From Lodderomyces elongisporus (lineage: Eukaryota; Ascomycota; Pichiomycetes; Serinales; Debaryomycetaceae), in contig NC_083677.1 of the NCBI RefSeq assembly GCF_030384665.1, positions 858,501 to 922,500 of the forward strand: 64,000 nt of DNA, in the 5' to 3' direction. The notes beneath the pieces are model-generated. The model searched no databases and was not told the origin of the DNA. It saw only the letters and a list, made by a program, of their open reading frames with translations. Of this stretch, positions 1 through 64,000 are shown one piece after another. Within the stretch, counting starts at the first letter, position 1. Each line of letters begins with the position of its first letter. Made by a program: the position numbers and the translations under genes.

Positions 1-1782
1 GTATCTGTTAGTCTCCTCCGTATCAGCAAGAACAGTCTATAGCAAAAACAATCCATTTAATTATAACCAGAGTAAGTAGAGTGCTGAAAAAAATTAGAGA
101 GAGAATAACAAAACAATCAATACAATCATTACAATAAAAGATGTTTCTTGTAGAGTGGGCCCACCTCCTAAAAACAGAATGCCAGATATTGCTCCGAGGT
201 TCAAAGTTGCATTTTGGAAAAACAAACAAACAAAAAAAAAAATAAAAGACGCAAGCGCAATTATTCAAAATTACGTCATTTTTCAAAAGAAAAATAAAAA
301 AAAAATAAAAAAGTATTCCAGAATAAGTAATTGCTACACAAATAATAATATTAATAATAATAGTAAAACAACAAGTGAGAACAAGTACAAAGAGAACCAA
401 ATAAAATAGTAGATTGGAGACATGGGGGGGGGGGGTGTTAGGTAAATTGTTAGCACCATTAAAAGTAGGAATAGAGAGAAAGAGAGAGAGATAGTGTGTG
501 TGTGCGCCGAAGATGAGGATGAAAAGAAGATGACAAAGTCCTCTTCATTGTTAACATCTAGAACTACCAGTACTACTACAAGAAACATGATCATACATGT
601 AATAACAGAAGAAATATGTTGAAGTGCTCCTGATATTGCACAATCGTGTGTGTGTGTGAAAATCTTTTCTGGTTCATCATTCAAGAGGCACAATCGTACA
701 GATTGCTAAACAATCAAATTCAAATCTTGAGCATGGCCTTGTAAGTAGATAAAAGTAAACAAAAGATGGGTTTGGCATGAGATTTTTTGCGTGTCTTTTG
801 TTTTATGTTTTATGTTTGTTGTTGTTGTTTGTTGTTGTTGTTTGTTAATGTTTATTTTTCTTTTCTAAATATAAACCACGCATGCTGCATTGTGTGCTAT
901 GACTTGGTGAAATCTCATCCTTTTGTTGTTGAATTCTTTTAAAATTTCAATTATCCAAGTATTAGCTTAGATTGCAAATTTATTCTTTACTCTCTTTTTT
1001 TTTTTGTTTTTCTTTTTTTGAAACAAAATGAGAACCTGTGCTGTGCAGCACTTTGGATGGTTCAGTTCTGAAATTTTTATTTATTTTCTGGCTCTCATCT
1101 GCATGTTACTTATAGGTTGTTGCTCTTAGTGTATTACTGGTAGTAGTATTAGTAGTAATATTTGAAGTTAGTGTTATAGTGGTGGTAGAAGTAGAAGTAG
1201 AAGCTCACCATGTATTATGTAAGCTGAAGAATTGCAAGAATAGAAAAACACGCTACCAATTGCCATTCTTTTGTTGCAATCTGCCTGAGGCTGCCAACAA
1301 ATGATGGACAAAGAGGTGGTGAAGTTGTATTGATATTTCAAAGAAAAGGTGAAATTGAATGAGATAAAAAGATAAGGCTTTATCACACATCAAAGCATAG
1401 TATAGTCAACACTGAAAACACATATATCTTTGTTGATGACTCTTTTCCTTTCAAACTAGTAACAAAGTAAGTGAGTGTGTGAGTACGTATATTTGTCTCT
1501 CAGCTTGAGATAGCACGATATCTATCTTCATTGCCAGTTTTCCAAAAATTATAAATAACCCTTGAAAAAGTCAACTTTTTCTCTGAAATCAATTTCGATT
1601 TTCTTTTTTTTTGTTTTTTCATTTTCCCCCCTCAATACCTATCAAAACCAAAGCAAAGTCTTTATTCCCACAAACACTCGCTTATTCAAAAAAAAATTGT
1701 CTTTTACTTTTTAATAATCTTTCATTTTTTATTATCAAAATAGCTTAAATTTTTTTTTTTTTCAATTTCAAAATCATTATCA
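1..1782. other. Gene-free stretch upstream of the first GPI wall-protein gene
   Basis: I see no convincing gene here. The open frames on both strands are low-complexity products of A-rich, T-rich and GT/GA-rich sequence. The segment has short GA and GT runs near 475-510, a TTG-type run near 818-845 and T-rich stretches near 990-1020 and 1600-1620. The last 250 bases, with a TATA-like element, are probably the promoter and 5' leader of the gene starting at 1783. Confidence 0.6.
1550..1557 (+). promoter_or_regulatory. TATA box candidate
   Basis: TATAAATA lies about 230 bases before the ATG at 1783, with T-rich sequence between, a common yeast promoter layout. The same octamer lies upstream of the paralogous gene at 11174. 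Confidence 0.45.
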
Positions 1783-2364
1783 ATGCAATACTCAACTGTC
1801 GCCGTCTTAGCTGCTATTGCAGGTTCAGCTCTTGGCTCTTACAACACCACTTCAACTGCTACTGATATCCATACTACTGTTATCACCATTACTTCTTGTG
1901 AAGAGAACCTGTGTACTCCAATTCCAATCACTACTGGTTTGACCACTGTTACCTCAGACCAAACTTTCTATACCACTTACTGTCCATTGCCAACCACCTC
2001 CTCCTCATGTACCGAAGAGTCAACTGTTTCCAAATTGTCAAGCACCACCATCACCATCACTTCATGTGAGGAAGACAAGTGTACTCCAGTTCCAATTACT
2101 ACTGGTTTGACCACCGTCACTGAAGGTAAAACCACCTACACCACCTACTGCCCATTGCCAAGCACCACCACCACCAACAAAGTCCACCCAACTTCATCAC
2201 CATCCAGTGTTGACGATACTTCAAAGACCTCAGTTGCGCCATACTCTTCTTCAAGCACTGGCTCAGCAGAACCTTCTTCCGCCACTATCCCAGTTGTTGA
2301 TGGTGCAGCAGCCAATGCTATTCCAATTATTGGTGGTTTGCTTGCATTGGGTGCTTTCATCTAA
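1783..2364 (+). CDS. Small GPI-anchored cell wall protein, PGA59/PGA62 type
   Basis: A 193-residue secreted protein. Residues 1-18 form a signal peptide (MQYSTVAVLAAIAGSALG). Two copies of a cysteine module follow, each reading TSCEE..C, then TTGLTTVT, then TTYCPLP. A Ser/Thr-rich stalk (about 135-170) leads to a hydrophobic C-terminal tail (NAIPIIGGLLALGAFI) typical of GPI attachment. The first module carries an extra cysteine just after TTYCPLP. Known: Candida albicans Pga59 and Pga62 are small, heavily O-mannosylated wall proteins of this design and are encoded close together. Inferred: the protein is linked to wall glucan. A close paralog begins at 11174, beyond the retrotransposon. Assigning it to PGA59 or PGA62 specifically is not possible from sequence alone. 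Confidence 0.85.
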   Translation: MQYSTVAVLAAIAGSALGSYNTTSTATDIHTTVITITSCEENLCTPIPITTGLTTVTSDQTFYTTYCPLPTTSSSCTEESTVSKLSSTTITITSCEEDKCTPVPITTGLTTVTEGKTTYTTYCPLPSTTTTNKVHPTSSPSSVDDTSKTSVAPYSSSSTGSAEPSSATIPVVDGAAANAIPIIGGLLALGAFI

Positions 2365-3280
2365 GTCGATTCCTATATCTTTATGTTTTTTCTTTTTTCT
2401 TTTATGAGGCACAACCACGATAAAGCAACATGAAGAAGTTTAAAAAAATTTGAAATAAAAAGACTTGAATAAAGAAGAATGAAGAAGGAATATGTATAAA
2501 CATGTTCTGTGGGAAATTGATGGCAATGCAAATGCCAATCCCTGGGAGATGATATACTGTATTCGCAATGCTTTTTAAACTTTTAAACGTTTTCTTTCTT
2601 TCTTTTTTTTTTTTTAATTTTTGGAGACACCTCGCTGGTTGGAGACTGATAAAATAAAAGGAAACTGTTTCGACTACTTTGACTACTTTGTCACACCCTC
2701 CCCTCCAACTTTTTTTTTACTATTATTACTAATAATTCAACAAATTTCGATCGATCGTCATAATATCAATATATTGTTTTATTTTTATTTTTATTTTCTT
2801 ATCATTTTACTTTTACTTTTCGATATAACTTTTACTTTTACTTTTCGATTCACTTTTTCGTTTTCCAAAGCGTTTCAGTCTAACTTTAAATTCAAACACT
2901 GTTATTTTTTTTTTCTTTTGTTTTTCATTCAAAGTGTGGTGAGCTTTAAAGTCTATTACAAACTTAAGCTTTATTTAGTTTGTATCTAAACTTTTCAATA
3001 TAATCTTTCTAATCTTTTATTTAACTTTATCCTTCCTTTCTTTCTTCGTTCTTTCTATTTTTTTGTTTTTGCAACCATTATTTGAGTGCTTTTCTAAACT
3101 ATATGGATTTACACTATAGATGTTTGCAACCTGATTACCACTGCAATTTGAACCATACACACACTTATTTATATAAAGTTACACAAAGGTACATAAACAC
3201 TTTTGCACACGCACACGCACAGGCACAGGCAAACCCATCCCTCCACCCTTCACTCTATCCAAGTTTCTCCGCTCCGCTTT
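2365..3280. other. Spacer between GPI gene and retrotransposon
   Basis: No gene supported. The segment holds the 3' region of the upstream gene and long T-rich and TTTTA-type runs (2700-3080). The frame at 2621-2989 is built from these runs and resembles no protein I know. The retrotransposon inserted at the end of this stretch. Confidence 0.5.
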
Positions 3281-3285
3281 CTCCG
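3281..3285. repeat. Target-site duplication, 5' copy (CTCCG)
   Basis: CTCCG directly precedes the 5' LTR and recurs directly after the 3' LTR at 8317-8321. A perfect 5-bp duplication is the usual product of Ty1- and Ty3-type integrases. Confidence 0.9.
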
Positions 3286-3739
3286 TGTCACAGTGCGACA
3301 CACACTGGACGCTCTGTGCCCTCGTTTCCGCTAAGTGAATATTTGGAAAATATTGCACGACATAGGAAACTTGAAACTTCAAACAAGATGAGTTTATATA
3401 AATAGGAACGAGAAGTGGTAAAATTAACTTATCACTATTATATAGAAATATCGGTAAAATATAGATTTTATACGGTCAACTACATTGAACACAAATCACT
3501 AGGTGAACGTGCAGAGTGTATACTCTCACGATTCTCCTTACTAGTGACTTTGTATGAGACAATTTACTCTCTTAACTTATGAGCATTGAGACCTTTATAG
3601 GTGCGATCATTGACAATTACACTTAGTTGGAATATAGCCTATCAAGTCACGAACTCAAACCGCTGGTATCGGTGAGCTACCAGCTCAAACCGATGCTCAG
3701 CAGTCGTACACTTGTTACTTGTGACAGTGCTATGCGACA
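3286..3739 (+). repeat. 5' long terminal repeat, 454 bp
   Basis: Direct repeat of 7863-8316; I found no mismatch reading the two side by side. It starts TGTCACAGTGCGACAC and ends with GCGACA, with TGTC/GACA terminal inverted bases. A strong TATA-like string (TTATATAAATAGG) lies near 3391-3405 and would drive transcription from within the LTR. A short frame here (3082-3405) is not a gene. Confidence 0.93.
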
Positions 3740-3742
3740 TAA

Positions 3743-3756
3743 TGGCGACCAGAGTG
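3743..3756 (+). other. Primer-binding-site candidate
   Basis: TGGCGACCAGAGTG starts three bases after the 5' LTR. TGG complements a tRNA CCA end, and the next five bases (CGACC) resemble the complement of the acceptor end of yeast serine tRNAs, which often end in GTCG-CCA. The tRNA identity is a guess. Confidence 0.45.
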
Positions 3757-4567
3757 AGGACCTCAAATCCTTGCAAATCATGTTGTTTGAATGATTTGAT
3801 ATGGTTACCTAATATTTCAAGTAATTGATACATTGGTTGAGGCTACTGTTAAGCAGTATTGTCGACCAGGATATTGAATGATCATGACATTTCAATACCT
3901 TGGCATTTCAACATTTGGTCAATATCATTTATGAGAAGGACCTGTGGAAGAGTAAATCTCCTATCCACGAATTAATAGCTTCACTATTGTGAACTACAGT
4001 TTAAAGGAGGAGCTACTCCTCATTGGAGAACTATGCGAGTTTAGTCCAATGGAACATAATGCATCGTAGTCATCGGGACGTATCCGAGACTACACCAGAA
4101 AATATCAAATAGCGTATACTGTCAACACTTTATGATGGAATATTCACCCATCAGTTGACAAAGGGCGAAGGTTGTAGACGTTAGACAGAGTGCAACTATA
4201 GACCGAATAGAGTCGTGTCTGCTGACTTGGCTATAGTTTGAAGGCTGTACGTGTGATAGGCATGGCGTTGAAACGAGTACCGAAGATTGCACGGGTATAG
4301 GTGGCTACCCTCAATTGGTGCAAAGATCGAGGAAAGTATTTTTAGGATAATGACCACATCCCTAATTTGGGTTTATATCATTTTTTTAAAAAAGACTTAT
4401 TACATTCTAGAAGGTAAATAAGCACCGTTAAAGCAGCGTTTAAGAAATCATCATTACTGTCTACGGACTCATCTGAGTATGATGGTAGCAGACTAAACAA
4501 ACTACACGGGTTATCGGTGAGGTAGAATTACACCAGATAAAAACGGCGGAGATGGTAACTACCGAGG
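3757..4567. other. Retrotransposon 5' leader, no ORF
   Basis: About 0.8 kb between the primer-binding site and the leader repeats has no sustained plus-strand ORF and no recognisable pol motif. Base composition is more even than the flanking yeast spacers. It may hold packaging or dimerisation signals, but I cannot point to one. Confidence 0.4.
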
Positions 4568-4640
4568 GAAAGACTAAATTGCATCTCGCAAGAAAGACTA
4601 TATAGCATCTTGAGAGAAAGACAGAATTGCATCCCGAAAG
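4568..4640 (+). repeat. Three short tandem repeats of about 25 bp in the leader
   Basis: Three imperfect copies of GAAAGAC followed by a (A/T)TTGCATC-like core lie head to tail. The last copy runs into CCCGAAAG, a string also found in each 105-bp repeat unit after the Gag-like ORF, linking the two repeat regions. Confidence 0.6.
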
Positions 4641-5037
4641 AAGCAACCAATTATTATTATGAAACTACAGTGTTTCAATAGGTCGTTCAATCATCACTTT
4701 ATTAGAGATACTGACTTAGCGCCTGCTATATAGGAGGAGTCAAATCCGAGGCACTCATTTATTGTCGACAAAATTTTTAAGATGAGGCCAGGATACACGA
4801 CTATGCGCTGGTGAAAAATTTTCACCCTACTCAACAAAAATTGTTGTCCACGACCTCTTACTCGCGTGACGAGAACTATAAGTATTCCCGAGATTGATTG
4901 AACGAAACCCTTGATAATTTGGAACAAAGGGTTTATCTACCATAAAAACATTTCACCAAAAAGTTTAACACCAAGTATATCACATATTACATTCAAGCAA
5001 AATATTATTCCAAAAACTTGAAAAACTTCTACTACAA
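4641..5037 (+). promoter_or_regulatory. Leader module A, upstream of the Gag-like ORF
   Basis: This segment aligns with 6489-6868 over roughly 300 bases. Shared landmarks in order are: GAAAC..CAGTGTTTC; a GTTCAAT block; a GGTGAA...TTCACC inverted repeat (here the perfect GGTGAAAAATTTTCACC near 4811-4827); TTGT(C/G)-rich blocks; and AACCCTT...AAGGGTT separated by 13-14 bases (near 4906-4933). The inverted repeats persist while bases around them differ, which suggests RNA structure or a duplicated regulatory element. Function unknown: translation initiation, packaging or an internal promoter are all possible. Confidence 0.6.
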
Positions 5038-6264
5038 ATGTCATCTTCAACAAAAGATTCTAAGACCTCTAATCCTACTCCAAGGAGTATCAACCCTGGT
5101 CCAAGTAAACCAGACCTTGCTGGTGTCGACTCATCTTCAATTTCCGGGCAGTCTATTTCTACCTCGGGAAGAGCCGATATGAGCGAAGGTGAAGATGAAT
5201 CTCCTGGTTTGAAAAGGACAGAAGCTCCTCAAATAAATCAGGTTGAGATTAACGAGATCTTAGACTTGAAATCTGAGATGATGATGATGCAAGAGCAGAT
5301 GAAACAAATGACTGCTATGTTTAAAGCCGCTATGATTCAAACAGTCCCGCAACTTAGCACTCCTGTACCAGCTAGGAACGATGAGGCTAACAAGGCCCAG
5401 ATTTCGGATGATAACAACAGCATAACCCTGCCAACTGACGTGCAAATGAAAGTTCATCCGGAAGAACACACATTTTCACCAGGACGTAACTTCCCTACCT
5501 CGAGGCCACACTCACTCGCTTCACCCTTGACTCACCAATCCCGTCAAAGTGGTACTCCTAGTGCTTATGGATCTGATAGATCTGTTGCATCTTACGATGG
5601 TATCCTTTACCATGGAGAAGTAGTCCATAGCGGATTCTGGGTTGAAGGCCATGAAGAAGCTTGTCAAATCATAAACGAGGCAAGACAGAGGTACCCTCAT
5701 GGGGAAGACGTCAGGGTAATTCCATACATTCGAGTCCCAGACATAGCTGTCGAAAAGGCATTCATGGCGTACTACGACAAACTCCTTGCCAAACAAGGGA
5801 GAACTCAAAATGACAATATGGCACTCGGTCAGTATGACATTGCAAAACGTGTCCCTTTGAAGTTCTCCGATGAGGAAGGTTTCATGTTCTGGTTAAAGTC
5901 GGTTTTGTGGCACAAACACACCTACGGTGTTCCTGATAAGCTCATCATTAATGAGTTAAGGAACGGAGCTAATTTGACGAAGTCAGAGTCGTTGAAGGAC
6001 ATGATTGAGATGTCATGTAAGAGTGAGGGCCCCTTTGAACAACCGGTGGTTGATTACTTACCTATCTTGGGCAATGGGGGCACTCCTCCAGAAACGAACC
6101 AAGTTACTGATGTTATGACTGCTATCCATGATGCTTTGAAAAAGAAACATAATCCTAGAGTGAAAATGACCATTATTGGTATTGCTGTCAAAAAGTATTT
6201 GAGGATCACCAATACATCTCACCTAGCACAGAAAACGACGGAAAAGGTAGCTGCCGTGGGATGA
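5038..6264 (+). CDS. Gag-like protein of the LTR element, 408 aa
   Basis: This is the only long ORF of the element. Residues 1-70 are Ser/Pro-rich and probably disordered. A Met/Gln-rich, coiled-coil-like helix lies at about 70-105 (EILDLKSEMMMMQEQMKQM). The folded-looking part is about 185-400, with aromatic-rich blocks such as FSDEEGFMFWLKSVLWHKH. There is no CCHC zinc knuckle. Assignment as Gag rests on position (first ORF after the leader), size and context, not on a recognised motif. The ORF stops inside the first copy of the 105-bp repeat, so its natural end may have been lost when the repeat arose. It starts at the first ATG after leader module A. Confidence 0.6.
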   Translation: MSSSTKDSKTSNPTPRSINPGPSKPDLAGVDSSSISGQSISTSGRADMSEGEDESPGLKRTEAPQINQVEINEILDLKSEMMMMQEQMKQMTAMFKAAMIQTVPQLSTPVPARNDEANKAQISDDNNSITLPTDVQMKVHPEEHTFSPGRNFPTSRPHSLASPLTHQSRQSGTPSAYGSDRSVASYDGILYHGEVVHSGFWVEGHEEACQIINEARQRYPHGEDVRVIPYIRVPDIAVEKAFMAYYDKLLAKQGRTQNDNMALGQYDIAKRVPLKFSDEEGFMFWLKSVLWHKHTYGVPDKLIINELRNGANLTKSESLKDMIEMSCKSEGPFEQPVVDYLPILGNGGTPPETNQVTDVMTAIHDALKKKHNPRVKMTIIGIAVKKYLRITNTSHLAQKTTEKVAAVG

Positions 6265-6522
6265 AGTTCCCGAAAGGATTTAACCAACTAATTTCATGAA
6301 ACCTCAGTGTTTCGGGTGAGAAGATACACCTTTCAGAAAACGACGGAAAAGGTAGCTGCCGTGGGACGAAGGTCCCGAAAGGATTTAACCAACTAATTTT
6401 ATGAAACCTCAGTGTTTCGGGTGAGAAGATACACCTTTCAAAAACGACGGAGAAGGTAGCTGCCGTGGGACGAAAATCCCGAAAGGATTTAACCAACTAA
6501 TTTTTTGAAACCTCAGTGTTTC
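6229..6522 (+). repeat. 105-bp tandem repeat, about 2.8 copies
   Basis: Copies start at 6229, 6334 and 6439 with a regular 105-base spacing. Each begins with a CAGAAAACGACGG-like string and contains GGTAGCTGCCGTGGGA, a CCCGAAAGG block, GAAACCTCAGTGTTTC (GAAAC/GTTTC inverted repeat) and, in the first two copies, GGTGAGAAGATACACC (GGTG/CACC inverted repeat). Copies differ by only a few bases. The Gag-like ORF ends in the first copy at a TGA that is TGGGACGA in the next two copies. Confidence 0.85.
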
Positions 6523-6868
6523 TACAGGACGTTCAATTATTAGAGTATTGGAGATGCTGACTTTCCGTTTTTAGTAGTAGGGGAGTTTTTAACCGAAGTC
6601 TTGATATTTCGTCGACGAATTCCGAACAAACAGACCCAGGCGCGCGGCTAGTTGATGGTGAAAAGCTTTTTACTTCACCCAATGTATTGTCGACGTCGAC
6701 TCGTAACCCACACGGCGCGAAAGATAATTATATCCCAACAATAATTGAACAAAACCCTTAATAATTTGGAACGAAGGGTTTTCCTAGCATTTATCCTTTC
6801 ACCAATTAAAATCCCAAATATAACATCATTATTGCATCAAAGTCCAGAATCACGCTTGAAGAAAGTGA
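6489..6868 (+). promoter_or_regulatory. Leader module B, second copy, upstream of the pol remnant
   Basis: Divergent duplicate of leader module A. It keeps GAAACCTCAGTGTTTC, the CGTTCAATTATTA block, GGTGAA...TTCACC (near 6657-6679), TTGTCGACG, and AACCCTT...AAGGGTT (near 6755-6782). It is followed by an open frame that lacks an ATG. Confidence 0.58.
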
Positions 6869-7511
6869 CAAGAGACGAGTGACAAACAACGAAGGATTGA
6901 ATTGATCACAGTTGATGACGTTCATGTATATTTGGTGTACGCAGCCAATACCCGATCCGCAAAGAAGTTAGTGAAGGATTGGGCTTCAAAAAATACCCCT
7001 GTCCCCAGTGTGTTAAAATCTACTCGAAATAAATTGAGAGCTGACAAGGTGAAGCAGCTACTCAATGAAGTAGTCAGACAGCGACGGGAGACTGAAGTAA
7101 TGCGTCGCGAAAGCGCACCTCGTCCTGACATAGATCAAACTATGCAGGATTCTCGACGAGACTTAGAGTCTAAGTCTCTGTCAACCGGGGATCATTCTCC
7201 AAACCCTTGACTCGCATTTACCATTCCTGGAACTCCAGTTTCCCAAGGAAAGCATGGAAGTAGATTTGGATTACGAATACGAAGAGCCTGACGCATCTGA
7301 TGCTAGGTTCGATCCCTCTGCACTGGCAATGAACAAGGAATTAGAAAACCTAGCCATGGAGGATGTCGTAAATCCAGATGAAGAACATAAGTCATTCTTA
7401 TCCGGAGGCGAAGGAAATAGAAATGAACCTGTTCCTACATCACATGAGAGTGGCAATATGCAGAGTCAAATATTAGAAATTAGAAAAGCATATTTATGCG
7501 AACGATCCTGA
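6869..7511 (+). pseudogene. Second coding region of the element, two overlapping frames
   Basis: One frame is open from 6869 to the TGA at 7208-7210 without an ATG near its start. A second frame, +1 relative to the first, is open from 7167 to the TGA at 7509-7511. The overlap is 44 bases. The first part is basic with a helix-like stretch (DKVKQLLNEVVRQRRETEV); the second is very acidic (DLDYEYEEPDASDARFDPS). I recognise neither as a domain. Overlap size and +1 direction match the gag-pol arrangement known in Ty1/Ty3 elements, but simple decay explains it equally well. Confidence 0.4.
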
Positions 7512-7728
7512 CACGAACGATTCAACGCAGGACGTAGATTTAGCATTGTGTGTGGACCATACTACAGTACGCGAACGTATTGGGCTCACACCGCAATATT
7601 TGGTTTTTGGATTTGAAGGTATTCATTTGTTACAAACGTTGATGAGAACATTTCCCTTATTATTCGATAGAATTTCAGGAAATTGTCGAAACCTTTTGTT
7701 GCCGCTCCGCTCATCATTTAATAGGTAA
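7477..7728 (+). pseudogene. Integrase C-terminal remnant
   Basis: A third frame, again +1 relative to the one before and overlapping it by 35 bases, is open from 7477 to the TAA at 7726-7728. It carries VRERIGLTPQYLVFGFEG, which resembles the H/S-x-G-x-(T/S)-P-x-x-L-(V/L)-(F/Y)-G motif near the end of the Ty3/gypsy integrase catalytic domain. No HHCC zinc finger or complete DDE core precedes it. This is the only trace of pol that I can see. Confidence 0.45.
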
Positions 7729-7849
7729 GTTTTTGCTTTGCAGGGGGGGAGGCCACAACGGTTATCATCATATTGCACAGTTATTTTACCTCAAATCAAT
7801 ATTTTTCCAAAGTACAACTGAAATTAGGCCGTATCTTTCATCTGACTTT

Positions 7850-7862
7850 GAAGGGGGGAAGA
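7850..7862 (+). other. Polypurine tract
   Basis: GAAGGGGGGAAGA directly abuts the 3' LTR, as expected for the plus-strand primer. A second G-run (CAGGGGGGAGG near 7741-7751) lies about 110 bases upstream and could be an older or accessory tract. Confidence 0.85.
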
Positions 7863-8316
7863 TGTCACAGTGCGACACACACTGGACGCTCTGTGCCCTC
7901 GTTTCCGCTAAGTGAATATTTGGAAAATATTGCACGACATAGGAAACTTGAAACTTCAAACAAGATGAGTTTATATAAATAGGAACGAGAAGTGGTAAAA
8001 TTAACTTATCACTATTATATAGAAATATCGGTAAAATATAGATTTTATACGGTCAACTACATTGAACACAAATCACTAGGTGAACGTGCAGAGTGTATAC
8101 TCTCACGATTCTCCTTACTAGTGACTTTGTATGAGACAATTTACTCTCTTAACTTATGAGCATTGAGACCTTTATAGGTGCGATCATTGACAATTACACT
8201 TAGTTGGAATATAGCCTATCAAGTCACGAACTCAAACCGCTGGTATCGGTGAGCTACCAGCTCAAACCGATGCTCAGCAGTCGTACACTTGTTACTTGTG
8301 ACAGTGCTATGCGACA
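7863..8316 (+). repeat. 3' long terminal repeat, 454 bp
   Basis: Same length as and apparently identical to 3286-3739. It is followed directly by the CTCCG duplication. Confidence 0.93.
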
Positions 8317-8321
8317 CTCCG
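8317..8321. repeat. Target-site duplication, 3' copy (CTCCG)
   Basis: Matches 3281-3285. Collapsing the element restores a simple empty site in a pyrimidine-rich spacer. Confidence 0.9.
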
Positions 8322-11173
8322 TCTTTTTTTTTTTAATTTTTTTTTTTTCAAATTTCCCTTTTCAAAATTTGTGTTGGAAATATAGGCTGTTATACTCTAG
8401 TTCTCACAAACTATGTTTATAAATCTCGCATGGTTATACTTTAATAAACAAACACAGAGACAGAGACACAACCACAGCAAGAGTATGGTGAAGAAACAGC
8501 ACCAGGGGTTGAATATTTTTTATTTCACATTCTGTGTTTTTGTTCTGTGTTTTTGTTGAAGTTGTCAAAATAATTGTGTGTGTTTTTTTTTTTATTTCTA
8601 ATTCTTTTTTGTACTTGCTAATCTCAATCTGGCAAAGCCATGGCCATAAAAAGGAAAAGTCCATTTCTCTCTCACTCTCACCCCCTTTCCCTTTCCTCAA
8701 TCTCCAATCTGTGATATCAATTGCTTGGTAAGGAACTTTGTCAAATATTGGCAACAGAGATGCAGAGATGCACATGTGCAGCACAACTGAGAGAGAAAAA
8801 ACAACACACATATACATAAACATATACACACATATACCCCATTTGGTATTTGTTTTCCTCTATTTCGTTGCAATTGTTTAGGTTTTTCTTTCTTTCTGTT
8901 CTTTTTATATTCTTTTCTCCTCTTTCTTGTTGTTGTTCCTAATCAGTTCATAATTTCTCTTGAGTGAGATATGGTTAGTTGTAGTAAGAGTTTGTTTTTT
9001 AGTTTTTTTTTTTATTAAATTTAAAGAAAACTAAAAAAAGAGAAATTGTGATTGTTTACGAGCTGATCCTGGTAGTAGTAGTAGTAGTAGTACGATAACA
9101 ATTCATATTGTGACGAAGGCTTCCAAGGCGACATGGTGCGACGACGGCATGACGAAGCGAGGGATGACGAGGCGAGAGTCAGACAGAGACAAGGTGGTTG
9201 AAGTTTGAGAACAAGAGGTTTTATTTGATTCGTAGTAATTGTCCTGCTACCTGCCTCCCTGCCTCCCTCGTACGTTGGTAGCACCACATAATACCACATA
9301 TAAAGGTGAGGTGGCGGGTACCTGCAGGGGTAGCACACAAGCAAAGTCCTTTTATTTGTACTCTAGGTTTTGGCAATACAAGAAAAGCTATATCTTTCTT
9401 TTTTTTTTTTCCTTATGAAAGCTGTAACTTGGTTCATCCTTTTTTTTTTATTTTTTTTCATTTTCAGTTACCATGTCAATGTCAACAAAAAAAACAGAGT
9501 TACTGAAATTTACTGTCAAAAGTTGAATCAATTTCCTCTTCTTTATTTTCTGTTTTGTTTTCTGTTTTGTTTTGTTTTCTATATTTAGCTCTACAATGTG
9601 AAGTACAAAAGTAGGAGAATGCAAACAACAGAACAAAACTAAAGAAAAAGAGTTGAGTGGAGTGGAGGTGTATCTGTGTATCTGTGTTTGTGTTGAAAAA
9701 AACATAGGGGACGTTTGGGGTAGGCAGACACAGAAGGTGAAATCGTGTTTTCGTGTTGTTCACCAAAATGAAAACAAAAAAAAAAAAACAGGATTTCTTT
9801 ACCATCATCATTACTAATTGAGACTCACGACTAACACAAACACCAGCTGTTTTCCTCGTTACATAAAGTAGAATGACCTTGTTGTGTGGTTTTTGGTATA
9901 CACACACATAGACAGACACCAGCAGTTGTAGATGAATATCGTGCGGAATATACAAAAAAAAAAAAAGAAACGACAAAAAAAATGAAGGGCAAGAAGGAGG
10001 GATTCCGACATGGGCTTGTGAATGACACTTGTATAAACTCCAACACACAGACAAACACAAATACACACACACTATTGAGTAAGAACTCATTTACCAAAGT
10101 GCACCTTTTTTTCTTTACTTTTTTACTTTTTTACTCTTTTTCTATTTTGTGCATGGCGTGTTGATCTCTTGGACGAATAAAGGGCTCTTCCTTTCTTTGA
10201 GGGGGGAGGGGTGGGGGCTTAGCTTCTAAATATAAACCCACTTTCTTTTTATAAATCTACTATATATATACACACATTCAATAAGCTCTGTTTTGCGTTT
10301 ATGCATCTATGAAATTTGTTCATGCGCAAATTTGTTTTCTTTTTTTTCTTTTCTTTTTCTCTTTTCATAAACACTACGAATCTCACCCGATTGCGTGAGA
10401 GAAAAAAAGAAAAGAGGGCCAAAAAAAAAGGGGGAGGGGAGAGAGAAACTCACAACTAGTAGCTTACTAACTAAGCAGTAGTCGTACTACTACTACTACT
10501 ACTATTATTATTATTATCCTATGTACTTCTACTTCGCTTCAATTAATTAATAAGTCACGAGCCCCAACATTCTCTTCTCTTGTACTTGTACTTGTACTTG
10601 TAGTTGCTGCTGCTGCTGCTGCTGCTTTTGCTTTTGTTTTTGTTTTCTTTTTATTTGCATTTTAGTCTCTCTTACATTGATTGCTGCCAATACGTATTTA
10701 TTTATTTATTTATTTTTTATTTTTATTTTTTATTTTTTTTGCAATTTGCAATTTGCAATTTGTTCGGATTTAGAAGAGGACATGTGAGATTTTTGTTTTT
10801 TCTTTTTTTTTTCTTTTTTTATTTATTTATTTTGCCGTACAAAAACAGAATAATTAAATAGAAAAAAAGAAAAGAAAAGAGTAAATGCCATATAAAACAT
10901 TTGACAAAAAAGGTAGTGGAAGGACAAGTAAAAGCCATGCAAGACAAGACAGGACAAGTAGAACTGAGATTTACTGAAATTAAGTCAATCAACACTTTAT
11001 ATTTTGCCACTTGAAGAACATTATAAATAGCCAAGCAAATCCTCGATCTTACTTTTGACGTATTCTTCTTTTACTTCTTCTTTCTTTTCTTTTCTTTTCT
11101 TCTCTCGTCAGTTAATCTCATACATTCGCTTTAACCACATTATTATTAACTTATTCTTATTTTAAATAACAAA
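8322..11173. other. Long gene-free region upstream of the second GPI gene
   Basis: About 2.85 kb without a supported gene. Frames on both strands (for example 9500-10090 minus) consist of Phe/Ser/Leu or Lys/Asn runs from homopolymers. Features are long T runs, a GTA triplet run near 9070-9092, an ACT/ATT triplet run near 10484-10515, TACTTG hexamers followed by CTG/TGC triplets near 10577-10625, and a G-rich patch at 10200-10217. Such long upstream regions are common before regulated wall-protein genes in this clade, so an extended promoter is likely. An unannotated noncoding RNA cannot be excluded. Confidence 0.5.
11022..11029 (+). promoter_or_regulatory. TATA box candidate
   Basis: TATAAATA about 150 bases before the ATG at 11174, followed by a pyrimidine-rich leader. 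Confidence 0.45.
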
Positions 11174-11860
11174 ATGCAATACTCAAAAGTCGCCGTCTTA
11201 GCTGCCGTCTCAGGTTCAGCATTCGCAGCCTACAGCAACTCCACTGTCACTGACATCCAAACCACCGTTGTCACCATCACCTCATGTGAGGAAGACAAGT
11301 GCTCAACTGTTCCAGTCACCACTGGTTTGACCACCGTCACTGAATGGGACACCACCTACACCACCTACTGCCCATTGTCCACCGTTACTGAACAAGAAAG
11401 CACCACCGTCACCATCACCTCATGTGAAGAAGACAAGTGCTCAACTGTCCCAGTTGTTACCGGTTTGACCACCGTCACTGAAGGTGAAACCATCTACACC
11501 ACCTACTTCCCATTGACTGCTGAGACCAAGGCCCCACAAGAATCAAAGGCACCTTCATCCTCTGCTCCAGCTGTTGCTCCAGCTCCAGAATCAACCACCA
11601 CCACCGCTAAGGCTGGTGAATCATCTGCTGCTGCTCCAGCTCCATCAACTGTTGCTGAAGAATCAAAGGCTCCAGCTGCTTCTACTGAAGCCAACACTGA
11701 AGCCCCAGCTGCTACCACCCCAACCACCGTTGCTGCTCAATCTGAATCATCAGCTGTTGCTGCTGAATCATCCCCAGCTGTCTCTGCTGTTGAGGGTGGT
11801 GCTGCTTCAAACGCCATCCCAGTTGTTGCTGGTTTGTTGGCTTTGGGTGCTTTCATCTAA
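11174..11860 (+). CDS. PGA62: GPI-anchored cell wall protein, PGA59/PGA62 type
   Basis: A 228-residue paralog of the protein at 1783: the same signal peptide pattern (MQYSKVAVLAAVSGSAFA), two cysteine modules (TSCEEDKCSTVPV, TTGLTTVTE), then a longer Ala/Pro/Ser/Glu-rich stalk (about 115-210) and the GPI tail NAIPVVAGLLALGAFI. The second module has TTYFPL where every other copy of this module type has TTYC, so a cysteine has become phenylalanine (TTC for TGC at 11507-11509). Coding sequence uses a narrow codon set (GCT, CCA, ACC, GAA), suggesting high expression. The symbol follows the two-module, long-stalk layout of Candida Pga62 and is tentative. Expected location is the cell wall. Confidence 0.8.
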   Translation: MQYSKVAVLAAVSGSAFAAYSNSTVTDIQTTVVTITSCEEDKCSTVPVTTGLTTVTEWDTTYTTYCPLSTVTEQESTTVTITSCEEDKCSTVPVVTGLTTVTEGETIYTTYFPLTAETKAPQESKAPSSSAPAVAPAPESTTTTAKAGESSAAAPAPSTVAEESKAPAASTEANTEAPAATTPTTVAAQSESSAVAAESSPAVSAVEGGAASNAIPVVAGLLALGAFI

Positions 11861-12558
11861 AGTTGTTAACTTGATTTGAGAGTGGGAGAAATACATTTTG
11901 ACAATGTTTTTTATTCCTTTTCCTACTATTCTAATGGAATCCTTTTGCCCTTTCTTTTTCTTTATTTTGAAAGAAATTGAAAAGAAGAGATAGATTGAGA
12001 GAAAATTATTATTATTATTATTATTTTTCGGTTTGATATATGGTAATGCTACTACCAACGCATCATAACCCCATTTTTTATTTTTATTATTTTTTTCTTC
12101 ATATTTTTGTCCCCCTTCTACTAGATATATATATACATATATTTTTTTCAAAAAATATATATCGCAAGGATTTATCATAATTTTCGTTTTTTTTTAGATT
12201 TTGATACATTTGAACTTCATTTTGCATGCTTCTATTTTTTATATGCTTTACATATATACATAAGTATTTATTTGAGCATTTTTCTTTGAGTCTACTAGAA
12301 AACAGGCTCAGTTTTTTTTTTATACTGTTTTCTTTATTCGCGTTTGACTTGTACTGAACTAAACCAAGTATTGTACATGGCAAACTTTTATATTTTTTTT
12401 AGAAAAAAAAAAAATTAGAATTTTAATACATTTTTAACCATTCTTCTATCACTTTGTATCTTTTTTTTCTTTACAATTTCTACAGTTTTTTCTTTATCTC
12501 TTTCTTCAATTTCTTGGTCACACTCTATGTACTCCTTGTCTGTGCTAAAGTTTTATAT
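11861..12558. other. Convergent spacer between GPI gene and HTD2
   Basis: 3' regions of two converging genes. T-rich with ATT triplet runs near 12008-12026 and TATATA clusters at 12126-12163. No gene supported. Confidence 0.5.
12126..12163. terminator. TA-rich 3'-end signal, convergent pair
   Basis: ATATATATATACATATAT, a T/A run, then ATATATAT. TATATA is the known yeast polyadenylation efficiency element and reads the same on both strands, so it could serve both flanking genes. Confidence 0.35.
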
Positions 12559-13599
12559 TCATAGTTTAACTTGGGCTTGCAAAGTCCCTTTATAGCTTCC
12601 TTGCATGTAAATACGATAATCCTTAACATTCAACAAGGTTAACTCAAACACTTTATCTGTTTTACCTTCACCTTGCATATAGTAACCACCTTCTCCACCT
12701 TCTCCACCAAGTTTTTCACTCACCACAATACCCAATTCCTCCTGCGCATAGCAAGGTTCATAAGTCCTATAAGTGAACGACTGGGGCACAATTAATGGAT
12801 GCAACTTGGCAAAGTAGTATAGCAAAAGCAGCACTTGAAGTGGACCATGAACCAACACATCGGGCAATCCCTCAAAATGGCGACAATATACGGGGTCCAA
12901 ATGGATTTTATGAAGATTATTTGTAAGCTGACTATAGTATAACAAGTCGCGAGGTGATAAACGAAAGCTAGGAACTGGCGTATCAATGTTTTGGCTACTA
13001 CTACTGTTGTTGTTGTTGTTGTTATTATTATTATTGTTATATATTCGTGATTTGATCATTTCAGGCTTGTGTTTTTGGTTCGTATACACAAACCCCCTCA
13101 TTTCAGTCAACAACAATTTCGAACTGGACTCATCACAGATCTTTCTTTCAACTTGTAAAAACAAATTTTCTTGTATATGTTTTATCGAGTTGATCTTTTC
13201 ACAACACTTTAGTGGAGATTCCAGCAACGGAAACCGATGAAATCGTAGAGAGCCTCTAGTCCACAACCTTCGAGAAAAAACTTGAGAATCCTCAACTACA
13301 GGTGCTTGATAATTGTCATATCCATCTGTACCCAATGTCTTATTAAGCTGAGTGTTGTAAAGGAAATGAGACCCCCAGTACCAAGCATTCTGTGTGGATG
13401 GCAGCAGCAGCAGCAGCAGCTGCAGCACAGTTTCAATAAGGTGATTTTGGTGATTCAAGATTCGCTCAAAAAAATCATGCAATTGCTTTACAGGTTGCGG
13501 TTTGTAGACATCATTCAATACAAACAGTTGCTTTTGGATATGTGATGCCCATCTCTGGATAGAGTCCTTTGTAAGACCAGCAGTAGCATTCCTCATCAA
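12559..13599 (-). CDS. HTD2: Mitochondrial 3-hydroxyacyl-thioester dehydratase
   Basis: A 346-residue hot-dog-fold enzyme that dehydrates 3-hydroxyacyl-ACP in mitochondrial fatty acid synthesis, the pathway that supplies lipoic acid. The diagnostic block at about 222-256 has the YYSQLT element, HKIHLDPVYCRHFEG and DVLVHGPL, matching the MaoC-like active-site region of yeast Htd2. A basic, Ser/Thr-containing N-terminus fits mitochondrial import. A Leu run (60-66) and an Asn/Ser run (188-203) are low-complexity insertions between the halves. It is divergent from RPF1 with about 310 bases between them. The start has two consecutive ATG codons; the first is used here. Confidence 0.85.
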   Translation of the reverse strand: MMRNATAGLTKDSIQRWASHIQKQLFVLNDVYKPQPVKQLHDFFERILNHQNHLIETVLQLLLLLLPSTQNAWYWGSHFLYNTQLNKTLGTDGYDNYQAPVVEDSQVFSRRLWTRGSLRFHRFPLLESPLKCCEKINSIKHIQENLFLQVERKICDESSSKLLLTEMRGFVYTNQKHKPEMIKSRIYNNNNNNNNNNNSSSSQNIDTPVPSFRLSPRDLLYYSQLTNNLHKIHLDPVYCRHFEGLPDVLVHGPLQVLLLLYYFAKLHPLIVPQSFTYRTYEPCYAQEELGIVVSEKLGGEGGEGGYYMQGEGKTDKVFELTLLNVKDYRIYMQGSYKGTLQAQVKL

Positions 13600-13908
13600 C
13601 AGTATGGAGAATACAAAAATGTGACACTAAAAAAAAAAAAGTAATTTACAAGTGACTCTCACCTTAAAGAAAAAAAAAATATTTATAAAAAATTAAACAA
13701 AAGAAAAAAAAAAAGAAAAGAAAAATTCAATAAATATTAATAAAGAGAAAAAGGTAAAAAGAGAAACAGAGAAACAGAGAAGGGAGACTAATTGGTGAGA
13801 ATAAATTATTAAAGTGAATGAGATGATGTAGCAGCCTCATCTCTCAAAGACTACAATTTTAGCCAACAACAACGTATACAATCACAAACAACACAAATAC
13901 CAACAACT
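13600..13908. other. Divergent promoter region HTD2/RPF1
   Basis: A-rich spacer shared by two divergent genes. It holds A runs (13628-13720) and a PAC-like element near the RPF1 side. Confidence 0.5.
13836..13841 (-). promoter_or_regulatory. PAC-like motif (GATGAG)
   Basis: GATGAG on the minus strand, about 70 bases before RPF1. PAC elements mark ribosome-biogenesis promoters in yeasts, which suits RPF1. A six-base match alone is weak. Confidence 0.35.
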
Positions 13909-14793
13909 ATGAGTACAAGTGAAGCACTCAAGAATATCAAGAATAAACAGAGGAGGCAGAAGGTTTATGGCGATATCAAGCGAGCCAAGGAGAAGCAACG
14001 TCACCAGCTTCGAGCAGAAAGAGCCAAAGAAGAGAGACTCAACCCTGAATTACGAGAGCAGAGGATTGCTGAGAATGTGCCTGATACTATAGAGTCGAAA
14101 AGAATATACGACGAGACCATTGCACAGGAAGTTGAAGGTAACGATGAGTTTGCCGAGTATTTCGAAAACCTTACTAAAGAGCCCAAGATTTTGCTTACGA
14201 CAAATGTTAATGCCAAAAAAGCAGCATATGAATTTGCAGATATGTTGATGGACTTCCTCCCCAATGTGACTTTTATCAAGCGTAAGAAGGATTTTAGTAT
14301 TCAGGATATGGCAAAATTCTGCTCGAATAGAGAATATACTACATTGATCATCATTAACGAAGATAAAAAGAAAGTTAATGGGATGACATTGATAAACTTA
14401 CCGGAGGGTCCGACTTTTTACTTTTCAATAACATCAATTGTTGACGGCAAGAGAATCAAGGGCCACGGGAGAGCCACCGACCATATTCCAGAGTTGGTGC
14501 TAAATAACTTTAACACGAGGTTAGGTAAGACCGTTGGTAGGTTATTCCAATCAATATTCCCACACAGACCAGAGTTACAAGGACGACAAGTCATTACGTT
14601 GCATAACCAAAGAGACTATATTTTCTTAAGGAGACACAGGTATGTGTTTAGAAACGAAGAAAAAGTTGGCCTACAAGAATTGGGGCCGCAGTTTACATTG
14701 AAGTTACGGAGATTGCAAAAGGGTGTTAGGGGAGACGTTGTGTGGGAGTTCAAGCCGGATATGGAAAGAGACAAGAAAAAGTTTTACTTGTAG
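13909..14793 (+). CDS. RPF1: Ribosome production factor 1, Brix-domain protein
   Basis: A 294-residue nucleolar protein of 60S ribosomal subunit assembly. Residues 1-60 are highly charged and helical (KNKQRRQKVYGDIKRAKEK). A Brix domain spans about 85-270: it opens with PKILLTTNVNAKKAAYEFA and contains the signature block RATDHIPELVLNNFNTRLGK and HNQRDYIFLRRHRYVF. Length and these strings match yeast Rpf1 rather than the related Imp4, Rpf2 or Brx1. Known role: Rpf1 associates with pre-60S particles and early 27S rRNA processing. No intron is apparent; the ATG follows an ACAACAAC-type leader. Confidence 0.93.
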   Translation: MSTSEALKNIKNKQRRQKVYGDIKRAKEKQRHQLRAERAKEERLNPELREQRIAENVPDTIESKRIYDETIAQEVEGNDEFAEYFENLTKEPKILLTTNVNAKKAAYEFADMLMDFLPNVTFIKRKKDFSIQDMAKFCSNREYTTLIIINEDKKKVNGMTLINLPEGPTFYFSITSIVDGKRIKGHGRATDHIPELVLNNFNTRLGKTVGRLFQSIFPHRPELQGRQVITLHNQRDYIFLRRHRYVFRNEEKVGLQELGPQFTLKLRRLQKGVRGDVVWEFKPDMERDKKKFYL

Positions 14794-15635
14794 TTGTAAT
14801 ATGTATATTCATTTTTTTTTTTTTTCTTTTTGAAAAAAATAATCTTTTGGTAAGAAATCATGTTACTCTTATCCATGCTGTTTGTAATCATTACCTGTTC
14901 AAACAAACTTTCTAATGTAGAATTGGCATAAAGACTATACTGTGATCCCTTTTCCGGGTTCTAACAAGTAATAATAAAAAAAGAAAATAATAAATAAATT
15001 ATAAAAGAGAGAAGGAAAGGAAGAAGAAGAAGAAGAAGAAAAAAATTGGGAAGGAAAATTGCGCGCGCGCTCAACTCAATCGTGACCAAAGACCTGGGAA
15101 CCAGAGTGAGCGAGAGAATGAGCGAGAGTATGAGCGAGAGTATGAGATAATTTACAAAAAACTTGGTCTCCTTTATCGAGTAATAAAAGTTGAAGTTTTG
15201 ACTGATAATATCAACATTGGCCATTGCAACACAACTTTTCCACTTGTATTGGATATTGCTTAATAGTACATTGATTTAATCAAACTTACTTAAGGAAAAT
15301 AACAAACAAAAGAGAAGAAAAAATTTCATTTCAATTGGTTCAGCCTGGGTTTTTTCTGCTATTAATTGTTGTCTTTAGCTAACAAAAGTGAGATAATATC
15401 AACAACACCGCCTACTTTAGCCAAATAAACAAATAAACAATTAAACAGTTAAACAATTCAACAATTCAACAACATTTTGAACTATAACCCTGGTCTATCC
15501 AGTATCCTTTACTTCTTTTACCAAGTCATAAAAATAACAAAATATATATAAATTTACAATCAGCTAGAGATTAGAAAGCAAAAACACACCAAACAAACAA
15601 ACAAAATAAATATAAACAATCATACAAACATCAAT
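14794..15635. other. Spacer between RPF1 and MSN5
   Basis: No gene supported. Contains a GAAGAAG run (15016-15040), GCGCGCGCGC at 15060-15070 and three repeats of (A/G)TGAGCGAGAG at 15100-15145. The A/C-rich final 200 bases look like the MSN5 leader. Confidence 0.5.
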
Positions 15636-18600
15636 ATGGACAGTGACGGAGTGAGACAGATAATCTCAGCATTAGAAGCCGTTTATGATCCTAAGTCAAG
15701 CAATGATCAGCGAAGAGAGGCACAAGCATTTCTTGAGACGATAAAATCCAATGAAGAGTCGCCGTATTGGGGGTTTCAGTTGGCTTTACCAGAAAACAAT
15801 GGAGCTAACTATATAGTCAGACACTTTGGTCTCTCGCTAATGCAAACCTCTCTAAAGTACAAATACCACACTTTTGACTCAATAAAGATTACAGCAATCA
15901 GAAACTGGATTATCGAGTTGTCAAATAAAGTTGAGGAAAAGGATCCTCATTATATAAAGGAGAAAATCGCCCTTTTATGGGTATCTTTGGTGAAAAGAAT
16001 TTGGGGTTCTTACCTCGTAAAAAGTGAACACCAACAAAATGCACGCCAAGAATTGGACAACAAAGCCCAAGAGAACAACAACATCAACACAACCAACAAT
16101 AACAACAACAACAACAACAACACCAACAACAACAATACAGAATATACACACCAGACCCCAGTCTCTGCACAAGAGAAAGAAGATGGCTGGGTCTCAATGG
16201 ACTCTGATTTGTGGAATTTATGGCAGAGCAATATTACATGTCGAGAGTTATCGCTAACGATCCTTAGAACCCTATTCGAGGATATCTATTTGCTCGATGA
16301 CCCAATAGCTTCCAGAAACAGTGTTATATTAAACCAATTATCGGTGTTGATAGTGACACCAAACTCGATTTTGGATACGATCTACGAGGAAAACCCTAGA
16401 CTCACCATCTGCAAAGCCTCAGCCGACGGATGGTTCAAAGCATGGTCAACCTTCTTGGTAGAAATCTTATCAAGTGGTGCAGAGTATCAAAATGAGCCTT
16501 ACCAGAAATTTATTCCCAGGATCTTATCCACTTTCAAAACATGCCTACACTGGATCCATCCAACAGTGTTGAGGGAGCAGAATATTATGCAAACTCTCTT
16601 GGGGATTTTGTCTAGTCTGGATGTTAAAGTACGGACATTGGCCGTGGATTGCTTGCATATCCTATTTACCAGAACCTATCAAGATGAAACGGATTTCAAT
16701 TTCTTTATTGGGTCCGTATTTTCTACAGAAGGGATCAACAAGTTTTCAGAGTTTTACAACTCATTGGTGCTTGACCCAGACGACATTGACGAGCAGGTTT
16801 ACGCGTTGCTCAAGAAAACAGTCGAGATGATTGTTTCATTAAGCGAGTACCTCAACATTACTTCGAAATACAAAATCAACTGGGACGAGCGTGACGTTAG
16901 TGGTTATCTTAGATTGGTATTGAGTACTACAGATCATCCAAGCTTAATAATTAGTGGTCTCTCGTTACAGATGTGGGTAACTATATTGCGATTTGACGAA
17001 TTGAGTGCAAAGCAACAAGTTTTGGATATCATGATGTCTTTGCTTGAAATTTCAGCAGATAGAACCATCAACTATACATGGGATGAGGAGCATGTGTCGA
17101 AAAAGTTTTTTGATGTGGACTTTGACTCGACCCCAGATGCAAACAGCTTTTTGCAAAACTATAGAAAATTCAATGAGGATATAGTTCGAATCACGATTTG
17201 TAAGAAACCCGAGGAAGGTTTTATGTGGCTTGAAAATAGATTACAAAATTTCTTTAGTTCAGAGTTGGGCAATGCATGTATCAACGAGTATAATATTGGA
17301 GAAAAATCAAAAGCGCTCAATTACGGATTATCACAATTCAACATCATCGAGAATAGCATACGAGGCATCTCGAGATGGAGGATTTGGTACAATGGAGAGG
17401 ACTATGATATTATCAATGACCGACTAAGCAAGCTCGTTATACAATTAGGAGAACGTTTACTTGCGATGAATCTAGCATCACCATTATTGATCAGAAAACA
17501 AGTGCAGACTCTAGTGCAATTTGCGCCACTTTTGAAAGATGTCGAAGGAAGCCCCTTGATGTTTCAAGTGTTGGAAAAAATTTTAACCTCTGCGACTTTC
17601 CCCTATCCGCCAGATATTACCGATGAAGAGCGAGAACTAATTAGAGACTTGAGGGCAAGCTGTGGTACCGAGTTAAACAGGTTGGCTTATATCATGCCAG
17701 AGGCTTTAAAGAAAATCTTCAACGACTTGGAAAACGTTGTTGCCAATATTTTGTCTTTGAAAAAAGTCAGCGACCATGAAAATGTAGCCTTCAAGTCCTT
17801 TTTGTTGGTTATTGCATCTAGATCTTCCATAGATGACAAAAACGACCTTTTTGCCAAGATAGTTGATCCTGATTTGGCAGCTTGGTCTGCTCCGGAAACT
17901 GAAAAAGGTTTATTGGATCTACACTGGTTTATGGAAAGAATAGGTATCGTTCAAATTGCCACATACTTTCAAAAACGTGGCATCACGGCGACAACAAATT
18001 TGCTCGAGGCAACTATGGATGAAGAGGGCAAAGCCTTGAAGAATTCGTTAAAGGACCACTGGAGCTCGATCTTCCCCATTAGAGCAACTCGTATATTTAT
18101 TCAATACAGTATTGAGAAATTAAACCACGAGCTGCCAGAGTATCTCAATTTGCTCAAATTGTGGAAACCAAGAGTGCAACCAATTGTGCCCCATATCTTG
18201 CAATTGCTCACTCAAATTCAAGCATATCACGACCCTGCAAATTGGGTAGACTTACCTACAGAAGTGCAAAGCTTTGTGAAGTATAGTTGTACCGAAAGAT
18301 TCTGGCAGCAAGGTGTTTCGATACAATCCAAGGAGACTTTTATCGAGGAAAATGTGAAAGCAGCGTTAACATTGCGAGATTTTGCCGATTCTGTTGGTCA
18401 TTTGATTCGATATACTAGGGAGTATGCATTCTTAACAGTTGGCTCTTTAGCACAGTTGGAGGACACATTATATGAAATACCAAATATCGCTGCAATGATA
18501 TGGAAAGCTGTTGCTGGTGACACTGTTGGGGTAACTTTACACTCCTGGAAGCACATGATCAATAGCTGTCTTCGTGTGGTTGTTAAATTCTGCCCTGTAA

Positions 18601-19436
18601 AGTATGTTGAGGTATTTATGAGCGAACTTTTACCCATGGCTTTGAGTGATATTGACGAATTAATCGTGACCCGATGGGACAAAGTATACAAGAGTGGTCT
18701 TCAGCTACTGGGAAATGAAGATGGCGAAACCTTATCCGAAGAGATGATGGAAGAACATATGCTTCGACAATTGACAGCAACAGTGGTGAGATTCTTGATG
18801 GACATTGTGGGTCAGTACAATTCCAAAACCATGTCCGATATTCAATTTGCTAGTCGTAAACTCGTCATTGGACGCAAAGTGGTCTTGGCGCCATTTTTGC
18901 AGTTGTGCTGCCATTTGATAACATTGAAGGATACGAAATGTTCGTTCAACACTATCTTGGTGGTGCGAAACATTTTGAATGAGATTACTTTAAAGGATGA
19001 TGAAGTTGACAAGTTTCTAAGTGACAACTTGGTCAAAGCGTTATTGCAAGTGTTGTTAGACGATTATTTTATTGAAACACACGGTGAAGCAGCACTCGCA
19101 TTAACAACATTATATTGTCAGCTCCGGTCAAAGAATGACTATGCTGCAAGAGTTTTGATCCAAACACTTCCGAATATCAAAGCGCAACATATTTCAAACT
19201 TTGAGTCACTTTTAGTCTCTTCCAAATCCTTGAGACACCAACGAGCTGCATTGCTTGAACTTGTCAAGATTTCCAAGGACAATGGTAATGCAGGATATGA
19301 GGAAGATGAGATGAGTAAAAGGAAGAGACAATTGGACCAGGCCGCTAAGCGGAAGAAAGTTGGTGGGGATGGAGACGTTATGAATGACCCCTATTTGGAA
19401 AACGGAGCTCTCGGTAATTTATTTGGAGAAGAGTAA
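15636..19436 (+). CDS. MSN5: Karyopherin Msn5 (exportin-5 family)
   Basis: A 1266-residue importin-beta-family transport receptor made of HEAT repeats. In S. cerevisiae Msn5 exports phosphorylated cargoes such as Pho4, Mig1, Crz1 and Far1 and imports replication protein A. The N-terminal region (about 1-140) has the exportin-5-like pattern including EAQAFLETIKSNEESPYWGF and IVRHFGLSLMQTSLKYKYH. An Asn/Thr-rich insert (about 129-168) interrupts the early HEAT repeats and is probably a disordered loop. The C-terminus has a basic stretch (SKRKRQLDQAAKRKK, about 1226-1240) and ends LGNLFGEE. Length is close to yeast Msn5 (about 1220). No break or frameshift seen. Confidence 0.92.
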   Translation: MDSDGVRQIISALEAVYDPKSSNDQRREAQAFLETIKSNEESPYWGFQLALPENNGANYIVRHFGLSLMQTSLKYKYHTFDSIKITAIRNWIIELSNKVEEKDPHYIKEKIALLWVSLVKRIWGSYLVKSEHQQNARQELDNKAQENNNINTTNNNNNNNNNTNNNNTEYTHQTPVSAQEKEDGWVSMDSDLWNLWQSNITCRELSLTILRTLFEDIYLLDDPIASRNSVILNQLSVLIVTPNSILDTIYEENPRLTICKASADGWFKAWSTFLVEILSSGAEYQNEPYQKFIPRILSTFKTCLHWIHPTVLREQNIMQTLLGILSSLDVKVRTLAVDCLHILFTRTYQDETDFNFFIGSVFSTEGINKFSEFYNSLVLDPDDIDEQVYALLKKTVEMIVSLSEYLNITSKYKINWDERDVSGYLRLVLSTTDHPSLIISGLSLQMWVTILRFDELSAKQQVLDIMMSLLEISADRTINYTWDEEHVSKKFFDVDFDSTPDANSFLQNYRKFNEDIVRITICKKPEEGFMWLENRLQNFFSSELGNACINEYNIGEKSKALNYGLSQFNIIENSIRGISRWRIWYNGEDYDIINDRLSKLVIQLGERLLAMNLASPLLIRKQVQTLVQFAPLLKDVEGSPLMFQVLEKILTSATFPYPPDITDEERELIRDLRASCGTELNRLAYIMPEALKKIFNDLENVVANILSLKKVSDHENVAFKSFLLVIASRSSIDDKNDLFAKIVDPDLAAWSAPETEKGLLDLHWFMERIGIVQIATYFQKRGITATTNLLEATMDEEGKALKNSLKDHWSSIFPIRATRIFIQYSIEKLNHELPEYLNLLKLWKPRVQPIVPHILQLLTQIQAYHDPANWVDLPTEVQSFVKYSCTERFWQQGVSIQSKETFIEENVKAALTLRDFADSVGHLIRYTREYAFLTVGSLAQLEDTLYEIPNIAAMIWKAVAGDTVGVTLHSWKHMINSCLRVVVKFCPVKYVEVFMSELLPMALSDIDELIVTRWDKVYKSGLQLLGNEDGETLSEEMMEEHMLRQLTATVVRFLMDIVGQYNSKTMSDIQFASRKLVIGRKVVLAPFLQLCCHLITLKDTKCSFNTILVVRNILNEITLKDDEVDKFLSDNLVKALLQVLLDDYFIETHGEAALALTTLYCQLRSKNDYAARVLIQTLPNIKAQHISNFESLLVSSKSLRHQRAALLELVKISKDNGNAGYEEDEMSKRKRQLDQAAKRKKVGGDGDVMNDPYLENGALGNLFGEE

Positions 19437-19463
19437 AGAGAGATATATTTATCGATATACTTG

Positions 19464-19498
<35 letters not shown>
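19464..19498. terminator. TA/GT tract between convergent MSN5 and AIM24
   Basis: (TA)n at 19464-19484 followed by (GT)n to 19498, in the 137-base gap between two converging genes. Likely contains polyadenylation efficiency signals for both. Confidence 0.35.
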
Positions 19499-19573
19499 CT
19501 GTATGTATATATGTATGTATGTAAACAAGTGTGTATAAGTTTGTGTTGATACCAGTAAAGTTTGTCTTATGTT

Positions 19574-20611
19574 TTATTTAAATACCTTGCTGATCTTTGC
19601 ACTTGTAAACATTTGCCCGTTTCTCAACATTGCCAGGTTATCCAACAATACGGTGCAGGGACCTTGAATCTCGATAAATAATGGCTTTCTTCTGATTAGT
19701 CTGCCATTGATATAGCTGTAGGATTTACGCCAACAAGTATATATCATTTCACTTATTGGAGCCCAATACGGATACACATTGGTCTTGTACCAAATTCGAT
19801 ACGTGTTTAGTGCCAGAATGTGTTCCTTTACTGCCGCTTTAATATTATTTACTGGATTAACTATCCAATGCGGCCAAGACCAATGAATACGCGGGACATC
19901 TAATCGGCTTAGTTCATAGGTCGGATGAGGTAACAAGGAAACAGATATTTTTCCCCTTCTTGCCCCCGCATTTGCATTTGCATTTGCTGTTGCAACTATA
20001 CCTGCATTTGAGCCAGCTCCCAGCACGGCAATTAAGGCATTTGGGTTGACATATGTCTTTTCCCCATCTTGAACATCAATTTCAAATATCTGTGAAGAAC
20101 CATCAATCACAGCGGTTCCTTTTCCCGACAATTCTATACTATTATGAATAGTCAACGGAGTCTTGACTTTTTGTACCTTTACATCAATTCCTGCCCAGCC
20201 AACAACCTTTGACAGGTCTTGTATTGTCCAATGCTTCGTTAAGTCCAAGATCTTGTAGTTGGTTCTTCCACTGACAATGATGTTCGAGGCAGCCGAAGAC
20301 ACTAGCTTTTGGTATGGAACGCCATATATTGAACAATTATCTGCGTAAACATTGTCAAAATCACCATTGAGAGCAATAATCGAGCTTTGAGATAAGTAAA
20401 TTTCCGAAGATTGTGGCATTGAGATTGAGAGTAAAGTTGAAGGGTTTCCAACGGTGGTGAATTGGGGGCTCGCTCGGAAAGGTCCCGCACCAGTTATCTG
20501 CTGTCTAGCAATCGGAACAGTGGGTACTGTACCCATAACTGTAGCCACGGTTCGCATCTGTTGCTTGTAGATACTTCGTAATGGTATGTCGTTGGTCAAT
20601 TTCATTGTCAT
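19574..20611 (-). CDS. AIM24: Mitochondrial protein Aim24
   Basis: A 345-residue AIM24/TraB-like beta-fold protein. In S. cerevisiae Aim24 is an inner-membrane protein that supports cristae and MICOS integrity and respiration. The N-terminus (1-35) is basic and hydroxylated with no acidic residue besides Asp8, as in a mitochondrial presequence. The conserved region runs from about 50 to 215: FTTVGNPSTLLSISMPQSS, LNGDFDNVYADNCSIYGV, KILDLTKHWTIQDLSKVVGW and LSGKGTAVIDG. A short Ala/Asn/Gly-rich insert lies near 200-217 (ATANANANAGARRG). The C-terminal part (about 280-345) contains IEIQGPCTVLLDN, typical of the family. Confidence 0.88.
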   Translation of the reverse strand: MTMKLTNDIPLRSIYKQQMRTVATVMGTVPTVPIARQQITGAGPFRASPQFTTVGNPSTLLSISMPQSSEIYLSQSSIIALNGDFDNVYADNCSIYGVPYQKLVSSAASNIIVSGRTNYKILDLTKHWTIQDLSKVVGWAGIDVKVQKVKTPLTIHNSIELSGKGTAVIDGSSQIFEIDVQDGEKTYVNPNALIAVLGAGSNAGIVATANANANAGARRGKISVSLLPHPTYELSRLDVPRIHWSWPHWIVNPVNNIKAAVKEHILALNTYRIWYKTNVYPYWAPISEMIYTCWRKSYSYINGRLIRRKPLFIEIQGPCTVLLDNLAMLRNGQMFTSAKISKVFK

Positions 20612-20996
20612 TATGGACTATACGGTGTGAAGTTTTGCCCCAACTAGTATTTGTTAAAATCAACTGTCGCGCAATAATACTTTGAATTGAATATTTTAAA
20701 ATAATTAGATAACGAAACAACTAAAGAACTGCGATGTAGGGTCATTAAACAAAAGAATATAAAAACAAAGAGAGGAACAGAAGTATAGAGGTATACAAGT
20801 ACAAATACAAATACAAATACAAGTACAAATACAAATACAAGTACAAGTACAAGTACAAGTACAAGTACAAATACAAGTACAAATACAAGTAGTTGACACA
20901 CTCTTGCATCAGTCACCAGACTAAAAAAATGTCAAAATAACGAGAATAATAATGAAAAAAAAAAATTACCACATAAAAAAAAAAAAAGAAAAAGCT
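20612..20996. other. Spacer AIM24-MKT1 with hexamer microsatellite
   Basis: Lies between the AIM24 5' end and the MKT1 3' end. Dominated by GTACAA/ATACAA repeats and homopolymer A. The frames here are products of the repeat. Confidence 0.6.
20790..20892. repeat. Hexanucleotide repeat (GTACAA/ATACAA)
   Basis: About 17 tandem hexamers alternating GTACAA and ATACAA. The complementary TACTTG-type hexamer also appears near 10577-10600. Confidence 0.8.
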
Positions 20997-23531
20997 CTAT
21001 ACATATTGGCTTAATAAAATGTCTGCTCCTTTAATATCTTTGAAAAGAGTATCATCACAAATCAGTTTCTCCTTTTCGTTTATCAAAGTCATAAAGGAGT
21101 AGAAAGATTTCCACCATTTAACCGCCTTTTTAAAGTCATTGTTCAATTGTGTTTGTGAGAAAGTTTGTTCACCTTTATAGTTGACATTGTGTCCAGCCAC
21201 TTCACAATGAAGCACATGATCAGCTAGGTAAACCTTGGCAAAGTCAGCAGCTTCGCTGGCTTTAGCGTCAGCTCCCCTTTGTTGCTTAATAGCCACCTTG
21301 AAAAATATTTCTGCAAAAACTCCCATCAAGGTATTGTTAGAGCTTGAGTAGAAAGGCAATTGATCAATGAGTTTGAGCCAATCCTGCTTGTTTTCGTATG
21401 TTGCCTTGATATTATTGCTCTCCAGACGGACAATAAAGTCAATCAATAAACATTTTAAAGTGTGAAGCAAAGTAGTTCTTATAAACTCCACGTGCGTTCT
21501 AAAGCTAAGAAGGCCCCTTGAAACGGGACCATGGTAGTTGATTGCTGTAGTAGACAACTTTTGTAATGAAAATACTCTCGATATAAGGGAAATATACTTC
21601 TCTTCTTCAGCTGTTAATGTTGAGCTAGCATTATTAGGAAATTGGAGCTGAGTATAGACTTTGGATAAACCGGAATTGGCTGGTTCCAAAGCATTGAGTT
21701 TAAAGGTCTTAGTTTTCAAAAGAAGTGCAAGGTAAATGAGGCTTTCTAATTCTTTTTCCTGGTCCTCGCGTTCTATTTGGTTTGTAGCTGCAAATTCCTG
21801 AATGATTTTACCTAATGCAGATAACTCGCCCTTTTCATTAGCCAAACCGTACAAGTACAATGTTCTCAACAAACCTGTTGACACAATATCGCCGATATGT
21901 TTAACCTCTCTATCTTTTTTGTCCTCATTGGTTCCTGCAGGCTTGATGAAAAATCTCGATAAACTGAATAAATCGCTCGATTCTGCATTATTGACAAAGA
22001 GCTTTTCCACTCTTTTACCAATGGGAGGGGTAATACGGTTATTGAGCTCTATGGTATCCTTTTTAAACCAAAACTTGACAGCAATTTTCTTCACTTGATA
22101 GTAGCGTGCGACAAGCTGGGTGATCAAATTGTATTGATAATCTAAAATATCGAGGTAGAATTTAGACGAGACCAATTTCTGGTAGGAATCATTATTTTGG
22201 CCCAGTAGCTCAGGCGGTGCTCTCACCTTATTCACACCGCGAGCAATAGAAGTAAGAAACTCAACAGGTAAAAGACCTAAAGATTGATAAAGGTACAACT
22301 CTGGCGGCAACCTTTGGGAGATTACTTCATGCAAATTGGTAGGAACTTTAACAATGCGTGTACTTTTTTCTTTTCCTCCTTGCTTTACCGATTCTTTTTT
22401 GGAGATATTTCCCACGACTTTCCCCTTATCTGATTCCGTTTCTTTCCCTGTTTCTTTCTCTGTTTCTTCCTCCCTTTCTTTCAAACCGTCATTGGCGTCC
22501 TCTTCGTTGTCATCATCATCAGCTAAGTAATCAATATCCGTTTTGAAACCAAGTTGCGCCATCTGTACATTGTATAGTTCAACATATCCATTTGCAGTAA
22601 GAACGGGTACATATTTAATAGCACATTGGCCCCTCACATACAAGTCCACCAACTTTGGATCGTTAAAGTTGAGAATATAACCATAAAGATCGCTAGTCAC
22701 GCCACTAAAACTGATGTATTGAAATACCATGTCTAATCCTAGTTTGAAATAGTTCAATATGGGGTACGGCTGGCCTGGAACATGTCTCGGCTGCGGTGGG
22801 AAAATGGGAAAAGTATGTGGCTGCAAAGCACACCCAACCATCAAGCTGAGATCAATAAATTGGCGCTCGTTTAAACCAATCTCTTGCAAAAGCTTACGTT
22901 TATCAACGAATTTAAATTCTTTAGTTTGAAAGTCCATTCCGATGATCAATTTATCGACTTTGGATAATAAGACATCGGTTGAACCATATATAGCATCAAT
23001 CGCTTGACTTTGAAGCAAATATGACAATTGGAATGAGGTATCGTATGGAGTCACCAAGTAATCAATTCCCAATTCAATAAAGCATTTGATCAAGTCATTA
23101 ACAATTGAATCAAGTGAAAACTTTTCAGTATAGGTTCTGAAATTTTCCATTGCTTGCAAATTAGGTACTCCATCATGAAGAGGCGGGTTCATCAATTTAT
23201 TCCAAACGTTTTCAATATTCTTTTCATATTGTACCAGTTCTTCAACCTTGCCAGCATCGTCTAATTGTGTCGCCGTCTTTAATCCCGGGATTACAAATAT
23301 AGGCCTGATATTATAGCTTTGGAAATGTTTTAAATCCGATTTGATGTAGTCCCCCAATGAAGTTGGAGCTCCACCAATTGCAGCCAAAAATTGCTCTTTC
23401 TTTTGTGTATATATCTTGTTTAGATAGTACTCAACATCAATTCCAAGCGTTGCATTAGCCAAGATATCAATCAGTGCTTGGAAAACTTGTTTTCTCTCAA
23501 ACAAGTACGGCTCAAGGGTTTTAATAGGCAT
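20997..23531 (-). CDS. MKT1: Mkt1, Pbp1-associated post-transcriptional regulator
   Basis: An 844-residue protein with an XPG/FEN1-like N-terminal nuclease fold (XPG-N about 1-100, XPG-I about 140-220) followed by Mkt1-specific domains. In S. cerevisiae Mkt1 binds Pbp1, promotes translation or stability of selected mRNAs including HO, and affects many quantitative traits. The start is the ATG at 23531: the protein then begins MPIKTLEPYLFERKQV, which parallels yeast Mkt1, whereas the 60 upstream codons are Phe/Leu-rich noise. Residue 30 is Gly (ATLGIDVEYYL), the position polymorphic in S. cerevisiae (D30G). An acidic, repetitive linker (about 345-400, rich in E/K/D) interrupts the middle. The nuclease fold in the family is thought to be inactive. 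Confidence 0.92.
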   Translation of the reverse strand: MPIKTLEPYLFERKQVFQALIDILANATLGIDVEYYLNKIYTQKKEQFLAAIGGAPTSLGDYIKSDLKHFQSYNIRPIFVIPGLKTATQLDDAGKVEELVQYEKNIENVWNKLMNPPLHDGVPNLQAMENFRTYTEKFSLDSIVNDLIKCFIELGIDYLVTPYDTSFQLSYLLQSQAIDAIYGSTDVLLSKVDKLIIGMDFQTKEFKFVDKRKLLQEIGLNERQFIDLSLMVGCALQPHTFPIFPPQPRHVPGQPYPILNYFKLGLDMVFQYISFSGVTSDLYGYILNFNDPKLVDLYVRGQCAIKYVPVLTANGYVELYNVQMAQLGFKTDIDYLADDDDNEEDANDGLKEREEETEKETGKETESDKGKVVGNISKKESVKQGGKEKSTRIVKVPTNLHEVISQRLPPELYLYQSLGLLPVEFLTSIARGVNKVRAPPELLGQNNDSYQKLVSSKFYLDILDYQYNLITQLVARYYQVKKIAVKFWFKKDTIELNNRITPPIGKRVEKLFVNNAESSDLFSLSRFFIKPAGTNEDKKDREVKHIGDIVSTGLLRTLYLYGLANEKGELSALGKIIQEFAATNQIEREDQEKELESLIYLALLLKTKTFKLNALEPANSGLSKVYTQLQFPNNASSTLTAEEEKYISLISRVFSLQKLSTTAINYHGPVSRGLLSFRTHVEFIRTTLLHTLKCLLIDFIVRLESNNIKATYENKQDWLKLIDQLPFYSSSNNTLMGVFAEIFFKVAIKQQRGADAKASEAADFAKVYLADHVLHCEVAGHNVNYKGEQTFSQTQLNNDFKKAVKWWKSFYSFMTLINEKEKLICDDTLFKDIKGADILLSQYV

Positions 23532-24227
23532 GGAGTTGTTTTGAAAAAAAGTGTGGAAAAGGATATGTTTAAATGGTAGGTAGGTTTGATAGCAGGGAAT
23601 TAAATTGGTGAATAATGAGTTCCACTGAGAAAAACAAAAAAACAAAAAACAAAACAAATCAAAAAAGAAAAGTTTCAAGTGTGAATATAAGAGATAATGC
23701 AAACAATCCAAGTATATTTGTCAAAATCTGTTTGTTAAGAAAGCTTGTTGCAAATCCTTGATGTTATGTGTCAAATTTTGGTGAATGTTTACATTAGAAA
23801 AGAAAGAGGGATCGAAAGAGAGAGAGAGAGAGTGTGTGTGTGTGTGATAGAAAGACGGTATGTTCAACTCTTTGTGATCTAAATCAAACAACCACCACGC
23901 TACCTTACGAAAACTGAAAAATCCACATACATATGGGACATCCCATGCAAGATACAAAAATAACGATACAAATGTTCATATGTTTTAAATGCATTTCCAA
24001 ATGCTTTTCCATATGCTTTTCCAAATGCTTTTCCATATGCCTCTTTTTAGTTTTTTTTTTTCCAAAAATCAGAGTTACTCAAACATTTTGATGATAAAAT
24101 ACACAATGACTCTTTTTTTTTTTCCTCTCCTCTGAAATTCACCAGTTTTTTAAATATAATTGTTTTGTATTTCAGTCTATAAATGTAAAACTAATTCTAT
24201 GTTATTACTCGTACAACTTTTGAAGAA
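23532..24227. other. Spacer between MKT1 and CQD1
   Basis: Contains the MKT1 promoter and the CQD1 3' region. Has GA and GT runs (23820-23846) and a short minisatellite at 23990-24045. No gene supported. Confidence 0.5.
23990..24045. repeat. Short minisatellite (ATGCTTTTCC units)
   Basis: Four tandem, imperfect copies of (A/T)ATGC(A/T)TTTCCA. Intergenic and probably neutral. Confidence 0.7.
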
Positions 24228-26762
24228 TTACACATTTGGACTCAACATATCTGCTTTAACCAATGAGTGGATCTAAAAAGAAAAGAAAAAAAAGAAACAT
24301 GTTAGTATTTGGTTTAATCACTTGTATCCCTTCAATTAAAGAATTATGGGTAATAATGAACAAAAAAAATGAAAAAACAAAAATAAGTGTAATTTATACG
24401 TACATCATTGACTGAGGCATTAATGAATTGACGCACTTCAAGGGCCAACCAGATCTTGAGCATGCTCAAACTGTTTTCGTTTCTGAATATATCTCTTCCC
24501 TCCTTCAGTAATCCTAATTGTCTTAAAACAGGTAATGAACTAAAAAAAAATAATAATAATATAAGTTAGTCTATTTGTTCAAGTTTATGTTGTTTGAGGA
24601 TTAATTCTTTTTGTTATTTTTCTCTATCTTCATCCTTTTTTTTTCCCCTTCTTCTTCTTTTCCCATTCTATCTATATGACAAGATCACCCAACGAAATGA
24701 TTGTTGCCAAAGATATCTCTTCTGTGGGTAATCCAAGTAATAAAGCGTATACGAACCTTGCAAATAAGTCCAAGTTTGGATCCAATTGTCTGCCTATTCC
24801 TTCCAACAATAATATTGCCACAATAACAGTAACAAAATCTCCTTCCATACGCACATGATGTGTTCGAACCATGCTCAATACTTGCTCCAACAAATCACCA
24901 ATACTAACATTGCCCAAAGTAAATGTTCTATCTTTCATTCTATCGACTAATTTTTCAACTTTCAACGCAAAAATCTCCTTGTTTACCACAGTCTCAGGCG
25001 TTCTAGATCTCTCAACCATCAACTCTCCTGCTTTGTATCCATCAAATTCTGAAAGCGCTTTAAACAAGTCAATAAAGTTGATTCTATCAGTATGATTAAG
25101 CTCCGTGATAAGTCCCACATCTAAAAAGCAAATCTCAGCATGGTAGCCGTCTTCGTAAAGCTTTGCAAGTCGTTCACACCAAGCATTTTGGTCGTTTCCA
25201 AGTTGCAAAAGCTCTTTAGTAATTCGATCAGTATCTTCGTCATCAGACGCTTTAACAATCTTGTATTCCTTCTTGTGCGGCGAAAGCTCATTTTTGTAAA
25301 AACGAACCATCATGTTACCCGGATGCAAATCAGCATGAACAAAGTTGTCCAAAATCAACATCTTGAGGAATGCGTCTAACCCTTTATCACTAACTTCTTT
25401 GGACAAGTTCTTACCAAAGTTTTCGGTCAAATTCAAGAGCTTGCTCAATGGAATGGCGTACATATATTCTTCAACCAAAACATCTCTTGTTGTAAAATTT
25501 AAATACGGTTTAGGGAAATGAATGTCGAGTTGATTCTTGAAATTCTGTCTAAACTTGGCCAAATTCATCGCTTCGATTCTTAAGTCTAATTGCAACCGCA
25601 TCAAGATGGAGAATTGCTCAACTTCATCTGGCAATGACAACCATTCCATAGTTGGTATGATATTAATGAAATCCGCAAAGAATTTCATAACTTTCAAATC
25701 CCTATTGATTTTGACCTCTACATTTGGATGTAATACTTTAATAGCCACTGTTTCATTAGAGTTTAAATGTTCGGTCACAACCAATTGATCGAAAAATTTC
25801 TCTTCTTTATTACGGCCCTTTTTATTGGCTCGTTGTTGATCTTTAGCATTTAAATCACTTTCAAGGCGCTTTTCCTCATCCTTGGCTTGTTGCAACACTT
25901 TTTTGGAAAGTTTTGCAATATACACCTGTGCAATTGCTCCTACTCCCACGGGGTTTTCATTAAACTCGTCAAATATCTCTTCAAATGGTAAATTTCCAAA
26001 GCTTTTGACCAATATTTTTTTAGTTTGTGCTAAACTGTGAGCCTTAGCATTGCTGTGCAAAGTAGCCAATTCGTCACACATCTCTTGTGGGAAGATATCA
26101 GTTCTACTGGCTGCCCATTGTCCCAATTTGATAAACGATGCTCCGGCACTCTCCAACGTCCAGCGCAAGTATCGATACCACAAGGAAGCACCAGTACGAA
26201 CCATGTTCCCACCTTCATTTTTGTGTTTGTGCCCAAACCAGCACATGGGGCTGGCAATTAATACGGGAAGAAAAATGCACGATAATTCGATAAACCGTCC
26301 GAAAGTTAATAGAGGGTCTACTATGTAATCGTCAATGGCAAATAATATTTGATACGCAATGCGAACAAGAAATACTGGATGATGCGTTTTCTTTCTTCTG
26401 TGCTCTTCGTACTGTTGACGCTCTTCGTTTTGAGATGCCTGGTAAAGACCTTGTTCATAAGTGTCTGCATCTTTCACTGGGTTCAACTCGTGTATCGATG
26501 TGTCCAATGCATGCACATCGTTGTATAAATTCTGGGATTGACAATTGTAAGCAAATGCAAGTAGACCGAGTCCCGTACCTGCACCTGCACCCGCACCCAT
26601 GAGGAATCGTGTGCTATTTTTGATGTTTTTGCTGCTGCTCGTGCTGCTCGAGCCATTATGTCGTACCGTTGAGTGAGCATTTCTGTAAACTTGGCGTGAA
26701 GTTGACTTTGCTAATGTACTGCAGTAGACTTGTCTCACAGACTTCAACAGGCGTATAATCAT
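24228..26762 (-). CDS. CQD1: Cqd1-like ABC1/ADCK2-family mitochondrial protein, three exons
   Basis: Join of 26762-24757, 24539-24404 and 24272-24228; 728 residues. UbiB/ABC1 atypical kinase-like protein of the yeast YPL109C (CQD1) type, which acts at the inner membrane in coenzyme Q distribution and membrane architecture. N-terminal presequence (MIIRLLKSVRQVYCSTLAKS) and a Gly/Ala-rich membrane segment near 55-72. The kinase-like part has ESAGASFIKLGQWAASRTD (KxGQ motif), a VAIKVLHP lysine, FVHADLHPGN and LDVGLI (DFG-like). Intron 1 (24756-24540) runs from AG/GTTCGT to TTTTTAG with GACTAAC before it. Intron 2 (24403-24273) runs from GAT/GTACGT to CTTTTTAG with a perfect TACTAAC. Phases agree. 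Exon 3 encodes only IHSLVKADMLSPNV. YPL109C also has an intron. The GTTCGT donor is unusual and is the least certain junction. Confidence 0.82.
24273..24403 (-). other. CQD1 intron 2
   Basis: 131 bases, GTACGT donor, TACTAAC branch point about 30 bases before a pyrimidine-rich TTTTTAG acceptor. Flanking codons stay in phase 0 and continue the family-typical C-terminus. Confidence 0.85.
24540..24756 (-). other. CQD1 intron 1
   Basis: 217 bases, donor GTTCGT, GACTAAC branch candidate, acceptor after a T run (TTTTTTTTTAG). Splicing in phase 2 converts an otherwise premature, nonconserved tail into LDLFASSLPVLRQLG, which fits the family. Confidence 0.75.
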
Positions 26763-26999
26763 GTCAATTGGTGTCCTTTCTTCTAGTAGGTATTGACCTA
26801 ATTACTTCTTTTGAGCAGTTTATATTTTATTGTTTTGACCGACAACTAAGTAATGATTGCTATCCTACTCTTTCTCACTTTCACACTCACTGTAGATCTC
26901 ACCCACACAAGAACTATTCGGCAATGGTGAAATTCAATATATCATTACACAAAAATAAAAGAAAAACAAATAGCCGATAAAGAGAGATAAAAAACAAAG

Positions 27000-27100
27000 A
27001 TAGAGGGAGGTAGAGAAATAGAGGGAGGTAGAGAAATAGAGGGAGATAGAGAAATAGAGAGAGATAGAGAAATAGAGGGAGGTAGAGGGAAATAAAGAGA
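27000..27100. repeat. GA-rich minisatellite (TAGAGAAATAGAGGGAGG units)
   Basis: About five imperfect copies of a 17-18-base unit with GGAGG/GGAGA/GAGAG variants. Confidence 0.75.
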
Positions 27101-27244
27101 AAGTGGTTGGAAGGGGATTTACTTGAGAGTATATGCTTCTTCCTTTATCAATAGATGAGTTCATAAAGCATTCATGGCTTCCATTAAGTATATGATATGT
27201 GTTCTATAAAATTCTATATACTTTAAACCAAATAAATAAGAACA

Positions 27245-27266
27245 TTATATATATATATATATATAT
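27245..27266. terminator. TA tract downstream of LPL1
   Basis: (TA)11-type run about 55 bases past the LPL1 stop (gene on the minus strand), suitable as a polyadenylation efficiency element. Confidence 0.3.
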
Positions 27267-27318
27267 GTTAATAAATTAAAAAAAAGATTAGATAAAAAAA
27301 ACAGTAAAAATAACAGTC

Positions 27319-29091
27319 TTAGCTTTTACCCTCTGGGGGTTCCGTTTGTTCTCGCAAGTAATTTCTTAATATTGAAGCCCAAAGGCCAATCGTTGCTGCA
27401 CCCTTGGGGTTTGATTTGACACCTCTACGGCTCACAATTCCATCGTGCGCATTCCAAACGTCAAGAAAAACGGGAATCTTGATCCAATTCAACAGATTTA
27501 AGGATCGCTCTATAAATGCCCTATCTTCATCCAACTCTAGTTTAGCCTCATCTTTGAATAGAATAAATCTGTCATATTCTTGTAGAGTAGACAAATGTTC
27601 ATTCATCTTTTCGTCATGTAGTTGGTAGTCCAAGTTGATCAATTTAGGATTGAGTTTTGTACCATTCACATTTCCAACATTTCCAACATTTCTGATAAAT
27701 TCACCGTTTTCATTAGTTCTATTGGAGATGTCACTTGAAAAAGTCTTTTCATCTACGTCTCCAGCTTTAGCTTCGATTTCATATTCTTCATCCTTTTCAT
27801 CCTCATCTTCTTCATCGCTAATATCAGCACCAGCACTCCTTTTCCCACTTCCAAATTTCTCCTCCGCATACATAATTCCCTCCATAGTATTTTCAGCTAG
27901 TTGTGACGTATCTCCCTTGAAACTTTCATGCTTGACAAGTCTGTTTCTTCTTTCCCTACGTTCTTGTCCGGCTTTAGCATCATCCAGATCAATCGCGTCT
28001 CCGCCGTATAAATAGTCAGAAGCCCTCTCCCAGTGACTCTTGATATCAGGAATACTATGCACCTTCACCTTGATATAACTGTAGATTGACACTATGGAAC
28101 TTGTGATGAGAACAAAGGGAATCCAAAATGGAACAACAAAGCAACATATCAACACGAGAAAGCAAAATTTCACAATTTTGTACCTCCTGAAAACAGGTGT
28201 TTCCTCTTGTAAGTTACCAATGAAGCTTTTGGCGTCATTTGGTTCAATTTTGCGAGAACGAGTAAGATCAACGAATTTGGGCCTGACTGATTTGGTTGCA
28301 ATTTCCGAGTGGGGCAAGTTTTTAAGGTATTTAACTTTGATCTTATCCAACTCGTCAAATGGCGAGTACGACGTTATATAAGAGGTAAAAAAAGCCACTG
28401 TTCTATCGTTCTTGATATTAGCCATCAATATGTGTTTTTTGAATTTGCGCAATCCTTGCATATACTTTTGTTGTGGATCAGCCATGGCAACAAGAATCTT
28501 CTCATGATCAGCAATAAACAATTGTCCACCAGATTTGCCAAACATATATGGTCCCAAATTGTTTGCAATCGTGTCAAAAAAATTGTTTCTGAAAAAATGA
28601 ATCCCCAAATGCGGTGTAGCAAAAGTGCAAAAGAACACTGGCTCGACTAGTTCAAAAAAGCCGATTTCATTCAAGAGCCCAATTATATAACGTGAAAAAA
28701 GACCACCTAACGAATAGCCAATGAAACTGATTCTTTTTACAATCAATTTATTCTTTTGCTTAAGAGATTCAATCTCATAGAACATCTCTTGAATAATCTT
28801 TTTTGCATTCAAGTCTAATCCATCATAAGTTTTCCAAAACCCGAAACACGATGGCTTCAATGTGATTATTTGATCCTTTGTAACTTCATCATTGATCGAC
28901 TCTTTGATGAAGTCCTCGATAGTAGACATGTGTTTGGGAGTACCCCAAAGTCCGTGTATTAGGACAAACAAATGGGTAGATTTCTCGTGACTATTGGCGT
29001 CATCAATAGCGCTGTGATTGTTATTTTTGTTTTTGTATTTGTATTCGTATTCGTTATTATTGTTGCTGTTGCTGCTGTTAAACGAAGACAT
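27319..29091 (-). CDS. LPL1: Lpl1-type lipid-droplet phospholipase, DUF676 serine hydrolase
   Basis: A 590-residue alpha/beta hydrolase of the DUF676 family. The hydrolase core is at about 38-260: HLFVLIHGLWGTPKHM (oxyanion region), the nucleophile motif GYSLGG at 125-130 (Ser127), then FCTFATPHLGIHFFRNNFFD. A hydrophobic hairpin at about 308-345 could anchor it to the lipid droplet or ER. An acidic, low-complexity linker (about 420-450) precedes a C-terminal segment with WNAHDGIVSR carrying the probable catalytic His. The core matches yeast YOR059C/Lpl1 best; related ROG1-type lipases have a different HG region. It is longer than yeast Lpl1 (450) because of the linker and the Asn/Tyr/Lys-rich N-terminus. 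Confidence 0.82.
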   Translation of the reverse strand: MSSFNSSNSNNNNEYEYKYKNKNNNHSAIDDANSHEKSTHLFVLIHGLWGTPKHMSTIEDFIKESINDEVTKDQIITLKPSCFGFWKTYDGLDLNAKKIIQEMFYEIESLKQKNKLIVKRISFIGYSLGGLFSRYIIGLLNEIGFFELVEPVFFCTFATPHLGIHFFRNNFFDTIANNLGPYMFGKSGGQLFIADHEKILVAMADPQQKYMQGLRKFKKHILMANIKNDRTVAFFTSYITSYSPFDELDKIKVKYLKNLPHSEIATKSVRPKFVDLTRSRKIEPNDAKSFIGNLQEETPVFRRYKIVKFCFLVLICCFVVPFWIPFVLITSSIVSIYSYIKVKVHSIPDIKSHWERASDYLYGGDAIDLDDAKAGQERRERRNRLVKHESFKGDTSQLAENTMEGIMYAEEKFGSGKRSAGADISDEEDEDEKDEEYEIEAKAGDVDEKTFSSDISNRTNENGEFIRNVGNVGNVNGTKLNPKLINLDYQLHDEKMNEHLSTLQEYDRFILFKDEAKLELDEDRAFIERSLNLLNWIKIPVFLDVWNAHDGIVSRRGVKSNPKGAATIGLWASILRNYLREQTEPPEGKS

Positions 29092-29803
29092 TGCTCGTAG
29101 GTGTGTAAAGTCACAAGCAGCTTATACAACTGAGAGGCTCACGAGAATCAAGCAAATAACTTAAATCCTTGTTATATTGTAGTTGTAGAATGTATGTGGA
29201 TAATATAGTTACTACATGTTTTATCAAAATTATGCAAGAAGTAGCAACTGAAGATTCACGTGATAAATTATTGGTTGTTCTATTTTTAAATTACAAGAGG
29301 AAAAAAACAATACCTTACTTGTGATAGCATTAATTATGTATAAGTAAGTTAATAGCCAACTAAACAAAGGGTAGTTAACATATCTGTTAATTGACGAAAA
29401 CAAAAAGAGACAACAAATAGAGGCAACAAATAGAGGCTGAGTAGATTACGAGGATCTTGAGAGATAACGAAATAGATAAGGTTAACTCTGCCCGTGGTAG
29501 GCTTGTTCCAGTTTCAGTTCCAGTGTTCTCTAGTTGTACCACTTATTTTTGATCTTTTTTTTTTTTTTTTTATTTTTTTTCGTTTTCGCAAAGCAGAACG
29601 AAAAGTGAAATGCAAAAGAAAGTGAAAGATAAAAAAAAAACATTGAGAGCAGATCCAAATCGAGAACTAGACGTTTATTCATTCACTCTCTATACAGAGA
29701 ACATCTTTGCCAAATACTTATTATTCTTTATATACCCAGCCACCTACCTATTTACTTATCTACCTACCTACCAATCACCCAATCTATCTGTTAAACTACA
29801 AGA
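29092..29803. other. Divergent promoter region LPL1/TIM13
   Basis: No gene supported. A T run at 29552-29580, and CTAC(C) repeats near 29750-29775 in the TIM13 leader. Confidence 0.5.
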
Positions 29804-30139
29804 ATGGCATTTTGGAATAAATCAACAACCTCAGAGGGTACGGACTCACTTGCACCATCTTCTGCCACAGACTCTGCAGTTTCAGCACAAGCACAAAAAA
29901 TAAAGAGTGATATACAAGCACTGATCAGCCAAGAACTCGCCGCAGCCAATGCACAAGAGTTGGTAAGAACAATCTCAGAGAATTGTTTTGAGAAATGCAT
30001 TACGCAACCAAAGGGATTCCTTGATGCAGAAGAAAATGCATGTATTGATCAATGTAGAGAGAAATATATGAGGTCTTGGAATGTAGTGTCTCGCGCATAC
30101 ATCAATAGGATTCAAGAACAACAACTGTTTGCCAGATAA
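29804..30139 (+). CDS. TIM13: Mitochondrial intermembrane-space chaperone subunit Tim13
   Basis: A 111-residue small Tim protein. Tim8-Tim13 complexes escort hydrophobic inner-membrane precursors such as Tim23 across the intermembrane space. The twin CX3C motif is present: CFEKC (61-65) and CIDQC (80-84), which form two disulfides through the Mia40 pathway. Between them is the usual TQPKGFLDAEENA spacer. The extended N-terminus (1-45) is Ser/Thr/Ala-rich, as in yeast Tim13. The C-terminus ends YINRIQEQQLFAR. No intron seen. Confidence 0.95.
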   Translation: MAFWNKSTTSEGTDSLAPSSATDSAVSAQAQKIKSDIQALISQELAAANAQELVRTISENCFEKCITQPKGFLDAEENACIDQCREKYMRSWNVVSRAYINRIQEQQLFAR

Positions 30140-30715
30140 GTCGACACAAGGGAAGACAAACAAAAGAAAGAATTAGAGAAGTGCTACTGGAACCAATTGT
30201 ACATATTATATAGATATGTAGTGTTTGTGCAAGTCCATAAAGAAACAAAAAATACAATAACAACAACACACATACATACATCCATCCATACACTCATCAT
30301 CAACAAAACATCATTATCATCGTCCTAAAGTCAAGTTGTAGAGTGAAAGATATATGTATATATATATACATATATGATACTTAATCTCCTTTGCACATGT
30401 GGTAGCTCTGATTTATGTTTTCTCCTTTTTTTATTTTTATTTTTATTTTTCTCTTTAAAATCTTAATTTTTTTTAAAGTGGCGAACATACCTCCAACTTT
30501 TTTTTTGGCCTCCCATTCTCGCAGTCCAGAGCTTTGTATTCAAAGAGTAAGTGAAAGCAAAAGAGAAACTGGGTGAGTGAGCTTGTACGCGAGAGAAAGT
30601 AAGAAAGAAAGAAAGAAAGAATTTAATAGACTTTTGCCCATAATCCAATAATTTAAAAATACATTCTTATTAGTTCTTGTCATATACTTTTATCAATTCT
30701 ATTAAAGTACCAGAG
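30140..30715. other. Spacer TIM13-PRE7
   Basis: TATATATATA-rich block at 30353-30376 (TIM13 3' signal), A/T runs, and AAAGAAAG repeats at 30600-30620. A frame upstream of the chosen PRE7 start is an in-frame leader extension. Confidence 0.5.
30477..30485 (+). promoter_or_regulatory. Possible PACE/Rpn4-like site
   Basis: AGTGGCGAA, about 230 bases before PRE7, differs at two bases from the S. cerevisiae proteasome element GGTGGCAAA. Rpn4 motifs differ in Candida species, so this is speculative. Confidence 0.22.
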
Positions 30716-31450
30716 ATGTCGGGTCAAACTACAGTGGCATCAGAATATTCCGCAGAAGTGCACTCTGTGCCAATTGAGCATAGATTCAACCCATACTCGG
30801 ATAATGGTGGAACAGTGCTAGGCATTGCCGGTGAGGATTTTGCCGTTTTGGCAGGAGACACTAGACAAGTTGAAGGTTATTCTATACAATCGCGATATGA
30901 GCCAAGGGTGCACAATGTGGGAGACAACATCTTGATGACTGCGAATGGATTTGCTGCAGATGGAGTTGCATTAATTGATCGTTTCAAGCAGTCATTTAAA
31001 TGGTACAAATTTGATAATGAAAACAGGAAACTAGAGATCAGTTCTGCTGCAAGATACATCCAACATTTGTTATATGGGAAACGGTTTTTCCCATTTTATG
31101 TGAGTACATTGATTGCTGGGTTGGATGAAGAAGGAAAAGGTGCAGTATACTCTTACGATCCGGTGGGAAGTTATGAGAGAGAGCAGTGTAGAGCTGGAGG
31201 TGCCGCTGCTAGTTTAATTATGCCATTTTTGGATAACCAAGTAAACTTTAAGAACCAGTATGTGCCTGGAACAGATGGAAAGGAGAAGAAACCATTAAAG
31301 TACTTGAGCTTAGAAGAGGTGATACAATTGGTGAGGGATGCATTCACATCAGCTGGAGAGAGACACATTTATGTCGGTGACGGATTGGAAATCATGATTG
31401 TCACCAAGGATGGTGTAAGGACAGAATACTTTCCTTTAAAGAGAGATTGA
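30716..31450 (+). CDS. PRE7: 20S proteasome subunit beta-6
   Basis: A 244-residue beta-type proteasome subunit, the S. cerevisiae Pre7/Pup? beta-6 position, which is catalytically inactive. It shows SDNGGTVLGIAGEDFAVLAG, DTRQVEGYSIQSRYEP, YDPVGSYEREQCRAGGAAAS and LIMPFLDNQVNFKNQY, and ends EYFPLKRD; all closely match yeast Pre7. The ATG at 30716 gives MSGQTTVASEYSAE, which aligns with the yeast N-terminus. The ATG at 30677 would add 13 residues with no counterpart and is less likely. It converges with ERD2. Confidence 0.95.
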   Translation: MSGQTTVASEYSAEVHSVPIEHRFNPYSDNGGTVLGIAGEDFAVLAGDTRQVEGYSIQSRYEPRVHNVGDNILMTANGFAADGVALIDRFKQSFKWYKFDNENRKLEISSAARYIQHLLYGKRFFPFYVSTLIAGLDEEGKGAVYSYDPVGSYEREQCRAGGAAASLIMPFLDNQVNFKNQYVPGTDGKEKKPLKYLSLEEVIQLVRDAFTSAGERHIYVGDGLEIMIVTKDGVRTEYFPLKRD

Positions 31451-31514
31451 AGGGAGTCATACTTAGATACCTCTGTTGCTCAAACTTTTAGCGCCAGCTT
31501 TATATATATGGTTG

Positions 31515-31539
31515 TATATATATATATATATATATATAT
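31515..31539. terminator. TA tract between convergent PRE7 and ERD2
   Basis: (TA)12-type run 65 bases after the PRE7 stop; further TATACG and TATATA repeats at 31650-31706 lie nearer ERD2. Together they offer 3'-end signals to both genes. Confidence 0.35.
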
Positions 31540-31737
31540 GTTATACAATGAGTTTATAAAACATAAATGTTTTTTTTTTCTTTTTTGCATTGTTTGCTTG
31601 CAATGAATTGAATCTAGTCTCATCGTGGCGAGTCTATACCTCAAGCTTATATATATACGTATACGTATACGTATACACGTATACATACATATACATATAT
31701 ATATATAGTTTAGCCGTCTTCTATTCTTTAACACTGT

Positions 31738-32376
31738 TTATACTGGCAACTCAAATTTCTTTCCCTTCATTACTTTATTGTAGTAAATGTAAAAGAAATC
31801 TGAGTAGATTGCAGTTTGCAAAAGGCCAGCCAACACGGAGACATAGTCCAAGTGTCCTTCAGCAAAATACCTGTAAATCCAGTTTGGAATGTACAATGCT
31901 CTATAAAGCCCCAAGGCAAAGATATAATGCGTCGTGATGTTTTCCGCCTCTCCTGTCCTCTGTAAGATAAACAATTGTGGTAAAATTGCCACAGCCTCGA
32001 GCCATATACTGAAACTCCACACGATCTCACCCGGTGTATACTTGTGGGTAAAGATCAAACTTGCCAAAACAGATCCACCTAGTAAATACTTGACGGGGAA
32101 TGTATCGACATGATTCGTGATAGACTTGTGATATTTGTACACCATCACGTAAACAGTGTATATCGAACTTGCAATGAATACAATTTTGAGTAAAGTGTTA
32201 TAGAGTGAGTAAAATTTGGTGAACAAGTTCAAGTATCGTGTTACAAACACAACCACGTAAAGTGCTTGTGTTTTTAATGATAATCCATTGATGGATCTAT
32301 TTTGCTCAATGGCATATAATAGAATGAAGACACTAGCCAAATGTGATAAATCACCGAGAAATCTGAAAATGTTCAT
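31738..32376 (-). CDS. ERD2: K/HDEL receptor Erd2
   Basis: A 212-residue seven-helix Golgi membrane protein that binds C-terminal HDEL-type signals and returns soluble ER residents in COPI vesicles. The family landmarks are clear: MNIFRFLGDLSHLASVFIL, GLSLKTQALYVVVFVTRYL, TPGEIVWSFSIWLEAVAILP and the C-terminal HYIFALGLYRALYIPNWIYR. It ends in a Lys-rich cytosolic tail (KVMKGKKFELPV). Its neighbour to the right, on the same strand, is an ER thioredoxin-domain protein ending HIEL, a plausible ligand. Confidence 0.96.
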   Translation of the reverse strand: MNIFRFLGDLSHLASVFILLYAIEQNRSINGLSLKTQALYVVVFVTRYLNLFTKFYSLYNTLLKIVFIASSIYTVYVMVYKYHKSITNHVDTFPVKYLLGGSVLASLIFTHKYTPGEIVWSFSIWLEAVAILPQLFILQRTGEAENITTHYIFALGLYRALYIPNWIYRYFAEGHLDYVSVLAGLLQTAIYSDFFYIYYNKVMKGKKFELPV

Positions 32377-32924
32377 TGCGAAAATCCTATAGGTCTAGTT
32401 TTAGATACGTTTTGCTCAATATGTGTGTATGTGCGGAATGAGCAATTGTTTAGTTTAATAGAGTGAGGTGTGTAAGGATGTAAATTGATAATTATTGAGT
32501 AGATGGTGAATAATTACTGAGTTATTTAATACCAGGAACTGTTGTGGATAGATTGCAATTTTGTTTTTTTGTTTTTTCTTCTTTCTTTCTTTCTTTCTTT
32601 TTAGTTGTTTTTGCTTCACTTGATGTGTGGACGCTTTCTTCATTTTTTGTCTTTAACAATTTCTTAGTTTTTCTTATTCTCATACTTTCAACACGTCAAA
32701 CATAACGATTTGCGTGGAAGACTAGACTTCCCAATCGAGTAATGAACACCAAGGAACCGAAAAAAGAGAAAAAAATTAGAAACACAAAAGAGTGAAAGAG
32801 TAAAAGATTAATCAACTGGCAAGGTGTTTATATCAACTCACACCATCAACATTCATTAAGAAACTTATTCTTCTTTTTTTCTTTTTTTTTTTATATTTTT
32901 TTTATTTTCTTATTTATTTTTTGA
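32377..32924. other. Spacer between ERD2 and the PDI-like gene
   Basis: ERD2 promoter and 3' end of the neighbour. Contains CTTT repeats near 32578-32602 and T-rich sequence at 32870-32920. No gene supported. Confidence 0.5.
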
Positions 32925-33971
32925 TTATAATTCTATATGCTCTATTTCATAATCATCGTCATCTTCATCATTATGGTCAACTTCATACTCGTGCTCAGAC
33001 TGATTCAAAGATGATCTTACTCTCTCTTTGTAATCTCTCCAGCCAGAATTTGTTTCTTCACCATTTTTAATTGATTCTATAAATCGCCTAATCTTTTGCT
33101 CATCCAAATATCCGTTACTCTTGAAACTCTCAGCGTCGGTGTGTAAACCTTTGAATTGCTTGTTTCTAAGGTAAATTAGGCTTGGGAACCCGCTCACGCC
33201 AAACTTTTCTGCAATGTCAAAGTCTTCCATTACATCCGTTTTCAAGACGTAAAAGTTGATATCACTATGGTCTCTAGCAACATGCTGTATGAAATGAGTT
33301 GGGTAGTCGACATCTTTCCAGTCATGTAAATACGACATCGTCAAAATAAGCACGCTATCAGTGTCACTAGCGAGCAATGTATCGACATTATTGAAAGTCT
33401 TTAAAAATGGCGAATCCAACACACTGAAATCGGGATTGATTTTAGTTTCCCTAACAATAAAATCAACCAACTTGCTCAAGTCTCGTTTTTCATCAAAAGT
33501 CTTGATTTCGGAAGTTTTATAATTAAGTAGCTTAATTGTTGGGTAGTGGGGAACACTAAACAATTGACTCAATTTTTTGTTCAACCGGCCGTTTGATTTC
33601 AATATCTGCAATTCTTTTTCCTCGGTGCTACTGTATAATGATTGCAAATTCTCAAATGTCGGATTAAACTGGAGACAGTATTTACACGAATCTGAGTAAA
33701 AATAGATTAACGAATACCGCAGCCTCTTTAATGTTTCAAGTATTGTGTCATCATCAACTTCATAATCATTTTCATAATCATGTTCTTTCTTCAACGATGG
33801 CGAAAAAGATTGGTAGGATGATAATAGACCTGTAGGTGACTGCAGATTCACCTCTTGCTTGTTCTCAACAGTGACAAAAGATTTCGATGTAGTTGATGAG
33901 ATCAAATCCGCTTGAAGGAATTTAGAGCAAAACACGAGAACAAGCCAAGTAATTGTTGGAAAATAGAGCAT
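32925..33971 (-). CDS. ER thioredoxin-domain (PDI-like) protein with HIEL terminus
   Basis: A 348-residue secretory-pathway protein. Signal peptide at 1-21 (TITWLVLVFCSKFLQA). A thioredoxin fold at about 80-180 carries the redox motif CKYC (Cys96, Cys99) in YFYSDSCKYCLQFNP and a cis-Pro region VPHYPTIKLL. A second thioredoxin-like segment (about 195-315) includes FGVSGFPSLIYLRNKQF without a CXXC. The acidic tail ends EIEHIEL, resembling an HDEL-type ER retrieval signal. The CXXC is CKYC, not the CGHC of Pdi1, so it may be a reductase-type or weak oxidase like Mpd2 or Eps1. I cannot assign an ortholog. Confidence 0.75.
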   Translation of the reverse strand: MLYFPTITWLVLVFCSKFLQADLISSTTSKSFVTVENKQEVNLQSPTGLLSSYQSFSPSLKKEHDYENDYEVDDDTILETLKRLRYSLIYFYSDSCKYCLQFNPTFENLQSLYSSTEEKELQILKSNGRLNKKLSQLFSVPHYPTIKLLNYKTSEIKTFDEKRDLSKLVDFIVRETKINPDFSVLDSPFLKTFNNVDTLLASDTDSVLILTMSYLHDWKDVDYPTHFIQHVARDHSDINFYVLKTDVMEDFDIAEKFGVSGFPSLIYLRNKQFKGLHTDAESFKSNGYLDEQKIRRFIESIKNGEETNSGWRDYKERVRSSLNQSEHEYEVDHNDEDDDDYEIEHIEL

Positions 33972-36189
33972 AGTAGTTGTGGGTGCTGGTGGTGGGTGCT
34001 GCTAGTGCTGCTAGTGCAGGTAAACAATTGTAATTGAAATGAATTGACAAAGAAATAACGTTGGCCGTGGTTTCCAAACTGGTTATTTCAAAAGTTAGCC
34101 CACTTTATTATAAATAGGTTCTTTTTAAACTGCCCATTAGGTATTCAACAACTCTGGTCTAATATGGGTTAGTCTGTCTTGTAAAAAAAAAAATTATGAA
34201 GTTATAAGATTATAAAATTGGAAAAATGTAAAAAAAAAGAAAAAGAAAAGAAAAACAGAATTTAAATTCAAATGGGGCGATTTGGTTCTATTTATCTCGT
34301 AAATCAAAAACCAAAAAACAACACAAAAATAACCCGAGTTTTGTAATTTCCAGTCACGTGAGACATCAGAAAAGAAGAATTAAATATTAGTCTACATTAC
34401 CAATAACAATATACAAGGAGAATCCATTGAATATTTACATTCAAGTATTTGTGGAATTGTATGAATGTTTTGCTTTCAAACCTTTTCCAAGTTTGATTTC
34501 GCTCAATCTATAGTTATGGAAGCTGCCGTTTCAAGCAAGGTATTGAAAATTAAAGACCAACAATATGTGAAGGAAGCAGATATGGTATGAAAGAATCACC
34601 TTGTCTTATTCCATTTTCCATATTCTATTTTCCATTTCCCACTGTAATTATTTTTCAATATTTTCTTTCCCTAATTAATATAATCAACCCACAATTTCCA
34701 TGTGGTATCATCAAGTACTTTTGTAATTATACTAGTAACAATTTACCTGTAATTAGCTGCATTACTATACAATACCTTTATATCAGCTGTCTCTTGCAAC
34801 CTAGTTGTTTTTATACAACATTATTGTTTCCAAACTTTTGTTAATATAATAAAAATATAGAAATGGGTTGATATATTTTTTTTATTTTTTAAACCATCAA
34901 GTTTTGGATCTTCAGTGAGACTGAGTTTTGTTTAACTCAAAAACTAATGTTTTTTGTTTTTGTTTTTTCTTTTTTGGCTCTCTTTGTACATTGTATTGAG
35001 TCACTTCGGCAACAATGAAAAGATTTTTTAGAAGAGAAATGGTAATGGCAAAGGTACATTTTCTTCAAAACTTGTTTGCATATAGTCTATTAAAAAACTC
35101 TGACTTACGAATGTGCTGATATTCTTCCCAATATGCAGTTGGCTTTAGACTTTTCTTTATGGATTGACGCATACACCAAAAATCACAACATTTGTAAACC
35201 AGGGTATCTAATTTTGGACAAGGACCCTGTCTTTCTAATAATCTTTTTTTAAAAAAAAAGAATAAAAGAAATACCCTGGAATGTCGTTGAAGTATTTTCT
35301 ATTTCTATTTTTATTTATTTTATGGAGTTTTGATCCTTTTCTTTTTCTTTTTATTTTTTATTTCTTTTTATTTCTTTTTTCTTTTTATTTTATTTTATTT
35401 TATTTATTTTATTTTTTATTTTTTCGCAGCCATTAGTTGTTGCCTTTTATCTTCCTCTTTGTACGAGACTTTTATTTTTGGGATTGAGTACAGAACTTGA
35501 GAAATATAATAAAGTTTCTACAATGAGCTGAACCAACAGATCACACGACTTGACACCAAAAGGTTGATCTTTAACATCCTTCAATAAGAAGATATATTTT
35601 GAATTACATTATATATGTGATAGGCTTATAGCTCCTCATTTTGCAGGCATTTGCAGCAGAATAGACATGAAATAGATAAAAGAAAGAAAATAAAAAAAAT
35701 AAATAAGTAAATAGATCAAACAAATGAATTAACACACGCTTTACATTTCCCTTTCTACAAATACCTTTGTTTACAGTTTAAGCATTGTCTTTTCTCAATC
35801 AAACCAAACTGGTACTATATTATATTCAAAACAAAACAAAACAAAACAAAAAAACACGAGAGACAACTTAGTGGCTTCAGAGAGAAATGGATGAAAGATA
35901 ATGGAAGAAGGCAAAGGAGAAAAAAAAATGGACGCATATATTTTATTTCAATTTGTGAAGTGAATTGGAAGACTTTCACACCCATAGTGTTTTGATCTGG
36001 TTATTATTTCATAATGCTAGCTAATCAATTTATTAATAATTACCAATATTTCATATTAAAAGATAATTGTTACAGGGTAGATGAATTTCCCTGATATATA
36101 AATTGCCCATATCTTCACCAAAGGTTGCATTACAACTTAGTCCCTTCATTTGTTAAGAAGGAGGCCAAATTCATAAACAAGACAAAAAG

Positions 36190-36224
<35 letters not shown>

Positions 36225-36291
36225 CCAATAAAGACCCAAGTCCTAAAACTAGCAGCAAAATAAAAGAATAAACATCCACCTACGAGAAAAT
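33972..36291. other. Gene-poor 2.3 kb upstream of the large GPI protein
   Basis: No unbroken gene supported. 34516-34583 has a 23-codon frame (MEAAVSSKVLKIKDQQYVKE) that runs directly into GTATGA, a plausible splice donor, and acceptors such as TTTTTTAG (near 35027) and ATATGCAG (near 35138) lie downstream, so a small spliced gene is possible. The rest is T-rich TTTTA sequence (35280-35420) and an AACAAC-type leader (36190-36230) belonging to the gene at 36292. Confidence 0.45.
36095..36102 (+). promoter_or_regulatory. TATA box candidate
   Basis: TATATAAA about 190 bases before the ATG at 36292, followed by a long CAACAA leader. Confidence 0.4.
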
Positions 36292-38571
36292 ATGAGGGGT
36301 CACTTGTTTATCACTGCTTTATTTGCTATTGCTCAAGTTCAAGGTGCATTAAAATATGATCCAAAATTAGATACTAATAATGCACTTCCAACTACAACAA
36401 ACAATGGACCAAAAACAGCGCAGACTACTTTAGCCACTTCGAACCAAACGAGCTCAAAGAAGAAGGTTGATACGACTTCAACTGATAGTGGACCAAAAGG
36501 CTCACCAAGTCTTTCAACATATGCAATCACTCTTGATGGCAAATTGACCAGCTTGGTTACAACTTATTATTATGTAACCGATTCGACTCCAGTTTTAGTG
36601 CCAACAGGCAAGGACTTGAGTGCAGTTGAAGGTCCAAAGTTTGACACTACCACCACCAATAATGCAGCCGGTCAAACCACTTCTTCCACTTCTACTACCA
36701 CTTCCACTACAACTACTTCAAGTGTGAAGGATAAAGCGTCTTCAAGTCTTTCGACGTACTATGTTACTGTTGATGGAAAGTTGACTGGTATAGTGACCAC
36801 TATTTATGCTCAACCAGAAACAACTGAATTGGTAGGAGGAACAACCACATGCATGACACCAATTGGAGGTGGTCAAGATAATGGTAATACCACCTCAACC
36901 ACTTCTATCATGGTACCTTTCACTACAGACACAGCCTCAACTGAGAAGAAACCTTTGGGTTCTGCAAGTCTCTCGACATATGTGATTACTCTTGATGGAA
37001 CTGTTACCAGCATTGTTACTACTATTTATGAACAGGAAGAGACAACTCCACTGGCAATTCCTACTAACACTGACAAAACCTTGAGCTCCATCAGTACCAC
37101 TACCACCACCACTACTACTACCGGTGAGTCTAGCGTAGATACGACATGGACTAGTGCTGAACCTTTAGCTTCAGAGCTCATCTCGACATACACTATTACT
37201 GTTGATGGATCATTAATGGAGATTGTCACTACTATTACTGAGGGTGAAAAAGAAAATACATTTGACGATAACACCACTACCACTGTGAAAACCACCTCGC
37301 AAACAGTCAACATAGCCTCAACAGTTAGCGAGAATGAATCTGCTGCTTCTACACCAAGCGGTGAAGATGAAAGCAAAGGCGAAGTTAGTTCTGAAACAAA
37401 TGGCAATCAAGACACTGTAAGCTTAGATGGTCCAATCACTTCAGAATCTCCAATTAGCATGGAAGGTCCAGTTCCCACTAACGAGGGTGAAAAAGAAGAC
37501 GAAGAAGAAGAAGAAGAAAAAGATGATGAGACATACAGTTCTGATCCATTTTATACTTCCGACTCCATTACTAGTATTGATAGTCCTGTCTCCACCGAGA
37601 AAGTCATTGACACCACTGTAATCACCATCACTTCATGCGAAGAAGAAGGAGAAGGAGAAAGCAAAGGAGAGAAATGTGTCGAGACTGAGGTGACTACTGG
37701 ACTCACAACAGTCACCTTAGACCTGACTGTTTACACCACGTACTGTCCTACTGATGAAGAAGAGGCTACTTTGACCAAAACAAAGTATTTAACTACAGTT
37801 GTCACGGTAACTTCATGCGATGAAGAACAAGTTTGTACTGAGATTCCAAAGACTACTGGTGTCAAGATTGTTAGCGATACTCACACTATTTACACCACGT
37901 ACTGTCCAACAGATGAGATTCCAAAACCAACTAAGAAGCCAAAGAACAAGAAGCCAAGTACAACTACAAAGTACTTGACCACTGTTGTGACCTTGACCTC
38001 TTGCGATGAAGAATCATCATGTACCAAGGTTAAAAAGACAACTGGTGTCAAGATCGTTAGCGACAAGACTACCGTGAAAAGCACATACTGTCCCACGGAT
38101 GAAATACCAAAACCTACCAAAGCTTCAACACCAAAGGCTAAGACTACAGCTAAGAAACCAGCACCTGCGCCAGCTCCAACACCAAAGGCCAAGACTACAG
38201 CTAAGAAGCCAGCACCAGCACCAGCACCAACACCAAAGGCCAAGACCACAGCTAAGAAACCAGCACCTGCACCAGCACCAACACCAAAGGCAAAGACCAC
38301 AGCAAAGAAACCAGCACCAACACCAACACCCAAAGCAAAGACCACAGCTAAAAAACCAGCACCAGCACCAACACCCAAAGCAAAGACTACTGCAAAGAAG
38401 CCAGCACCAGCACCCAAAGCAAAGACTACTTCAAAGAAGCTTGATAAGACTTCAACTAAAACTGTCAACACCTACGTCACTGAATATCAAGGCGCTGCTG
38501 TTGGTTCAACTATCGGCGCCAACACAATTTTTGGCTCCTTAATATCATTCGTTTTTTTCTTCTTTATCTAG
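36292..38571 (+). CDS. Large repeat-containing GPI-anchored cell wall protein
   Basis: A 759-residue wall protein. Signal peptide MRGHLFITALFAIAQVQG. Four diverged repeats of (S)LSTY.(I/V)T(L/V)DG..(T)..VTT start near 72, 150, 225 and 296, separated by Thr/Ser-rich linkers. An acidic segment (EEEEEEKDDE) lies near 405-415. Three cysteine modules like those in the PGA59/62-type genes follow (about 445-605): TSCEE..C...TTGLTTVT...TTYCPT, with later copies reading TSCDEE and ending TTYCPT or STYCPT. Next are about seven PKAKTTAKKPAPAPA-type repeats (about 608-715), basic and Pro-rich, and a hydrophobic GPI tail ending SFVFFFFI. Probably a wall structural protein or adhesin; ligand unknown. I do not recognise a specific ortholog. 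Confidence 0.82.
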   Translation: MRGHLFITALFAIAQVQGALKYDPKLDTNNALPTTTNNGPKTAQTTLATSNQTSSKKKVDTTSTDSGPKGSPSLSTYAITLDGKLTSLVTTYYYVTDSTPVLVPTGKDLSAVEGPKFDTTTTNNAAGQTTSSTSTTTSTTTTSSVKDKASSSLSTYYVTVDGKLTGIVTTIYAQPETTELVGGTTTCMTPIGGGQDNGNTTSTTSIMVPFTTDTASTEKKPLGSASLSTYVITLDGTVTSIVTTIYEQEETTPLAIPTNTDKTLSSISTTTTTTTTTGESSVDTTWTSAEPLASELISTYTITVDGSLMEIVTTITEGEKENTFDDNTTTTVKTTSQTVNIASTVSENESAASTPSGEDESKGEVSSETNGNQDTVSLDGPITSESPISMEGPVPTNEGEKEDEEEEEEKDDETYSSDPFYTSDSITSIDSPVSTEKVIDTTVITITSCEEEGEGESKGEKCVETEVTTGLTTVTLDLTVYTTYCPTDEEEATLTKTKYLTTVVTVTSCDEEQVCTEIPKTTGVKIVSDTHTIYTTYCPTDEIPKPTKKPKNKKPSTTTKYLTTVVTLTSCDEESSCTKVKKTTGVKIVSDKTTVKSTYCPTDEIPKPTKASTPKAKTTAKKPAPAPAPTPKAKTTAKKPAPAPAPTPKAKTTAKKPAPAPAPTPKAKTTAKKPAPTPTPKAKTTAKKPAPAPTPKAKTTAKKPAPAPKAKTTSKKLDKTSTKTVNTYVTEYQGAAVGSTIGANTIFGSLISFVFFFFI
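38103..38430 (+). repeat. In-gene tandem repeats coding Lys/Pro/Ala units
   Basis: About seven repeats of a 42-51-base unit coding (T)PKAKTTAKKPAPAPA with different numbers of PA/PT pairs. Copies use near-identical codons, suggesting recent slippage or unequal exchange. Confidence 0.8.
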
Positions 38572-38892
38572 TAGGAGCTGAACATTGAAGAGTAAATTTG
38601 ATTACAAGTGTAACTTAAATAGATATAGTGTTTTTATTTGTTTCTTTTTTTGAAATATATAATATATGAATTTATAGCAAAAAGCTGGAAACAGTAAAAG
38701 TAAAATAAATAAGAAAATACAGTAATACAAGAGGCAAAAACCAAGACGGAAGTGAAAGAAATCCGATATTTAAAAATTTATCAAAAAAAAACAAAAAAAA
38801 AACAACCTCAAGAGCTTAACTGGTTTCAATTCCCTACACTCCTAATTTTACTATACATGTATAATAATATATATATATGTATGCAAGTATAT
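38572..38892. other. Convergent spacer between the GPI gene and CFT1
   Basis: AT-rich 3' regions of both genes with a TATATATATATA run at 38867-38878. No gene. Confidence 0.55.
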
Positions 38893-41800
38893 TTATAAAT
38901 CTTCTAAAGAGTATTCACATTCAATAAGGTCTTTCCATAACTCTTGGGTCACGCCTCGCACACTAATTTTGCCAGCCAATTGTTGTTGCCTATCAAGGTT
39001 TAATTTCGAAAAGCGACGAATCAAACCATAATCCAAAATGGGCTTGGTGTTGGTTTCCCGATCACGCAATGTCACAGAACCACCAAATCTGTTTAATCGA
39101 GGGTTTAGACCACAAAAGTGATACACTTTATCCGATATTTGTTGCTGTAATATGTACATTCTTCTATATGTGAACTCATTCACCGGAAAGACATTGTACA
39201 ATGCACCATCAAGCGTGGATCCAATAATTTGGTAGTCCCCCTTTTCTCCCTTTGGTATAGAACGCAAACATGTTGTCGCAGAATTCAACTCAAACGATGC
39301 CTTATTAAGCAATATAGTACCATTGATTGATTTCGGATCATCTGGATCGTATTGGATCAAGTGTATACAGTTATTGTTATCAGCAACGAGGATGAAAATG
39401 TCCTCGTCCTTAATAATAAAATCTGCACATTCAACATCTAAATGCTGACGGTCCTTACCAAGCATCACCATCCTATACGGCTCGGCCTCAAATCCAACAA
39501 GCCATACACTTTTCAAAGGGTCACCAAGAATTAATAAGTTACCAAAACTCTTTGCTTCTGATATGTACACAGATGTGTCCAAAAATGCCACGGGAACCAC
39601 TCCATCATCCTCGATATCTCGCACAATAATTTTTTGTCCCTGACCAACCATTAGTCGGCCACTTAAATCACAAATGGCAGTGACAGCTCCTCTAGCATCT
39701 TCTTGGAAAACCTCTTTAAATTTATGGTTTGTTTCTGGTTTTCCAGGTTCAGGAATAATATCAATAATTTCATAAATTTTAAACGAACCATTTGCAGCAA
39801 GATCTTCCATCCGGAGCTTACCTGTGCCTATAACAATGTACTCACGCTTACTTTTGAATTTTTTCAATGACGAAGCCCCAGATCCTCTATCAAGAATCAT
39901 CGACTTGACTGTCATACCAACTTCATTATCTTCAAGATCAAAAGAGTCTATAACGGTCCAATTGTGTGGCGAAATCAATTTGATCGAGCCTTTGAATGTC
40001 AGCGCGTGTGGAAGCTTTTCCTTATCGACACCAGGGATGATGTTGCCTTCTTCGTCGACACAATTGTAAGGGACTTCTTTGAATGTTGAAGCAACCACGG
40101 TATCAGATTGTTCATGGTATGCTAACGACCTGACCAGCTCTCCCAAATCAACTCTCTTTATAGGCAAATTGAATTCGTAAGTATAATCTAGCGATAGTTC
40201 ACAAATTCGTGCATTTTTATTATTATCAAGACAGATCAACCCATTTTTGATCTTGGAATCAGAAAATGCAGAGATTGACACTGCTGGGATCTTGGAAAAC
40301 TGGAATATCCGTGGTATAGAATGCAAAGATTTAATAATGATGAAAGGAATGACACCAGTAACAAAGATACAGGTGTAACCATTCAAGTTGGGAAAATAAA
40401 CTAATCTCCTTTCAATTGAAGTACCCATAGAAAAGGCATTCTCTGGTGCACCAGTAATTTTCAAATCGTGCTCCTTTTTAAACACATAATTTTCACCGTC
40501 GAAAAACAACTTATACAAAATGGTTTCTCCACCAATAGTCAATATCGTTAAATACTCTTCCTTGTGATCTTTGTCTCCCAAATCATTGAGAATTACTTGC
40601 TTGATAAATGGGTCTGGTGGGTATTGTTCGATGCTGAAACAATTTAGGTTGAGCACATCGCTAAATTTACTGACATCGTCCAATTGATAACATTTCTCAT
40701 TATGATGTCTGTTGAATGCAACGATTCTATTGTCACCGGTGACCAATATAATAATTTTTTGCTTCGTACTCTTTGGGGGTGTTGGGTCAGCAGTAGGCAC
40801 AAAAGGTGTAACTGAGCCATGTCTTCTCTTTCGCGGGTTCAAAAGTAGTTGCGCATTCCTCAGCACAGCATTTAACAAATGTGAACTAGTGATGTACCCC
40901 GTAGTAATAATTGTATCATCAAGAATCTTTGGAATGCTGACGTTTGAATAGGTTTCATTGTAAGTGTTGATTGAAAATATTTTTACATCACCACTTGCCA
41001 AAAAAATCATCAATAGTTCATCACGCAACGTACTGCTCAATACTTCGTCATCTTTTTTGATCTCGTCGCTTAGTGCTAGTCTCTTACGAAATTTCGTATC
41101 ATAAAGAATAATTTGTTTTGGCGTTACCTGCAAAATAAACTTACCATTATTGAGTTCGTGAACATTGATTGTAATCTCATTATTAATGAAGTCCTTTGAT
41201 TTCATCCGCGCATAACTCTTTTCAATCTGAAAAATTTCTGATTTTTCATTGACATCATCGGAAGTGACTAAATACTTTTGATTCAAATTCCACATCCGAT
41301 TCACCTGAGAGAATGTAAGCGAGGAGGAAATTATGGGTTGAATTGTTGGTGTCATGACATTAATCTTTGATTGCTCATGCGAGCCTGAATTGAATATAAC
41401 TGAGACCTCGTTGAAACTAGGATTGGGCAAGTTGGATTTGAATCGTTCTTTTGAGCATAATCCTAGAGTGAATGTCGATATGGGACTATTATTGATTAGT
41501 CGATCCTGTAAGATAAACTCAATATGAGACTTGCTCAACACTTTTTGCTGCTCTTCTTCTTCTTCTTCCTTGTATAAATCGTCATCGTCATCATCGTCAT
41601 CGTCAACTTCATTAGAAGACACGTTATTTTTATTTTTTTCAGCTCCTTTTCCTTTCTCAACCCTTCTTGTTCCCCTTGTGTCTTCGAGAATCTTGGAGTT
41701 TCTATACTTCACTTGCACTAGAGGACTATCTCCATTAAGATTAGACATAAACAACAAGTTCTTGCTCAACACTGCAATTTCCCCTGGAAAAGTAAACTTT

Positions 41801-43035
41801 ATTTTATCGTACATATTTTTATCAACAACATCGATAAATACACGTTTGATGGATTTCCCATCTAATTCAAAATTAGCAAAGTAGAAGCTGCCTTGCTCAG
41901 TGACGATCAAGACACGATGATCATCAGGTATTTGAACGACACTACAATTTTCAAGTTTAAGGCCCAAGTTGCTTTGATCCTGGTTACTCTTGACTGAAGC
42001 AGTTGTTAAACTAGTGAAGTCATTCACAGATATACGCTTGGCAATTCCTCCATTATCAACATGCATAATTTCATTACATCCTACCAATAAACAACCGTTT
42101 AACGGAGCAGATAATGGAACAATACGATCTACTTCGTATGGTAAATTTTCAATCTTGAAAATCGATGTTGACAGTTTAGTCAGCAAATCAAGCGACATGA
42201 CTTCAAGGTGTACATTATCCTTGCTCTTGAGAAGAGAGCCTGCCCAAGAGTGGGATCTACTTGAAAGAAGAGCTATAGTTGGATCTCTATAGTTGTGTAA
42301 AAATTGCAAATCGATGATTGTATCAATTGAAGAATCCAAGTTCCCAGCTTCAATAATAAAACTTGAATCAAAAAACTGTCGTGACTCTTTTATATGACCA
42401 TTGGTGTTGGTATTTTTGTTGCTAGTGGGTCCATTTTTTGCTCCATCTTTCATTTGGATATCGATGTTTTTGTCTTTGTCTTTGTCTTTATCATCATCGT
42501 CGTCGTCGTCATTGTCGTTATCATCTATATCGTCTATTTCATCGTCTTCATCCTCGTCTTCGATTCCCTCCAATGGCAAAAAACACATTAAATTTTTATA
42601 CCGAAGACATGCCACCGAGCTATATGTTGGCTCGACAGTCAATTCCGACATTGCTAGTTTTTCAAAAGTTGAGTTCTGTATGCAATTTTCATAATAATGT
42701 AAGGAGACAGTAGCTATGGTATGTTGCACATGGTCCCACCTTATGATTGAAAGCTTTGCAAACTTTGTTGAAACAACAACGTAATCAAGGTGGGGATTCT
42801 CAGAAGTTCTTATAGCTTTCAAGTCAGTTACCAATCCTTGAAGCTTAAACTGTTGCACCAACGCAAGACGATATTGAGGTTTCTGAATGGTCGACAGTTT
42901 AAGGAGTACAACATCAAATATCTGGAGAAGTGTCCCTTTTGCAACAATCAAATTTTTCTCTTTTGGAGATATAAAATTGCAGCCAACGCAGCTACTTATT
43001 CTCGACGGGTCAAGAATCTCATTATACGCATCCAT
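38893..43035 (-). CDS. CFT1: Cft1, CPSF160-type subunit of the cleavage and polyadenylation factor
   Basis: A 1380-residue multi-beta-propeller protein. Cft1 is the scaffold of the polymerase module of CPF and works with Pfs2, Yth1 and Pap1 in mRNA 3'-end formation. The N-terminus (MDAYNEILDPSRISS; SIIRWDHVQHTIATVSLHYYE) matches Cft1 rather than the related Rse1 and Ddb1. The C-terminal CPSF-A region is at about 1000-1340 (YIVIGTGKLRMEDLAANG, FKIYEI, GRLMVGQGQKIIVRD). It ends LIECEYSLEDL. Long acidic runs are inserted near 165-190 (D/K-rich) and 475-495 (D/E-rich), likely surface loops. No intron or frameshift seen. Confidence 0.92.
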   Translation of the reverse strand: MDAYNEILDPSRISSCVGCNFISPKEKNLIVAKGTLLQIFDVVLLKLSTIQKPQYRLALVQQFKLQGLVTDLKAIRTSENPHLDYVVVSTKFAKLSIIRWDHVQHTIATVSLHYYENCIQNSTFEKLAMSELTVEPTYSSVACLRYKNLMCFLPLEGIEDEDEDDEIDDIDDNDNDDDDDDDKDKDKDKNIDIQMKDGAKNGPTSNKNTNTNGHIKESRQFFDSSFIIEAGNLDSSIDTIIDLQFLHNYRDPTIALLSSRSHSWAGSLLKSKDNVHLEVMSLDLLTKLSTSIFKIENLPYEVDRIVPLSAPLNGCLLVGCNEIMHVDNGGIAKRISVNDFTSLTTASVKSNQDQSNLGLKLENCSVVQIPDDHRVLIVTEQGSFYFANFELDGKSIKRVFIDVVDKNMYDKIKFTFPGEIAVLSKNLLFMSNLNGDSPLVQVKYRNSKILEDTRGTRRVEKGKGAEKNKNNVSSNEVDDDDDDDDDLYKEEEEEEQQKVLSKSHIEFILQDRLINNSPISTFTLGLCSKERFKSNLPNPSFNEVSVIFNSGSHEQSKINVMTPTIQPIISSSLTFSQVNRMWNLNQKYLVTSDDVNEKSEIFQIEKSYARMKSKDFINNEITINVHELNNGKFILQVTPKQIILYDTKFRKRLALSDEIKKDDEVLSSTLRDELLMIFLASGDVKIFSINTYNETYSNVSIPKILDDTIITTGYITSSHLLNAVLRNAQLLLNPRKRRHGSVTPFVPTADPTPPKSTKQKIIILVTGDNRIVAFNRHHNEKCYQLDDVSKFSDVLNLNCFSIEQYPPDPFIKQVILNDLGDKDHKEEYLTILTIGGETILYKLFFDGENYVFKKEHDLKITGAPENAFSMGTSIERRLVYFPNLNGYTCIFVTGVIPFIIIKSLHSIPRIFQFSKIPAVSISAFSDSKIKNGLICLDNNKNARICELSLDYTYEFNLPIKRVDLGELVRSLAYHEQSDTVVASTFKEVPYNCVDEEGNIIPGVDKEKLPHALTFKGSIKLISPHNWTVIDSFDLEDNEVGMTVKSMILDRGSGASSLKKFKSKREYIVIGTGKLRMEDLAANGSFKIYEIIDIIPEPGKPETNHKFKEVFQEDARGAVTAICDLSGRLMVGQGQKIIVRDIEDDGVVPVAFLDTSVYISEAKSFGNLLILGDPLKSVWLVGFEAEPYRMVMLGKDRQHLDVECADFIIKDEDIFILVADNNNCIHLIQYDPDDPKSINGTILLNKASFELNSATTCLRSIPKGEKGDYQIIGSTLDGALYNVFPVNEFTYRRMYILQQQISDKVYHFCGLNPRLNRFGGSVTLRDRETNTKPILDYGLIRRFSKLNLDRQQQLAGKISVRGVTQELWKDLIECEYSLEDL

Positions 43036-43469
43036 TGCTTGAAGATAGAAGGTGCTATACGGAGTTGAAATCGGGGTATATGAAGTAAATGTGTTTTCAC
43101 TTTTTCGTTATTGCTGTTGCTGTTGCTGGTATTGTTATTGTTGTTTTTATTTATTATTCTATAACTTTATGGTCGATGCTTCACGCTTTGACTGCTGAAA
43201 ATCTCGAGAATTGAAATCTACATTCTGCTTTGTTTTTTTTTTCTTTTTTTTCTTTTTTTTTTTTTTTTTCTTTCGTCTTTGTAATGTAAAAATGATAGTG
43301 TGTGCGTTTACGATAGAAAGAAAACGGGAGAAAGAGTGAGAAAAGAGAATCTTGACTTTGGACCTGGGGAAAGTGTCACCAATATTTTGATAACATCACA
43401 GCTAACAGCATTAACAACACTAACATCAAAAACTGCCGTCATACTTGTGTGCTATTGCTGCTACTGCTG
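43036..43469. other. Divergent promoter region CFT1/GPI11
   Basis: T run at 43230-43270 and GTTGCTGTTGCTG triplets near the CFT1 start. No gene supported. Confidence 0.5.
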
Positions 43470-44255
43470 ATGATGATGATGACGCTGAAGAGAAATGCAG
43501 TTCAGGCTGATGCAAAGATGAATGGGAAACCAAAACCGGCGAAAAAGACGGTATCTTTTCGACACGATGTCAATGGAGATAGCTCATCCACCGAGATTGA
43601 TCAAAAGAGTAATACACAAAACGCGGTACCGCAGATTAAGGACAGTTTATTACTAATACCCATTCACAATATATTGATCTTGGGAAGTATGTTTTATTTT
43701 GGAATTACTCAGAACATTGAAGGGGTTCTATTGAGAAGCTTTGTTACAAGCCTTCCGATACAAGCTGTTTACGACTATATATTAATTCAGAGCCTCAAGA
43801 AAAGGCCCAAAGGTGATAATGTACCTTTATTGATTGTTTCAAGCCTCTTGGTGAGTCTTGTATTGTCTGTGCCGATGTTTTTGTCCATTGTGATTTTGGG
43901 AGCACCAGTGTTTGGCTACACTTTCAAGACTTTTTTGTTATCACTTCATTTGTCGCAGTTGGTATTTGGCCCATTAACAGTTTTATACTCTTTGGATTTT
44001 GAAAAGTTCAAGAAGCTATTTGAGTGCGAAGACATCTACTATACAATCTTTAGCCATCCAATTTTATCGCAAGTACTTTTGACGTTGGGAGGGTGTTGGC
44101 TAGGTGTGATTCCCATCCCTCTTGATTGGGACAGACCTTGGCAACAGTGGCCCATCACCTTGTTAGGTGGATCTTATGTTGGCGGTGTTGTTGGTGGATT
44201 AGTTTCGCTCCTCATGCGGACTTATAGAAAATGGAACAAGTTATCTAGTGAATAA
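43470..44255 (+). CDS. GPI11: GPI-anchor biosynthesis protein Gpi11 (PIG-F)
   Basis: A multi-spanning ER membrane protein of the PIG-F family, which partners Gpi7 and Gpi13 in adding ethanolamine phosphate to GPI precursors. Landmarks: PAKKTVSF near the N-terminus (shared with yeast Gpi11), about six hydrophobic segments, GAPVFGYTFKTFLLSLHLSQ, and the highly typical VIPIPLDWDRPWQQWPITLLGG followed by a Gly-rich helix. The first ATG is 43470, in a run of four ATG codons. The ATG at 43518 (MNGKPKPAKKTVSF) aligns better with yeast Gpi11 and may be the true start, giving 245 residues. The window also encodes three GPI-anchored proteins. Confidence 0.9.
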   Translation: MMMMTLKRNAVQADAKMNGKPKPAKKTVSFRHDVNGDSSSTEIDQKSNTQNAVPQIKDSLLLIPIHNILILGSMFYFGITQNIEGVLLRSFVTSLPIQAVYDYILIQSLKKRPKGDNVPLLIVSSLLVSLVLSVPMFLSIVILGAPVFGYTFKTFLLSLHLSQLVFGPLTVLYSLDFEKFKKLFECEDIYYTIFSHPILSQVLLTLGGCWLGVIPIPLDWDRPWQQWPITLLGGSYVGGVVGGLVSLLMRTYRKWNKLSSE

Positions 44256-44492
44256 TCCAACTGTAAATTCTGATCTGGAGTGGAATCGAAAGAAGAAAAA
44301 AAACAGAAGTCAACTTGATATAATTTAAATAAATGAAAATTATGGAAATAAACAAATGGAAAAATTTAAAAAAGAAAAAAAAACATAAATGAAAAGAATT
44401 AAAGAGATAATATCTTTAACATTATTGTATATATGCATTGATCGTGAACAATGCAGAGACTAGAGAGAGTTTTGAATAATGTCAAGATTGAA

Positions 44493-44590
44493 AAGAAAAG
44501 AAAAGAAAAGAAAAGGAAAGAAAAGAAAAGAAAAGAAAAGAAAAGAAAAGAAAAGAAAAGAAAAGAAAAGAAAAGAAAAGAGAAGAAAAG
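44493..44590. repeat. Pentanucleotide repeat (GAAAA)n
   Basis: About 19 tandem GAAAA units with two GGAAA interruptions. Confidence 0.9.
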
Positions 44591-45454
44591 GAAAGAAGAA
44601 TAAAAAAACAACAAAAAAACAAATCTTTGGTATTGTTTCAAGCTTGAATCATTCTTAAAAGCATCTCCAAGCTTATGAATTTGATCCATTTTTTTGATGT
44701 TTCAAATGTTGACAATACTACTCGAACTTTCCATATCTCTGGGCCGTACATGTTGGTATCTGCAAAAAAATATATCTACAAATGTGTCGGCGTAGGTTAA
44801 TGTAATTGTATAAAATTATATGTTGCAATGTGAATGTACTTCTGGTGTGAAAACTATTTACGAGTCATCTAGGACCAACAAAGGATAGACGGATTGTAGT
44901 GAGTAGCTTTCCCTTTATATTTTTGTACTTCTTGTTTTTGACATAAATTTTCTTACCCACTCACTTGCATTCTCTTGTTATTCTCTTGTTATCCCCTTGT
45001 TATTCACTTATTGCTCTCTTGATTGTCTTCACAAATGGACTTAGAAAGGGTAAGAACAGTGTAGAATGTTCTGTTTACTAATTCATAATAGCGTTCAATA
45101 ATTTACGGGTATGCTCGGCTTTATATTAGTTTTAGTTTTAATGTCAATATTACTTCTTTAATTTTTGCAATTCTCTTTTCAAACTCTGCTCAGCATTCTG
45201 CGACAGCAATGGTTAACATATATTCACAACTAATTGACCTATTTTTGTGGATCTTGTGAGAGCAAACTAAAGTGGTTGTAATAGGCCCTAGTATAAATTT
45301 TGTTAAAACTTGCTACGACTTTTTTTTTTGGGGAAGTTTATGCCATGTTTGCTTCATCGATGTAATTATGCAGAAAGTTATGTTTGCCGCTGACTTCCCC
45401 CTACCCTTCTATCTGTCTCTATTCTCCTTTTCCCTTTCTCCCTCTCCCCTAGAA

Positions 45455-45522
45455 AATAAAAAAATAAAAAAATAAAAAAATAAAAAAATAAAAAAATAAA
45501 AAAATAAAAAATAAAAAATAAA
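45455..45522. repeat. (ATAAAAAA)n repeat
   Basis: About eight tandem copies of an 8-base A/T unit, shortening to 7 bases at the end. Confidence 0.85.
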
Positions 45523-45731
45523 GTTGAGAAGCAAAAAATGATGAATGAGAGACTACTCCGAATTGCGCACATTTAACTCCACACGCACATGTGCCCTCCG
45601 TCCCTCCTTGCCCACGCCCCACACTGACTTAGACTCATACTACTTACATCACAATTGCTGGATAAAAACAATAGTCAGATAGAAAGAAAAGAGGGAGGGG
45701 GAGAAGGAGAGGGAGAGTAGAAAAGAAATAG

Positions 45732-45739
45732 TATATAAA
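45732..45739 (+). promoter_or_regulatory. TATA box candidate for AHP1
   Basis: TATATAAA 130 bases before the ATG; a second copy at 45829-45836 lies closer (about 30 bases) and is more likely in the leader. Confidence 0.45.
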
Positions 45740-45861
45740 CTACAGTTGTTTCCCAACCAATATTTCATTTACACCGTTTACCTTTTTACTTTTTTTTTTC
45801 TTCTTCTTCCTTATAACTAGTATCTTTAGTATATAAATACCAATTAAACTATATAATTACA

Positions 45862-46401
45862 ATGTCCTCCACCAACGAGAAATTCCCAACAAACGTTACC
45901 CCAAAATACATTCCTTTCGACAAGGACCATGAAGGTATTTTGCTGAATGGCGACCCCAAGCCATTGGACTTGGCCAAGGAGTTCAAGGACTCTACTGTGA
46001 TTGTGACCGCCATCCCAGGTTCATTCACCAAGGTTTGTTCAACCAAACACATTCCAGCCTACATTGAGCACATTAAGCAGTTTAAGGAGAAAGGTGTCAA
46101 GAACATCATTGTCTTTGCCGTAAATGACCCTTTTGTGCAAGCCTCATTTGGTAAGGCTTTGGGTTACAAGGACCCTGAAAACTTTATCATCTTTGCCACT
46201 GACCCAGACGGAAAGATTTCCCAAGAATTGGGAGAAGACTATGTCTTGGACTTGAGCAAGGCAGGCATGGGATTAAGATTAGAGAGATATGCTGCAATCG
46301 TTGTTGATGGTTACATCAAGTACTTGGCCAGCGAGCAAGAGGGAAATTTCACCGACGTCTCTAGCCCAGAGAACTTGCTCAAGAGATTGCCTAATGTATA
46401 G
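45862..46401 (+). CDS. AHP1: Ahp1/PMP20-type peroxiredoxin
   Basis: A 179-residue Prx5-family peroxiredoxin that reduces alkyl hydroperoxides with thioredoxin or another thiol as donor. The peroxidatic Cys59 lies in IPGSFTKVCSTKHIPAY, the family's PGAFTPxCSxxHxP motif with Ser and Lys replacements. It is the only cysteine in the protein: the resolving cysteines known in S. cerevisiae Ahp1 are absent, so it should behave as a 1-Cys enzyme as described for PMP20-type proteins. There is no C-terminal peroxisomal signal (ends RLPNV), so it is likely cytosolic. Codon use is strongly biased (AAG, TTG, GCC, ATT), implying high expression. C. albicans AHP1 lies near PGA59/PGA62 as I recall, a loose synteny. 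Confidence 0.9.
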   Translation: MSSTNEKFPTNVTPKYIPFDKDHEGILLNGDPKPLDLAKEFKDSTVIVTAIPGSFTKVCSTKHIPAYIEHIKQFKEKGVKNIIVFAVNDPFVQASFGKALGYKDPENFIIFATDPDGKISQELGEDYVLDLSKAGMGLRLERYAAIVVDGYIKYLASEQEGNFTDVSSPENLLKRLPNV

Positions 46402-46564
46402 ACTAATCATAGATTAAAGTTTTGTAATACTGGAAAAAAACAGATGCAATGAATGAAATATCACGAATAAAAAAAAATCAAATGTAAATTCCATTTTTTT
46501 CCTTGGTTTAAAATTTCTTATGTCCATTTGTAGTGGCCGCTGCCAGAAGCTGGCCAGACGCGGA

Positions 46565-46603
<39 letters not shown>

Positions 46604-46824
46604 TTTTGTTGCTTCAGCGAACCATTTCAAGATTGTCTATACAATTTACATCCCAATTTTTGTGTAACAACAATGAAATGTAAACTAAGAGATATTTTTA
46701 CCAAAAAAACTCTTGCTAGAAAAAGAAGTTGATTCTCTAAAGCTATTCAATTAAACAAGACGACATTTTTTATCTTTTGTTCTTCGTTTTCCGTTTTCCG
46801 TTCTCCTTCATTCTTTTGTCAAGA
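46402..46824. other. Spacer AHP1-MPS3
   Basis: (TA)n run at 46570-46600 followed by a T run; the MPS3 promoter occupies the rest. No gene supported. Confidence 0.5.
46570..46600. terminator. TA tract downstream of AHP1
   Basis: About 15 TA units 170 bases past the AHP1 stop, followed by T8. May act in 3'-end formation. Confidence 0.3.
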
Positions 46825-48945
46825 ATGAGTGGAAATGGCTTTACTAGAAGGAACGGTAATACGATGATTCCAAGGTTTCTAAATGATTCAGACGAAGAGA
46901 ATTCCGTGCATCTTCATCATGTTATAGGCAAAGCACAACCATTAAGATCGTCTCCAAAGTATAGAAATACCACTACAACTTTACCTAATAAGTCCACAAG
47001 AATAAACAACACATCTGGAACCCATTATAGTAACCGATTTGATATACCATCGCGGCAATATGATATTGATCAAGAGATTTCAGATGCTCTATATCGAGAC
47101 AATATTGGCGGAGAGACGATTGCACCAATTGACGAACAAGAGTTGAATGAGTCGTATAAAATGTTTTTGAATGGCGAAATTGATTCAGACTATATAGAGG
47201 ATGAAGATGACGACTACAATTTAGAAGCTGAAGATTACGATTTAACTGATGAAGATACTTATAATGAAGAATTAAGTGAATACAATAGTCCAAGTGAAGA
47301 TGATGAAATTGCGCACGAGGTAAATGGTCTAGAAGATATCAGAACATACCAGAAAAAGAGTGGAAGCTTGAACAAAGCGACTCATTCATTTGAAACTACA
47401 AAGCTGAACAGATTTAACAAGGCAAGAGCGCCAAAGGAAAATGAGATATATGAAGAAAAACCAGAGAGGGAACTTCAGAACCAGGGGAAATTGAATATAG
47501 ACGAGGATGAAAGTTCTCGACATTTGCCTCAGCAAAAAAACGGACGCATCAAAAAGTGGCTAATCTATATACTTATAGGATCAATATCTTTTTTGCTAAC
47601 GCTTTACTTACTGATATTTGCTCGCGATGTTTATCCACGCCAAGATTCAAAATATACAGATACTGCTCTCAACGAAAGGTTGAATCAATTGACAACTCTC
47701 ATAGAGAGCTACCACTATAGCACACTAGAGAAGTTTGATAAATTGGATTCGCAATTATCTTACTTGGAAGAAAAAACAAGATTAAACTCAGATCAAGCAG
47801 TTGCATTGAGTAATGGTCAAGTGCAAGTGAGTCCCGAATTCCACCAGTTTCTTACCAATTTTGTCGACTCTTATCGAAGCAGCAGCAGCAGCAGTATTAG
47901 TAATGGTGGTAGTGGGAATGGTAGTAGCAGCAGCAACAACAACGATGATAGTGATGAAAAAGATAAATACCTCCTATTAGATGAAAGATTACGCAAACTC
48001 GAAAGTCTCAGTGATTTCCAGAGCCTCAAGCAACATGTCAACATGGCTATTGAAGATGTTGCCAACACGATTAAAGTGGATGTTCAATCCAGCATTGATG
48101 AGATTTTTGATGGTATTACAATAATCAATGATACGCTTGTGCCTCAGCATGCCACTACTTCGCAAATTTGGGTGAATTCAATGGTTGATCTTATTTCAAA
48201 GTGTTCAAAGCACAAAAACTATGCCGAGTTTACCAATGGTGCAAGGATATTGGGGTTTTTAACGTCTAAACCAGAGCTGGAAAAGAGTTGGTTTTTCCAA
48301 GCTCTTTTGCCAGGTGGTGCTAGTCATGATTTCTTAACTGATCCGCATAACGCTAATCATGTGATACTTGATGACGACATTGTGTGGGCCGGGGGCGATG
48401 AACTTGGAATAAGATTGAGTTCATCAATCATCCCCACTGACATATTGATTGAGTGCGGAGACATACCTCAAGAAACTCAAGTCTCTATTGGATTCAAGCC
48501 AGATTCCAAGGCAGGCTTTGACAAGTTAAGATTTGAAACTATGGCAAGTAGTAGCAATAAATATGCATCAAAGTACAAACTGCTAAAGACCAACAAGCTT
48601 TATGCGTCAAGCATCAATCATATAAAGTTACCTGTACGGTTCATCAATAGTCAAGTCACCGGCAGGAGCTTGTATTTCAAATTTGACAAACATGTCAATA
48701 TTCTGAGTATCAAAGTATACGGGATCACCGATTTGGATGCAACAAATTTTAAGAGCAGGTTGGAAATGTTGGTGGACAAGTTTCATGAAGATGAGACCGT
48801 GTCAGCCGTGCAACCACAGCAGGAGCCACAACAGAAACAAATACAGCACCAAAACCAAAGGAGCAACAAACTAGATGGAAATGAAATGAGAGACAAAGTT
48901 TTACTGGAAGAAGTCTATGATATTAATGAGGATTTGTACTTGTAG
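46825..48945 (+). CDS. MPS3: SUN-domain nuclear envelope protein, Mps3-like
   Basis: A 706-residue protein. In S. cerevisiae Mps3 sits in the inner nuclear membrane and the spindle-pole-body half-bridge, needed for SPB duplication and telomere tethering. The N-terminal nucleoplasmic part has an acidic run (about 105-150, rich in D/E/Y). One membrane helix is at about 246-267 (WLIYILIGSISFLLTLYLLI). A coiled-coil-like region follows, interrupted by Ser/Asn-rich runs near 352-375. A SUN-like domain is at about 440-635, including NYAEFTNGARILGFLTSKPE and SLYFKFDKHVNILSIKVYGI. The C-terminus is Gln-rich. The start is the ATG at 46825; the 16 upstream codons lack an ATG. The SUN family is certain; orthology to Mps3 is likely. 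Confidence 0.8.
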   Translation: MSGNGFTRRNGNTMIPRFLNDSDEENSVHLHHVIGKAQPLRSSPKYRNTTTTLPNKSTRINNTSGTHYSNRFDIPSRQYDIDQEISDALYRDNIGGETIAPIDEQELNESYKMFLNGEIDSDYIEDEDDDYNLEAEDYDLTDEDTYNEELSEYNSPSEDDEIAHEVNGLEDIRTYQKKSGSLNKATHSFETTKLNRFNKARAPKENEIYEEKPERELQNQGKLNIDEDESSRHLPQQKNGRIKKWLIYILIGSISFLLTLYLLIFARDVYPRQDSKYTDTALNERLNQLTTLIESYHYSTLEKFDKLDSQLSYLEEKTRLNSDQAVALSNGQVQVSPEFHQFLTNFVDSYRSSSSSSISNGGSGNGSSSSNNNDDSDEKDKYLLLDERLRKLESLSDFQSLKQHVNMAIEDVANTIKVDVQSSIDEIFDGITIINDTLVPQHATTSQIWVNSMVDLISKCSKHKNYAEFTNGARILGFLTSKPELEKSWFFQALLPGGASHDFLTDPHNANHVILDDDIVWAGGDELGIRLSSSIIPTDILIECGDIPQETQVSIGFKPDSKAGFDKLRFETMASSSNKYASKYKLLKTNKLYASSINHIKLPVRFINSQVTGRSLYFKFDKHVNILSIKVYGITDLDATNFKSRLEMLVDKFHEDETVSAVQPQQEPQQKQIQHQNQRSNKLDGNEMRDKVLLEEVYDINEDLYL

Positions 48946-49096
48946 GATGTAAAAACGAAGGTGTGCAATTTTTCAAAAGATGTACCAATACCAACAAATT
49001 GATGTTTCTAGTTAAAAATGTAATATATGTGAAATTAATGAGACGACTTGTTTCTTTTTCTTTTTTTTTTTTTGATTCTAATTAAATAAAAAATGG

Positions 49097-49127
<31 letters not shown>

Positions 49128-49175
49128 GCTCTAATGCTATTTTCTAATTTTATGAATATATTTGTAATTTGGTGC
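48946..49175. terminator. Convergent 3' region MPS3 / FAD oxidoreductase
   Basis: A 230-base convergent gap with a T run (49060-49072) and a (TA)14-type run (49101-49129) suitable as polyadenylation efficiency element on both strands. Confidence 0.4.
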
Positions 49176-50675
49176 TTATGCATCTAAAGTAGCTCTAATT
49201 TTCCCTATACAATAGTCCAAATATTCCTTTTTATATCCCTCGTGATTCAAACTCACTTCGCCTGCCAATTCACTAACAATTTCCTCTTGACCTCCTACAA
49301 GCACCATACCCCTGGGCATTTCTTTTAAATTTGGTAATGGCTCGATTAAGGTGTCCTCAAATATTAAGCTAGTGATGTTATTGGCTGTTTGCCTGCCCAT
49401 GTACATTGCCCAACCTGCGGATTTGATTATTGGCAAATTGACCAAGTCACCTAGCACAAAAAAGTTGGGTACCGTAGTAGTAGTGAGAGTGGTATTAGTT
49501 GATTGACCTTGTGCTGCTTGACTTTGAAGCTGGAGGTATTCATTAACATTAATCTGTCCGTGAGTAACATACTTGGATGCAATCTTAGGGGATAAGAACG
49601 CAATGTTGTTGTGTTTAGCAGTACACCAAAAGTTTATCTCAGAAGGAATTGCTTTTCCCGTTTCAGTAGTAATCAAATCCCCAGTGTCAGACGATTTTGT
49701 TTTGTCGATTCTTGTGTTGAGATATATATTGACGCCGGCACGTTCTATAGAGTCCTGTATTAACCTCTTGAATTCCAAACTTAATGGTTCAGGTGGGAAA
49801 ACCTCGTGTGGATGGACCAAGTTTACTATCTTTTCAGGAAATCTCAGTTTGATATCACCGGCAATCTCAATACCCACAGCACCAGCACCAACTACTGAGA
49901 TAATGTTTGCATTTTCAATCATGGAACGTGATTTGTTCATGTCTTGCAAATATTCGTCCATAGTGTTTGCAGATGGCGTGGTTGGCCAGTTTCTATCTCG
50001 CCCACTTGCCATAACGACATAGTCAAAGTCGATCGACCCCGTTTCATTAGCAGCAGAAGCAGCAGAAGCAGCTGTAGCAGTAGCTGTAGCTGTAGAACCT
50101 TCAGCGGTGTCGTCTTTTGTATCATTAAGAACATATTCAGCTTTGTGGTCATCGAGGTATGTGACTGTTCCTTGTACAAAAGTGACTTCTACATTAGGAA
50201 ACTTTGGTGCATCATCAACATACCATGACTCACCATTTTCCTTGTCTGCATAAACTTCTGGTTTCTCCGAGGATACAATATTGTTAAATCTCACGTGGTT
50301 AAGCTTGTTGAATGGAAGATACTGGGTTTTGGCAAACTCTGTATCGACAATCGACTTTGGAATACCCAAAATATTTAATAACCCATTCCTAGGTTCAACC
50401 AAAGTAATACTAATACGTTTAGCGGTTTCATCATTACTTGCACCTGAAGAAAGCCTTGCTTGATTAAAATGCTCCTGTAAATTTGTTTGCAATAACCTCA
50501 ACACAGCCAACCCAGAAAAGGATCCGCCAACAATGAGGATGTTTGTTTTCAAAGAAGTTGCCTTATGTGACAACTTGGGCAACTTGGTTGGTTGCGATAA
50601 GGTCTGCAATGTCTTTGTTTTGGTAAGTATCGACTTGAACATCTCTGAACTATTCGAGGATTTGATATCAGACAT
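49176..50675 (-). CDS. AIF/AMID-type FAD-dependent NAD(P)H oxidoreductase
   Basis: A 499-residue two-dinucleotide-binding flavoprotein. The N-terminal FAD fold is at about 43-62 (KTNILIVGGSFSGLAVLRLL). The NAD(P)H fold is at about 255-275 (ISVVGAGAVGIEIAGDIKL). The C-terminal FAD-contact motif is FFVLGDLVNLP near 410. An Ala/Thr-rich run (about 195-210) is a low-complexity insert. The N-terminal 40 residues are Ser/Thr/Lys-rich. The layout resembles fungal homologues of AIFM2/FSP1 and yeast Aif1, which reduce quinones or act in stress responses; the substrate cannot be told. There is no clear C-terminal peroxisomal signal. Confidence 0.8.
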   Translation of the reverse strand: MSDIKSSNSSEMFKSILTKTKTLQTLSQPTKLPKLSHKATSLKTNILIVGGSFSGLAVLRLLQTNLQEHFNQARLSSGASNDETAKRISITLVEPRNGLLNILGIPKSIVDTEFAKTQYLPFNKLNHVRFNNIVSSEKPEVYADKENGESWYVDDAPKFPNVEVTFVQGTVTYLDDHKAEYVLNDTKDDTAEGSTATATATAASAASAANETGSIDFDYVVMASGRDRNWPTTPSANTMDEYLQDMNKSRSMIENANIISVVGAGAVGIEIAGDIKLRFPEKIVNLVHPHEVFPPEPLSLEFKRLIQDSIERAGVNIYLNTRIDKTKSSDTGDLITTETGKAIPSEINFWCTAKHNNIAFLSPKIASKYVTHGQINVNEYLQLQSQAAQGQSTNTTLTTTTVPNFFVLGDLVNLPIIKSAGWAMYMGRQTANNITSLIFEDTLIEPLPNLKEMPRGMVLVGGQEEIVSELAGEVSLNHEGYKKEYLDYCIGKIRATLDA

Positions 50676-50752
50676 CTTGAAACAAAAAAAAAAAATAGAA
50701 AAACCGGTTCTTTCTTTTGGGGTATTGTTTAAGAAAAGTAAGAACAGTTGCT

Positions 50753-50783
<31 letters not shown>

Positions 50784-52144
50784 ATGAAAACTTTCAAGAT
50801 CCTATTTCCACTTTAGTTAAGATGAAAAGATAAAATAAAAACCAAAAACAAGAAAGGAGCGGAGGTTAATCGAAATCAAAAGTGGATGGAACTTGACAGT
50901 ACTGAAATTTTCGGATTCTCTTATACTTCTTTTCCCTTTTATCGGAGTCGTTTAACTCCACTAAGTTTTCTCGAATAGCTCGTTAAACTCCGTATATAGA
51001 TGTTTCGTCCACAATTAATTTGGTGAAAAAAAAAATAAATAAACAAAACTTATACTATTGTGCTTTTAATTTCATTTTATTTTTCCTTCAAATTTCAAAA
51101 GTTGGCAATTATCTATTCCATCAATTTTATCTGATGGGTAGGATTGGAATACGTAGGAGTTGTATGCAGGATTGATGATTTTTTTCTTTGCTTTTTGCTT
51201 TTCCCCCCAATTCGGAAGCATTTGCGTGTTGGTCATAATTAAGCATCCGATATTCCACGATTCCAAAAATTTTTATTTGTGTTATTTTTTTCAACTTTTT
51301 TTTTGGTTCTGGCCTTTATCCGCCATTACCAAACAGAAGAACAGATACACATACAAATACAAGTACAAGAGAAACGAAGATAAAAAAGGACCGAATAAGA
51401 ATTAGAACAAGAAGAATACTATCAAGCGACCAAATTGTTTTATAGATGGGGAATGACTTAAAAGGCTTTGCATATTTTCACTTTTTTTTTACAGACTTTG
51501 CTCTATACTCAATGTATCTCTTTTTTCTTTTTTATTCCTTCTTATAATCGGATTGTTCCCACCTCACCTTTCCTTTTCTCCCGAAATCTGGCAACTATGT
51601 TGAAAATTTCGTATAAATCACTTTTTTAACTTTTATATTTTATTATTCTTTTATTCTTTTGTTCTATTATTTTTCCTTTTCCTTTGGCTCAGGAGTTTAA
51701 ATGATATTCTAATGTCATTTCGTCGTTTACCAGTCCAATGCCTTTGTAATCACCTGTCTGCTGCCTTCTTATAAGCTTGATGCATGAAACGTAATAAAAG
51801 GAAAGGAGGGAAGAGACAAGTTGAATACCACCTTTAACATTTCTCGCATCTACATCCGAGAGTTATTCAATCTTGATTGGTTAATTTTCATGCAACTACA
51901 ACTAATTCATGTACTTTTATACTTTATTGAAATCAAAAAAAACACACATTTACTCTTCTTATCAGTATCAGTATTAAGACTATGGCCAACACTATTGTAC
52001 TGAAGTCATAAAGAAAATTTAAATATACACCTTCTCAAATCCACTCAATTAATTGCAAGATACTTAAACTTTTGCCACTTCTTAAACTTCCTCTCTCTCT
52101 CTCTCTCTCTTGCGCGCGCGCGCTTTCACCCCCCTCCCCATTTT
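50676..52144. other. Gene-free 1.5 kb between FAD oxidoreductase and VTC4
   Basis: (TA)n at 50752-50779 lies within 110 bases upstream of the oxidoreductase start. GGAGTCGTTTAACTCC (50944-50959) and CGTTAAACTCCG (50981-50992) are inverted-repeat-like elements. A minus frame at 51072-51266 lacks an ATG until 15 codons in and matches nothing I know. CT and GC dinucleotide runs occur at 52090-52122. No gene supported. Confidence 0.5.
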
Positions 52145-54325
52145 CTAGTCCAATGCCCTAAATACAAAGGTTGCAAAAGTGGACAAGAATATGAATGCGC
52201 AAATCATATTAGGACCAAACTTATCACCATACTGCACTGGCTTCTTGTCTCTAATCATCAAGACTCTCCAGATGTATCTATACGTGGCATACCCCAAAGT
52301 AAACAAGGCAGTGATGAAAAACCCGATACTAGCCGTAAGTGCACTATTGGATCCATAGTTTAACAATGTTGTCGCCGTGAACCCCAATATCATACCAATG
52401 GTGATCCAACTCAAAAACGTACGCTCATTTGCAAAATAAACTTTTGGTTCAATTCTTACCGGTACGCAAATTGTTTTACCAGGTGGAAGCTTGTCCTTGA
52501 ATGTGGCGTTCAAATCGTAATTCGTACCTGGTTTCACTGTAAATGTACGGTCGTCATTGAAGTAATAAAGAAACTTGCCGTACAAATGGTAGAGACAGTT
52601 TCTTACTGGAGAATTTGTGTGACGCGAAGAATAGTTGTTTGGCAACAAGAGCGGTGTTTGTTCGTCTAAATCATCCTCCAATGGGTTGGTGTCATTGGAA
52701 AAGTGGACACCGCCAGCATATGACGAACCTGTTAACTCCTCGTCGTCCAAATCAACACCACTGGTACTGTCACCCAATCGTTGTTGATCTCGGCCTTGTC
52801 CATGGTGACGACGAATACCATATTCTTCAACAATCTTGGGTTTTCTGATATCAACATCCATTTGTGTGTACCAAAATGGAAGCAAGTCAACATAATCTGT
52901 TAGTAATGTTGCTCCACCGTGGATAAACTTGGAAAACTTGGGGACGGCTTCAACCAAGTGCGAGTTGATCAACTCCCTAATCCAAACTGGAGGTTCTTGG
53001 CCCAATTGGGTTTGCAACTTGACTTCCAACACCGCATAGGGGAACCTACAAACATCTCTTTCGGGTAATTGGTTGAAAGGATAATCGACACCAATATCCA
53101 TTCTTCTCCAATTACCGTGTGTTCTGTCGTACCCATCAAAATCATCTTCTCTAACCATGGTCAACTCTGTATCTAAAGATATACGGACTCTAGCGTCTCC
53201 GGGTAATTGGAATGCGGTTCTATTGTAGAAAGATCTCATCACGGGACGATACTTCTCTTTCAAGATACGGTATTGACATTCCTGGGCCAATCTCTCTAAA
53301 TTTTCAATCTCCTGTGGAGATTTTTTGCCTTCTCTCTTCATCTTGTCAAACACCTCGGTGGCTTTTAACTCTCCGCTAAGAAAACTATTGACTTTTTTCT
53401 CTTTCAAGCCAAATCTGGCCTTGACTGATTTTTCACCAGTCCAATCCTCACGGTGTGTTTTTCTTTCCACAAAGATTTGCTCAGATTTCATGCCACCATA
53501 CCATCTCAATCTAATTGCTTCGGCACCTTCATCTTTTCTCAACCTACCATAGTACAAATCCATTTCCTTGTTATCAAAGTAGATTGAGGTAATCGCACTA
53601 TCTTCAGGTTCAAACTCCTTATCTGCGTTGAAAACCAACACTGGCAAATGTTTCAAGATGATCAACTTGAGCTCAGTAATATTGTCTGGATGAACCCAAT
53701 ATTTTGTCGTTTGCCTCACAAAATTTTGCTGAGAACCACCAGCAGAAGAGTCACCTTTGACTGGGTTACCCCTGGTTCTCACCAAATCGTATAATTTACT
53801 CAACTTGACAATCAAGTTGTCGTAGTTATCCTTGTAAAATGGCTTTGAGTTCAATCTTGCCTGGAAAACCGGTTTCAAGTGGTAGTGTGTTGTTTTATCG
53901 TGTTTCTTTATGATTTTTTGGAATCCAGTATAATTTAATCTAGTGAATTTGGCCAAGTCGTGAACATCAGCAATGATATCCGACAACTCTTCTTCCAAAT
54001 CCTCAAAATCTTGCTCTTGAGGCGGTTGGGTGACGCCAGAATCGTGTCTTTGATAGCGATGCAACTGATTGACAACTTCATGAACATACTTTTCGCTCTC
54101 CTTAATTCTTCTATTGACTTCAGTGTTTTTCACCTTGGTGAATGAATATACCTTGTCCAATTCAACTTCCAATTGGTTAAGGAAATCTTCTTCAAGCTCA
54201 TTATTCCAGACATAGTCATTATCTTTCAATCCCTTTTTCAAATTGTGTTTCAAGTCGTCGTAGGCGATGTAGTAAAAAGAATAGTTTTTGATCAAGGCCT
54301 TTCTCAAATGCTCTCCAAACTTCAT
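52145..54325 (-). CDS. VTC4: Vtc4, catalytic polyphosphate polymerase of the VTC complex
   Basis: A 726-residue vacuolar membrane protein that makes polyphosphate from ATP and passes it into the vacuole. N-terminal SPX domain at about 1-170 ([20 protein letters not shown]; the Lys-rich IIKKHDKTT inositol-pyrophosphate site near 143). Central tunnel (TTM-type) domain at about 200-490: [28 protein letters not shown] with the two catalytic arginines, [11 protein letters not shown], and an AVLEVKLQT glutamate. Three C-terminal membrane helices at about 625-725. Size and the intact tunnel residues distinguish it from the longer Vtc2/Vtc3. Ends FVFRALD. PHO-pathway control would be expected, but I did not find a firm Pho4 site. 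Confidence 0.94.
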
Positions 54326-55691
54326 CTTGTCTTATTTTCGGTCTGTTACTGTTTGATCTTGGGGGAAATAAATCTGGTGTATGACTTTAGGCGATCTTTT
54401 GTGTTGGCTTGTACATATATATGTATATATATATGGGTGTGTGTATGTTGGTGTGTATTCGATATAATTATTAGTGTTTTAAAGTTTCAAGAACAACTTT
54501 ATTTCCACAATGTGTATATAGCTTATTATACTATATTATACTGCAATATATTATATTGTATTGTATTAGGTTAGGGAGTTATATAGTGGCCAACTTATTA
54601 TATTTGTGCTTGTGTGTTTGTACAGCCTTGTGGGATGTTAAGAATGTGATAATAATTATTCTGTTCAATGTTGCCAATTGCTAGATAGGAAACGGAGCAA
54701 AGCGAGGAAAATAGAGGGGGGAGAAAAAAAGGCTCGCTCTTTCTTTTTTTGTACTTAAATATGGTTCTTGAAGAATGCTTTCAAATAGGTCCAAACGAAT
54801 TAGTTGACTAAAGAAAGAAGAACCAAAAGAATAAATGGAAAGAAGGGTTTCGACAACAATTTTATTTTGATAAACTTCTGATTTATAAGGAAAAATTAAA
54901 TACTAATAAAAAGAAAACGACAAATGAAAGAAACCAACATTTTGATAATTTTTAAAAGTCTAAATTCTTTGCACTTTTTTTTGTAGATTATGTAATACAT
55001 TTGGGTTGTAGTTACTAAGTAATTATGTAATTTAACTAATGTATATTATGTAATGCAATATATTAAAATTCGAGATTAGTTATCTTAAGACTCAAAACCT
55101 TGCAATAAATCTTTCAGGGAGTTTCCATGCCCACGTGGGTACACAAGTGGGTAAATATATTCATAGGTTTATAAACAAAAGCACGTAACTGAAGACAATA
55201 ATTTGTGTTCTTTCTTTTATTTCCACAACTCTTTTCGAGAAAATGTACCAAAGTTTGTAGCATGATTAAGGTGAACAACCACATTCTTTTGCTTGATCTT
55301 CCAACTGGACAAGCAATAATTTTGTTGCAAATTGAACGCAAATTGTTGAAATGAGACGAAAACTATTTATAAATAAGGAGAATAGTACAAGATAAAATAA
55401 AAAATAAAAAATGAAATAAAATGAATTAAAATTAAAAGTAGACATTTCTTGACCAATCCATTCCCAGATCAATGTTGCATTAATTTAGATTGTGAAGAAT
55501 TGGTTTCAAGTCAATTCAAATCATCCTTTAACTATATACTAACATACATACAAACATACATACACACAAACAGACACGCACACACACTTTCTCTCTTCCT
55601 TTCGCCTTCTCTCCCTCTTTCTCTTACACGATAGCATTTATTTCCTCTTCTCTCTTATGCAAACCATTGGGGTAGGTTAAGCAAATAATAC
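54326..55691. other. Gene-free spacer VTC4 to SRPBCC gene
   Basis: TATATATGTATATATATATGG (54414-54436) and GTGT runs lie upstream of VTC4. AT-rich repeats of TATATTATATTG type occur near 54530-54570. TACATACA/CACACA runs lie at 55540-55590. No gene supported. Confidence 0.5.
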
Positions 55692-56291
55692 TCACAAACT
55701 CTTTTCCACTTGTTCCTTTAATGCTTCGTTAAACAATTTAAACGATTCTTGGGTTTTTCTATACACGCCCAATATTTGCAAAACGTAAACTAGTAACCCA
55801 CCAAACTGTTCCAGTTGGCCAAATATGGTTTTTTGAGCAGTCTTGGTTGCTGATTTTGCTCTTGCAGTTTTCACTTGGTGTACATGGCTATCTTTGTGTT
55901 TGACCAAACTCGCGTCGTTATCGTCATCTTTATTACTATCATTATCTTCTTCTTCTTCTTCTTCTTCTTCTTCATCGTTGAGTGGATCGATTTCAAAAGT
56001 GTGTACCCCGTAAAAGACCCAAGCACTCAACAAAACACCTTTCCATTTGAGTTTATAATCTGTTTTCTCCAATATCTTGGGATACATGGTACTGGTATGA
56101 TGTGTATCTTTCAACTTCATATCAATCTGTAGCTCATCACCAACATGCAACTCTGGGACCTTTGTGTTTGTGTACTTTTGGAAACTGACAAAGAAGGGGT
56201 TCCAGTTCTTGTAGTCTTGGTAATTGAAAAGCACATCTCTCACCTTCTCTGGTGGAGCATCAATAATAATATGGGTTTCAATGTGTGTCAT
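55692..56291 (-). CDS. SRPBCC (START/Bet v1-like) fold protein of unknown function
   Basis: A 199-residue protein with the polyketide-cyclase/SRPBCC pattern: THIETHIIIDAPPEKVRDVL, then NYQDYKNWNPFFVSFQKY, then KWKGVLLSAWVFYGVHTFEI. This fold binds hydrophobic ligands such as lipids or sterols. The sheet is interrupted by an acidic run (about 111-131: nine Glu then Asp/Asn/Ser), and the final long helix (about 165-197) contains QLEQFGGLLVYVLQILGVY. No signal peptide. The ligand is unknown. Confidence 0.7.
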   Translation of the reverse strand: MTHIETHIIIDAPPEKVRDVLFNYQDYKNWNPFFVSFQKYTNTKVPELHVGDELQIDMKLKDTHHTSTMYPKILEKTDYKLKWKGVLLSAWVFYGVHTFEIDPLNDEEEEEEEEEDNDSNKDDDNDASLVKHKDSHVHQVKTARAKSATKTAQKTIFGQLEQFGGLLVYVLQILGVYRKTQESFKLFNEALKEQVEKSL

Positions 56292-57288
56292 TCCTTTCTC
56301 TCTATCTTTTTTTTGTTTTTGTTTTGTATTTGTGTGTTCTTTCTCTTATGTCCTTTTGATTATGTTATCTAAATAAATCCTTTAATTTATCTTGTTAAAG
56401 AATGTTTTTTTTTAATGGATGATCTGGTAAACAAAAATAAATAAATTAATGGGTTGTTGATGAAGGAAGAAAAAGAGATAAAAAGAGAAAAAAGGAAATG
56501 GTTTATTGAATACAAGAACTGTGGATATCTTAGTCCTTATAAAGCTAAAAAAAAAATAAATAACGGAAAACAGATACGAAATTGATGGTGGTGAGATGGT
56601 GATGATGATGCTTACGTGTATGATAATACTTTTACTCGAGTCAGTTAAAGTAATAAAGAGATGGAATCATTCTGTAACTCATTTAAAAGGTAAAAGGTAA
56701 AAGGTCAAAGGAAAACAAGGATGAAGGTGGCGAATCTTTACTTTCATTTACTTTACCTAATCCTTTGAACTGCTACAACTACTGTTACCACTGGCAATTG
56801 ATGTAATAAACTTGTTATCGCAGGTGGCTTATAAACTCTCTCCTTATATTATTATTCTACTTTCTCTTCCGTACAGCACAATTAGGTAATGGTATGCGGC
56901 TTCCATTTCACACTATGTGTTTGTGTTTGTGTGTGTTCGTAAAATGGAGAGAAGCAGAAGAATTTGAAATATATTGGAAAGCTTGTATACTCTCTGTGTC
57001 TTTGTATGAGTGTTTGTGTGTATGAGTGTTTGTGTGTGTGTGTAGTATTTGTCTCTTTACTTCTGTTCTGTAATTTTTTTTTTTTTTTTATTTTTTTTAT
57101 TTTTTTATTAATTCTTTACAGCCGTCGAGTTTTCCGTCTTATCTCCGTACATTTTCCATTCCTCCTTCTTTTGTTTTTTCCCGTCTTTACTTTGCACTAT
57201 TTTCTCGCTTTGACTTCTTCACTACGGAGCTTCTCGACTGTATTCCACATACTCATATACACTTACACAGAGGAATGAAATAGAATCT

Positions 57289-57301
57289 TTAACTCCGTTA
57301 A
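57289..57301. promoter_or_regulatory. TTAACTCCGTTAA element
   Basis: A perfect TTAAC/GTTAA inverted repeat around TCC, about 305 bases before the ATG. CTCCGTTAAT followed by ATTCGT recurs at about the same distance before the paralog at 59809. Confidence 0.35.
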
Positions 57302-57563
57302 TTTTTTGATTCGTGATTTGGCCGACAGTCTTCGTAAAACTAAATTGTGGTGAAAAGAAATAGAGTCTACACTTTTCTATTTCCACTACTTTATACCAAA
57401 AAGCCTTGTCCTTTGTTTATATCAAATGGGGATCCATCATCGTTGTGTAATATCCATTTACTTCTTTTGCTACTCTTTTTACACTTTTTTGTTTCTTTAT
57501 TTTTGGCTTTAGCCATTTTGTGTTTTCCGCATCAAATTCATATATGTGGAAACCACTACGGAG

Positions 57564-57570
57564 TGAGTCA
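57564..57570. promoter_or_regulatory. Gcn4-type site (TGAGTCA)
   Basis: A perfect TGAGTCA 35 bases before the carboxypeptidase ATG. It is the consensus of Gcn4, the amino-acid starvation activator. It lies unusually close to the start codon. Confidence 0.3.
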
Positions 57571-57604
57571 GTGACTGTATTTCTTTATTCATCTCCACAA
57601 AAAG

Positions 57605-59161
57605 ATGAAGCTTTCCACTTCCATAGCACTGATTGCGGCAATTGGCCTAGTGCTAGCAACTCAGATTCCGCTACTATTACCTCCGATTGATAAAGAACTA
57701 CAGTCACAAAAAAACCACATCGTAGCACCTAATGTTTTCAATGAATATGATTTATCGCAATTGAGCTCTACAGATCAATTAAACTTGCAAAATGAATGGG
57801 TTAGATTGGAAAATCAATTGGGAAATTTTCAAATGTTGAGTCAATTTAGCCAGTTTCGAAAAATATTTAATAAACCAAAAACAAACTTGACATACTCAAT
57901 TACAACTAATCAATCTACCCCTGAATCAATTGGTTTTGACTCAGTAAAGCAAATATCTGGGTATTTTCATATCAAGGAGACACACAAGAAATTCTTTTAT
58001 TGGTTCTTTGAAAGTAGAAACGACCCAGCAAACGACCCATTAATTCTCTGGCTCAATGGAGGCCCAGGATGCTCCTCAACAATGGGGTTAGCATTGGAGT
58101 TGGGACCTAGCATAATAAACGCATCTATCCAACTCGATTTCAATCCATATTCTTGGAACTCCAACGCAAGTTTATTATTCTTGGACCAGCCAGTAGCTGT
58201 TGGTTTTTCCGATGGTGATGATGACGAGATTCCCTTTAGTACCGAGCAAGCCGCAATGGACTTTGGCAAATTTGTTGAATTATTCCGTAACCAATACCCA
58301 GAATATGCCAAGTTGGATTTCCACATTGCTGGCGAGTCTTATGCCGGTCATTATATTCCCAGTTTTGCATCTACAATAGTCAACAATGGAGTACCTTTGA
58401 AATCAATTATGATTGGTAACGGAATCACTGATTATGTGGTACAGCTTGGCGAAAAGGCTAATATTGGCTGTGGCAAAGGTGGATTAGGAAAAATATACAA
58501 AGACGATGAATGCAGCACTTTTGATCAACGCTACAAACGATTCTTACCATTTGGTGAACTATGCTACAAGTTCCCCAATCCAATAACATGTTACATTTCA
58601 CTACTCGCATCACCAACCACACCAGACAAAGGTGACTTGAACCCATACGATGCACGTCTCAAATGCAACAACGATGCACCCTGGTGTTATCCAGAATTTA
58701 CTTACATTGACCAGTACTTCAACACACCAAAAGTCCAACATGCTCTTTTAGGATCAAATGCACTTCAGAAAAACTACACCGTTTGCAATAAAAAAATTGA
58801 GCAGAAATTCTTTTACGATTTGGCCCTTCCTTACCAGCAATACGTAGCACAACTTTTGAACGATGGGGTGGCGGTACTAATTTATGCTGGGGATAAGGAT
58901 CTTACCTGTGATTGGTTGGGAAATTTGGCATGGTGCAACAAACTCGATTATTCCGACCAAAAACACTTTAATTCTTCTGTTTTCAGACCATGGACTATAT
59001 CTGATGACGAAAAAGTAGTACATGCAGGCGAGGTGAAAAACCATAAGCAATTCACATATCTACGATTCTTCAACGCTGGACATATGGTACCGATGGATCA
59101 ACCACAAAACTCATTGAATATGGTTAATAGCTGGATTCAGGGGAATTACGCATTGTTGTAG
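57605..59161 (+). CDS. Serine carboxypeptidase, carboxypeptidase Y family, copy 1
   Basis: A 518-residue S10 peptidase that removes C-terminal residues from peptides. Signal peptide at about 1-18 (KLSTSIALIAAIGLVLA), propeptide to about 95. The catalytic triad is intact: Ser in GESYAGHYIPS (near 244), Asp in IYAGDKDLTCDWLGN (near 431) and His in NAGHMVPMDQP (near 491). The substrate-binding block LWLNGGPGCSS is present. Several Cys pairs and N-x-S/T sites fit a vacuolar or secreted glycoprotein. The CPY vacuolar signal QRPL is not seen, so location is open. It is a tandem paralog of the next gene, with two near-identical tracts (57930-58054 and 58151-58405) set in more diverged sequence. Confidence 0.9.
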   Translation: MKLSTSIALIAAIGLVLATQIPLLLPPIDKELQSQKNHIVAPNVFNEYDLSQLSSTDQLNLQNEWVRLENQLGNFQMLSQFSQFRKIFNKPKTNLTYSITTNQSTPESIGFDSVKQISGYFHIKETHKKFFYWFFESRNDPANDPLILWLNGGPGCSSTMGLALELGPSIINASIQLDFNPYSWNSNASLLFLDQPVAVGFSDGDDDEIPFSTEQAAMDFGKFVELFRNQYPEYAKLDFHIAGESYAGHYIPSFASTIVNNGVPLKSIMIGNGITDYVVQLGEKANIGCGKGGLGKIYKDDECSTFDQRYKRFLPFGELCYKFPNPITCYISLLASPTTPDKGDLNPYDARLKCNNDAPWCYPEFTYIDQYFNTPKVQHALLGSNALQKNYTVCNKKIEQKFFYDLALPYQQYVAQLLNDGVAVLIYAGDKDLTCDWLGNLAWCNKLDYSDQKHFNSSVFRPWTISDDEKVVHAGEVKNHKQFTYLRFFNAGHMVPMDQPQNSLNMVNSWIQGNYALL

Positions 59162-59808
59162 AAAATGGAAAAAATAAAATAACATAAAAGAATTGAAAAA
59201 AGAAAAAAAATCAAAGAGCTTATACTTTTATTGGCACTCCTGGTGGGCTCTATTGGTTCATTTTTCTCTCTATATTTTATACAATTTTTTTCTTTATTTT
59301 AAAAGGATTTGATTGAGTTTCAGTTTTCACAAGATTTTCTTAGAAAAGTGAAAGAGAGGTACAAGTTAAAAGATTAGAGAAAAAAGAAAGCTAATGGGAC
59401 AACAACAAAATTAAAACCATTAAGGTATGTTTGGGTTCTTTGAAGAACAAGCCATATAGCCTCGCCCAATCTGTAACTAAACCCGCTCTATCTCCGTTAA
59501 TCTGCAGAATTCGTCTTTCTCATTCTCTCTCTAAACAAACAAATAATGGTGCCGTTTACACCAACGGTAATTTTAGTCGTTTACTAGCTTTTCTAGCTCT
59601 CTCTCTGTTCTCCAGACAACTGTTATATATATATATATATATATATATAATACAATTGACTTCAGCTCTAACGGCTATTAAATATACATAGACATACATA
59701 CACACACATATATATATAAACACCTTTTTCTATTTTTTTTTTGCTAACAGTCAATTGTTTTGTAAAGGACGAAATCTACCTAACCTGTTACTGCTAGTAT
59801 ACTAAAGC
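59162..59808. other. Intergenic region between the two carboxypeptidase genes
   Basis: Contains the 3' end of copy 1 and the promoter of copy 2: CTCCGTTAAT at 59492-59501, a CT-rich patch (59595-59612), (TA)n at 59623-59649, and a TATATATATAAA string near 59709-59720. No gene supported. Confidence 0.5.
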
Positions 59809-61344
59809 ATGAGACTTTTCAACTTTGTCTTGACAATTGCTTGTGCTTCGGCATTACAAATACCATTCACCGCCAACAAACCTAAAGCTGCTAATATTGT
59901 ACAAGAAGATTCTATCGCTCCGGCATACCCTTTCAATGAGGTTGATTTGAGCTCATTGAATATTCATCAACAACTTCATTTACAGAATGAATGGACCAAA
60001 TATGAACATCAATTAGGCTTAGAGCAAATGCTCGGCCAATATAACAAATTTAAAAAGTTGTTTGAGAAACCCAAAACAGATATGACATATTCAATTACAT
60101 CCGATCCTGAAAGTACGCCAGAAATACTTGGTTTTGACTCAGTAAAGCAAATATCTGGGTATTTTCATATCAAGGAGACACACAAGAAATTCTTTTATTG
60201 GTTCTTTGAAAGTAGAAACGACCCAGCAAACGACCCATTGATTCTCTGGCTTAGCGGAGGCCCAGGATGCTCGTCCAACATTGGATTGGCTATGGAACTT
60301 GGTCCAAGTTGGATCAATGCTACTATCCAGCCTGATTTCAACCCATACTCTTGGAACTCCAACGCAAGTTTATTATTCTTGGACCAGCCAGTAGCTGTTG
60401 GCTTTTCCGACGGTGATGATGACGAGATTCCCTTTAGTACCGAGCAAGCTGCAATCGACTTTGGCAAATTTGTTGAATTATTCCGTAACCAATACCCAGA
60501 ATATGCCAAGTTGGATTTCCACATTGCTGGCGAGTCTTATGCCGGTCATTATATTCCCAGTTTTGCATCTACAATAGTCAATAATGGAGTACCTTTGAAA
60601 TCAGTTTTGATTGGTAATGGGATTACTGACTTTGTGGTGCAAATTGGCCAAGTGGCAAATATGGGTTGTGGCCAAGGTGGTATTGGTCAAATTTATACTG
60701 ATGAAGAGTGCAGCAGCTATGAGCAGTACTACAAAAATTTTGTTCCGTTTGGTGAATTATGCTATAAATTTCCTAATCCCGTCACTTGTTTTGTTGCCTT
60801 GTTGGCAACACCAAATGCTCCAGACAAAGGTGACTTAAATCCATATGATTCAAGAGTCAAGTGTGGGGACAATCCATTATGTTACGAGCAGATTGGATAC
60901 ATTAATGAATATTTCAATTTGCCACAAGTTGAAAAAGCACTTCTTGGAAATGTTCCAGAAAAGAATTTTACCTCGTGCAACTCAAAAGTTGGTCAAAAAT
61001 TTATATTTGAAACAATGAGACCATACCAACAATACGTTTCAGAGTTATTGGACAAGGAAATACCAGTCTTGATATACGTCGGTGATAAGGATTTGGTTTG
61101 TGATTGGCTCGGTAATTTAGCTTGGGTCAATAAGCTTGATTATTCAGGCCACGAGAACTTCAATGCTACAAAATTTGCGCCATGGTTTACCACTGAAGGT
61201 ATTCAGGCAGGTGAGGTCAAAAACTACAAGCATTTCACCTATTTACGAATTTATGAATCCGGTCACATGGTTCCATTAGACCAGCCAAAGAATGCATTGA
61301 GTATGGTTAATCAATGGGTCAGTGGTAATTATGCATTATCTTAG
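59809..61344 (+). CDS. Serine carboxypeptidase, carboxypeptidase Y family, copy 2
   Basis: A 511-residue paralog of the upstream gene. Signal peptide at about 1-15 (RLFNFVLTIACASA). Triad Ser (GESYAGHY, near 242), Asp (IYVGDKDLVCDWLGN, near 426) and His (ESGHMVPLDQP, near 486) are intact. The substrate block reads LWLSGGPGCSS, with Ser for the Asn of LNGGPGCSS, which is usual in the family and takes part in substrate C-terminal carboxylate binding in CPY. The region around it is otherwise nearly identical in DNA to copy 1. The difference could shift substrate preference or activity. Probably vacuolar or secreted. Confidence 0.9.
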   Translation: MRLFNFVLTIACASALQIPFTANKPKAANIVQEDSIAPAYPFNEVDLSSLNIHQQLHLQNEWTKYEHQLGLEQMLGQYNKFKKLFEKPKTDMTYSITSDPESTPEILGFDSVKQISGYFHIKETHKKFFYWFFESRNDPANDPLILWLSGGPGCSSNIGLAMELGPSWINATIQPDFNPYSWNSNASLLFLDQPVAVGFSDGDDDEIPFSTEQAAIDFGKFVELFRNQYPEYAKLDFHIAGESYAGHYIPSFASTIVNNGVPLKSVLIGNGITDFVVQIGQVANMGCGQGGIGQIYTDEECSSYEQYYKNFVPFGELCYKFPNPVTCFVALLATPNAPDKGDLNPYDSRVKCGDNPLCYEQIGYINEYFNLPQVEKALLGNVPEKNFTSCNSKVGQKFIFETMRPYQQYVSELLDKEIPVLIYVGDKDLVCDWLGNLAWVNKLDYSGHENFNATKFAPWFTTEGIQAGEVKNYKHFTYLRIYESGHMVPLDQPKNALSMVNQWVSGNYALS

Positions 61345-61431
61345 TAAAAGGCACAATATATTCCAAACTATTGGTTGTTCTTTTTTTTTTTTAGAAAAAA
61401 AACAAACAAAAAGAACAAATACTTCAATTCC

Positions 61432-62565
61432 TTACAACTTTGATTCATTCAAAATTTCTTCGACAAGTGAGTACACTTTTAAACTTGCTCCGTAGCTCAA
61501 CTCGTATCCCATTCCACCAGCACCGTAATTATGAATTACATTTTGTCCATTAATCTTCTCCCTCTCTATCCTCAACCCACCACGTCTTGCCGGCCTTAAA
61601 GCAACGTTGACTTTCATCACGTCAAAGTACTTTTCACCATTTCTTGACTCTTTATTAATATTGTCCTCTTTTCCATTTCTCGCTTCCAGCTTCATCAATG
61701 ATGGAAAATAACGTTCCCCCAATTTAAAGAGATGTTTTGTATCTTCTTCCCTAATACCCAAGAATGTATCGCCAACTTGTTTGGTTCCGCCAAGAATGAC
61801 TCCACCATACAATGGTCTATGAATGGTAAAGATCCATGATTTGTTTGCTAATTGATAAGTTATTGTTTTGTTTAAATAGGGACAGTCTGGAGGCGGGTTA
61901 ATCAACAATGTTTGACCTCGGATAGGTTCATAAGCAGGGTCGGTACCTCCGGAATATTGCAATCCTTTTCCAGTACAATTGACAATAATCGGTCTTTTTG
62001 GCTTTTCGGAAAACAAAGTATTTATTTGCTGCAAACTGTCTAGCTTCAAAGTAATAAACTTGACACCATATATAGTTTGCAACTTGCGATAAAGATATTG
62101 TAGATACATGGGAGGACTAACTACCCAAGTATCATATTCAAATCCCAAGAAACCGCGTTCATCAACCCCTAATTTCTTGAAATTTTGCAAATCCTCTGTG
62201 TAACCTCTTGCACAAGTTTTGTATAGTTCGCTTGGGTCTTCGAGATATTCCACACCTTTAACAAATTTAACTGAACTTTCTGGATGGTCAGATGCCAATT
62301 TTTGAAAATATTGCAATGTCTTTCTCGTCAACTTCAGTTCTTCAAACTCTTTTTCTGTGGCGCTGGGGAAAGGACGGAAATGAGCGCCTGCCCAAGGAGA
62401 AACATATTCATTGGAAGTTGTGAGTGAGGTATTCATTGAGGGCAGATGTGGGCCCCATTCGGCAATGACTGATATTTGAGTTGTGCTTTGTGGCAAATTC
62501 TCAGCCAAAGTCAATGCGGTTGTAAGACCAAGAACACCAGCACCAACAACTACTATATGTGGCAT
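61432..62565 (-). CDS. Peroxisomal D-amino-acid oxidase
   Basis: A 377-residue FAD enzyme of the DAO family that oxidises D-amino acids to keto acids with release of ammonia and H2O2. FAD fold at the N-terminus (HIVVVGAGVLGLTTALTLAE). SPWAGAHFRPFP resembles the family's typical second motif. NCTGKGLQYSGGTD, RGQTLLINPPP and a C-terminal LRPARRGGLRIERE and NYGAGGMGYELSYG block complete the fold. The protein ends NESKL: SKL is a canonical PTS1 peroxisomal signal. The start is the ATG at 62565 (MPHIVVVGAG); the 11 upstream codons have no ATG. A short Lys/Asn/Glu-rich insert lies near 305-318. It may serve growth on D-amino acids as nitrogen source. Distinguishing DAO from D-aspartate oxidase is not possible here. 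Confidence 0.87.
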   Translation of the reverse strand: MPHIVVVGAGVLGLTTALTLAENLPQSTTQISVIAEWGPHLPSMNTSLTTSNEYVSPWAGAHFRPFPSATEKEFEELKLTRKTLQYFQKLASDHPESSVKFVKGVEYLEDPSELYKTCARGYTEDLQNFKKLGVDERGFLGFEYDTWVVSPPMYLQYLYRKLQTIYGVKFITLKLDSLQQINTLFSEKPKRPIIVNCTGKGLQYSGGTDPAYEPIRGQTLLINPPPDCPYLNKTITYQLANKSWIFTIHRPLYGGVILGGTKQVGDTFLGIREEDTKHLFKLGERYFPSLMKLEARNGKEDNINKESRNGEKYFDVMKVNVALRPARRGGLRIEREKINGQNVIHNYGAGGMGYELSYGASLKVYSLVEEILNESKL

Positions 62566-63161
62566 CTTTATGAATTTTCCCTTTAACTTTGTAAACAACT
62601 GGAAATCAAACTTGTTTAGAAATCAGCTAAGCGATTGTTTAACTGCTATTATTAAGCAGGTAAAAAAAAAACAAGTAAAAAAGATAAAAAAAATACAAAA
62701 GGAAAACTTTTGGCAAATAAGAAAGAAGGATAATGAATGGAAAAAAGGGGTACTAGAGTTAATAGTAGATTCTAGTGGTTATATTACTCTATCCGTGTGA
62801 TTCATAATTAATGGATTAAGGAATTCTTGAAAGCGGGATTTGTAATTCTGAGAGAAGCAGTTACTTGATTGAGACATGTTTGCGGCTGTTCGTTATTGAA
62901 AATATTCCTTACACTCACATAAACTTCTTCACTCACACAAACTTCTTCACTCGCTCATTGTCTCCAGACTTCAGACACAAACCTAATCAAACGTATGGGA
63001 AAAATAATAATCAAAAAAAAAAAAAGAAGAAAAAAAAAAATATTGAATTAGAGTCAGAAAGATACGAGATAAAAGTGAGGGAAAAGTCAGATTTGTTGAC
63101 AAATAAGATCATTTTCCATTACCCATTCCAAACAATATCAAACCCCCCCCTCAAAAAAAAA
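62566..63161. other. Divergent promoter region DAO/SHR3
   Basis: A-rich, with ACTTCTTCACTC repeats near 62925-62955 and A and C homopolymers just before the SHR3 ATG. An ORF continues upstream of SHR3 in frame but lacks an ATG near a plausible start and is low complexity. Confidence 0.5.
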
Positions 63162-63896
63162 ATGGTCAGGTGGATGAAATATAAAGAAGTTGTTCCAATT
63201 GGGACTGCTTTGATTGTTGGCGCAACAACATTTGGACTTGGTGTCATTTATGGCAATTGGCCCTACGATCTCGACACCTTATGGAGACATAGTGTTACCG
63301 ATGGATTTGATAAGTCTCTTGCCCACTATCAAACATGGGGCAATGCACCAATGTACATTCACTACACGTTACATACTGTGGGTTTTCTTGGTCTTGTTGG
63401 ACATTTTATCAAATTGTACAAGCCGGATGAAGAGGCCAAATACTTTGAGTATGGTTCGTTGGGATTATTTATGATCGCCATCATTATTTACTTGACCAAT
63501 TTGAGAACTGGAGTTACTTCTTGTCTTTCTGGACAATGGGGTGATGTCGATTACAAGACGGGACTCAATGTCATGGCTGCGTCACAAGTGATGATTATTT
63601 TGGTGCTTGTTGGTGTGTTGGTGCTTCAAGGTGGATTATATTATGCCCAATGGTATGACGAGCAATTGAAGTTGGAATTTTATGAGAATGAAAGGAGAGA
63701 GGCCGCTGCTGCTGCTGAGGCACAAGCAAGAGAAGAGGAGAGTTTGAGTAAGAAGAGTGGTAAGAGAGGAAAGAAGGATGTCGTTGTTGAAGAAGGCGAT
63801 GTTGCTGATGAGGCTGATGCAGTAATTGAAAAAGATGCAGGCAGTACTTCTGTAAGTGGAAAGAAAAAGTCAGCAGCCAAAAAGAGAAGATCATGA
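63162..63896 (+). CDS. SHR3: ER packaging chaperone for amino acid permeases, Shr3
   Basis: A 244-residue ER membrane protein. In yeast Shr3 prevents aggregation of amino acid permeases and helps load them into COPII vesicles. Four hydrophobic segments at about 8-30, 60-80, 91-110 and 137-160; conserved strings include IGTALIVGATTFGLGVIYGN, AHYQTW, FEYGSLGLFMIAIIIYLTN and LRTG. The cytosolic tail (about 168-244) is Ala/Glu-rich then Lys-rich (KKKSAAKKRRS), longer than in S. cerevisiae. The start is the ATG at 63162, directly after an A run. It lies beside DAO and two carboxypeptidases, giving a local amino-acid theme. Confidence 0.93.
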   Translation: MVRWMKYKEVVPIGTALIVGATTFGLGVIYGNWPYDLDTLWRHSVTDGFDKSLAHYQTWGNAPMYIHYTLHTVGFLGLVGHFIKLYKPDEEAKYFEYGSLGLFMIAIIIYLTNLRTGVTSCLSGQWGDVDYKTGLNVMAASQVMIILVLVGVLVLQGGLYYAQWYDEQLKLEFYENERREAAAAAEAQAREEESLSKKSGKRGKKDVVVEEGDVADEADAVIEKDAGSTSVSGKKKSAAKKRRS

Positions 63897-64000
63897 TCAA
63901 TCATATTTAGAATCCATTTTGTTTAGACTACAAACTTTAGACCACATATTTAGAATACTGTATAGGTAGGTACAATGTGAATGTACACTTGATGTATATG
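63897..64000. other. 3' region of SHR3
   Basis: 104 bases of AT-rich downstream sequence to the window edge; nothing else visible. Confidence 0.5.

Follow-up and report, generated by a model that had tools for sequence, protein, structure and literature searches.

Two leader modules in an apparently chimeric LTR retrotransposon of Lodderomyces elongisporus

The LTR element in the window (the whole 64,000-nucleotide stretch of L. elongisporus DNA that was analysed) is, judging from sequence comparison, almost certainly a chimera of two elements of the same genome, a full-length element, F1, and a non-autonomous element of the L056 type. Each parent has one leader, and hence the chimera has two, module A before gag and module B before a remnant of pol. 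In all likelihood the doubling arose by accident in the copying of such elements. The parts of the element are as follows.

3281-3285 and 8317-8321: target duplication CTCCG
3286..3739, + strand: 5' LTR, 454 bp, a mosaic of the L056 and F1 types
3740..4640, + strand: long untranslated leader of the F1 type, with 17 ATGs
4568-4642: 24-nt tandem repeat at the end of the untranslated leader
4641..5037, + strand: leader module A, of the kind found in F1, immediately 5' of the gag ATG at 5038
5038..6264, + strand: gag, 408 aa
6229..6522, + strand: 105-nt tandem repeat, 2.8 copies, L056-derived from 6232 on
6231..6232, + strand: chimera junction, F1 up to 6231 and L056 from 6232, with AAAC at 6233-6236 common to both
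6489..6868, + strand: leader module B, from L056
6869..7862, + strand: pol remnants (pol start at 6912-7468; pol end at 7543-7650 and from 7684 on, matching L051), then the polypurine tract
7863..8316, + strand: 3' LTR, identical to the 5' LTR

The element lacks a complete gag and pol, since Gag stops after 408 aa and pol is present as remnants only. Residues 1-398 of the window Gag match the 586-aa F1 Gag of L031 without a difference and are followed by 10 other residues and a stop, and the zinc-knuckle part is missing. The sequence TGGCGACCAGAG adjoins the 5' LTR, at the position of a primer binding site; a matching tRNA was sought within the window, in which no tRNA gene was found.

Relatives of the element were sought in the 16.1-Mb genome assembly (8 contigs). 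The DNA searches score the best candidates only (for the LTR, the best 40 of 117), and copy counts are therefore lower bounds. F1 is an 8.65-kb Ty3/gypsy element with a single leader, A, which in L031 lies directly 5' of gag. The F1 gag encodes 586 aa and is followed by pol in the +1 frame, in which Pfam gives the domain order aspartic protease, reverse transcriptase, RNase H and integrase (in L031 and L051, two neighbouring pieces of a single copy, which is flanked by the target duplication ACAAC); Pfam gave no match to the F1 Gag. The F1 Gag shows 100% identity to a protein that bears the name of L. elongisporus. Module A occurs at full length at no fewer than 21 genomic places. Twenty of these were fetched as 6-kb stretches, of which 18 are of the F1 kind and two of the chimera kind (the window element, L034, and a copy on contig C4, L039). 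The 21st place (C2:889526) falls between two LTRs that together span 8654 bp, which brings the F1 count to at least 19 copies. Among the best 40 of the 117 LTR candidates, both LTRs are present for 16 F1 copies, of which 14 are 8654 bp long, one is 8769 bp and one 7641 bp. The best 40 matches to the last 2500 nt of F1 pol include 18 at full length and 100% identity (rounded), one at full length and 98%, which belongs to the L055 element, and one partial match at 100%, which belongs to the 7641-bp copy.

Module B occurs at full length and 100% identity in at least three places, namely the window, the C4 copy and L056 on contig C1. L056 is a 3.53-kb non-autonomous element consisting of LTR, untranslated leader, 105-nt repeats, leader B, pol remnant and LTR, without module A and with no match to gag. 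A word present once per 105-nt unit occurs five times in L056, and the repeat has no counterpart in F1 or in module A; in the window, the start of module B overlaps the end of the third repeat unit (6229-6522). The sister element L055, which lies some 13.5 kb from an end of contig C5, has a B-type leader, with 105-nt repeats, immediately 5' of its own gag.

The C4 copy is identical to F1 (L033) over 3349-6231 and to L056 over 6232-7862, with zero differences, and has no base outside what the two parents supply. Its two LTRs equal those of the window element, and are identical to L056 at LTR positions 1-170 and to F1 at positions 64-454, which places the change of parent between LTR positions 63 and 171. 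At the informative positions the window LTR is of the L056 type at 20 and 63 and of the F1 type at 171, 177, 181, 222, 223 and 431. The LTR is a U3(L056)/R-U5(F1) mosaic. At 3305, 3348 and 6232, each of the 18 F1 copies fetched differs from the chimera. The parents are 94% alike over the first 1.1 kb, LTR included, so that the parent assignment is not in doubt. The window and C4 copies differ at 3740 and 7091 only, and the base at 3740 in the window copy is that of one F1 copy, L038. Their target duplications, CTCCG in the window and AACAG on C4, differ and thus indicate two insertions of the chimera. Across the join the sequence is CAGGAAAC in F1, TCAAAAAC in the L056 unit that aligns from the 3' end, and CAGAAAAC in the chimera. 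In this alignment of the L056 unit the homology at the join is AAAC only. Two other L056 units read CAGAAAAC, and with a repeat slip CAG could also be common to both parents at the join.

Modules A and B are homologous. Their local alignment score is 118, as compared with a mean of 20.5 (sd 2.5, maximum 33) for 1000 dinucleotide shuffles of B, and blastn aligns them at 67% over 336 nt (E 1e-16). An earlier note on this DNA had reported an ordered set of blocks common to 4641-5037 and 6489-6868, and had proposed comparison with shuffled sequence as a check; all five blocks are readable in both modules, and the alignment spans most of their length. The region is A+T-rich (58% in 4001-8000), which would favour chance or low complexity as the source of the similarity, but none of the 1000 shuffles scores above 33, which refutes that explanation and leaves it practically no chance of being right.

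The note set one copy before the Gag-like ORF and the other before the pol remnant; A adjoins the gag ATG at 5038, and B adjoins the remnant at 6869..7862. The earlier reading of the doubling as a designed layout, with a second promoter, internal entry or a doubled packaging signal, is not supported, since each parent has one leader. The leader adjoins gag in both F1 and L055, and thus A and B are ordinary pre-gag leaders of two lineages, and B is not a designed second start. Given that gag and most of pol are missing from L056, leader B meets the pol remnant there, and the chimera inherited this layout. Internal entry or re-initiation serving the pol remnant, also suggested earlier, finds no support either, as there is no usable pol start 3' of B. 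An in-frame ATG does not occur in the open frame 6869-7210 until 7100, by which point ATGs of another frame have come at 6915, 6924 and 7065. A pol start driven by module B was considered and rejected, there being no in-frame ATG before 7100.

Both modules are intact in both copies of the chimera, and the doubled module might itself be useful, as a doubled packaging signal or a second promoter, and have been selected. However, the chimera is known from at least two copies with two base differences, which leaves no time for selection to show; each parent spread with a single leader, and B has no usable start to serve. Selection for the doubling is accordingly very unlikely, and an accident of copying is preferred.

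The chimera was very probably made by copying inside a particle. F1 RNA and L056-type RNA would have shared one particle, in which reverse transcriptase would have copied the U3 and the 3' half of L056 first, then changed template to the F1 RNA at 6231/6232 and gone on to copy gag, leader A and the 5' region. With the 5' RNA end from F1 and the 3' RNA end from L056, reverse transcription gives a U3(L056)/R-U5(F1) LTR. Co-packaging and one internal template switch cover in a single event all that is observed, i.e. both parents, the breakpoint, the LTR mosaic and the two insertions. If the chimera did arise in reverse transcription, the mosaic alone sets the U3/R boundary between LTR positions 63 and 171.

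A hybrid could also have been made by DNA recombination or end joining between F1 and L056-type elements and have transposed afterwards. The same U3/R-U5 mosaic is expected of such a hybrid after one transposition cycle, and the genome has many copies of related elements in which the joining could take place. Against this, the breakpoint is without long homology (AAAC only), and two events are needed where copying in a particle needs one. Further, the LTR pairs are identical in all seven elements compared (window, C4, one of the at least 19 F1 copies, L052, L053, L054 and L056), so that no unprocessed hybrid was seen among these. A DNA join is considered unlikely, and template switching within a particle remains the preferred route.

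The leader itself is probably a folded RNA, as covariation and folding of four sequences suggest, although some single-sequence folds disagree. The structural alignment comprised four full leaders (A, B, L055 and L054) with pairwise identities of 60% to 92%. The predicted elements in the two modules of the window are given below.

4661..4676, + strand: module A, hairpin 1, GAAAC/GTTTC
4680..4693, + strand: module A, long-range helix, 5' arm (AGGUCGUUCAAUCA)
4762..4771, + strand: module A, palindrome TTGTCGACAA, candidate dimerisation site
4895..4903, + strand: module A, long-range helix, 3' arm, with an outer segment at 4935-4938
4905..4934, + strand: module A, hairpin 4, AAACCCUU/AAGGGUUU
6507..6522, + strand: module B, hairpin 1
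6526..6539, + strand: module B, long-range helix, 5' arm
6609..6618, + strand: module B, palindrome TCGTCGACGA
6742..6750, + strand: module B, long-range helix, 3' arm, with an outer segment at 6782-6785
6752..6781, + strand: module B, hairpin 4

The long-range helix has a consensus of AGGnCG and UCAAUyA paired with UrAUUGA and UCCU or UCUA. The earlier note had taken the paired arms of the common blocks for RNA stems. This stood for GAAAC/GTTTC, which is hairpin 1 and invariant in the four leaders, and for AACCCTT/AAGGGTT, which is hairpin 4 and shows a compensatory change in L055. In contrast, GTTCAAT is a single arm, belonging to the long-range helix and having its partner ATTGAAC about 210 nt downstream, and GGTGAA...TTCACC, which forms a local hairpin in all four segments folded (A, B, L055 and L053), does so in differing registers and is not part of the four-sequence consensus. 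TTGTCGAC forms the centre of a 10-nt palindrome that all four aligned leaders retain, and the palindrome around GTCGAC shows a compensatory change in B. A comparable palindrome was found anywhere in 4 of 2000 column shuffles, the palindrome being tested after it had been seen.

RNAalifold gave -28.0 kcal/mol for the four leaders, as compared with -15.5 (sd 3.6, lowest -27.1) for 300 column shuffles in which gap pattern and conservation class were kept; none was as low. In the core structure all 100 of 100 cells are paired. Changes on both sides occur in 4 of the 25 core pairs, three in the long-range helix and one in hairpin 4, and no slid version of the core structure has compensatory pairs. 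When the 3' letters were shuffled 500 times, the covariation score was reached by 2 shuffles and the number of compensatory pairs by 17, whereas the number of further pair types was unremarkable (reached by 236 of 500). The check for compensatory changes across genomic copies that had been suggested earlier thus came out positive, with four compensatory pairs and an RNAalifold energy better than 300 of 300 shuffles, for four sequences only. Two of these four are 92% alike, and the L054 leader is L055-like up to hairpin 4 and B-like after it, which indicates that L054 is itself a mosaic.

Folding of single sequences gave a mixed picture. The mean pair probability of the long-range helix is 0.96 in A and 0.99 in B, 0.38 in L055 and 0.01 in L054, and that of the outer helix segment is at most 0.02 in all four. 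Folded alone, hairpin 1 reaches 0.99 in A and no more than 0.24 in the other three, and hairpin 4 reaches 0.38 in A, 0.54 in B, 0.53 in L055 and 0.03 in L054. As a whole, module A is more stable than its shuffles (z -2.13), and module B is no better than its shuffles (z +0.78).

Rfam gave no match to the leader at gathering score, and assignment to a known RNA family was therefore rejected; one sub-threshold hit, at 6107-6201, lies outside both modules. A covariance model built from the four leaders gave 14 matches in 8 sources, of which seven are full leaders and the others weak; these matches cover the fetched sources, and remote copies may be missed. One weak match lies elsewhere in the window (60958-61033, E 0.08). 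L057 and L058, which represent two other Ty3/gypsy-like families, have tandem arrays before gag and gave no match to the model at E up to 1. Folding is not clearly better than that of shuffles for one unit of the 105-nt repeat (z -0.60), for a 60-nt stretch of the L057 array (+0.96) or for a 63-nt stretch of the L058 array (-0.72).

Leaders are also present in shorter relatives. L052 and L053 (2.4-2.6 kb) retain the LTRs, the 5' untranslated region and most of the leader, as well as the final stretch ahead of the 3' LTR (7591 on); neither gag nor any other part of pol was matched in them. The leader is only part of what elements of the L052 type keep. At least 13 genomic matches belong to this type. 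Of the nine copies fetched, four (L022-L025) have four different 5-bp duplications, and five (L026-L030) have one common pair of flanks without a duplication. The latter and a sixth place are spaced 6983-7021 bases on contig C5, and the common flanks and regular spacing indicate that they are one duplicated segment. L052 and L053 have an A-C mismatch in the long-range helix and a deletion that cuts hairpin 4, and their minimum-energy folds are without the long-range helix. As the type spread despite the altered helix, that part is not essential for mobility.

L052-type elements moved without proteins of their own, and so the parts they keep include what the cis function needs; non-autonomous relatives would keep a leader because they are mobilised in trans. 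Since gene-less relatives keep most of the leader, packaging or dimerisation is the best guess for its role. Ty1 is reported to require 380 nt at its 5' end, and nt 429-4979 of Ty3 to be dispensable when the proteins are supplied in trans, so that the 5' cis-acting part of Ty3 would be short (both from the part of PMC4974528 available); for Ty3, a palindrome near the 5' end has been proposed to start RNA dimerisation (PMC11381356, likewise from the part available). These cis requirements, together with the palindrome proposal, make packaging or dimerisation the first choice and a role in translation the second. That a single leader is a folded cis-acting RNA domain for packaging or dimerisation of the genomic RNA has about an even chance of being right.

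It is possible, if less probable, that the leader is mainly a translation element, by which ribosomes would reach gag past the upstream ATGs through internal entry or a ribosome shunt. The F1-type leader has 20 ATGs from the LTR to gag (17 before module A and 3 inside it, with none from 4804 to 5037), L055 has 27 between LTR and gag, and in both the tract just before gag is rich in A and poor in G (47 A and 4 G among 96 nt in the F1 type, 45 A and 5 G among 99 nt in L055). Splicing is not an obvious way round these ATGs, as GTATGT, GTAAGT, TACTAAC and CTAAC are absent from 3286-5037; GTATGA occurs there twice and GTACGT once. On the other hand, the leader is kept in elements that have no gag to translate, and in L055 the last upstream ATG, at 1661, is closer to gag (1782). 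The geometry of a ribosome shunt involves a short ORF that ends just before the base of a helix, and in the leader of the window element the helix base at 4680 is not closely preceded by the end of any short ORF. Packaging and translation roles can be compatible. A wider proposal joins them, the leader being, in CUG-clade Ty3/gypsy elements, a new RNA domain that takes ribosomes past about 20 ATGs to gag and serves packaging or dimerisation, with gene-less relatives hitch-hiking and heterodimers generating chimeras; this is rather unlikely as a whole. Under the same proposal the Gag of the chimera, cut before the zinc knuckle, might in turn interfere with the parent.

The best explanation overall, and a likely one, is that the chimera originated within a particle and that the leader serves packaging or dimerisation. 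The recombination event is of a known kind, of which the chimera is a new and very clean example. No description of the chimera or of the leader was found in the literature, for which coverage of subscription journals was thin. The predicted leader fold is a candidate new structure, drawn from four sequences. As a natural record of how a full-length and a non-autonomous retrotransposon recombined, the element is unusually clean, both parents being extant in the genome, and a structured untranslated leader of about 1.3 kb is indicated in these yeast elements, with packaging, dimerisation and initiation as candidate roles.

F1 resembles Ty3/gypsy elements (Ty3; Ylt1-like) in its LTRs, its 5-bp target duplication, gag followed by pol in the +1 frame, and the order protease, reverse transcriptase, RNase H and integrase; Ylt1-like elements have been reported in L. 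elongisporus (PMC3248453, in the part available). F1-type elements differ from Ty3 in the distance of about 1.3 kb, with 20 ATGs, from LTR to gag. As far as the available portions of the cited papers go, the leader is like the 5' domain of Ty1 RNA in its predicted long-range pairing near the RNA 5' end (PMC5454406), and like the 5' domains of Ty1 and Ty3 in its short palindromes, which are proposed there for dimerisation (PMC5454406, PMC11381356). The likeness to these domains is one of structure, the leader structure being predicted from covariation and folding only.

Tca1 of Candida albicans is described, in the part of PMC7175516 available, as a 5.6-kb non-autonomous LTR element without ORFs. 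The 2.4-2.6 kb elements are, like Tca1 as so described, non-autonomous yeast LTR elements with internal sequence and no genes, but unlike it they coexist with full-length relatives that have the same LTR and leader. Ty1/2 hybrid elements are known in yeast (PMC7175516), and recombinant centromeric retrotransposons of grasses are prolific, with co-packaging and template switching named as one possible route to them (PMC4079200), in the portions of both papers available. In those cases, as in the present one, related elements recombine to give mobile chimeras. Compared with what these portions report, the L. elongisporus chimera is distinguished by the presence of both parents in one assembly, by a C4 copy without an unexplained base, and by its doubled leader.

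The gag gene of L055, a sister element in which a leader of type B directly precedes gag, is about 75% alike to that of the 8.65-kb Ty3/gypsy element F1 at the DNA level, whereas the last 2500 nt of pol in the L055 element (G000:C5:19053-21552) share 98% identity with F1. Judged from this difference in sequence, the L055 element also looks recombinant. The leader of the related element L054 (L054:1882-2305, minus strand) is L055-like up to the conserved hairpin 4 and B-like thereafter; the breakpoint is located inside hairpin 4, where a G-U pair is left. In L036, one of the F1 copies, an insert at positions 3944-4065, near the gag/pol overlap, consists of a polypurine tract and the first 110 bases of U3, and looks like another template jump.

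Six elements that lack gag and nearly all of pol are present at G000:C5:1388552-1424049. Their spacing of 6983-7021 bases is like that of a 7-kb segment duplicated in tandem.

In the same genome, two further Ty3/gypsy-like families, L057 and L058, include tandem arrays between the LTR and gag, of 55 nt × 9.9 (L057:1441-1986) and 63 nt × 6.7 (L058:1233-1660), respectively. Small hairpins were found within the repeat units of both arrays, and the stability of the folded array stretches was not clearly above that of shuffles.

The first base past the 5' LTR of the window element (window position 3740) is T, as in one F1 copy (L038); C4, the second copy of the chimera, and the 17 remaining fetched F1 copies carry G at this position. 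The window element is flanked by two genes (1783-2364 and 11174-11860) for similar Ser/Thr-rich proteins, which have a TITSCEE repeat in common and which we take to resemble cell-wall proteins.
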